A stretch of DNA of 38,486 bases. Origin: Alphaproteobacteria bacterium. GTDB taxonomy: Bacteria > Pseudomonadota > Alphaproteobacteria > UBA7985 > JAUIBT01. Positions 1 through 38,486 of this stretch are shown here, one piece after another; position 1 is the stretch's first letter; every line of letters starts with the position of its first letter. A program made the translations under genes and the position numbers. The stretch lies in the NCBI GenBank assembly GCA_030428565.1, contig JAUIDR010000032.1, positions 1 through 38,486 of the forward strand. The letters run 5' to 3'. The notes beneath the pieces are model-generated. The model was not told the DNA's origin. It saw only the letters and a program-made list of their open reading frames with translations, and made no database searches.

Positions 1-1
1 G

Positions 2-460
2 ACCTACGGCAGCTTTGCCGAGTGGACCGCTATTGCTGGGCACAAGCCCGAAATGACCTTGGCCATCTTTGACCTGCTGTCGGCGACCCGCGCTTCCAGC
101 AGCCTGGCACCCGCGCTGGTGGAGCTTGCCAGCGTGACGGTCTCCCTGGTCAATCAGTGCGCCTATTGCATTCATCAGCACTCGGCCAAGGCCCTTGGTC
201 TGGGCATGAGCCAGGCCCAGCTTGACGCCATTTTGGACGACGAGCCGCAGGGCTTCGCAGCGCAAGAGTTGGCGGTCATCGCCTATGCCAAAGCGGTCAG
301 CCGCGACGTTCACGCGCTGCGGGCTGCCGACTTTGAGGCGTTGTCCGGGCATTTTGACGACGCCCAGCTCGTCGAGCTGACCTGGCGGGTGGCTTTTATG
401 AACGCCTTCAACCGCTTTAATGATGCGCTGCAAATCCCGCCAGAACGCCTTGATCTCTAG
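2..460 (+). CDS. AhpD-like carboxymuconolactone decarboxylase family protein, 5' end outside window
   Basis: The reading frame is open from base 2 and ends at a TAG at 458-460. A Met at 53 exists, but the codons before it already read like family sequence (..AIAGHKP), so the true start most likely lies left of the window. The motif QCAYCIHQHS, with its CxxC at about 158-169, is the redox centre of AhpD-like alkylhydroperoxidases and carboxymuconolactone decarboxylase-fold proteins. Here the two Cys and the following His are all present. Known members reduce peroxides or act in ring-cleavage pathways; which applies cannot be told from this piece. The gene converges on the phosphatase gene that ends at 487, with 26 bp between them. 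No clear terminator is seen there. Confidence 0.8.
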   Translation, partial: TYGSFAEWTAIAGHKPEMTLAIFDLLSATRASSSLAPALVELASVTVSLVNQCAYCIHQHSAKALGLGMSQAQLDAILDDEPQGFAAQELAVIAYAKAVSRDVHALRAADFEALSGHFDDAQLVELTWRVAFMNAFNRFNDALQIPPERLDL

Positions 461-486
461 GGCCTAAAACCCCAGCGAACCGCGCC

Positions 487-1113
487 TTAGCTTGCCGGCG
501 CGCGCTCGTTCCAACGCAGAATGCGTGGTCGCTCGTCTGTGGGCAGCTCGAGTTCGCCAAAAGCTGCAGTCTTAAGCTTGATGCTGGCCACCGCCGCGCC
601 ATCGCGCTCGCACAGCGGTAAGACAAAGCGCGCCGTACCGTTGCTGGTGACAAGCACGATGGTCTCCGCGGCCTGCCCCCGCAAATCGTCTAGCAACAGG
701 CTCCAGTCCATAGCCAACTGGGCAGGCTCGACCTTCCAGCCCGGCGGCACCTGCGCGTAGCGGTCCCAATCATCCAGCGCGGCTTGCCCCAAGCGCGCGA
801 CTACCTGTTCTTCGGGCAGGCCCTCATCTGGGCCGTAGTCCAGTTCGTTGAGGCGCGGCTCAATCTGCCAACTGGGCAAGCCAGGCTGGGCGGCGATCAT
901 GGCCTCTGCCGTCTCCTGGGTCCGTTTGAGCGGCGAGACCAATACAAGATCGGGACGAATTCCCTGTTCCGCAAAATGCCGAGCCAAGGCCTCAGCCTGC
1001 GCCCGCCCCGAACTTGAGAGCGGCAGATCCGTGCCACATCCGACGCGGCGAATGACATCGCCCTTATCAAAGGTGTTGCCGTGGCGGACGATAAACAGGC
1101 GTTTGGCGCTCAT
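487..1113 (-). CDS. Histidine phosphatase (phosphoglycerate mutase-like) family protein lacking the second catalytic His
   Basis: A 208-residue protein. The RHG signature lies at residues 10-12 (FIVRHGNT), and a second phosphate-pocket Arg sits in KRTQETAEAM (R64). NELDYG (E90) supplies the usual acid. The motif that is normally SHG near the C-terminus reads VTSNGTARF here, so the second catalytic His is Asn158. I recall this SNG variant from other alphaproteobacterial members, so it may define a subgroup rather than a dead enzyme. The substrate is unknown. The start lies 12 bp after the kdsB stop codon on the same strand, which suggests co-transcription with kdsB. Confidence 0.8.
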   Translation of the reverse strand: MSAKRLFIVRHGNTFDKGDVIRRVGCGTDLPLSSSGRAQAEALARHFAEQGIRPDLVLVSPLKRTQETAEAMIAAQPGLPSWQIEPRLNELDYGPDEGLPEEQVVARLGQAALDDWDRYAQVPPGWKVEPAQLAMDWSLLLDDLRGQAAETIVLVTSNGTARFVLPLCERDGAAVASIKLKTAAFGELELPTDERPRILRWNERAPAS

Positions 1114-1125
1114 ATTCGGGCTTCC

Positions 1126-1968
1126 TTATGAAAACTGCGGGTCGAAATCATCGCCGAGCCGATCAATCAGCGCTTCGGCCTGCTTCAGGTCTTCGGCCGT
1201 ATCGACGCCCGACATGGACAAGCGCGCCGCATCGACTTGCACCACCTGAATATGCATGCCCATTTCCAGCGCGCGCAGTTGCTCCAAGCCCTCCAGCGCC
1301 TCATAGAAGCCCTCGCCAGCGCTGACAAAGCGGCGCAGCGCCTCCAGCCGATAGCCATAAAGGCCAACGTGACGCAAAACGGGCGAGGAGTCTGAGGCCG
1401 CGCGCAGCTTTTCTTCCTTGCGCAACGCGGGCAGGATGACCTTGGAGAACCAAAAGGCGCGCCCCTGTTGATCGGCAACGCAGGTCGTTCCACTGAAGGC
1501 TTGGCCGGGCTTGGCTTTTGAAGCCCTCAAGGCGTCCAGAGCCTGCCAAGACTGCGGAATGACGGGCGTTACGATGTCAGCCGCTGGGCAGTCTTCAGCC
1601 GCTTGCAACATGGCCGCGATATAGCTGGCGGGCGTAAATGGCGCATCGCCTTGCAGGTTTAAAATGAAGTCAGCAACCGGGCCGCCTTGAGCTAGTCGCG
1701 CTTCATAGGCCGCCAAACAACGATCAGAGCCCGACGGCAAATCGCTGTCGGTCATGACCACCGCGAAACCCTTTTTTTGGCAAAACGCCTCAATCCGCGT
1801 GTCGTCGGTCGCGACCACCAGCTCTACGGGGCTCTGCGCGCTGGCCGCGGCTTGGCGGGCCTTATTGACCACACGTTCCAGCATGGCGATGCCTTTGATT
1901 GGCAACAGCGGCTTGCCGGGCAGCCGGGTCGAGCCGTAACGGGCGGGAATAACGATCAATGACGACAT
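1126..1968 (-). CDS. kdsB: 3-deoxy-manno-octulosonate cytidylyltransferase (CMP-KDO synthetase) family
   Basis: Activates KDO with CTP to give CMP-KDO for the lipopolysaccharide inner core, in the cytoplasm. The N-terminus carries the nucleotidyltransferase motif PARYGSTRLPGKP (residues 8-20). LPSGSDR (78-83), LRHVGLYGYR and SGVDTAEDL follow in family order. The metal-binding loop reads LQGDAPF, where the usual form is QGDEP: the Asp (D108) is kept and the Glu is Ala109. At 280 residues it is about 30 longer than the E. coli enzyme. The frame stays open upstream to 2307, but that extension is low-complexity and overlaps the RND gene. The ATG at 1968 has GAGG 7 bp upstream and begins exactly at the family N-terminus, so I chose it. 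Confidence 0.9.
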   Translation of the reverse strand: MSSLIVIPARYGSTRLPGKPLLPIKGIAMLERVVNKARQAAASAQSPVELVVATDDTRIEAFCQKKGFAVVMTDSDLPSGSDRCLAAYEARLAQGGPVADFILNLQGDAPFTPASYIAAMLQAAEDCPAADIVTPVIPQSWQALDALRASKAKPGQAFSGTTCVADQQGRAFWFSKVILPALRKEEKLRAASDSSPVLRHVGLYGYRLEALRRFVSAGEGFYEALEGLEQLRALEMGMHIQVVQVDAARLSMSGVDTAEDLKQAEALIDRLGDDFDPQFS

Positions 1969-2091
1969 AGCTGAGCCTCGTGCGGGTGCAAAGCGGCGGA
2001 CACAACCCGGACAAGAAATGTCAGTGGCCCAAGGCTTGCAGGAAACGAGCGCCTGTCTAGCAGCCAGCCACCGTTTTGCCAACGCATCTGG

Positions 2092-2127
2092 GGCGCTGGT
2101 CAGGTAGGCGCTGGTCAGATAGGCGCT
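2092..2127. repeat. 15-bp tandem repeat between kdsB and the RND pump gene
   Basis: Two 15-bp copies (GGCGCTGGTCAGGTA, then the same with one change) and a partial third copy lie against the 3' end of the efflux pump gene, in the 157-bp gap before kdsB. The unit length equals that of the in-frame repeats found elsewhere in this window. Confidence 0.75.
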
Positions 2128-5100
2128 ATTCTCCCGCTGCGGCTTCGTCGGCGGACAAGCTGGCGGCCGGTCGGCTCGCGCCCTGCCCGCGTCCGCCACC
2201 CAGGGCACGCCGCAGCACTTGGCCGACATCTTCAAAGATAGCCAGCAGTGCCGGAACGAAGACCAAGACGACCAGCGTCGCAAAGGCCAAGCCAAACACA
2301 ATGACAACCGCCATTGGTATCAGGAACTTGGCCTGGCGACTGGTCTCGAACAGCATGGGCGTCAGGCCGCCAATGGTCGTGGTTGTGGTCAACAGCACGG
2401 CGCGCAAGCGCTCGGCCGACCCTTCAACGATGGCTTGGTAGACCGGTAGCCGCTGCCTCAGCTCATTGATGGTTGAGACCAATATAATCGAGTCATTGAC
2501 GATAATGCCCGACAGGCCCGCCAACGCGATCAGCGCCAGGAAGGACAAGGGATAGCCCAGCCAATAGAGGCCAGCCGCGGCCCCAACAAAGCCAAAGGGA
2601 ATCGACAACAAAACAATCACTGGCTGGGCGTAGGAGCCGAAAACCCAGGCCAGAATGACGTACATGGTCACAAGCGCCACAATGACCGCAGTGCGAAAAT
2701 CGCTGAAAGCCTCGCGCTGTTCTTCGGCTTCGCCCGCAAAGCGCCAGCTCAGCCCGGCGCGCTCGACCAACCCGCCGATGCCGCGCTGCTTGAGCTTTTC
2801 AATCGCTTCGTTGGCGTCGCCCTCTTCATCCACCAGATCGGCTGTGACCGAAATCAAGCGCTGTCCATCCTCGCGCAAAATTTGCGATAAGCCGACCTTG
2901 TCCTCGATCGTCGCAATATCACTTAGGCGCAGAAGATCACCGTTGTTGCTCACAATAGTCACGTCGCCCAGCGCCAGGTCTTGCGATTCGGCCTCCGCGA
3001 GCCGGAGCAATATTGGAGTCTCCTGATCGCCGCGCTGCAAGCGCTCGACCTCAATGCCTTCAATCGCACTGCGCAGTTGGCGTCCGACTTGCTCCAACGA
3101 TAACCCCAGCGCACGGCCCTGGCGATTGAGACGGATAATCTTTTCAGGCGTACCGTAGGGCAGATCGTCTTGGATCGCGTCCAGGCCCGGAACCTCCGCC
3201 ATCAATCCTTGCACCTGCAAGGAAGCCTGCTTTAGCCGTTCGATATCTGGCCCAATGATCTCAAAGTCGATATCGGTCGCCGAGCCGCCAAAGCGGCCGC
3301 GCCGCGTTACCAGAGACTCCACAGCTCCAACCCGGTTGATTTCCTGCGTCCAGATCCGCACCAAATCTCGGTTGGGAAAACGGCGGTCATCGGCAGGCAC
3401 CAACTCGGCCGAAATGCGGCCCGAACCGCTGCCGTTCACCTCGGCGAGCAGCATATCCACCACAGGGTGCTTGCCCTCGATGCGGCGCGCCTCAACGAAG
3501 GCCGGATCGCTGGGCTGGTCGTCCAGCACCTTGTCCATGGCGACCCAAAAAGCGCGCTCCATTTCCTTGACCATGGTTTGGGTCTGCTCGCGGCTGGCCC
3601 CTGCCACCATACGCACTTGCTGACTCACGCGCTCACCATCGGGCACGGAAAAGAAGGTGAAGGGCAGGGTTCCGCTGCTCACCATAGCCACCGCCCACAA
3701 CAGGCTGAGCAAGGTGAGCGCCACCACGCCATAGCGCAGTTTGACCGCCAGAACGACGACCGGGCGGAACATGCGTTCGCGGAAAAAGCGAAAGCCGTTG
3801 TCGATGCCTGCCCGCAGCGCGGTTGGGCGGTCGCGGGTCTTCTCGAGCGCGCCCAACGAGTGACGCATGTGCCCCGGCAGCACGAAAAAGCACTCGATCA
3901 GCGACGCCAAAATGACGATGGAGACCACCATGGGAATATCCGCCATGAAGCGGCCCATAAAGCCGCCGATCAGCAGCAGCGGCGCAAAGGCCGCCACCGT
4001 AGTAAGCGAGGAGGACAAGACGGGAAAGAACATGCGCTTGGCCCCGCCAATCGCGGCATCCTCAGCACTCGCCCCGCGCCTAAACATCGTTTCGGAGTGC
4101 TCAGAGACAACGATGGCATCGTCAACAATGATGCCCAGCGTGAGCAGCATGGCAAAGACCGAGATCATGTTGATGGTCAGGTTCATCATCAACATGATGG
4201 CCACCGTCACCAAAAGCGCGGTCGGAATGCCGGCAGCGACCCAAATCGCGCTGCGGGTGTTCATAAAGACGAACAACACCAACAGCACCAGCACCATACC
4301 CCCGACACCGTTTTTCAACAACAGACCGATGCGCGCGCGCAGGTAGTCGGTGCGCTTGGAGTACTGCTCGACCTTCAGCGTTTCCGGCGCGCTGGCCTGC
4401 CATTCAGCCAGCTTCTTATCGACGATTGCCGCCGACTTCAGCGAATCGGCGGTCAAGGAGCGCTCGATTTCCAGTTCCACCGCAGGGTTGCCGTCGCGGA
4501 AAAGCTGCGTCTGGTCAGGGTCATATATTTGCCGGACCTGGGCCAGCTCGCCCAACGTGATTTTGGCCCCGGAACGTTCGGAGACGATCTCGATTTCTCG
4601 CAAATCACGCTCACCTTGAATTCGTCCCAACGAGCGCACGAGCGAGCGCCCATCGCCAATTTCTCCAGCGGGAATATCGCTGGAGGCCGCCCGCACTTGC
4701 TGAGCGACTTGATCCAAGGTCAGCCCCAGTTTGCGCAGCGTATAGTTCGAGACCTCGGCGACGATCTGTTGCTCGCGCACCCCGCGCAGCGCCACGCGGT
4801 CGATGCCAGCATTCAGCAATTCATCGCGAAGATTGAGGCCCCATTGCTGCAAGGCCGCCTCGCTATATGGCCCCGACAAGACGAGCCGTGAAATCGTTTC
4901 ATAGCGCAGGGCCTGACTGGCGCGCGGCTCCTCTGCGCCCTCGGGCAGACTTGAGACCTGCGACAGCGCGGTTTCGACCTCAGACAGGGCCTGCTGCATA
5001 TCTGTGCCGGGTTGATAGAATAGCGTAATCCGCGCCGAGCCCGTTGTAGAGCTGGAACTAATGGTCTCCACCTTGTCCAAAAAGCGCAATTGCGGCTCCA

Positions 5101-5404
5101 GCAGGTCCACGATACCCCGGTCGATGTCATCAGCGGTCGCGCCCGACCAAGCGACCGAAACGCGGATGATGTCGCGCGAGGCATCGGGGAAGAACTGGGT
5201 CTGTATGCGTGAGACCGCCCAAATGCCCGCCATGACCAGCAAGACCATCAGCAAGTTGGCGGCCGTTCGGTGACGCGCCAGACCGCCCAGCAGACCGCCG
5301 CGATGGCTCGCACGGTCGATCGCTTGATCGACGAACTGCTTGAAGTTATCGCGCGAGTTAGCGCGTTCGCCGATCTCGGGCTGCTTCGGGCTGTCTTCGC
5401 TCAT
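2126..5404 (-). CDS. RND-family efflux pump, inner-membrane permease (AcrB/MdtB-like)
   Basis: A 1092-residue inner-membrane transporter of the hydrophobe/amphiphile efflux RND family, driven by the proton gradient. A cytoplasmic lead of about 45 residues precedes TM1 (AANLLMVLLVMAGIWAV), followed by FFPDA, a large porter domain, and TM2-6. TM4 carries LGIIVDDAIVV, the paired Asp residues used in proton relay. A second porter domain and TM8-12 follow, ending in VFVPALLAIFED. The length is normal for the family. The ATG at 5404 has a strong AAAGGAGA ribosome-binding site. The adaptor gene lies 67 bp upstream in the same orientation, so the two form an operon. No outer-membrane channel gene is present here. 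Substrates cannot be predicted. Confidence 0.93.
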   Translation of the reverse strand: MSEDSPKQPEIGERANSRDNFKQFVDQAIDRASHRGGLLGGLARHRTAANLLMVLLVMAGIWAVSRIQTQFFPDASRDIIRVSVAWSGATADDIDRGIVDLLEPQLRFLDKVETISSSSTTGSARITLFYQPGTDMQQALSEVETALSQVSSLPEGAEEPRASQALRYETISRLVLSGPYSEAALQQWGLNLRDELLNAGIDRVALRGVREQQIVAEVSNYTLRKLGLTLDQVAQQVRAASSDIPAGEIGDGRSLVRSLGRIQGERDLREIEIVSERSGAKITLGELAQVRQIYDPDQTQLFRDGNPAVELEIERSLTADSLKSAAIVDKKLAEWQASAPETLKVEQYSKRTDYLRARIGLLLKNGVGGMVLVLLVLFVFMNTRSAIWVAAGIPTALLVTVAIMLMMNLTINMISVFAMLLTLGIIVDDAIVVSEHSETMFRRGASAEDAAIGGAKRMFFPVLSSSLTTVAAFAPLLLIGGFMGRFMADIPMVVSIVILASLIECFFVLPGHMRHSLGALEKTRDRPTALRAGIDNGFRFFRERMFRPVVVLAVKLRYGVVALTLLSLLWAVAMVSSGTLPFTFFSVPDGERVSQQVRMVAGASREQTQTMVKEMERAFWVAMDKVLDDQPSDPAFVEARRIEGKHPVVDMLLAEVNGSGSGRISAELVPADDRRFPNRDLVRIWTQEINRVGAVESLVTRRGRFGGSATDIDFEIIGPDIERLKQASLQVQGLMAEVPGLDAIQDDLPYGTPEKIIRLNRQGRALGLSLEQVGRQLRSAIEGIEVERLQRGDQETPILLRLAEAESQDLALGDVTIVSNNGDLLRLSDIATIEDKVGLSQILREDGQRLISVTADLVDEEGDANEAIEKLKQRGIGGLVERAGLSWRFAGEAEEQREAFSDFRTAVIVALVTMYVILAWVFGSYAQPVIVLLSIPFGFVGAAAGLYWLGYPLSFLALIALAGLSGIIVNDSIILVSTINELRQRLPVYQAIVEGSAERLRAVLLTTTTTIGGLTPMLFETSRQAKFLIPMAVVIVFGLAFATLVVLVFVPALLAIFEDVGQVLRRALGGGRGQGASRPAASLSADEAAAGE

Positions 5405-5471
5405 GTCGGTCTCCTTTTGACCTTAAAGCTGGGCTCTTGGACGTTGACCAAGCCTTGCGGGATGGTTGCGG

Positions 5472-7268
5472 CTAGTTGCCAGCGCTTTGCTCCTGCACTT
5501 TTTGGCCCGCGCTATCCTGGCCTTCACGACCCTGGCCTTCACGACCCTGGCCTTCACGACCCTGGCCCGCGCTATCCTGGCCCTGTTTGGCTTTTCCGCC
5601 GCGAGGCGCAGAGGGCTTGGCCACTTCTAAGAAGTCGCAAGGATCGCCCAAATCTGCGTCGCCTGCGCGCTCACCGCCCGGCTTACCACCAGCTTGGCCG
5701 CCCATTTGCCGCCCTGGTTTGCCGCTCTGGACCTCACTTGCAGGCTGCTGACTGGATGGCTGCTGACTGGCTGGCTGCTGACTGGCTGGCTGCTGACTGG
5801 CTGGCTGTTGGTTGGCTGGCTGTTGGTTGGCTGGCTGCTTTCCTTGTACGGCCTTAGGCGCTTGATCTTGGACCGCTGGAGCCTCAGCCCTGGCTGCCTG
5901 TCCGCCGTTGGCCGCCTCACCCGCAGCGCCACTGTCAACGCCGCCGCGCCTCGCGCCATTGCCCAATCTGGTGCCCGGACGGCGCGCGGGCGTCGGATCG
6001 CCGACCATAGCCACCTTCACGCCATCGCCCGCCACCGGCAAGTTTGTCGTCATAATACAGGCCCCATCGGGCAAATCTTCGACCCGCAGCACCACCGTGT
6101 TGCCCTCGTCACGCAGGCGCACGGCTTCATAGCCCGCCAGCCGACGGTTGTTCCCAATCGCAAAGATGCGCGAGCCCGCGTGCAGCGCGGCTTGCGGCAA
6201 GCGCAGCACGTTCTCGTAAGGCCGATCCATGAGCCGCACCTCGACAAAGGCGGCCAGCGGTGGGCTGGCCTGGTTGTTCGCCAGGGCCAAGCGGGCATAG
6301 ACCAACACACCCGCGGTCTGTTGGTTCAACATCGGTGCGAAGCGCTCTACGCGCGCTTGATAGACTAGCGGCGTTTGCCCTGGGCTCCAAATCACCTCCA
6401 CTTGCGAGCCCTTCAGCAGGTTCTGGCCACTGTCTGGGTCGATAAAGCGAGCAAAATCACGCTCTGATAGTTCGAATTCCACCTCCAAGGCGCGGACGTT
6501 TTGCAGCCGAGCCAGCACAGCATTGGCGTTAATTTCCTCACCCTGCGCAACCACTACTTCGCTAAGCACACCCGCGAATGGCGCCAAGATCCGAGTATCC
6601 TGGGCCCGATCCAGTGCCTCATCGCGCTGAGAGATCAGGCGCAGCTTGGACTGCTCCAATTGCACGATACGCGACTGGCTTTGCTCAATCGCCTGTTCGC
6701 GCTGGAATTGGGCTTGTTCGGCGCTCAGCGTGCTGCGGCTGGCTTGGTCCAGCTGGGTGGTGGTGGCAAAGCCTTGTTCGACCAGGCCTCGGAGGCGCTG
6801 TTCTTCTTTTTTTGTCAGCGCGAGCTGGGCTCTATCGCGCTCTAGCTGTCCCTTGAGCAAGCGCAGATTGAGCGCTGCTTCGCTCTCCTGAGCCTCGAGT
6901 TCAGCCAGTTGGGTTTTGATTTGTTCGACCTGTCGGTTCAAGGAAATCGGATCAATTTCCAACAGCAAATCGCCTTGAGCCACCTGGCCTCCGTTGGCCA
7001 TGGCATCACCCAAGCGAACGGCCGTGCCCGCAAGCGGCGCGCGCACCGCCAAGGACTGGCCCGACTGCAAGCGACCATAGGCGCTGAGCACCGCGCGATA
7101 ATCACCCGGTTCCGCCCGCGCACCGTCCACCGTCCAGGTCTTTTCTGAGCGCGGAAAGCTGGGCCGACGGTTCTCGTTAGGCTCGAAAAGCTGCAAAATC
7201 ACATAGCCGCCAGCAGCAACGAGGGCGATGACTAAAATGTTAACGGCGACTTGAATAAGCGAGCGCAT
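5472..7268 (-). CDS. RND efflux periplasmic adaptor (membrane fusion protein) with long repetitive C-terminal tail
   Basis: Joins the RND permease to an outer-membrane channel. Residues 7-27 form a membrane anchor with no lipobox Cys. The barrel-sandwich/lipoyl half (VRAPLAGTAV, about 76-85), a coiled-coil hairpin rich in Gln, Glu and Leu (about 111-220), the second lipoyl half (ILAPFAGVLSEV, 227-238) and the beta-barrel region (about 255-420) follow in normal order. From about residue 425 to 598 there is a Gly/Gln/Pro-rich tail with two arrays of pentapeptide repeats (QQPAN/QQPAS, about 478-508; GREGQ/DSAGQ, about 563-588). Such a tail is not part of the usual family (about 380-420 residues). 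The start has only a weak AAGAG site. The gene lies upstream of the pump gene in the same operon. Confidence 0.9.
   Translation of the reverse strand: MRSLIQVAVNILVIALVAAGGYVILQLFEPNENRRPSFPRSEKTWTVDGARAEPGDYRAVLSAYGRLQSGQSLAVRAPLAGTAVRLGDAMANGGQVAQGDLLLEIDPISLNRQVEQIKTQLAELEAQESEAALNLRLLKGQLERDRAQLALTKKEEQRLRGLVEQGFATTTQLDQASRSTLSAEQAQFQREQAIEQSQSRIVQLEQSKLRLISQRDEALDRAQDTRILAPFAGVLSEVVVAQGEEINANAVLARLQNVRALEVEFELSERDFARFIDPDSGQNLLKGSQVEVIWSPGQTPLVYQARVERFAPMLNQQTAGVLVYARLALANNQASPPLAAFVEVRLMDRPYENVLRLPQAALHAGSRIFAIGNNRRLAGYEAVRLRDEGNTVVLRVEDLPDGACIMTTNLPVAGDGVKVAMVGDPTPARRPGTRLGNGARRGGVDSGAAGEAANGGQAARAEAPAVQDQAPKAVQGKQPANQQPANQQPASQQPASQQPASQQPSSQQPASEVQSGKPGRQMGGQAGGKPGGERAGDADLGDPCDFLEVAKPSAPRGGKAKQGQDSAGQGREGQGREGQGREGQDSAGQKVQEQSAGN
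5506..5580. repeat. Five 15-bp tandem units in the adaptor gene (DSAGQ-GREGQ x3-DSAGQ)
   Basis: Three identical copies of CCTTCACGACCCTGG (5521-5565) are flanked on both sides by one copy of CCCGCGCTATCCTGG (5506-5520 and 5566-5580). The array is in frame and mirror-like at unit level, encoding DSAGQ, three GREGQ and DSAGQ again. The exact identity of the copies suggests recent expansion. Confidence 0.95.
5746..5835. repeat. Six 15-bp tandem units in the adaptor gene (QQPA[N/S])
   Basis: Six contiguous 15-bp units: TGCTGACTGGATGGC, three copies of TGCTGACTGGCTGGC, and two copies of TGTTGGTTGGCTGGC. On the coding strand they give QQPAN twice, QQPAS three times and QQPSS. The copies are identical within sub-blocks, as expected from slippage or unequal exchange. 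Confidence 0.95.
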
Positions 7269-7472
7269 GGCAAACTCTTAGGAAAACGCAATCCAAGCTA
7301 TGTAGTTCAAGCCGCCCGCCTGGGCTAGCGCTTCAGCGCAAATGTGAGGATTGGGCGACAAGTTGGGCGCGTCTTGCCGATGCGTTTGGCATATCGGCGC
7401 GCTGCACACAGATGGACGGCGCTGCGCTTTGCATTTCGGCATCGCTGGCAGAAACAGGCCGCGAGACTCGCC

Positions 7473-8915
7473 TCAAGGCTGCCAAAAGCGCGGTAACAGC
7501 AAGATCAACACCGAGAATACCTCAAGACGCCCGACCATCATTCCGATCGCCATCAGCCACTTGGCAGGCTCGTTAATGGTCGAAAAGTTACCCGCTGGCC
7601 CGACAACATCGCCGATGCCGGGTCCGACATTGCAAATCGCGGTCGCCGCCGAGCTGACAGCAACGCTAAATTCAAGCCCCGTCGCCCCGAGCAGCATCGT
7701 TAAGACCGCGAAAGACAAAATGAACAGGAAAAAGAAATAAGTCACCGACTGCAGCACCGAAGCATTGACCCGCCGTCCGTCATAGGAGGCGACGAAGACC
7801 CCCCGCGGTTCAAGGAGTTGCTTGAGCTGCATCCGCGCACCGGCCATGAGGACCTGCAACCGGAAGACCTTCATGCCACAGGTGGTCGATCCCGCACAGC
7901 CGCCGAAAAACATGATGACCAAAAAGAAGCTGTTCGCAAAAGGCCCCCAAGCGCTGTAGTCCGCCGAGGCAAAGCCGGTGCCGGTCATAATGCTGGTCAC
8001 GTTGAAAGCAGATAAGCTGAGCGCGTGCGGAAAACTGACATCCAGATTGAACCAGACCCACAGCGACATGAAGACCACAAGACTGGTGAGAAGCACCAAA
8101 AATGCGCGGGACTGGCTGTCAATCCGCATACCGCCTAGACCGTTTTTCCAATAAGAAATATAGAGCATGAAGGGCAAAGAGCCCAAGACCATCAATGATA
8201 TGGCCACCACCTGCACGCCGGGCTCCGCCCAATGGCCAAGCGATTCATCGGACGTGGAAAAGCCGCCTGTCGAAATCGCCGTCATGGCATGGACCAACGC
8301 ATCAAAGCTGCCCATCCCAGTGAGTTGCAGAGCGACAAACCCCACCGTGGTCAAACCGACGTAGATGATCGCCACCGACGCCGCAATTTCCCCAGCACGC
8401 GGCAACAACTTTTCGGACTGCTCAAAGCCTTCAGCCTTAAACATCTGCATGCCGCCGACGTTGAGCATGGGCAGAACGGACAAAGCCATCAAGACGATGC
8501 CGATGCCCCCGATCCACTGCAAAATGGCCCGCCAAAGCAGGATTCCGTGTGAGGTGACGTCCAAGCCTACCATAACAGTTGAACCCGTGGTGGTGATGCC
8601 CGACATGGATTCAAAAAAGGCGTCCGCTAACCCCATGTCCAGGTCAGCGACCAGGAACGGAAGGCTGCCAAAGCCAGCGACCGATATCCACAGACAGTTG
8701 GTCATCAAGAAGATCTGGCGCAGGTTCATGTTGACCCGCGGCTGGCGACAGGCCAGCACGAAGGTAATGCCGAAAAATGCGGTGACGACTGCGGGCACCA
8801 GAAAATCGCGTGCTGTATGGCCGAAGTACCAGTCCACAGCTGCCGGGACCAGCATAGCGAGCGACAAGGCGCAAAGCAGAGCCCCGCAAACAAACAAGAT
8901 CGGTTTCAGGTCCAT
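7473..8915 (-). CDS. trkH: TrkH/TrkG-family potassium uptake protein
   Basis: A 480-residue membrane protein that forms the translocation pore of a Trk potassium uptake system, normally gated by the NAD-binding protein TrkA (not seen here). The four pore-loop motifs are visible: GITTTGST (about 105-112), AISTGGFST, SIMTGTGFAS and CNVGPGIG. Each carries the selectivity Gly. Many hydrophobic segments and the C-terminal GRLEVFSVLILL are typical of TrkH. The ATG at 8915 has AAGGG 8 bp upstream. The gene follows apaG by 36 bp on the same strand and may share its transcript. The 204 bp downstream, before the adaptor gene, hold nothing I recognise. Confidence 0.93.
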   Translation of the reverse strand: MDLKPILFVCGALLCALSLAMLVPAAVDWYFGHTARDFLVPAVVTAFFGITFVLACRQPRVNMNLRQIFLMTNCLWISVAGFGSLPFLVADLDMGLADAFFESMSGITTTGSTVMVGLDVTSHGILLWRAILQWIGGIGIVLMALSVLPMLNVGGMQMFKAEGFEQSEKLLPRAGEIAASVAIIYVGLTTVGFVALQLTGMGSFDALVHAMTAISTGGFSTSDESLGHWAEPGVQVVAISLMVLGSLPFMLYISYWKNGLGGMRIDSQSRAFLVLLTSLVVFMSLWVWFNLDVSFPHALSLSAFNVTSIMTGTGFASADYSAWGPFANSFFLVIMFFGGCAGSTTCGMKVFRLQVLMAGARMQLKQLLEPRGVFVASYDGRRVNASVLQSVTYFFFLFILSFAVLTMLLGATGLEFSVAVSSAATAICNVGPGIGDVVGPAGNFSTINEPAKWLMAIGMMVGRLEVFSVLILLLPRFWQP

Positions 8916-8951
8916 TCGAGCGCCCTTCTCAGCATTGGCCTCGGCTCTTAG

Positions 8952-9356
8952 CTAGTTTAGCACCGGACTGTCAAAGGGAGAATCCAGCGAAAAAGCGGGG
9001 ATTGTCACCTTGAGCAAGCCGCCGTCTTCTGTCTGCATTTCATAGTGCCCACGCATTATGCCCGAAGGGGTGGCAAGCGGGCAACCCGATTGATAACGGT
9101 AAGATTCCCCCGGGCGCAGGACCGGCTGTTCGCCCACAACGCCGGGACCGCTAACTTCCTGGCGATTGCCCGCGGCGTCACAAATCAGCCAGTGGCGGGT
9201 AATGAGTTGCACGGTCCTTTGGCTCTGGTTGTCGATGTAGACATCATAGAGCCAAACGTAGTGTGCTTCGAGCGCGTTCGATTGCTCAGCAAGAAAGACA
9301 GGCTGGACCGAGACCACGATACCTGAGGTTGCTGCTGTATACATATGCGGGCGCAT
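8952..9356 (-). CDS. apaG: ApaG family protein
   Basis: A 134-residue single-domain beta-sandwich protein of the ApaG family. Family hallmarks are the segment YDVYIDNQSQRTVQLITRHW, then GPGVVGEQPVLRPG and the C-terminal SGCPLATPSGIMRGHYEM. ApaG has been linked to Co2+/Mg2+ resistance and to diadenosine tetraphosphate phenotypes, but its biochemical role is not settled. The start is uncertain: Met at 9356 has AGGA only 2 bp upstream, while a second Met at 9344 is too far from the same site. It sits between ynjD (63 bp upstream) and trkH. Confidence 0.92.
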   Translation of the reverse strand: MRPHMYTAATSGIVVSVQPVFLAEQSNALEAHYVWLYDVYIDNQSQRTVQLITRHWLICDAAGNRQEVSGPGVVGEQPVLRPGESYRYQSGCPLATPSGIMRGHYEMQTEDGGLLKVTIPAFSLDSPFDSPVLN

Positions 9357-9419
9357 AATCCTTTGTATTAGCGTCGAGTTCCTGAGCCGGAGACCCGAAA
9401 CCGAAGCTTGAAATTCGCG

Positions 9420-10064
9420 CTAAGATTGCACAGCACCGACGGTGAGGCAAGCCCCACCCATGGCGTCGGCATCGTGTTGGTCGTGCGTGACCAGGATCAA
9501 AGGCAGCCGCGCTTCTTGGGCACGCTGACGAACAAAGCCACGAAACGACTGGCGCAAATGGCTGTCGAGTTTCGAAAAAGGTTCGTCGAGCAACAGGGCT
9601 TGAGGCTCAGAAAGTAGAGCACGCAGCAGGGCCACACGCGCCTTTTGTCCGCCAGACAGGCGCGCCGGATCCCGGTTTTCAAAGCCTTCAAGCTCGGCGC
9701 CTTCCAGCGCAGCGCCTACACGCTGGCTCTTCGCCTTCCGCGACAGTTCGCGCGGCATGCCAAAGCGCAAGTTCTGGCCAACGCTCATGTGCGCAAACAG
9801 CAGCGGGTCTTGGAACAAGAGGCTCATGTGCCGCTGTTCGGGGGCCTTGGCGCTGATATCCTGGCCATCGAGCCAGACCGCACCGCGCACACGAAACGCC
9901 GGGTCCAAAAAGCCCGCGATGAAGGCCAGGATACTGGATTTACCGCTGCCACTGGGGCCCATGAGGCTGAGAGCTTGCCCGCCTTGCACGCTAAATTCCA
10001 AGTCTTGGACCAAGAGCTGGTCGCCCAGACTCAGCCGTTCGATACTGACCTTGAGCTCGCTCAC
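9420..10064 (-). CDS. ynjD: ABC transporter ATP-binding protein, YnjD/ThiQ-like
   Basis: A 214-residue ATPase with Walker A GPSGSGKSS (36-44), the Q-loop in LLFQDPLLFAHMSVG, signature LSGGQKAR, Walker B ALLLDEPFSKLD and the H-loop LVTHDQ. I place the start at a GTG at 10064. It overlaps the permease stop (GTGA) and has AAGGGGG about 8 bp upstream, the usual arrangement for translational coupling. An ATG at 10088 in the same frame lies inside the permease gene without a good site. It energises the two-domain permease YnjC. The substrate is unknown: thiamine and metal or anion import are all possible in this transporter group. Confidence 0.9.
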   Translation of the reverse strand: MSELKVSIERLSLGDQLLVQDLEFSVQGGQALSLMGPSGSGKSSILAFIAGFLDPAFRVRGAVWLDGQDISAKAPEQRHMSLLFQDPLLFAHMSVGQNLRFGMPRELSRKAKSQRVGAALEGAELEGFENRDPARLSGGQKARVALLRALLSEPQALLLDEPFSKLDSHLRQSFRGFVRQRAQEARLPLILVTHDQHDADAMGGACLTVGAVQS

Positions 10065-11761
10065 GCCCAGACCCCCTTGCGGTTCCAAAATTGCAGCCTG
10101 GGGATCACCCCTGCGAGCACCAGCGCCGCAAAGGGCAGCAGCGCTTGGCAGAGCGCGAAGACCGCCAGCACCCGGCGATCACCGCCCGCCGAACGGCCCA
10201 CAGTTTCGCTGGCCAAGGTCTCGATCCGCCCGCCGCCCAGCAGCAGGGTCGGCAAGTATTGCGTGACACTGACCGCGACGCCGATGCCAAGGGCGGCCCA
10301 AATGGCCGGGCTCAGCAGCGGTAATTTGATGCGCCAGAAAATGCGCCATGGCCCCTGCCCCAAACTTTGCGCGGTCTGCACCAGGCGCGGATCAAAGCGT
10401 TGATAGGCCAAGGTTAGAGCGATAAAGCTGTAGGGCAGCACATAAAGCAGGTGGCCCCAAACGACCAGCCCCCAGCGGCCTAGGCTGGTATCGCTGATGC
10501 CAAAACTGAGCGCCAGCACCTGGAAACCAAACAGAAAACTGGTCTGAGGCACGATCAGCGGCAGGTATTTGAGCAGCTCAGTGCCGCGCAAGGGCAGACG
10601 ACGGCCAAAACGCGCCTCCTTTTCTAGGCTCGCCAAAACCAGCACCAGCGACAAGCCGCAAGATAGCCCTGCCAGGATCAAGGTGTGCCCCCAAGCCTCG
10701 CCCAGAGCGCTGGCCTGATCTTGCCAGCGCGCCAGCGACCAGCGCGAGGGCAGTGCGTCGGGAAAACGCCAGCGCCGGGCCAAGCTCCAGACCGCCAAGG
10801 GGATCAGCGCGGTCATGCCCAGACCCATCGCTCCCCAAGTCGGCAGCGCGCTCGCCCGTTCTAGCCAACGGCCCCAAGCGCGCGGTCGATGCGGTCCCCA
10901 AGTCAAGAAGCCCGCCCCCAAGCGGCGCGCCAGACCTTCGACCAGCAGCCAGAATGCCAGACTTGCCAGCATGACCAGGGTCAACAGAACCGCCCCGGCC
11001 GACGCCAGGAACCTGAAGTCAAGCTCGGGGTCTGAAAACCAGCGCAGCACTTGCACCGCCAGCGTTGGCGGCGTGTTTGGCCCCAAAATCAGGGCCATAT
11101 CCACCACAGACAAAGAGAAAGCCAAGACCGCCATCAATGGCAGGCGCAGGTGGGGGTAGAGCTGGGGCAAGATTGCGCGAAACCAAGCCGACAAGCGGGT
11201 GTGGCCCAGCGAACGCGCCACCATCAACGAGCGCTCGGCGGGCAATTGGCTGAGCGCGGCCAGGCTCATAAATAGCAGATAAGGCAGCTCTTTGATGACC
11301 AGGCCCAGAATGAGGCTCAGCCCCCAGGGATCGGCGATAATCAGCCAATCGGGCGGTCGCGCGAACCCGCTCAGCCCTGGCGAGATGAGGCGCATAATCC
11401 AACCGCTCGGGCTCAGCAGAAAGACCAAGCCGACCGCAATGGCCGCGTGGGGAATGGCAATGATCGGCGCGGTCAGCAGGGTCAAACGCCGCAGCCAGGG
11501 ACTGGCCACCAGCATGGCCAGCGCGAATTGCGCCAACAAAAACGACAGCAGGGTGGCTGCCGCCCCCGTCCAGAGGCTCAGGCCTAAGGATTTAGCCAAG
11601 CCGGGCCAAGCCCAAAGCATCCGCCAGGGTGCCAGGTCCAGCGCATCGCCCCCCAAGGCGGGCAGATAGCCGAAGGCCGGCAGCAGCGTGCCCAATAGGC
11701 CGCCGCCCAGCGGCAGCAGCAATAAAATCAACACCCCATAGGGCGCGGCGCGCAGCAACAT
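10061..11761 (-). CDS. ynjC: ABC transporter permease, fused two-domain, YnjC-like
   Basis: A 566-residue inner-membrane permease made of two tandem permease domains (about 55-280 and 350-550), each with an EAA-like loop (ERSLMVARSLG..FRAILPQL; LVQTAQSLG..FWRIKLPLL). The segments GLLGTLLPAFGYLPALG and SVVDMALILGPNTPPTLAVQ match what I recall of E. coli YnjC. Fused permeases of this type are also found in the ThiP/FbpB group. The ATG at 11761 has AAAGG 6 bp upstream. The solute-binding partner (YnjB in E. coli) is not in the window: upstream lies a divergent ankyrin-Kelch gene, and downstream is the ATPase, then apaG. Confidence 0.88.
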   Translation of the reverse strand: MLLRAAPYGVLILLLLPLGGGLLGTLLPAFGYLPALGGDALDLAPWRMLWAWPGLAKSLGLSLWTGAAATLLSFLLAQFALAMLVASPWLRRLTLLTAPIIAIPHAAIAVGLVFLLSPSGWIMRLISPGLSGFARPPDWLIIADPWGLSLILGLVIKELPYLLFMSLAALSQLPAERSLMVARSLGHTRLSAWFRAILPQLYPHLRLPLMAVLAFSLSVVDMALILGPNTPPTLAVQVLRWFSDPELDFRFLASAGAVLLTLVMLASLAFWLLVEGLARRLGAGFLTWGPHRPRAWGRWLERASALPTWGAMGLGMTALIPLAVWSLARRWRFPDALPSRWSLARWQDQASALGEAWGHTLILAGLSCGLSLVLVLASLEKEARFGRRLPLRGTELLKYLPLIVPQTSFLFGFQVLALSFGISDTSLGRWGLVVWGHLLYVLPYSFIALTLAYQRFDPRLVQTAQSLGQGPWRIFWRIKLPLLSPAIWAALGIGVAVSVTQYLPTLLLGGGRIETLASETVGRSAGGDRRVLAVFALCQALLPFAALVLAGVIPRLQFWNRKGVWA

Positions 11762-11971
11762 CCAGGCCTTTTCGTCTTGAGCGTCTTTACTTCCTGCGCG
11801 CAGCCTAGACTATGGCTGACAAATTGGGAATCACGATTACGGGCGCCGGTCGACCGCTGGGCGACATCAAGAAGTGCGCCGGGGTGTTGGATTCTCCCTG
11901 CCCGCCCGCGTATCGCTGTCTGATCGTTCCATCTTGCAAGCAGCCCCCCTCTGCACAGAACCGGAGACGCC

Positions 11972-13075
11972 ATGTCGATGCCCGCCGTTCCCGATCCAGG
12001 CCTTGCATTTGCGGTCGAACTATACATTGAAGCGGTCCGCTCCTTGCCCGAGCAGCAACAAGGCGAGAGCGAAGACCTGCGCGCCATGGCCTGGCAGGAT
12101 ATCCAAGAACGCCTCGCGGAAGGAGCCGAAGTAAACGGCGCGACATCGACCGAATACGGCCGCACGACGACCCTGTTAGCCGAGGCCATTTTGCATGATT
12201 GCTTTGATCTGGCGGAGATTTTGATCGCGGCGGGCGCTGTCTTAGATGATGGTCTTGGCTTTCCAAATTGTGCTTATGATGCGGCGGCAGGGCGCAAGGC
12301 GGCTCTGCAGTTTCTGATGCGTCACGGAACGGACCCGACAGGCTTCGATCGTGAGGATATGCCTTTGGCTCTTGAGACACATCTTATCCCCTCGGCGCTT
12401 AGGGACGGTCTAAAGCTGCCGCGCGCTATGGCCCGCGTGCGCCGCGGCGGCGATGAAGCAGCCCCCAGCGCTGGCGCAGCGGCCAATCCCGCTGCCTATG
12501 ATAACCCCTTCTATCGCGAGCAAATCCGCAGCTTTGCCAATGCCTACGCCGGCGCCAAGACCTGGCTTGAACCTGGCACGGCGCGGGATCGGGGGCCGAT
12601 TTTCAGCTTTGAACGCTTTGGGCGCAGCATCACAAAGCTACCCGACGGGCGCATGGTGTTCGTCGCAGGCGAGCACGAAGATTCCTACGACCCCGACTTT
12701 TGCATTTACAACGATGTCTGCGTCATGGATGGCAAGGGCGGATTGGACTACTATCTCTATGCGCCCGAGGTCTTCCCGCCGACCGATTTTCACACGGCAA
12801 CCCTAGTTGGTGATGCGATTTGGATCATCGGTTGCTTGGGCTATCGCAAGCAACGCCAAGAAGAAGTGACGCCGGTTTTTAAGCTTGATGTGAAAAGCTT
12901 CACCATTAAGCCCGTCGAGACCAGCGGCGACAATCCAGGCTGGATTTGCCGCCACACCGCGGTGCTGGAAGGCAATACCATCCTGATTGCAGGCGGCAAG
13001 ATCGGCGTGAAAATGCGCGACAACCCGGACACCTACGCGCTGAACACCAAGACTCTGGCCTGGAGCAAGCTCTAG
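11972..13075 (+). CDS. Ankyrin-like plus Kelch/beta-propeller-like fusion protein of unknown function
   Basis: A 367-residue protein without signal peptide or membrane segment. Residues about 60-125 look like two or three degenerate ankyrin repeats (TTTLLAEAILHDCFDLAEILIAAGA.., then ..AALQFLMRHGTD). After an Ala/Gly linker (about 160-175), residues about 205-367 read as Kelch-like blades: GRSITKLPDGRMVFVAGE, then TDFHTATLVGDAIWIIGCLG, then CRHTAVLEGNTILIAGG. I do not know a function; both parts are protein-binding scaffolds in other proteins. A GGAG lies 7-8 bp before the ATG at 11972. It is divergent from ynjC (210 bp apart) and convergent with glmS, whose stop lies only 6 bp away. Confidence 0.8.
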   Translation: MSMPAVPDPGLAFAVELYIEAVRSLPEQQQGESEDLRAMAWQDIQERLAEGAEVNGATSTEYGRTTTLLAEAILHDCFDLAEILIAAGAVLDDGLGFPNCAYDAAAGRKAALQFLMRHGTDPTGFDREDMPLALETHLIPSALRDGLKLPRAMARVRRGGDEAAPSAGAAANPAAYDNPFYREQIRSFANAYAGAKTWLEPGTARDRGPIFSFERFGRSITKLPDGRMVFVAGEHEDSYDPDFCIYNDVCVMDGKGGLDYYLYAPEVFPPTDFHTATLVGDAIWIIGCLGYRKQRQEEVTPVFKLDVKSFTIKPVETSGDNPGWICRHTAVLEGNTILIAGGKIGVKMRDNPDTYALNTKTLAWSKL

Positions 13076-13081
13076 GAGCGG

Positions 13082-14911
13082 TTACTCCACCGTGACCGAT
13101 TTGGCCAGGTTGCGCGGCTGGTCAACATCGGTGCCCTTTAGCACTGCCGTGTGATAGGCCAAGACCTGCAAGGGCACCACGTACAAAATCGGCGCTACGA
13201 AGGGATCGCACTCGGGCATGATGAACATCTGATCGGCGGGGACTTTGTTGCCGATGTGATCGGCGCCCGCCTGATCGGTGAACAAGATCAACTGTCCGCC
13301 GCGCGCCCGCGCTTCTTCCAGGTTCGACCAGGATTTTTCGAACAGATAGTTCGACGGCGCACAGGAAATGATCGGCATATGCTCATCAATCAGAGCGATC
13401 GGGCCGTGCTTCATCTCACCCGACGCATAGCCTTCGGCGTGGATGTAGGAGATTTCCTTCAGCTTAAGCGCGCCCTCATAGGCGATGGGGCAAAGGCTGC
13501 CACGGCCCAGAAACAAGGCCGAACGCGCCTCGACCAGCTTTTCCGCCAGCGCACCGATGGCTTCTTCTTGCGCCAAGACCTGACGTATCTTCGACGGCAG
13601 CTCAACCAGCGCGTCGACCAATTCGGCCTCGCGCTCAGCGCTCAGATGGCCGCGTTGCTTGGCGGCGGTCAGCGCCAGGCCCGCCAATACGGTAAGCTGA
13701 GTGGTGAAGGCCTTGGTCGAGGCGACGCCGATTTCTGGCCCTGCCAAGGTCTGAACGATGGCATCGGATTCGCGCGCAATGCTGCTCTCGGGCACATTAA
13801 CGATAGACAGGATTTTGGCGGCGTGCTGCTTGGCATAGCGCAGCGCTTCGAGCGTATCGATGGTCTCGCCCGATTGGGAGACAAAGATCGCGCCCGCCTT
13901 ATCGGGCACAACCGCGCCGCGATAGCGGTATTCAGAGGCAATGTCGGCTTCCACCGCCAGCCGCGCTAGCCCCTCAAACCAGTACTTTGAGACTTCGGCC
14001 GCCAGCAGAGCCGTACCACAAGCCGACATAATCAAACGGCTCATATCGTCAAAAGCAAAGGGTAACGGCGGCAGCGTAATGGTGCGCGCTTGCGGGTTGA
14101 TATAGGAGTGCAGCGTGTCGCCGACGACGGAGGGCTGCTCGTGGATTTCCTTCAGCATGAAGTGGCGGTATTCACCCTTGCCAATCATGGCGCCCGACAT
14201 GCTGGATTGCTTGATTTCGCGGCGAACCGGCTGGTCGTCGCGGTCAAAGACCTGGGCACCCTCGCGCGTTACCACGACCCAATCGCCTTCTTCCAGATAG
14301 GCAATCTGGCGGGTCAAAGGAGCCAGCGCCATAGCATCCGAGCCCAAGAACATCTGGCCTTCGCCATAGCCCAGCGCCAGGGGCGAGCCCTTGCGAGCGC
14401 CGATCATCAAATTATCCTCGCCGCTGAAGATCATGGCCAGCGCAAAGGCGCCCTCTAGGCGCTTCAGCGTCTTGGCCACCGCTTCTTGCGGGCTCAGCTG
14501 GGCGTTCAAATGGCTGGTGATGAGATGCGCGACCACCTCGGTATCGGTCTCGGTCTCAAAGACAGCGCCTTGTGCTTCCAGCTCCTGGCGCAGCTCTTGA
14601 AAGTTTTCGATGATGCCATTGTGGACCAGAGCCATACGCTCGGTCGCGTGGGGGTGGGCGTTGGTCTCGTTGGCGATGCCGTGGGTCGCCCAGCGGGTAT
14701 GACCGATGCCCGCGGTGCCCTCCAGGCCCTCGGCGGCCAACTTGTCGGCCAGGTTGACCAGCTTGCCCTTGGCGCGCAGGCGGCCAATTTTGCCGTCGTG
14801 CAGCGTAGCGATCCCAGCCGAGTCATAGCCGCGGTATTCCAGGCGTTTTAGACCGTCCACCAGCAAGGGGGCTGCTGGTTGAAGTCCCAAAATCCCGATA
14901 ATGCCACACAT
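13082..14911 (-). CDS. glmS: Glutamine-fructose-6-phosphate aminotransferase (isomerizing)
   Basis: Makes glucosamine-6-phosphate from fructose-6-phosphate and glutamine, the entry step to UDP-GlcNAc for peptidoglycan and lipopolysaccharide. The 609-residue length is normal. The N-terminal glutaminase domain starts MCGIIGILG, with Cys2 as nucleophile, followed by GHTRWATHG and HNGIIENF. Two SIS sugar-isomerase domains follow (MSACGTALLAAEVSKYWFE; SQSGETIDTLEAL; ..GRGSLCPIAYEGALKLKEISYIHAE). The C-terminus ends in AKSVTVE, the conserved tail. AAAGGG lies 8 bp before the ATG. It is 77 bp downstream of glmU in the same orientation. I see no glmS ribozyme-like leader, which is expected only in Firmicutes. 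Confidence 0.98.
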   Translation of the reverse strand: MCGIIGILGLQPAAPLLVDGLKRLEYRGYDSAGIATLHDGKIGRLRAKGKLVNLADKLAAEGLEGTAGIGHTRWATHGIANETNAHPHATERMALVHNGIIENFQELRQELEAQGAVFETETDTEVVAHLITSHLNAQLSPQEAVAKTLKRLEGAFALAMIFSGEDNLMIGARKGSPLALGYGEGQMFLGSDAMALAPLTRQIAYLEEGDWVVVTREGAQVFDRDDQPVRREIKQSSMSGAMIGKGEYRHFMLKEIHEQPSVVGDTLHSYINPQARTITLPPLPFAFDDMSRLIMSACGTALLAAEVSKYWFEGLARLAVEADIASEYRYRGAVVPDKAGAIFVSQSGETIDTLEALRYAKQHAAKILSIVNVPESSIARESDAIVQTLAGPEIGVASTKAFTTQLTVLAGLALTAAKQRGHLSAEREAELVDALVELPSKIRQVLAQEEAIGALAEKLVEARSALFLGRGSLCPIAYEGALKLKEISYIHAEGYASGEMKHGPIALIDEHMPIISCAPSNYLFEKSWSNLEEARARGGQLILFTDQAGADHIGNKVPADQMFIMPECDPFVAPILYVVPLQVLAYHTAVLKGTDVDQPRNLAKSVTVE

Positions 14912-14988
14912 ATCGCTACCCTTTCGCTAGTTCGTTGAGCGCCCTTTATGGGTCTTGGCTGTGCAAGCGCTTGGCGCTCGCCGTTGCT

Positions 14989-16365
14989 TTATTTCGCAGA
15001 TTTTTGTTTTTGCGCTGCCTTTTTGGCCGCCATTTTCGTCCTTCGGCGGGTCTCAGCCCCTGCGAGCTGGCGGGTCTCGGCGCGCTCAACCGCGATGGCC
15101 TCAGCGGGCACATCTTTTTCTAAGGTCGAGCCCGCAGCCACCAGAGCATTGGCACCGATCTTAATCGGAGCCACCAGCGCCGAGTTCGAGCCAATGAAGG
15201 CGCCGTCCTCGATCTGGGTGGTGTACTTCAGATAACCGTCGTAATTGCAGGTGATGGTGCCAGCCCCGACATTGACGCCCTGGCCGACCAGCGCATCGCC
15301 CACGTAAGAGAGGTGGTTGACCTTAGAGCCTTGGCCGATCTTGGCGTTTTTGGTCTCGACAAAGTTACCGATCCGCGCCCCTTGCGCCAAATCAGAACCC
15401 GGGCGCAGCCGTGCAAAGGGGCCAATCTGGCAGTCGTCTGCGATGCAGCAGCCGTCCAGGTGACTCATGGCTTTGATATGCACGTTGGAACCGACTTCGA
15501 CGCCGGGACCAAAGAAACAACCAGGCTCAACGATCACATCGCGGCCAAAGCGGGTATCCCAAGCAAGGTAGGTGGTCGAGGGGTCGATCATCGTCACCCC
15601 CGCCTCAAGCGCCACGTCGCGCAATCGGTCCTGCATCATGGCCTCGGCGTTGGCCAACTCCAGGCGCGAGTTGATGCCCATGACATCGACTTCATCGAAA
15701 TAGACCACATCGCAGCGCGCCTTGTCCGCGACCGCGAACTTGACCACATCGGGCAAATAGTATTCGCGGGCCTTGTTGTTGTTATCTACGCGTTCCAGCC
15801 AGGACCAAAGCTTTTGGGCATCGCCGGCCATGATGCCGCCGTTGCAAAGGCCGATCTCGCGCTCTTCTAAATCCGCGTCCTTGAATTCGACGATGGCTTG
15901 CAGTTGGCCGTTATCATCCAATTTGACCCGGCCATAGCGAGCGGGATCGTTGGGCTCGAAGGCGGCGATCACCAGATCTGATTCTTCGCTGGCCAGCGCC
16001 AAATTGCAGAGCGCGTCACCCGTCAGCATGGGCGTATCGCCGAACAGGATCACCAGCGTGCCTTGAAACCCCTTCAACGCCGACTTTGCGCAAAGCGCCG
16101 CGTGGGCAGTACCCAAGCGCTCGGTTTGCTCGACCGTGCGGTGTGGATCGGCTTCCTTTGCGACTTGCGGCATGTCGGGGCCGACCACCACCACGATTTC
16201 GTCGGGCGCCAAAGCATCCAGCGCGTCGATGACGTGGCCCAGCATGCTGCGACCAGCCAGTTTGTGCATGACTTTAGGGTGGTCGGACTTCATGCGGGTG
16301 CCTTTGCCCGCGCCCAGGATTACCGCCGCGATGGGCTCGGAGAGTTCGGCTACCAAGTCGGTCAT
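14989..16365 (-). CDS. glmU: Bifunctional GlcNAc-1-phosphate uridyltransferase / glucosamine-1-phosphate acetyltransferase
   Basis: Carries out the last two steps to UDP-GlcNAc: acetylation of GlcN-1-P, then UTP-dependent uridylation. The uridyltransferase domain has VILGAGKGTRMKSDHPKVMH (about 15-34) and LFGDTPML. The C-terminal left-handed beta-helix has hexapeptide repeats and the acetyltransferase residues in RLRPGSDL, NFVETKNA, SYVGDALVGQGVNVGAGTI and NYDG. The 458-residue length is normal, and the tail is rich in Lys, Ala and Arg. The gene lies upstream of glmS in the same orientation, a common glmUS operon. The ATG at 16365 has GAGA about 7 bp upstream. Confidence 0.98.
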   Translation of the reverse strand: MTDLVAELSEPIAAVILGAGKGTRMKSDHPKVMHKLAGRSMLGHVIDALDALAPDEIVVVVGPDMPQVAKEADPHRTVEQTERLGTAHAALCAKSALKGFQGTLVILFGDTPMLTGDALCNLALASEESDLVIAAFEPNDPARYGRVKLDDNGQLQAIVEFKDADLEEREIGLCNGGIMAGDAQKLWSWLERVDNNNKAREYYLPDVVKFAVADKARCDVVYFDEVDVMGINSRLELANAEAMMQDRLRDVALEAGVTMIDPSTTYLAWDTRFGRDVIVEPGCFFGPGVEVGSNVHIKAMSHLDGCCIADDCQIGPFARLRPGSDLAQGARIGNFVETKNAKIGQGSKVNHLSYVGDALVGQGVNVGAGTITCNYDGYLKYTTQIEDGAFIGSNSALVAPIKIGANALVAAGSTLEKDVPAEAIAVERAETRQLAGAETRRRTKMAAKKAAQKQKSAK

Positions 16366-16888
16366 GCAAGGTCTCGTCGTGGGAGGTGGTTTTGGCCGTT
16401 CTAACGACCGCCCGCGACATCAGCAATGACTGATCATCGGTGGTTGATCTTCCATGACTGGCGGGCTTGGCTTGGCATACGCCAGCGCCCCCGCCTAGAA
16501 AAGTCAAAAGATGTTACGCCGTGTGACAGAGCAAGGGTGGCCAGACCTTGGAGGGGCCCGCCAAAAGGGTGAATAGCGTGCCTTGTGCGAAGGCGAAGCG
16601 CGCCTGCCATTCGGGCTTCGCGGGCCGTTGTGACTAGCAGAAGAAACAGACTTAATTGATAAGTATAGACCAGTATGCAATGACTAGGCGTCGGTCAAAC
16701 TGATGGTCGCAAGGCAGCCTGCCTGCACCTACCTAACTGAAATCTCGCCATCATTTGGAATGGAGATGGGGGCGAGACTTTGGGATCGAGTCCGCTGGCT
16801 CAGTTCGATCAAAGGCTGACAGGCAGCGCCTAGGGGCCACAGCATTAGACTGCCCGTCACGAGGCCTGTTTCCCAAATCGCATGACTC
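16366..16888. other. 523-bp intergenic region with an imperfect hairpin, no gene recognised
   Basis: Between the glmU start and the thioredoxin stop. No coding frame has family-like sequence. An imperfect inverted repeat, TCTCGCC at 16743-16749 and GGCGAGA at 16771-16777, encloses ATC/GAT arms and is followed on the minus strand by TTTCAGTT. It could be a weak terminator for the thioredoxin operon or part of a small RNA. A second stem is GCGAAG/CTTCGC near 16593-16622. The glmU promoter should lie near the left end. I checked for tRNA and tmRNA features and found no T-arm or tag reading frame. Confidence 0.4.
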
Positions 16889-17332
16889 CTAGAGCCCCTG
16901 ATCCATCAGCCCTTTAATAGCGTTGCGCCCGGTCTGAGCCACCAGGCGGCCAATTTCCTCATCACCGCGCAGCAGCACGAGCGTCGAGCGGCGGGGAATA
17001 TTGCGGCTCCGGCTGACCGGGTGGCGACCGTAGTCGTCCCAATCGACCGCCACGAAGGTCATGGCCGCATCATAGGCCGGGTTGTTCTGGCGCAGCGCCT
17101 TGAGCTGGCGCTTTTGGGCCGCGCAGGTTGAACACCAAGTGGCGTGATAATCAACGAACACGGTCTTGCCTTCATCCATCAATTGCTGGATCAAGCCGGG
17201 TTCGTAGGCCAGCGTCGGACCGCCGAAGCCTGTGACCTCATCAGCCGCAGCGGCAGGGGCGAGCGACAGGCCAGACGCCAGCAGGCTCAGGCCACCAGCA
17301 AGTACAAGGTTCAAGAATTGGCGTTTTTTCAT
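16889..17332 (-). CDS. Exported thioredoxin-fold protein
   Basis: A 147-residue secreted thioredoxin-like protein. Residues 1-30 are a signal peptide (MKKR, hydrophobic core LNLVLAGGLSLLASGLSLA, cleavage near APAAAA-DE). The active site is ATWCSTC (Cys67 and Cys70), followed by the fold's IPRRSTLVLLRG with the cis-Pro. It resembles the C-terminal domain of DsbD and periplasmic reductases. The gene lies 54 bp after a CcdA-like gene, so electrons probably pass from cytoplasmic thioredoxin through CcdA to this protein. The ATG at 17332 has AAAGGAA about 7 bp upstream. An in-frame ATG at 17362 with GGAGA is an alternative adding ten residues before the signal peptide. Confidence 0.88.
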   Translation of the reverse strand: MKKRQFLNLVLAGGLSLLASGLSLAPAAAADEVTGFGGPTLAYEPGLIQQLMDEGKTVFVDYHATWCSTCAAQKRQLKALRQNNPAYDAAMTFVAVDWDDYGRHPVSRSRNIPRRSTLVLLRGDEEIGRLVAQTGRNAIKGLMDQGL

Positions 17333-17386
17333 AGGATCGTTCCTTTTAAGCGAGCGTTTCATTTTAAGATCTCCGCAAGTTTGGCC

Positions 17387-18115
17387 CTAAAGCGCGACCG
17401 ACAGGTCCACCAACCAAGCGGGCAGAGCGCCGACCAACCAGCCCTCAATCGCCGTGTGTACGCCGGTCGCGATCATCAGGCCGACGGCGAGGAAGACCAG
17501 ACCGATGATCTGGCGGGACCGGCTTGCTAGCGCCTTCAGGGCGTCTTGGCGCTGGCGAATGGCTTGGCGCGAGCCGTAGCCCAGCGCCACTATCAAGGTG
17601 GCGACGCCCAGCGCAAAGCTGGCCATAATGGCCGCCACCCAGCCCAGGTTGTGCCCAGTGCTGGCGAGGCCGATGGCACTGCCCAGAGTCGGCCCGATGC
17701 AAGGTGACCAGACCGCGCCCAACAAGACACCGCCCAGCAGTTGGTTTTGCCAAGGCACGGTCGCGGCTTGCGCTTCCACCGTGCTCAAGCCGCCGTCAGC
17801 GTGGGCGGCAACACGGGCCGTCATGCGACCGAAGGCGGCATTTAGAGCAGGGACCAAAAGCACCAACCCGAAGGCCATCATCAAGCTGGCACCAATCAGC
17901 GACAAGCGCTCGGGCGTCAGGCCAATGGCATAGCCCAAGGTCGAGACCAGCATGCCGAAAGCGACAAACGACAGCCCCATACCCAGCGCCAACAAGGCCG
18001 GGCCGTGGCGATGCTTATCGACCGACGAGGCCAAGACCAGCGGCAGCACCGGCAACACGCAGGGATTAATGAGCGTCAGCAGCCCGGCGCCATAGGCTAA
18101 GATGAGGTCTGTCAT
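17387..18115 (-). CDS. CcdA/DsbD-type thiol-disulfide transporter membrane protein
   Basis: A 242-residue inner-membrane protein with about six TM helices. The two redox Cys of the CcdA family are in LINPCVLPVLP (Cys19) and VWSPCIGPTLG (Cys139), placed in TM1 and TM4 as in CcdA. These proteins carry reducing equivalents across the membrane for cytochrome c maturation or periplasmic disulfide reduction. The frame is open to 18211, but the ATG at 18115 has GGAAGG 6 bp upstream and starts the family N-terminus (TDLILAYGAGLLTLINPC). It forms an operon with the exported thioredoxin downstream. No cytochrome c gene is in view to say which pathway it serves. Confidence 0.92.
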   Translation of the reverse strand: MTDLILAYGAGLLTLINPCVLPVLPLVLASSVDKHRHGPALLALGMGLSFVAFGMLVSTLGYAIGLTPERLSLIGASLMMAFGLVLLVPALNAAFGRMTARVAAHADGGLSTVEAQAATVPWQNQLLGGVLLGAVWSPCIGPTLGSAIGLASTGHNLGWVAAIMASFALGVATLIVALGYGSRQAIRQRQDALKALASRSRQIIGLVFLAVGLMIATGVHTAIEGWLVGALPAWLVDLSVAL

Positions 18116-18273
18116 GGACGGCCTTCCAGCTTTTCTTATAAGGAGTAGCTGGGGGCACGCTAAGCGCAGATGGCGGGCCTGTCGATTAACGTTCGGCTGG
18201 CGAAAACTCACGCTTCGGCAAGGCCTTTGTTAACATTTGGTAATAGTTCGTTACTAAAATGACGCCTCGTATT

Positions 18274-18414
18274 GGCGAAACCCAAGCCAGGAAAACCCAG
18301 GCCAGGCAAAATCCGGACCAGGCAAAATCCGGACCAGGCAAAATCCGGACCAGGCAAATTCCGGGCCCGGCAAAATCCAAGCTAGGTAAAGAAACCGCCA
18401 GGAAACTCTGGCTA
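18274..18414. repeat. 15/16-bp tandem repeat array downstream of mutL
   Basis: About eight to nine head-to-tail units. Three perfect copies of AGGCAAAATCCGGACC run from 18304 to 18351. They are flanked by two degenerate units on each side (for example AGGCAAATTCCGGGCC at 18352-18367), with decaying 15-mers back to 18274 and up to the mutL stop at 18412. There are no spacers, so it is not a CRISPR. It lies in the 296-bp gap between mutL and the ccdA-like gene. A 64-codon frame through it is only the translated repeat. Confidence 0.92.
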
Positions 18415-20439
18415 GCGACGCTCGAACAACTTTTCCAGTTCGGCCAGGCTCAGCGTGACATAAGTCGGGCGGCCGTGATTACACTGGCCGGATTTTGGTG
18501 TCGCCTCCATGTCGCGCAGTAATTGGTTCATCTCAACTGGATTCAACACCCGCCCCGAACGCACCGAACCGTGGCAAGCCACCGTGGCCAAGACGTGGTG
18601 CATCTTTTCCTCGAGCGACAAGCTGCGCCCCCACTCGGCGATCTCATCGACCAGATCGCGCACCAGGCGCTGCATGTCAGCTTTTTGAATAAGGCTCGGC
18701 AATTCGCGCACGATCAGGGCTTCGTCGCCGAAAGGCTCCAGCACCAGGCCCCATTCGGCCAGCGCATCCAGGTGATCGCTCAACAGGGCCGCATCGCTCG
18801 CGGGCAACTCCACCACCTCGGGAATCAACAGGAGTTGGCGGGCGATTTGCCCCTCGGCCAGCTGAGCCTTGAGCTTCTCATAGACCAAGCGTTCGTGGGC
18901 GGCGTGCTGATCGACGATGACCAGGCCCTCGGCGTTTTGCGCCACGATATAATTCTTGTGCAGTTGCGCGCGCGCAGCGCCGAGCGGAAAATCTGGCGAG
19001 AGCGCCGGATCCGACGCGCCGGTCTCCTCGCCGTCTGCCAGCGGTGCCCCAACTTGCGCGCCGGGTTCAGCGAGTAGCTGTCCGCTGTTTGCCTGGGGGG
19101 CGAAATCGCTGCCGAAGCCTTGCGACGATGGGGGCTGGGCCTGCGGGTTCGCCTGATAGCCAAAGCTGGACTGAAAGGCGCGGGCGCGTTCGTTCAATGC
19201 AATACTGGGGCGTTGCAATGGCCAGCTAGCTTCGGGACCGCCAGCTGGCTTTGGAATTGCCTCGCCACGTTCGCCTGACCCCTCGCTGCGAAAAGCGCCC
19301 AAGGCCCCCTGGCCCAGGGCACCGCTGGCCCGGTGCCCGGCTTGCATAATGGCGGTTCGCAGTCCGCCTATTAATAAAGAGCGCAGCCCTTCTGGGTTTT
19401 GAAAGCGCACCTCGGTCTTGCCGGGATGCACGTTGACATCCACCGCCTCGGCGGGAACAGCGATTTCCGCCACCAGCATGGGAAAGCGATCGGGGGCCAA
19501 CACATCGCGATAGGCCGCACGAACGACGCCATATAGTGAGCGGTCCTTGATCGGGCGCTTATTAACGAAGACATACTGAGACAAGGAATTGGCACGATTG
19601 AGGGTCGGCAACCCGGCAAAGCCGCTGAGCCGCATACCGTCGCGCTCCATATCCAATGCCACGGCGTTGTCGGCAAACTCCCGGCCCATGAGCTGCGCCA
19701 AGCGCTCCTTGATTTGCGCAGGGGTCTGCGCCGCTGGCAGATCCAGGTAGGTCTTGGCCTCTTGTACCAAACGAAACGCAACGCCGCTGTGCACCAAAGC
19801 CAAGCGGGTTAATATATCCTGTATGGCCCGCAGCTCGGCCCGGTCGCCTTTCAAAAACTTGAGCCGTGCGGGCGTGGCGTAAAAAAGCTCGCGCACTTCA
19901 ACGCTGGTGCCCTGCGGGGCCGCCGCCGGCACCACAGGGCCGATACGCCCGCCCTCGACACTTATGCTAAAGGCCTGATCACTGCCAGCCTGATCGCTGC
20001 CAGCCTGATCGCTGTCAAACTGGCGCGAGGTCAGCTTGAGGCGAGACACCGAGGCAATCGAGGGCAGTGCCTCACCGCGAAAGCCCATATGGCGGATGTG
20101 AACCAAATCATCGTCGGGCAGCTTTGAGGTGGCGTGGCGCTCCAGCGCCAGCGGCAGATCGCTAGCAGCCATGCCCTTGCCGTCATCGGTGACACGAATC
20201 AGCGCCTTGCCGCCCTGCCGCAACTCGACCAGAATCCGGCCCGCCCCAGCATCGAGCGCGTTTTCCACAAGTTCTTTGACCACCGAGGCTGGCCGTTCGA
20301 CCACTTCACCTGCGGCAATCTGGTTGATTAGGGTCTCGGGCAACCGCCGCAGCGCGCCCGTCATAGGCTGGGACTGCGCTGGTTCGGCGGGACCGCTTGT
20401 CGCGGTGGCCTGCAAAAGGGGATCGGCGGACTGACTCAT
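18412..20439 (-). CDS. mutL: DNA mismatch repair protein MutL
   Basis: A 675-residue mismatch-repair ATPase that links MutS recognition to strand incision. The GHKL ATPase has NQIAAGEVVERP (E45), KELVENALDAGA (N60), DDGKGM, RHATSK and GFRGEALPSIASV. A Pro/Gly/Ser-rich linker spans about 365-480. The C-terminal dimerisation domain has DQHAAHERLVYE, the DQHA(x)2E(x)4E endonuclease motif, and CNHGRP near the end. So this is an endonuclease-type MutL, as in bacteria without MutH. A three-unit repeat (SDQAG) sits in an ATPase-domain surface loop at about residues 141-155. The ATG at 20439 has only a weak AGG site; Met26 is an alternative. The gene is divergent from the atp operon. Confidence 0.97.
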   Translation of the reverse strand: MSQSADPLLQATATSGPAEPAQSQPMTGALRRLPETLINQIAAGEVVERPASVVKELVENALDAGAGRILVELRQGGKALIRVTDDGKGMAASDLPLALERHATSKLPDDDLVHIRHMGFRGEALPSIASVSRLKLTSRQFDSDQAGSDQAGSDQAFSISVEGGRIGPVVPAAAPQGTSVEVRELFYATPARLKFLKGDRAELRAIQDILTRLALVHSGVAFRLVQEAKTYLDLPAAQTPAQIKERLAQLMGREFADNAVALDMERDGMRLSGFAGLPTLNRANSLSQYVFVNKRPIKDRSLYGVVRAAYRDVLAPDRFPMLVAEIAVPAEAVDVNVHPGKTEVRFQNPEGLRSLLIGGLRTAIMQAGHRASGALGQGALGAFRSEGSGERGEAIPKPAGGPEASWPLQRPSIALNERARAFQSSFGYQANPQAQPPSSQGFGSDFAPQANSGQLLAEPGAQVGAPLADGEETGASDPALSPDFPLGAARAQLHKNYIVAQNAEGLVIVDQHAAHERLVYEKLKAQLAEGQIARQLLLIPEVVELPASDAALLSDHLDALAEWGLVLEPFGDEALIVRELPSLIQKADMQRLVRDLVDEIAEWGRSLSLEEKMHHVLATVACHGSVRSGRVLNPVEMNQLLRDMEATPKSGQCNHGRPTYVTLSLAELEKLFERR
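19974..20018. repeat. Three 15-bp tandem units inside mutL
   Basis: CCTGATCACTGCCAG, CCTGATCGCTGCCAG and CCTGATCGCTGTCAA lie head to tail. On the coding strand they give FDSDQ-AGSDQ-AGSDQ-A, inserted after the LTSR strand of the ATPase domain, where E. coli MutL has a variable loop. Confidence 0.92.
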
Positions 20440-20800
20440 GACCTGGATATGGGGAGGCCAACCGTCGCCTGCAAAGCAGTTTTCCCCGCCTTTTGCCCCT
20501 GCAAACGCAAGAATTTGCTAAAAATGGACCTCTTCGGTCGCGATTCATGCCTGGCCGCGACGCATTTGGGCCGCAGGGCCTATTCAGCCGCCGTCAACAA
20601 TTGCTTTGCACTGCGAAAAAATGACCATCTGGAATGCGCAGCAGGCGCTTGCGGGTCCGTGACTCCTGTGGTAGCTCCACCCTCACATTGAAGCCGGTAC
20701 AACTGCGCCCGGACCCGTCGCCTTGTCTATAGGTCGCCTGGTCCAAGAGGCAAAACACCCCCACCTGCTTCGTCAGCGTTTTAACCTTAAGGAAGAGCTT
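20440..20800. other. Divergent mutL / atpH intergenic region
   Basis: 361 bp that must hold the promoters of mutL (minus) and of the atp operon (plus). I could not identify a convincing -35/-10 pair on either strand. A box TTTGCACTGCGAA near 20612-20624 resembles the TGC-rich boxes in front of the phasin gene but lacks the closing GCACA. An in-frame ATG at 20723 would add 26 unlikely residues to AtpH. Confidence 0.5.
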
Positions 20801-22893
<2,093 letters not shown>

Positions 22894-22898
22894 GTCTA

Positions 22899-22923
22899 GG
22901 ATCTAAGGAAAGGATTTAGATCC
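22899..22923 (+). promoter_or_regulatory. Perfect hairpin presenting the atpG ribosome-binding site in its loop
   Basis: GGATCTAA (22899-22906) and TTAGATCC (22916-22923) are perfect 8-bp inverted arms around a 9-nt loop, GGAAAGGAT, which contains the Shine-Dalgarno sequence. The stem ends one base before the atpG ATG at 22925. If it folds in the mRNA, the site stays open in the loop and the start codon abuts the stem. The arms are seen directly; a role in setting gamma-subunit translation is inference. Confidence 0.65.
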
Positions 22924-22924
22924 C

Positions 22925-23806
22925 ATGGCAAGCTTAAAGGATCTGAAGAACCGTATTGGTTCGGTCAAGAACACGCGCAAAATCACCTCTGCCATGAAAA
23001 TGGTGGCGGCGGCTAAGCTGCGTCGCGCGCAAGAGCAAGCCGAAGCCGGCCGGCCCTTCGCAGAGCGCATGGATGCCGTATTGGCTTCGTTGGCAGCCTC
23101 GGCTGCCTCGAACCCTGGCGCGCCCAAGCTTCTGGCGGGTACCGGTAGCGAGCAAAAGCACCTTATCGTGCTGGCGACCGCCGACCGTGGCCTTTGTGGT
23201 GGCTTTAACGCCTACCTGATCAAAGAAGCCATGACGTTGCGTTCGGAGCTGTTGGCTGAAGGCAAGAGCGTGCAGTTCGTCACCGTCGGTCGCAAGGCAC
23301 GCGATGCGGTCCGCCGCGTCGATGAGGCCGCTTTGGTCGAGTCTTTCATCGAAATGGACCGCCCGAACCTGAACTACGACAAGGCCCAAGAGGTTTCGGC
23401 CAAGGTCTTGGAACTGTTTGAGGCAGGCGCCTTTGATGTCTGTACCTTGGTCTATTCGCGCTTTCAGTCGGCGATCGCTCAGATCCCGACCCGTCAGCAA
23501 CTGATCCCCTTCGCTGTGCCTGAAGGCGCAGAGGCGACCAGCGGCTCGTCGGCGGTGTACGAATATGAGCCTTCAGAAGAAGCGGTTCTGGCCAGCCTGT
23601 TGCCCCAGAATATTTCGGTCCAGATCTTCAAAGGTCTGCTGGAAAATCAGGCTTCAGAGCAAGGTGCGCGTATGTCCGCGATGGACAACGCAACCCGCAA
23701 CGCGGGCGAAATGATCGACAAACTGACCCTGTTGTACAACCGTACTCGTCAGGCTCAGATCACCAAAGAGTTGATCGAAATCGTCTCTGGTGCGGAGGCC
23801 CTGTAA
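22925..23806 (+). CDS. atpG: ATP synthase F1 subunit gamma
   Basis: The rotating central shaft of F1. 293 residues, normal for the family. The N-terminus [20 protein letters not shown] and the segment [15 protein letters not shown] form the first coiled-coil helix. The C-terminal helix contains the family signature ([40 protein letters not shown], given here in part as [18 protein letters not shown]). The next gene is normally atpD. Here pyrE starts at the base after the TAA stop, so gamma and beta are separated by 667 bp. Confidence 0.98.
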
Positions 23807-24394
23807 TTGGCCACCGCGACCTGGAACTCCGCTGCTCGTGAGCAGCTTCGCGCCATCATTGCGCAGCGGTCTTTCAGGACAGGCGAGGAGTTTACCCTCG
23901 CTTCAGGAAAAAAGAGCATGGTCTTCTTTGACCTAAAGAAGACCATGCTCGACCCCGAAGGCTCCTACCTGGCCGCATTGGGACTGCTGGATACCATCCA
24001 GAACCACTTTGCCAAGGCCACTACCTTCGGCGGACTAGAATTGGGGGCTGTCCCTGCGGTCAGCCAGGTTTGCGCATTGAGCCATCAGCTCGGCCAACCT
24101 CTGCCCGCCTTTATCGTGCGCAAGACCGTGAAAGATCACGGCACACAAGCCGCGATCGAAGGCGATCTGCCCGCGGGTAGCAAAGCCTTGGTGTTCGATG
24201 ATGTGACGACCACCGGCGGCTCTGCGATGAAAGCCATTGAGGCGTTGCGCGCGTCCTCAGGCGTCGAAGTTATCGGCGTGGTGAGCTTGGTTGACCGCCT
24301 AGAGGGCGCGTCGGAAGCCTTCAAAGCTCAGTACGGCGATGCCTTCGGGTTTCAGTCGCTGTTTGATAAGTCGGATTTCACCGACCTTATCTAA
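23807..24394 (+). CDS. pyrE: Orotate phosphoribosyltransferase inserted in the atp operon
   Basis: Converts orotate and PRPP to OMP in pyrimidine synthesis. 195 residues. Family features: GEEFTLASGKKSMVFFDLKK near the N-terminus, GGLELGAVPAVS, the catalytic Arg-Lys-Lys segment FIVRKTVKDHGTQ (R105, K106, K109) and the PRPP loop KALVFDDVTTTGGS (116-129). It matches the alphaproteobacterial type with 'FTLASG'. The frame begins at TTG 23807, directly after the atpG stop (TAATTG), with GGAGG 8 bp upstream inside atpG; no later ATG would keep the N-terminal helix. The gene lies between atpG and atpD, where almost all bacteria have no gene. The 79-bp gap to atpD holds two hairpins. Confidence 0.93.
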   Translation: MATATWNSAAREQLRAIIAQRSFRTGEEFTLASGKKSMVFFDLKKTMLDPEGSYLAALGLLDTIQNHFAKATTFGGLELGAVPAVSQVCALSHQLGQPLPAFIVRKTVKDHGTQAAIEGDLPAGSKALVFDDVTTTGGSAMKAIEALRASSGVEVIGVVSLVDRLEGASEAFKAQYGDAFGFQSLFDKSDFTDLI

Positions 24395-24398
24395 CAGG

Positions 24399-24449
24399 GC
24401 CCTGGACTTGCAGGGCGTACAGTTTTTGCCCGGTGCCGTCGCGCCGGGC
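24399..24449 (+). promoter_or_regulatory. Two hairpins between pyrE and atpD
   Basis: Hairpin 1 is GCCCTG-GACTTG-CAGGGC (24399-24416), followed by GTACAGTTTTT, which looks like a weak intrinsic terminator. Hairpin 2 is GCCCGGTGC-CGTC-GCGCCGGGC (24428-24449), a 9-bp stem with one wobble pair and a tetraloop. The atpD ATG is at 24474 with GGAG upstream. They may make a partial terminator, an RNA processing site or a stability element that lets pyrE and atpD be expressed at different levels (inference). Confidence 0.55.
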
Positions 24450-24461
24450 CTCGGACACTAA

Positions 24462-25895
<1,434 letters not shown>

Positions 25896-25901
25896 TGCTT
25901 T

Positions 25902-26016
25902 CCCTCTGCCCTGGATCACCGGGGCAGAGGGCTTGTTCAAGGCAGCAAAGCAAGGCCGCTGCGCCCCTGCTCTTTGAACAAGCCGATCCTCACTAGTGAG
26001 CCCGCCTTAGGGGCTC
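25902..26016 (+). promoter_or_regulatory. Three stem-loops in the atpD-atpC intercistronic region
   Basis: Stem 1: CCCTCTGCCC (25902-25911) with GGGCAGAGGG (25922-25931), a perfect 10 bp. Stem 2: GCTTGTTCAA (25931-25940) with TTGAACAAGC (25974-25983), a perfect 10 bp enclosing a smaller GCAGC/GCTGC stem. Stem 3: GAGCCC (25998-26003) with GGGCTC (26011-26016). No T-tract follows, so these are not classical terminators. The ribosome site of atpC is weak (GGGA, about 11 bp from ATG). Together they could lower epsilon relative to beta or protect the atpD message (inference). Confidence 0.65.
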
Positions 26017-26038
26017 GTCTCGAATTGGGAAAAACTCT

Positions 26039-26308
26039 ATGTCTACAACCACCCTGGAAATCGTCACGCCCGAGCGCTTGGTCCTAAGCGAGGCTGTCGA
26101 GTTGGTCGTTGTTCCTGGTGCCGATGGCGACCTGGGTGTACGCCCACGCCACGCCCCGACCATTGCTTCGCTGCGTGATGGCGTTGTGCGCATCTTTGCT
26201 AAGGGCCTCAGCGCTGGTGAGACCGCGCGCTACCAAGTCTCTGGCGGTTTCGTTGACGTGACCCCGGAAACCTGTCGCGTTTTGTGCGAGCACGCTGAAG
26301 CGGTCTAA
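26039..26308 (+). CDS. atpC: ATP synthase F1 subunit epsilon, short form
   Basis: An 89-residue protein that matches only the N-terminal beta-sandwich of epsilon (LEIVTPERLVLSEAVELVVVPGADGDLGVRPRHAPTIASLRDGVVRI). This domain binds the gamma-c ring foot. The C-terminal two-helix inhibitory domain found in epsilon proteins of about 130 residues is absent: the frame stops at TAA 26306-26308, and the following 75 bp before the terminator show no helix-coding frame. Other bacteria, including some alphaproteobacteria, also have short epsilon, where another protein (zeta) inhibits ATP hydrolysis. So this is probably functional. Confidence 0.93.
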   Translation: MSTTTLEIVTPERLVLSEAVELVVVPGADGDLGVRPRHAPTIASLRDGVVRIFAKGLSAGETARYQVSGGFVDVTPETCRVLCEHAEAV

Positions 26309-26383
26309 TGATGCGCGGGCCTTGCGCGCCCTGAATGCCGCTCGGCCAATGCTACCAAGGCCGTCTAGACCGATAGATATCAG

Positions 26384-26418
26384 AAAGCCCGATCCAAATG
26401 GACCGGGCTTTTTGTTTT
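26384..26418 (+). terminator. Intrinsic terminator of the atp operon
   Basis: AAAGCCCGATCC and GGACCGGGCTTT pair over 12 positions with one mismatch around an AAAT loop, followed by TTTTTGTTTT-type sequence. It is 75 bp after the atpC stop. The CoA-transferase gene runs toward it from the other strand and ends at 26505. Confidence 0.9.
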
Positions 26419-26504
26419 GTGGGGATCGTCAAGCCCGCGCCAACTGGGCGCTTCAAGGGCGCCCATCGCGAGCACTCTTCACACCTGCCGCTTGTTTTAG
26501 GCCC

Positions 26505-28442
26505 TTAGACCGACCGATGATCGGCCATATAGGCTTCGGCCTCGGCTTGGGTCTCGAAGATATGCGGGCGGATTGAACGGTCTTTGAGACCGGAACCCAA
26601 CTTCTGGCGCATGAAGGCCGAGGTGGTGTAGCGGGTCGCCGTGATGTAGTACTTTTCTTCCAGCTCACGCAGGAAATCGGCATAGCCCTGATAGACGTCC
26701 TGGCCGATCTCGACCCCGTCATAGTTCGAGATAATATCGACCCGCTGGCCAATGCTCTCAAAGAAGCGGCGCAGCGAGCGCTTTACGGTGGTCAAATCTT
26801 CCGGCGTGACAATGGCAAGGCCCGACAAATCCGCATAGACCGTATTGTTCTCGGCTTTATAAACAAATCGATCCAACAGGCGGCGATCCATCATGCTGGC
26901 CTTCAGCTTCATGGGCTTTTTGCGGAAGATGCGCTCTTCCATCGTGCGTACATCGCGGATAATGGGACGGAAGGACATGAGGTCCAAAACGTCCTTTTGC
27001 AGGTCGATGCCCGGCGCAACCTCGGTCAGCTCCAGGCCGTCCTTGGTCAGACGGAAGACCGCACGCTCGGTGATGTATTGCACATCTTGCCCACGGCTGG
27101 CGGCATAGGCCCCATTGAAGGTAATCTGCTCAACCTGGTCGATGAACTTGGTCATGCGGCCTTCTTTGTTGATCGTCAGATTGCCCCCCTTGACCGTGCA
27201 GTCAAAGCCGCCTGCGGTAAAGGTGCCGACAAAAACCAGCTTGCGCGCGTTTTGGGAAATGTTGATGAAGCCCCCAGCGCCCGCCAGGCGATCCTTAAAG
27301 CGCGAGACGTTGACGTTACCGTGCTGGTCCACCTCAGCCATGCCCAAGCAAGCCAGGTCGAGGCCGCCGCCATCGTAGTAGTCGAATTGCTGGTTGGTCT
27401 GGATGATGGAGGCCGCATTGATCGCCGCGCCAAAATCCAGGCCCGACTGGGGGACACCGCCGATGATACCCGCCTCTGCGGTTAGCGTGATATTGTTGAT
27501 GATACCTTCTTCATTGGCCACCGCCGATACGCCCTCGGGCATACCGATGCCCAGATTGACCACGCCGTTGATCGGCAGCTCAAAGGCCGCGCGGCGCGCA
27601 ATCACTTTACGCTGATCCAATTCCATTGGCGGCAAGCGATCTACTACCGCACGAATACGGCCGGTGAAAGCGTGGTTATAGCTCGAGGCGTAGGTCTGTT
27701 GGTGCTCGGGGCGTTCGACCTGAACCACGCAATCGACCAAGTTGCCGGGCACCTGCACTTCCTTGGGCGCGAGCGAGCCAGGCGCTGCGATCTGCTCCAC
27801 TTGCGCGATGACCAGACCGCCTGAGTTCTTGGCCGCCATAGCGATCGGAAGGTTATCCAATACCAGCGCCTCACGCTCCATGGTGATGTTACCGTGCGTG
27901 TCCGCCGTGGTGCCGCGGATGAAAGCAACGTCGATTGGGATCGACTTATAGAACAGCCACTCCTGGCCCGCGATTTCCTGCAACTCGACCAGCTCTTCTA
28001 GGCTGCGCTCGTTGATCGCCCCGCCGGATTGGCGCGGGTCAACGAAGGTATGCAGGCCCACTTTGGAGAACATGCCGGGCTTGCCCGCCGCGATATCGCG
28101 ATAGAGCTGAGAAATACAGCCAAGCGGCAGATTATAGGCCTCAATCTGGTTTTCCACCGCCAGCTTGCCCAGCTTGGGGATCAGCGACCAGTGCCCGCCG
28201 ATGGCGCGCTTGACCAGCCCTGGATGCGCTAAGCGGTTCAGGCCCTTGTCCTTCCCGTTACCGGGAGCAGCGGCGAACAGTAAGGAGATGTCCTTGGGCG
28301 CGGCTTTGGCCAAAAAGCTCTCCTCGACCCCGCGCAGCAGCGCTTCGGGGGTGCCAATACCGACAAACCCCGAGACACAAACGGTATCCCCGTCCGCAAT
28401 CACGGCAATCGCGTCTTCTAAGCTAACGACTTTATCAACCAT
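26505..28442 (-). CDS. Fused acyl-CoA:acetate/3-ketoacid CoA-transferase (YdiF/propionate CoA-transferase-like)
   Basis: Moves CoA between acyl-CoAs and short carboxylic acids through a glutamyl-CoA intermediate. The alpha half starts MVDKVVSLEDAIAVIADGDTV, with the GFVGIGTPE glycine loop. The beta half contains LGIGMPEGVSAVANEEG and the probable catalytic Glu in LTAEAGIIGGVPQSG. At 645 residues it is about 110-120 longer than family members of 520-530. The extra C-terminal part (about 530-645, from VYADLSGLAIVTPEDL on) is soluble and of unknown role. It lies 67 bp after phaC in the same orientation, so CoA exchange is probably tied to PHA precursor supply or polymer recycling. The exact substrate is not determinable. 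Confidence 0.85.
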   Translation of the reverse strand: MVDKVVSLEDAIAVIADGDTVCVSGFVGIGTPEALLRGVEESFLAKAAPKDISLLFAAAPGNGKDKGLNRLAHPGLVKRAIGGHWSLIPKLGKLAVENQIEAYNLPLGCISQLYRDIAAGKPGMFSKVGLHTFVDPRQSGGAINERSLEELVELQEIAGQEWLFYKSIPIDVAFIRGTTADTHGNITMEREALVLDNLPIAMAAKNSGGLVIAQVEQIAAPGSLAPKEVQVPGNLVDCVVQVERPEHQQTYASSYNHAFTGRIRAVVDRLPPMELDQRKVIARRAAFELPINGVVNLGIGMPEGVSAVANEEGIINNITLTAEAGIIGGVPQSGLDFGAAINAASIIQTNQQFDYYDGGGLDLACLGMAEVDQHGNVNVSRFKDRLAGAGGFINISQNARKLVFVGTFTAGGFDCTVKGGNLTINKEGRMTKFIDQVEQITFNGAYAASRGQDVQYITERAVFRLTKDGLELTEVAPGIDLQKDVLDLMSFRPIIRDVRTMEERIFRKKPMKLKASMMDRRLLDRFVYKAENNTVYADLSGLAIVTPEDLTTVKRSLRRFFESIGQRVDIISNYDGVEIGQDVYQGYADFLRELEEKYYITATRYTTSAFMRQKLGSGLKDRSIRPHIFETQAEAEAYMADHRSV

Positions 28443-28509
28443 GCTTTCCTCCGCTTTGGTTGCTTGGCTTTTGGCATCATGTTGAGGGCGAAGCGCGCGG
28501 CTTGTCTCC

Positions 28510-29820
28510 CTAGGCCTTGGGTTGGGATGCCCGCGATGCGCGAGCCGTCTTGCTCGTGCTTTTACTGGCGGACTTGCCAGCTGTCTTAACTGCCGTCTTG
28601 CCCGTTGTTTTGCTGGCGGTTTTAGCCGCCGTCTTGCGGGGCGTCTTGACAGCAGCCTTGGACTTCACCCACTCGGACAGGCCGCCAGCGACCACGCCTT
28701 GTGCCTTACTGGAGACAAATACGCCGACATGACCACCGGGGAAACTCAGCTCCTGATAGCGGCGACCTGGGATGAAATCGCCCAGCGGCGTGGTGCATGA
28801 AACAGGAATAATGTGATCTTGCTTGGCGTAGATATTTAAAACGGAACACTTGATATTGCTCAGATCGACAAGCCTGCCACCCAGCTCAAATTCGCCCTTC
28901 ACCAGTTGGTTCTGACCATAGAGGTTATAGATCCACTGCTTGGCCGCTGCGCCCGGGTGGTCGGGGCGATCTGCGATCCACTTTTCCATGCGCAAGAAAT
29001 TCAGCGTCGCCGCCTCGTTGCCCGCCAGGCGCGCCAAGCCAACATTATACTTCGTCAGCGTTGCCATAGGGGTTAGAGCGGTGAACATGGTGCCGTAGAA
29101 AGAGCCCGGCAATCCGCCAAAGGTCTCGATCAACAGGTCTACGTCGCTTTCTTCAAGGTTGCCCAGCCACATATTGAGCTGGCCTTCACCTAGCCAAAAA
29201 TTGTCCGGGTCGCCTTCAAAGTCGATGGGCGTGATGGCCAGGGCCAGGCCTGCGAACAAGTCCGGCTCCAAGGCCGCCAAGCAGGCTGAAAAAGTGCCGC
29301 CCTCGCAGATGCCGAAGACCACCGACGGGCGCCCCTCGTTCTCAGCGTTGGCAAAGCGCAGGCAGCCGCTCAAATAACGCAGCACGTAGTCGTCGATTTT
29401 CAAATGGCGATCAACACGGGTCGGGTTGCCCCAGTCCACAACATAGACACGATGACCCGCTTCCAGCAGGTTACGCACCAAAGAACGGTCTTCTTGCAAG
29501 TCGATCATGGTCTGGCGGCCAAACAGGCCATAGCAAATGATGATCGGTGGCAAGTCTGGCAGCTCATCGACCAGCGGCTCGTATTCGTACAAGCGCACCT
29601 TGTCGATGGCGAAAACTTCTTTCTTGGGCAAGGTCGCGATCTGCACGGCCTCGTCGGGCAGGTCGGCCAACAGCGCCGTGGTCTTGGCGGCCTTTACCTG
29701 GTTGTCGAGCCAGGCTTCCCACAATTTGGCAGCTTCCCCAAACGCTGGGTTTGTCGGGGTCTCGGTTTCGTTGCTGGTGGCGCCAGAAGCGGCGCCAGCC
29801 TTGCTTGATCGAGCGGTCAT
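28510..29820 (-). CDS. phaC: Class III polyhydroxyalkanoate synthase, catalytic subunit PhaC, with basic C-terminal tail
   Basis: Polymerises 3-hydroxyacyl-CoA on the granule surface, as a complex with PhaE. 436 residues. The nucleophile loop is FGICEGGTF with Cys172; class III enzymes normally have GICQGG, so the residue after Cys is Glu here. The other triad members are Asp335 (YAKQDHIIP) and His364 (PGGHVGVF). VYVVDWGNP and IDDYV are family signatures. Compared with class III enzymes of about 355 residues it has an extra N-terminal stretch (about 1-25) and a tail (386-436) with 12 Lys, 3 Arg and no acidic residue in KTAxKTA-like steps, like AlgP or histone H1 tails. The start overlaps the phaE stop (ATGA), so the two are co-translated. 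Confidence 0.94.
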   Translation of the reverse strand: MTARSSKAGAASGATSNETETPTNPAFGEAAKLWEAWLDNQVKAAKTTALLADLPDEAVQIATLPKKEVFAIDKVRLYEYEPLVDELPDLPPIIICYGLFGRQTMIDLQEDRSLVRNLLEAGHRVYVVDWGNPTRVDRHLKIDDYVLRYLSGCLRFANAENEGRPSVVFGICEGGTFSACLAALEPDLFAGLALAITPIDFEGDPDNFWLGEGQLNMWLGNLEESDVDLLIETFGGLPGSFYGTMFTALTPMATLTKYNVGLARLAGNEAATLNFLRMEKWIADRPDHPGAAAKQWIYNLYGQNQLVKGEFELGGRLVDLSNIKCSVLNIYAKQDHIIPVSCTTPLGDFIPGRRYQELSFPGGHVGVFVSSKAQGVVAGGLSEWVKSKAAVKTPRKTAAKTASKTTGKTAVKTAGKSASKSTSKTARASRASQPKA

Positions 29821-31082
29821 GAGCGCTTGCGTCCCTTCAGGCTATTCATTTCGTTGCGAAGATCGGCCAATTGCTGGCGCAGGCTGTGGACCACTTCGAT
29901 CAGGTCATCGACCTCACTGCGCGCCGGGATATTGACCTGTTTGCACCAGTCGTCGGCTTGCTTGTGCTGGCGCTGCTTGATCGTCAGGCCTGCGCGCATC
30001 AAGTCACGTTGAGCATCAAGAAACTCGGGCGAACGCTGGGCTTCCAACAGCGCGGTATTGGCAATTTTTATCCAATCTTGCAGCGCTTGATTGGGATCGA
30101 CCTCCTGCGCGTCTTGATCCAGGTAGCTCTCAGAAAAGCGGTGGTAGGCTTGCTCCCAAGCCCGGCTCATAATGCCGCTCAGATGGGCCACGGCTTGCTG
30201 ATAGTCCAACAGTTCTTTCCAAGCGCGGGCGTTTTGGGCCTGCGGGTTGGGCATGTCGGCAAGCTGCGGGCCGGTGGCGACTTTGTCCAACCATTCTTTG
30301 AAGTTTTGCGGCATGTCGGCGCTCCACCAAGCCGGAAAGCTCATCGCCTTCATGGCGGCGAAGGCTTCGGCCATGCCCGGCTGGTTAGCCCAATCGGGCA
30401 CCATGGCCATCCAGTCTTGGGGGGTGCCCGCCATGGCGGTGCCGACAAATGGATTGCCCGCCGCCAAATTGCCAAGAAAATCGGTCCAGGCGCTTGCCTG
30501 CGGCGCGCCCGTAAAGGCCGGAAAGCCCATACCAGGCATACCCGCACCGGCACCTGGGAAGCCACCCATGGGTGCATGGCCAGTCATAAAGGGGTTCATG
30601 GCTGCCATGGCCGCCATACCGGCTGGCGCGTTGGGGTTCTGCCAGGCTTGGAAGGGGTTGGACTGCGGAGCAGCGCCAAAGCCAAAAGCAGCCGGATTTG
30701 CGCCAGCGCTCGGCATCGGGTTTTGCGTCCAGGGATTTTGCGTCCAGGGGTTTTGCGTCCAGGGATTCTGGACCCAGGAGGTAGCTTCGGGCATGCCCTG
30801 GCCGCCAGCCGCATTGGCCGCGGTCTGCCAGAACTGACGCCATTGTTCCATCATGGCGGCTTGCTGGGCGCTCCAATCGGCTTGGCCCCCGCTGTCGCTG
30901 TCAGCGCCGCCTTCATCGGAATCGCCACCAGAGCCACCAGAGCCACTGCCGCCGCCGTCAATGTGCGGTGCTTTACCTTTCAGCATGACCTGTTGAAAGG
31001 CCTCGGCCATCTTGGTCTGATTTTCCAGAAGGGCGTCTTGACTCTTTTGCCAAGCGTTTAGCCAGTCGGGAGTCTCGCTCAT
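29817..31082 (-). CDS. phaE: Class III PHA synthase subunit PhaE
   Basis: Activating partner of class III PhaC; it has no catalytic residues of its own. 421 residues against roughly 360 usual. The N-terminal helix (MSETPDWLNAWQKSQDALLENQ) and the C-terminal helical region (SGIMSRAWEQAYHRFSESYL; PEFLDAQRDLMRAG; IPARSEVDDLIEVVHSLRQQ) fit the PhaE family. Between them are a Gly/Ser/Asp-rich stretch (43-66), a QNPWT repeat (105-122) and a Met/Ala/Gly/Phe/Pro-rich linker (about 123-215), which look like a flexible or granule-contacting insert. The last 35 residues form a predicted coiled coil. It is the first gene of phaE-phaC-CoA transferase. Confidence 0.9.
   Translation of the reverse strand: MSETPDWLNAWQKSQDALLENQTKMAEAFQQVMLKGKAPHIDGGGSGSGGSGGDSDEGGADSDSGGQADWSAQQAAMMEQWRQFWQTAANAAGGQGMPEATSWVQNPWTQNPWTQNPWTQNPMPSAGANPAAFGFGAAPQSNPFQAWQNPNAPAGMAAMAAMNPFMTGHAPMGGFPGAGAGMPGMGFPAFTGAPQASAWTDFLGNLAAGNPFVGTAMAGTPQDWMAMVPDWANQPGMAEAFAAMKAMSFPAWWSADMPQNFKEWLDKVATGPQLADMPNPQAQNARAWKELLDYQQAVAHLSGIMSRAWEQAYHRFSESYLDQDAQEVDPNQALQDWIKIANTALLEAQRSPEFLDAQRDLMRAGLTIKQRQHKQADDWCKQVNIPARSEVDDLIEVVHSLRQQLADLRNEMNSLKGRKRS
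30721..30780. repeat. Four 15-bp tandem units in phaE (QNPWT)
   Basis: TTTTGCGTCCAGGGA, TTTTGCGTCCAGGGG, TTTTGCGTCCAGGGA and a diverged fourth unit lie contiguous and in frame, encoding repeated Gln-Asn-Pro-Trp-Thr on the minus strand. Near-perfect copies suggest recent duplication. Confidence 0.95.
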
Positions 31083-31226
31083 ATCTGCGCCTCCAGCAAT
31101 TGCGGGGCCTCGCCCCGTCTATGGCCCCTAGCCCTGATGGACCGGGAATTGAGAACGAGCCCGCTTGCCGTCGTTGAGCAAACAGGCCCGGTTTGGGGCA
31201 ACGCCAGCGCCGCCCCGATCTTCGCC

Positions 31227-32381
31227 TTACAGCGCTTGGGTGTAGATATCCAAAGCCGCTTCGTAGGTCATTTCACGCGGGTTGTTGACCAAAAGGCGGG
31301 TCTGCTTCATGGCGTCTTCGGCCAGCATGGTCAGGTGGTTGTGCGATACACCCACTTCAGCCAGCTTAGACTTCATGCCCAAATCAGGGCCCATGGCCTT
31401 GAAGCCCTCGACCATGATCTTGGTGGCTTCCACATCAGATTTGCCCTTAGCATCGGCGAAGATCAGCGGCGCCAACTCAGCATAGAGGCCTTGAGCCTCG
31501 GGCATATTGAAGTCCAACACGTAGGGCAAAACCAACGCGTTTGACAGGCCGTGCGGTACGTGGAAGTGACCGCCCAAAGGATAAGCCAAGGCATGCACCG
31601 CTGCTACAGGCGCGTTGGCAAAAGCCATGCCCGCCAGCATGGAGCCCAACAGCATGTTCAAACGCGCATTGCGGTCATCACCCTTGGTGCAAGCGGTGTA
31701 GATATTGCCACCCAACAGCTCCAGCGCTTGGCGCGCCAGCGTATCAGAGACAATGTTCTTCTTATGCTTAGAGGTATAGGCCTCGATGGCGTGAACCATC
31801 GCGTCGATACCGGTCGCCGCTGTGACGTGCGCGGGCAGACCGACCGTCAGCTCGGCATCCAAAACCGCCCAATCCGGCAACAACTGCTCAGAGACAACGC
31901 CCTTTTTCTCGTTGGTGCCAGTGGTCACGATTGAGATCTGTGTCACTTCCGAGCCGGTGCCCGCAGTGGTGGGTGCCAAGACCAGCGGCAGACGCTCGCC
32001 TTTCACCTGATCGATGCCGTACATGGTGTCGAGCGGCTGGTTTGATCCGACCAGAACCGCAATCAGCTTGGCGGTGTCCATGGACGAGCCGCCACCGACA
32101 GACACAACACCATCAACCTTGGCGGCGCGTGCGTCTTCGACGGCTTTCAAGATCATGGCTTCCGGCGGATCGGCAACGACATCGTCGATGATGTGGACCG
32201 ACAGGCCCGCTGCCTTGATGCCGTCCAGAGCCGCTTGGGCCAAGCCCAGCTCAAGGATCATCTTGTCAGTGACAAAGGCGATATTTTTACAGCCACGGTC
32301 GGCCATGATCTGGCCGATCTTCCGGGTGCCGCCGACCTCGCACAGGATCGACTTGGTCGTCTTAAAGGTAAATGTATGCAT
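31227..32381 (-). CDS. Iron-containing alcohol dehydrogenase (group III)
   Basis: NAD(P)-dependent interconversion of alcohol and aldehyde (or hydroxy- and semialdehyde). 384 residues. The nucleotide-binding motif is VVSVGGGSSMDTAK (92-105), then APTTAGTGSEVT. The metal ligands align one for one with the family: Asp193 and His197 (GIDAMVHAIEAYTS), His263 (AVHALAYPLGG) and His277 (HFHVPHGLSNA). The substrate is open: ethanol, butanol, 1,3-propanediol or 4-hydroxybutyrate are all used by relatives. It lies between alsS (117 bp upstream) and phaE (144 bp downstream), all on one strand. The ribosome site is weak. A 6-bp hairpin AGACCC-TGG-GGGTCT at 32481-32495 lies between alsS and this gene. Confidence 0.92.
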   Translation of the reverse strand: MHTFTFKTTKSILCEVGGTRKIGQIMADRGCKNIAFVTDKMILELGLAQAALDGIKAAGLSVHIIDDVVADPPEAMILKAVEDARAAKVDGVVSVGGGSSMDTAKLIAVLVGSNQPLDTMYGIDQVKGERLPLVLAPTTAGTGSEVTQISIVTTGTNEKKGVVSEQLLPDWAVLDAELTVGLPAHVTAATGIDAMVHAIEAYTSKHKKNIVSDTLARQALELLGGNIYTACTKGDDRNARLNMLLGSMLAGMAFANAPVAAVHALAYPLGGHFHVPHGLSNALVLPYVLDFNMPEAQGLYAELAPLIFADAKGKSDVEATKIMVEGFKAMGPDLGMKSKLAEVGVSHNHLTMLAEDAMKQTRLLVNNPREMTYEAALDIYTQAL

Positions 32382-32498
32382 GGGGACTCGCTTTCTATGA
32401 GCAAGCCGCGGCGCTTGGGGATCACCGCTCTTGCTCTTTCGATTTCATTTTTATTGCGAACGCACCGCCAAGGCCTTGTTAGACCCTGGGGGTCTGCT

Positions 32499-34211
32499 CT
32501 AGGCCGACGCGAAGGGAGAGGTCATTTCCTTGAGCTGCTTGGTCAGCTTCATATTCTCAGAATAATCAACCGCGCAGTCGATGACAGAAACCGTACCATC
32601 GGCCATAGCGGCCTTCAGGGTCGGGATCAGATCTTCAGCTTTTTCAACGCGGTAGCCCTTAGCACCAAAGCTTTCGGCGTACTTTACAAAATCGGGGTTG
32701 CCGATGTCGATGTGGCTCTTGCGCCCATAGTGGCGAAGCTGGTGCCATTCGATCAGACCGTACTTGCCGTCGTTGAAGATCAGATTGGTAATGTTGAGGC
32801 CCAGACGCAAAGCGGTCTCAATCTCTTGGCTGTTCATCATGAAGCCGGCATCGCCAGATACAGCCACGACGTTGCGATCAGGGTGCACTAACTTAGCCGC
32901 AATCGCACCCGGCATTGCAATACCCATCGAGGCGAAACCGTTAGAAATGATGCAGGTGTTGGGACGCTCGGCCTGGTACATGCGCGCGATCCACATCTTG
33001 TGGGCACCCACGTCCGACAGCAAAATGTCTTCCGGGTTCAAAGCGGTGCGCAAGTCGTGAATGACTTTTTGCGGCTTCATGGGGAAGCTGGTGTCCTCGG
33101 CATGCTCGTTCAGCATCTTACGGATAATTTCACGCTTTGACTTCACGGACTGCTGCGAGCCTTCTTCACAGCGCGCGGTGATGCGCGACAGCGAGTCCTT
33201 CAAATCGCCGATAACGCCCGCTTCAACGATGTAGTGCGCGTCAACCTCAGCCGGGTTGCCGTCAACGTGGACAATCCGCTTGTCCAGGTTCGGGTTCCAT
33301 AGGCTGGGGTGATACTCCACCATGTCGTAGCCCACGCAGAGGATAAGGTCAGCGTCTTCAATGGCATAGGCGACATAATCCTTGGCTTTCAGACCAACGG
33401 TGCCGAGCGATAAGTTGTGAGATGAGGGCAGAACACCTTTGGCCATGAAGGTCGTGGCGACCGGTGCGTTGATGGCTTCGGCCAGGTCGATCAGCTCTTT
33501 TTCAGCGTGATAACGGATGACGCCGTTCCCCGCGATAATCAGCGGCTTTTTGGCCTTGGCGATCATGCCTGCGACGTCGCGGCAGCGACCGATGGGCGCG
33601 GTGGGCGGAATGGGGGCTTGGCGCTTGAGCGGCGGCAGTTCGTCGGTCTTCATCTCGGCGATGTTCTCAGGGAAATCGATGAAGCTGGCGCCCGGCTTTT
33701 CGGCTTGCGCAAACTTGAAGGCTTTCCGGACGACCTCGGGGACGATCTCGGGCTCGCGGATTTGCGTTGAGTACTTTGAGATGGGGGCAAAGAGGTTCAC
33801 CAAGTCTAGGATTTGATGGCTCTCTTTGTGCAGGCGCGTGGTTGCGCCCTGGCCCGCGATTGCAACAATCGGTGCGCGATCCATGTTCGCATCTGCGACA
33901 CCGGTGACCAAGTTGGTCGCGCCTGGGCCCAAGGTTGACATACAGACACCCGCGCGGCCGGTCAGGCGGCCATACACATCAGCCATGAAGGCGGCGCCTT
34001 GCTCGTGGCGGGTGGTAATAAATTCGATGTCGCTCTCCAAGAGCGCATCCATGATGCCGATGTTTTCTTCACCGGGAATGCCGAAAATGTATTCGACGCC
34101 TTCGTTCTCCAAGCACTTAACCAGCAATTCCGCAGCTTTCACGGTCTTTTTGGGGGTCTCGACTTGTTGATTTGCGCTGGCGTCTGCCGCCGTCGCTGTT
34201 GCATGATCCAT
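32499..34211 (-). CDS. alsS: Catabolic-type acetolactate synthase (ThDP-dependent)
   Basis: Condenses two pyruvates to acetolactate. 570 residues from the ATG at 34211, which has AAGGTGG 7 bp upstream. The frame is open to 34280, but that lead is not family-like. The catalytic Glu is E70 in RHEQGAAFMADVYGR. The C-terminal ThDP/Mg motif is SGDAGFMMNSQEIETALRLG with LIFNDGKYGLIEWHQ. The run DFVKYAESFGAKGYRV..DYSENMKLTKQL resembles Bacillus AlsS and Klebsiella BudB rather than IlvB. No small regulatory subunit and no acetolactate decarboxylase lie nearby, so the end product (acetoin or valine precursor) is unclear. Sulfoacetaldehyde-type relatives are less likely from the Gly/Pro-loop sequence GIPGEENIGIMDAL. 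Confidence 0.85.
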   Translation of the reverse strand: MDHATATAADASANQQVETPKKTVKAAELLVKCLENEGVEYIFGIPGEENIGIMDALLESDIEFITTRHEQGAAFMADVYGRLTGRAGVCMSTLGPGATNLVTGVADANMDRAPIVAIAGQGATTRLHKESHQILDLVNLFAPISKYSTQIREPEIVPEVVRKAFKFAQAEKPGASFIDFPENIAEMKTDELPPLKRQAPIPPTAPIGRCRDVAGMIAKAKKPLIIAGNGVIRYHAEKELIDLAEAINAPVATTFMAKGVLPSSHNLSLGTVGLKAKDYVAYAIEDADLILCVGYDMVEYHPSLWNPNLDKRIVHVDGNPAEVDAHYIVEAGVIGDLKDSLSRITARCEEGSQQSVKSKREIIRKMLNEHAEDTSFPMKPQKVIHDLRTALNPEDILLSDVGAHKMWIARMYQAERPNTCIISNGFASMGIAMPGAIAAKLVHPDRNVVAVSGDAGFMMNSQEIETALRLGLNITNLIFNDGKYGLIEWHQLRHYGRKSHIDIGNPDFVKYAESFGAKGYRVEKAEDLIPTLKAAMADGTVSVIDCAVDYSENMKLTKQLKEMTSPFASA

Positions 34212-34313
34212 GCGTTTCCACCTTGTAGGGTCTAAATATGTCTGGGTGAGGATAGTCTTGCGATGAACTATCTGCGACATAACTTAACCCGATTTTGTCG
34301 ATAACCCTAATAC

Positions 34314-34323
34314 TACCTAGGTA
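34314..34323. promoter_or_regulatory. Palindrome TACCTAGGTA upstream of alsS
   Basis: A perfect 10-bp palindrome 103 bp upstream of the alsS ATG, next to TATAC and TAGTATTAG stretches that could supply a -10 element on the minus strand. It could be an operator; no regulator can be named. Confidence 0.3.
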
Positions 34324-34428
34324 TACGAGTCCCCGACATTTTGCATGGCTGGGTCAGAACGTCAGGCGGAACCGAGCGCTTAGCCCCGTTTCTGCAGCCG
34401 GAAGTTCACAAACGGCACCCTAACTATA

Positions 34429-34441
34429 TTGCGCTGCACAA
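34429..34441 (+). promoter_or_regulatory. Putative PhaR operator, distal
   Basis: TTGCGCTGCACAA, 95 bp before the phasin start. It differs by one base from the proximal box, 34 bp away. TGC-rich sequences of this kind are the known targets of PhaR in alphaproteobacteria, and a phaR gene lies 0.8 kb away. The box could overlap a -35 element, with TAAAAA 17 bp downstream as a poor -10 (inference). Confidence 0.6.
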
Positions 34442-34462
34442 TTCACAGCCGTAAAAATTTTG

Positions 34463-34475
34463 TTGCACTGCACAA
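34463..34475 (+). promoter_or_regulatory. Putative PhaR operator, proximal
   Basis: TTGCACTGCACAA, an imperfect palindrome at about the expected transcription start of the phasin gene. Binding here would block transcription when no polymer is present to titrate PhaR away (established model for PhaR; its use here is inference). Confidence 0.62.
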
Positions 34476-34535
34476 AAAACCTGCTATCAAGAGTCCATCA
34501 AATACAAACTTCCTCCCCAACAAGGATCTCCAATC

Positions 34536-34949
34536 ATGGCTAGCCAGACCAAAACAACCGCCGCTTCTGCTGCATCTGCTAACGCAACCGCTGCTGCTTC
34601 TGAAGCAATGAAAAAAGGCCAAGAATTCATGACCGACCAAATCGGCGCTTCTGAAAAAATCGTTGACGCAGCGATCGAATTCAACGCTGCTGCATTCCGT
34701 GGTGCTGAAGCTGTCTCTAAGAAAGCTTACGAGAACTACGTTGCAAACGTTGCTGCTTCTTTCGAAGGCGCTAAGGCGCTGAACAAAGCTGCTGACCTGT
34801 CTGATTTCTACTCTGTTTCACTGGCTAACTACAACAAAGCCGCTGAAACCATGACCGAGCAGTACAAAGCAATGACCAAGCTGGTTAACAAGGCTGCTAA
34901 AGAAACTGGTGAAGCTGCGCGTGCTGCTTACACCAAAGCTTTTGCATAA
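34536..34949 (+). CDS. Phasin family protein (PHA granule coat)
   Basis: A 137-residue, Ala-rich, all-helical protein of the phasin family that coats the surface of PHA granules. A flexible Ala/Thr/Ser start (1-25) precedes helices with heptad-like Ala spacing (AAIEFNAAAFRGAEAVSKKAYENY; YKAMTKLVNKAAKETGEAARAAY). Codon use is unlike the genes around it: Ala is almost always GCT, as in genes of very high expression, fitting an abundant coat protein. AAGGA lies about 9 bp before the ATG. It is preceded by two PhaR-like boxes and followed by a strong terminator, so it is its own transcription unit. Confidence 0.92.
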   Translation: MASQTKTTAASAASANATAAASEAMKKGQEFMTDQIGASEKIVDAAIEFNAAAFRGAEAVSKKAYENYVANVAASFEGAKALNKAADLSDFYSVSLANYNKAAETMTEQYKAMTKLVNKAAKETGEAARAAYTKAFA

Positions 34950-34988
34950 GCTTAAAGCTTGCACAGCGGGCGCTTAGCGCTCGCAAAG

Positions 34989-35024
34989 AAGGGCTCCCGT
35001 TTGCCGGGGGCCCTTTTTGTTTTG
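34989..35024 (+). terminator. Intrinsic terminator of the phasin gene
   Basis: AAGGGCTCCCG pairs with CGGGGGCCCTT (11 bp with one G-U pair) around a 5-nt loop, followed by TTTTTGTTTTG. It lies 39 bp after the phasin stop. Confidence 0.92.
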
Positions 35025-35257
35025 CTGAACTGCCCCCTTGCATGAGCCAGCGCATGGCTCACCGATTGGCGCGGACCAGACCGCCAACGGGCGCTTGTCG
35101 GCATGGCTTTATTGTGCAAGCGCGAAGCTGACAAAGAAAAGACCGGGAATATCGCTTGCCATCAAGGGCTTGGCTCGGCTTATATCGCAGCATCGTTTCA
35201 TACGGCGGCGCACAATCGAGGCTCCGCCCAGACCCCAGTTCGGCTGAAAGTCGCGGC
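35025..35257. other. Region upstream of phaR, no gene recognised
   Basis: 233 bp between the phasin terminator and the phaR start. An open frame from 35156 runs into phaR but its first 34 codons are not family-like. It must contain the phaR promoter; I do not see a TGC box matching those before the phasin gene. Confidence 0.5.
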
Positions 35258-36106
35258 ATGCCCCAGCAAAACGAGCCCATCGTTATCAAGAAATATGCCA
35301 ATCGGCGCCTCTATAACACCGCGTCCAGCGCCTATATCGTCATCGCCGATATCATCAAGATGGTCGAAGACGAGGTCGATTTTGTCGTGCTGGACGCCAA
35401 AAGCGGCGAGGATTTGACCCGCGCAATCCTCAACCAGGTCATTTTTGAGCAAGAGAGCCAGGGCAGCGGTTTCATGTTTCCGTTGGAATTCCAGCGCCAA
35501 TTGATCCGCCTCTATTCCGACAACTGCAGTGCCCTGCTGCCTGACTATCTGGCGCAGTCGCTCAGTTACTTTAACGACCAGCGCGACTCCATGGGGCAGG
35601 CCATGCAAGAAGCCATGGCCCACAACACCAACGCCATGATGGAATTTTCGCGCGCCATGGCCCGACAGAACCTGTCCTATTATCAGCATTCCATGGACAT
35701 GTTCCGCGCCTTTACCAGTATGGGCGGCCCGAGCGGCGCAGCCGGCCAAGGCGGCGAGGCAGACCCCGGCGCGGCTGCCGGATCAAGCGCGGCTGCCCGA
35801 CCAAGCCAGGCTCAACCGACAGCGCCACAAGACCAGTCGGTCACACCGACCAGAGCGCCAGCACAAGCGGCATTCACGCCGGATAAGGCCAGCAGCGAAT
35901 CGCCCAAAAAACCAACGACAAAAAAGCGGGCCACCAAACCAGCGACAGCCAATCCCAGCACTGCCAATCCCAGCACTGCCGAATCCAAGGCTGACGCTCC
36001 AATTAGCGATGACAAGAGCGCAAGCGATGCGAGCGACCAAGACCTGGACGCCATCAAAGCCCAACTGCTGGCCCTGCAAAAACAAATCAATGACCTAACG
36101 TCATAG
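35258..36106 (+). CDS. phaR: Polyhydroxyalkanoate synthesis repressor PhaR
   Basis: Cytoplasmic DNA-binding regulator that also binds PHA; polymer titrates it off phasin promoters. 282 residues from the ATG at 35258. The N-terminal DNA-binding region starts IKKYANRRLYNT (10-21), followed by DIIKMVEDEVDFVVLDAKSGEDLTR and LNQVIFEQE, all conserved family blocks. The second family domain covers about 75-130. From about 165 on there is a long Ala/Pro/Ser/Lys-rich tail with a two-unit ANPST repeat and a final helix (LDAIKAQLLALQKQINDL), which may oligomerise. Most PhaR proteins are about 180-200 residues, so the tail is an addition. The ribosome site is weak. The gene sits between phasin and a hydrolase. 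Confidence 0.94.
   Translation: MPQQNEPIVIKKYANRRLYNTASSAYIVIADIIKMVEDEVDFVVLDAKSGEDLTRAILNQVIFEQESQGSGFMFPLEFQRQLIRLYSDNCSALLPDYLAQSLSYFNDQRDSMGQAMQEAMAHNTNAMMEFSRAMARQNLSYYQHSMDMFRAFTSMGGPSGAAGQGGEADPGAAAGSSAAARPSQAQPTAPQDQSVTPTRAPAQAAFTPDKASSESPKKPTTKKRATKPATANPSTANPSTAESKADAPISDDKSASDASDQDLDAIKAQLLALQKQINDLTS
35948..35977. repeat. Two 15-bp tandem units in phaR (ANPST)
   Basis: GCCAATCCCAGCACT occurs twice without a change, followed by a diverged GCCGAATCC. In frame it gives ANPST-ANPST-AES in the PhaR tail. Confidence 0.9.
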
Positions 36107-36167
36107 CCTTCGTCGCGATCCTCCCGCCTTTTACCCCCCCCCAACACTGGACAACGAGCCCTTCGCC

Positions 36168-37067
36168 ATGCACGCCCACCTTCGCACCGCCCCCGATAAA
36201 GCCTATTCTCGTCACTACGTGCTGGGGTTGGGCTTTCACGGTTTCCACCGCATTTCCTATTTGGAATGGGGGGCCAGCGGCTCGGTCAACACCAAGCGCA
36301 CGCTGTTTTGCGTCCACGGTTTGACCCGCAATGCACGCGATTTCGACTACATGGCCAAAGCCCTGTGCGAGCGCTATCGCATCGTTTGCCCCGACGTTGT
36401 CGGACGCGGTGATAGCGATCATCTGATCTCAGAAGAAGGCTACAACTACCTGCAATACAACGCCGACATGAACGCCGTGCTGGCGCGTTTGAATGTCAGC
36501 GAGGTGGATTGGATCGGCACCTCTATGGGCGGCATTATCGGCATGGTGCTCGCCTCGGTGCCTCAGTCCCCGATCCGCCGCCTGGTGGTCAACGATATCG
36601 GCCCCGAAGTGTCCCGCGACGCCTTGCTGTCAATCGCCCAATATATCGGCAAGTCCAGTACTTTCGAGTCGTTGAACGAGGTTGAAGAGCACCTGCGCAA
36701 GATCTACGCCGAATTTGCGCCTATGAGCGATGAGGACTGGCACCAGATGGCCAAGTACTCCAGCCGCCGCACCCGCACCGGGCGTTGGCGCCTGAAGGTC
36801 GATAGCCGCGTTGGCGATGCCTACCGCGACTCCATCTCCTACTTTGACGTCGATATGTGGGAGACTTGGGAAAAGATCACCTGCCCCGTGCTGGTGCTGC
36901 GCGGTAAAAACTCCAGTTTTTTGACCGAAGAGGTGGCCGAAAAGATGCTGGCTTGCGGGCCACAGACCACCTTGGTGGAATTCGACGACACCGGCCACAC
37001 CCCCACTCTGCGCAACGAAGACCAGGTCGGCGCGATCCGCGAGTGGCTGGCCAATACGCCGATTTAG
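36168..37067 (+). CDS. Alpha/beta hydrolase fold protein
   Basis: A 299-residue hydrolase. Oxyanion loop at FCVHGLTRNARDFDYMA (His50-Gly51), nucleophile elbow IGTSMGGIIG (Ser119), terminal His277 in DTGHTPTL. The acid normally found as Asp in RGxxSDxL reads RGKNSSFL, so Asp is Ser250. An Asp in the alternative site after strand 6 (VNDIGPE, D143) could serve. No secretion signal. The substrate is unknown; it follows phaR by 61 bp and could be a polymer, oligomer or ester hydrolase, but neighbours alone support that. Confidence 0.85.
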   Translation: MHAHLRTAPDKAYSRHYVLGLGFHGFHRISYLEWGASGSVNTKRTLFCVHGLTRNARDFDYMAKALCERYRIVCPDVVGRGDSDHLISEEGYNYLQYNADMNAVLARLNVSEVDWIGTSMGGIIGMVLASVPQSPIRRLVVNDIGPEVSRDALLSIAQYIGKSSTFESLNEVEEHLRKIYAEFAPMSDEDWHQMAKYSSRRTRTGRWRLKVDSRVGDAYRDSISYFDVDMWETWEKITCPVLVLRGKNSSFLTEEVAEKMLACGPQTTLVEFDDTGHTPTLRNEDQVGAIREWLANTPI

Positions 37068-37069
37068 AG

Positions 37070-37137
37070 CCGTGCCAAAGCCTGGCCTGCAAGTTAAGCG
37101 CCTCAAGTCGGCGGATGTAGAGGCGTGATTGGCCCAA
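37070..37137 (-). pseudogene. Relic of a second DUF1801 gene 3' end
   Basis: On the minus strand this stretch reads GQSRLYIRRLEALNLQA, against GKSCLYIRRLEAVDQQV near the end of the intact DUF1801 gene just to the right. A 21-bp block, CGCCTCAAGTCGGCGGATGTA, is identical at 37099-37119 and 37264-37284, and similarity continues past it. It has no start or family N-terminus, so it is a fragment left by a partial tandem duplication. Confidence 0.6.
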
Positions 37138-37182
37138 TCGCTGGCGGCCATATCCCGACCCAGCTCTGCTTTTGCGAGCTGA

Positions 37183-37617
37183 CTAGCTTGACATAACCGG
37201 CCATTGCGCGCCCAGGTCCTCCAAGCCTTTGCGGATAAGCGTCGCCAAGACTTGCTGATCCACCGCCTCAAGTCGGCGGATGTAAAGGCAGGATTTTCCC
37301 TTGCGGTGCGGCCCCAACTCCGCGAGCAAGTCGGCGAAGTCCTGATAGCCCGGCATGATGTATATAGACAACTCGACCTTGCGTGGCGCGAAACCCGTCG
37401 CCAGAAATTCTCCACTGCGGCCGCTGGCATAACGGTAGGCATAGCGGCCATAGCCAATCATCGAGGGCCCCCACATGACGGGCCGATACCCGGTAGTGCG
37501 TTGAAAAAGCGCGTCAAGCTGCTGCGCTTCATCGCGCCGTCGACTAGGTTCCACGGCAGCTATGAAGTCTGCGGGCGATTGGCTGGTCGCCTGGGTCTTG
37601 TTGTGGTTCGTAGCCAT
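37183..37617 (-). CDS. DUF1801 domain protein
   Basis: A 144-residue soluble protein of the DUF1801/YdhG-like fold. Recognisable blocks are MWGPSMIGYGRYAY, LATGFAPRKVELSIYIMPGY and GKSCLYIRRLEAVDQQVL. The function of the family is unsettled. The gene stands alone on the minus strand, converging with the hydrolase gene, and a fragment of a second copy lies just beyond its 3' end. Confidence 0.85.
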   Translation of the reverse strand: MATNHNKTQATSQSPADFIAAVEPSRRRDEAQQLDALFQRTTGYRPVMWGPSMIGYGRYAYRYASGRSGEFLATGFAPRKVELSIYIMPGYQDFADLLAELGPHRKGKSCLYIRRLEAVDQQVLATLIRKGLEDLGAQWPVMSS

Positions 37618-37892
37618 AGCTGCAAAGGCTAACCGGCGCAGTAATCGGCCGTCAATCCTGCGCAGCGCTTCTCAGACCTTTTGCGGCCGCTCCAGCCTCG
37701 TAGCCTTGACCCCCGAGAACGTCACTACTGGATAGCAGATTGCTGCTCACAATGTAGGCGCAGCTATTCGGCTCATCCCCCTTGCCAGAGCATCGAAATG
37801 AGGCATGAAATCTCAAACATCAAAAACAATGTAATAAAAATTGAAAACAATATTACACCAACCGACGGATTTACCTTGAGAACAACGCATTG
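37618..37892. other. Boundary between GC-rich chromosome and AT-rich segment
   Basis: At about 37797 base composition changes abruptly, from the GC-rich level of the rest of the window to runs such as TAATAAAAATTGAAAAC. No convincing gene or insertion-sequence end is seen. The AT-rich stretch continues to about 38290, where composition returns to mixed. Confidence 0.6.
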
Positions 37893-38246
37893 TCATTTAT
37901 TTATTCCGAGAATAATTAAATAATTAATAAGTTTTCTATTAAAATATCCTACAAATTTTACACCAAATCCAATCGTTATAAATATATCTAATGCCATAAA
38001 TAGCAAAAGAAGAAACCAGATGTCACTATTACCATTGTTATACAAAATATCTATAATATGTCCAAGACACAATGAAATTCCCATCATCCAACATGTATAT
38101 ACAATCAAATACACTTTCCAAACAGCTCGCCTGTAATACATCGCGCCTTCGGTAATTAAGCGTTTCAAATGATATTGATAAAAATTTGGTTCCTCTATCG
38201 CAAATAGCCCCAAAATACAACGGCGCACTGATTTATTGGTAAGCAT
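37893..38246 (-). CDS. Hypothetical small membrane protein in AT-rich segment
   Basis: 117 residues of unknown family. A basic N-terminal part (LTNKSVRRCILGLF..QYHLKRLITEG) precedes two or three hydrophobic segments (WKVYLIVYTCWMMGISLCLG; IWFLLLLFMALDIFITIGFG; NYLIILGI), suggesting an inner-membrane protein. Codons are strongly A/T-ending, unlike every other gene in the window, so recent acquisition is likely. A GAGAG lies about 10 bp before the ATG. No homologue recognised; it may be an orphan. Confidence 0.5.
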   Translation of the reverse strand: MLTNKSVRRCILGLFAIEEPNFYQYHLKRLITEGAMYYRRAVWKVYLIVYTCWMMGISLCLGHIIDILYNNGNSDIWFLLLLFMALDIFITIGFGVKFVGYFNRKLINYLIILGINK

Positions 38247-38416
38247 CGTTGTAACTCTCTAGTTTTGCCGTTTTATTCTTAACATCAACATTATTTACGC
38301 AACGACCCGAGCCCAAATCGAACCAAATTTTCGATCCCGCCATCTACCCGCTTGTTGACGCCGCTCGTGCCATAGCAGCCCGTTGAATAAGTGTGTTTTT
38401 GAACGCAACAGAACGT

Positions 38417-38486
38417 TCAAGCGTTAGGTTGCATGCGACCAATGCCGACGAGATCGTCGGTCACATCAAAGACAACATTGATAGCC
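38417..38486 (-). CDS. Possible C-terminal end of a gene entering from the right
   Basis: On the minus strand the frame AINVVFDVTDDLVGIGRMQPNA ends in TGA at 38417-38419 and stays open to the window edge. The residue mix looks protein-like and the other frames are broken or poor. Only 22 codons are visible, so no family can be named and this may be chance. Confidence 0.3.
   Translation of the reverse strand, partial: AINVVFDVTDDLVGIGRMQPNA

Follow-up and report, generated by a model that had tools for sequence, protein, structure and literature searches.

Few gene neighbourhoods are as well conserved across bacteria as the junction between the gamma (atpG) and beta (atpD) genes of the F1 ATP synthase. 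In the atp operon of Rhodopseudomonas blastica, an unidentified ORF ('gene X', not known to be pyrE) lies between the two genes. The literature searched contained nothing relevant on pyrE in atp operons, nor on gene X. The F1 unit is apart from Fo in 89.1% of Alphaproteobacteria (PMC5709465), and a truncated epsilon subunit is already known from this class (PMC9317440).

Organization of the atp cluster

The whole stretch of DNA analysed (38,486 nucleotides, hereafter the window) carries the five F1 genes on one strand in the fixed order atpHAGDC, apart from an inserted pyrE (Table 1). Thus, atpG and atpD are not adjacent but are separated by an interval of 670 b which contains pyrE. The TTG start listed for atpH is probably too far upstream, as the match in the sister genome (G002) begins at residue 18. 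At the distal end, atpC encodes 89 amino acids in both congeners and 132 to 135 in two order-mates (G005 and G004); the window gene is without the C-terminal helical domain of epsilon.

Table 1. Features of the interrupted atp cluster, in positions of the window
Feature	Position	Strand	Remarks
atpH (delta/OSCP), first cluster gene	20723..21361	+	PF00213, 3.6e-47
atpA (alpha)	21358..22893	+	ORF; tblastn across relatives, 95% identical in sister G002
atpG (gamma)	22925..23806	+	PF00231, 1.3e-100; NF004146, 449 bits
Shine-Dalgarno-like GGAGG	23794..23798	+	Within last atpG codons (SGAEAL), 8 nt before pyrE TTG
pyrE (orotate phosphoribosyltransferase)	23807..24394	+	TIGR00336; TTG start, in frame with atpG
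Perfect inverted repeat inside pyrE	23914..23950	+	Arms 16, loop 5; terminator-like on minus strand (T6)
pyrE-atpD spacer	24395..24473	+	Two predicted hairpins, then atpD ribosome site
atpD (beta)	24474..25895	+	PF00006, 1.9e-70; 97% identical in sister G002
atpC (epsilon)	26039..26308	+	PF02823; 89 aa

The coordinates of atpG and atpD were paired in 101 alphaproteobacterial genomes among the best-scoring matches listed, which are not a random sample. The two genes were a median of 47 b apart, and the separation was ≤ 158 b in 98 of these genomes; the exceptions were the window genome (G000, 670 b), its sister (G002, 667 b) and a member of another alphaproteobacterial family (G110, 797 b). In the order-mates, which belong to two families (f2 and f3), the spacers were 35 to 78 b. 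A first, sequence-only reading of this DNA had taken pyrE between gamma and beta to be rare, and comparison of neighbourhoods bears this out. The same reading had raised the prospect of finding this order throughout the taxonomic order, which is ruled out since the order-mates are uninterrupted. It is clear that the arrangement is real, rare and lineage-specific, and that a known essential enzyme gene occupies a new operon position.

In G110, a 147-aa ORF (3004-3447) that matches nothing in Pfam or NCBIfam occupies the atpG-atpD junction (L065:2775-3562), and pyrE of that genome is on a different contig.

The inserted gene encodes orotate phosphoribosyltransferase

The window protein scores 137.1 bits against the pyrE profile TIGR00336 (curated cut-off 106.8 bits). 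Its catalytic loop (R105-K106-x-x-K109-x-H111) and its PRPP loop (VFDDVTTTGGS) are both conserved over 47 homologues. In an alignment of 22 relatives the residues R105, K106, K109 and D132 do not vary, and H111 hardly does. At the site corresponding to Lys26 of the Escherichia coli enzyme there is Ala in the window protein and Ser in that of Mycobacterium tuberculosis. An AlphaFold model (pLDDT 91.4, pTM 0.88) found the M. tuberculosis orotate phosphoribosyltransferase (OPRT) as its best PDB match by Foldseek (E 6.8e-19), and the top PDB matches were OPRTs (TMq 0.70 to 0.82); phmmer agrees (5hkf, 2.3e-24). No extra domain or odd feature was seen in the predicted structure or by Foldseek. Judged by profile, motifs and model, the ORF is a genuine OPRT gene with predicted activity, as had been proposed from its catalytic Lys and PRPP-loop residues.

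This is probably the only OPRT of the organism, as a search for a second pyrE, proposed in the sequence-only reading, left a single gene above the cut-off in the window genome (a draft of 114 contigs, 99.2% complete). Two weak sub-threshold candidates were rejected, being an adenine phosphoribosyltransferase (apt) and a ComF-like protein (comF). As pyrC and pyrF are also present, the genome encodes the final steps leading to UMP.

Conservation in a sister species

The sister genome (to which both L005 and L034 belong) has the order atpH-A-G-pyrE-D-C, identical to that of the window, with amino acid identities of 87% for pyrE, 95% for atpG and 97% for atpD. Its pyrE starts with GTG, again straight after TAA. 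In a third congener (G001, 86% complete) the matching contig starts just beyond the position of atpC, so the operon is not covered; the arrangement is therefore known from two genomes of the genus, G002 being the sole other evaluable one. Between window and sister, dN/dS of pyrE is 0.105 with a dS of 0.90 (atpG 0.99, atpD 0.48), and pyrE has a GC3 of 0.70, like the neighbouring genes. By these values pyrE is under purifying selection, and it has been in place since the split of the two species. That it is a pseudogene is ruled out by the dN/dS together with the intact motifs.

The sister genome also has approximately 5.2 kb of additional DNA between atpC and a CoA-transferase gene (G002:C35:9528-14741, corresponding to 26308-26505 of the window).

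Start, ribosome site and expression of pyrE

The 195-aa PyrE is read from a TTG that directly follows the atpG stop (TAA, 23804-23806) with a spacing of 0 nt. In addition, and absent from the sequence-only reading, pyrE shares the reading frame of atpG, so that a single TAA divides the two ORFs. The C-terminal peptide of atpG is nearly identical in 14 of 14 genomes checked. In both pyrE-bearing genomes GCG GAG followed by GCC at the end of atpG creates GGAGG 8 nt ahead of the pyrE start, whereas the codons at this place give GGAG in none of the 12 genomes without pyrE, with nearly the same C-terminus. This use of synonymous codons favours a real ribosome site and suggests termination-reinitiation or tight translational coupling.

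Between atpG and atpD the search of the window gave no promoter-like site and, on the plus strand, no terminator-like site, and this, with the gene spacing, agrees with a single polycistronic mRNA, which would span atpG-pyrE-atpD. Expression of pyrE within the operon is supported by purifying selection, host-like GC3 and a Shine-Dalgarno sequence (SD) built from synonymous codons unique to pyrE-bearing genomes. The sequence-only reading had placed pyrE at 23807-24394, its TTG directly behind the atpG stop and its ribosome site inside atpG; all three hold, the last as GGAGG at 23794-23798, conserved in the sister. The co-expression it proposed is probable, given the common strand, the 0-nt spacing, the SD in atpG, the lack of a second OPRT and the lack of an intervening promoter- or terminator-like site.

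A hairpin within pyrE

No inverted repeat in the window is longer than the one at 23914-23950, and in 30 sequences simulated from a Markov model of the window the arms were ≤ 11. Its predicted RNA fold has a z of -6.85, and an imperfect counterpart in the sister a z of -4.76. The differences between the two include one compensatory synonymous change (T:A to C:G), and other homologues lack the hairpin (arms ≤ 7 bp). It may be regulatory, it may be an antisense terminator, since its minus strand resembles an intrinsic terminator, or it may be a product of quasipalindrome correction. The last is considered because the arm that differs in the sister pairs exactly with its partner in the window.

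Hairpins are also predicted in the atpG-atpD spacers of order-mates. None of the intergenic hairpins before atpD, in the window or in its relatives, was significant against shuffled sequences, and no function is claimed for them. No Rfam match was found within the window. Hairpins could partly uncouple expression of segments of the operon.

Origin of pyrE

The PyrE proteins of the order-mates are of the long PRK00455 type (346 to 360 bits), whereas the window protein scores 57.3 bits against the long-type model (NF001729/PRK00455.1-3) and fails its cut-off of 245. The window and sister sequences group with the short type in a tree built from 69 PyrE proteins, where the order-mates are placed in a separate clade (support 100/97). 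The short-type relatives in Alphaproteobacteria are 44 to 53% identical to the window protein, and in a draw of 398 genomes from the phylum close matches were confined to this class. As the nearest neighbour in the tree (L084) is joined with modest support (85/69) and a branch of 1.52 to the genus, no donor is named. In two order-mates (G003 and G005) pyrE is adjacent to pyrC (dihydroorotase), while neither pyrE nor a recognisable remnant lies beside pyrC in the window genome or its sister.

PyrF shows a similar division. In the window genome (G000:C33:588-1322; L148:555-1322, minus strand) and its sister (L147:1501-2268) it belongs to pyrF_sub2 (TIGR02127), and in the order-mate G005 to the classical PRK00230 type. 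Both terminal UMP enzymes of the genus are thus, by profile, different in kind from those of order-mates. For an ORF upstream of pyrF in the window genome (L148:1338-2798), the match to the large subunit of glutamate synthase is confined to its C-terminal third (587 bits, cut-off 1047); possibly the ORF is a truncated domain, a stand-alone one or an ORF cut by the contig.

Interpretation

The reading that we prefer, with a probability of about 0.75, is that the sole-copy OPRT gene is a laterally acquired short type which replaced the PRK00455 type, was inserted behind atpG and is read in one atpHAG-pyrE-DC message. It starts from the observed gene order, single copy, conservation in the sister, two types of PyrE, purifying selection and SD of synonymous codons; from these we infer one mRNA, reinitiation and a lateral origin. 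A short alphaproteobacterial PyrE would have arrived laterally, displaced the PRK00455-type PyrE still kept by order-mates, and entered between the atpG stop and the former atpG-atpD spacer in an ancestor of the two species sampled. Transcribed within the single message, pyrE would be started by ribosomes ending atpG, via GGAGG in the end of atpG and TTG or GTG, and the supply of PyrE would then track expression of a housekeeping operon. Other than shared expression, no tie to ATP synthase, physical or regulatory, is proposed here.

A fusion of pyrE to the atp cluster by faulty assembly or binning might be suspected in a draft of so many contigs, and a break at 23.7-24.5 kb had been raised as a concern in the sequence-only reading. 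This explanation can practically be dismissed: the same order in G002 shows that the arrangement is not an assembly error, since the identical junctions come from the assembly of another species with a pyrE of 87% amino acid identity, and moreover GC and GC3 of pyrE match those of its neighbours and the SD is adapted at the end of atpG. As to how the gene came there, the deep difference from the PyrE of order-mates makes lateral replacement with insertion behind atpG the likeliest course, and replacement is the simplest reading of these protein types, differential loss being the main alternative. In a vertical origin, an ancestor would have had both types, the genus keeping the short and families f2 and f3 the long, after which a rearrangement brought the short gene into the atp operon. 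The wide occurrence of both types in Alphaproteobacteria fits such a history, but they occur together in none of the members of the order examined, and we regard it as unlikely.

The position of pyrE may also be asked to explain more than its expression. Selection might have placed it in the F1 operon so that pyrimidine supply scales with ATP synthase or with PRPP/ATP, and PyrE and F1 subunits might even associate during translation. Its persistence in two well-diverged species (dS about 0.5 to 1.0), with SD and start region conserved, speaks for such adaptive coupling. However, the arrangement is confined to one genus, the protein has no additional domain or odd feature, and an essential gene that could leave the operon only by a second rearrangement would be retained in any case; we therefore hold the idea to be quite improbable. 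Still less probable is a regulatory role of the pyrE segment within the atp mRNA, its hairpin of -33 kcal/mol (codons 36-48, imperfect in the sister) controlling mRNA processing or passage of ribosomes and so linking pyrimidine state to the gamma:beta ratio. A special coupling of energy and pyrimidines, such as the functional link of UTP/CTP synthesis to ATP synthase inferred in the sequence-only reading, is unnecessary for these data, and a replaced essential gene in a housekeeping operon is the simpler account.

Read as a replacement, the locus is a clean case of how a replaced essential gene may come to be expressed from a stoichiometric operon already in place, here through an SD that synonymous changes in atpG, the gene upstream, have apparently created. 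It also bears on whether an insertion shifts the gamma:beta ratio.

Comparison with known systems

The window resembles the alphaproteobacterial atpHAGDC F1 operon in its five genes, their order and their strand, but has pyrE where the gamma-beta spacer is usually 16 to 158 b in the class sample. The same junction is interrupted in G110, but by an ORF unrelated to pyrE. Gene X of R. blastica is likewise a foreign gene at this junction, but is not known to be pyrE. With short-type PyrE, such as that of Hyphomicrobium and the M. tuberculosis OPRT (5hkf/5hki), the window protein has in common the full-length fold, the PRPP loop and the RK..K.H loop. Elsewhere, no atpG lies beside the short-type gene among the matches listed, whereas in the window it sits in the atp operon.
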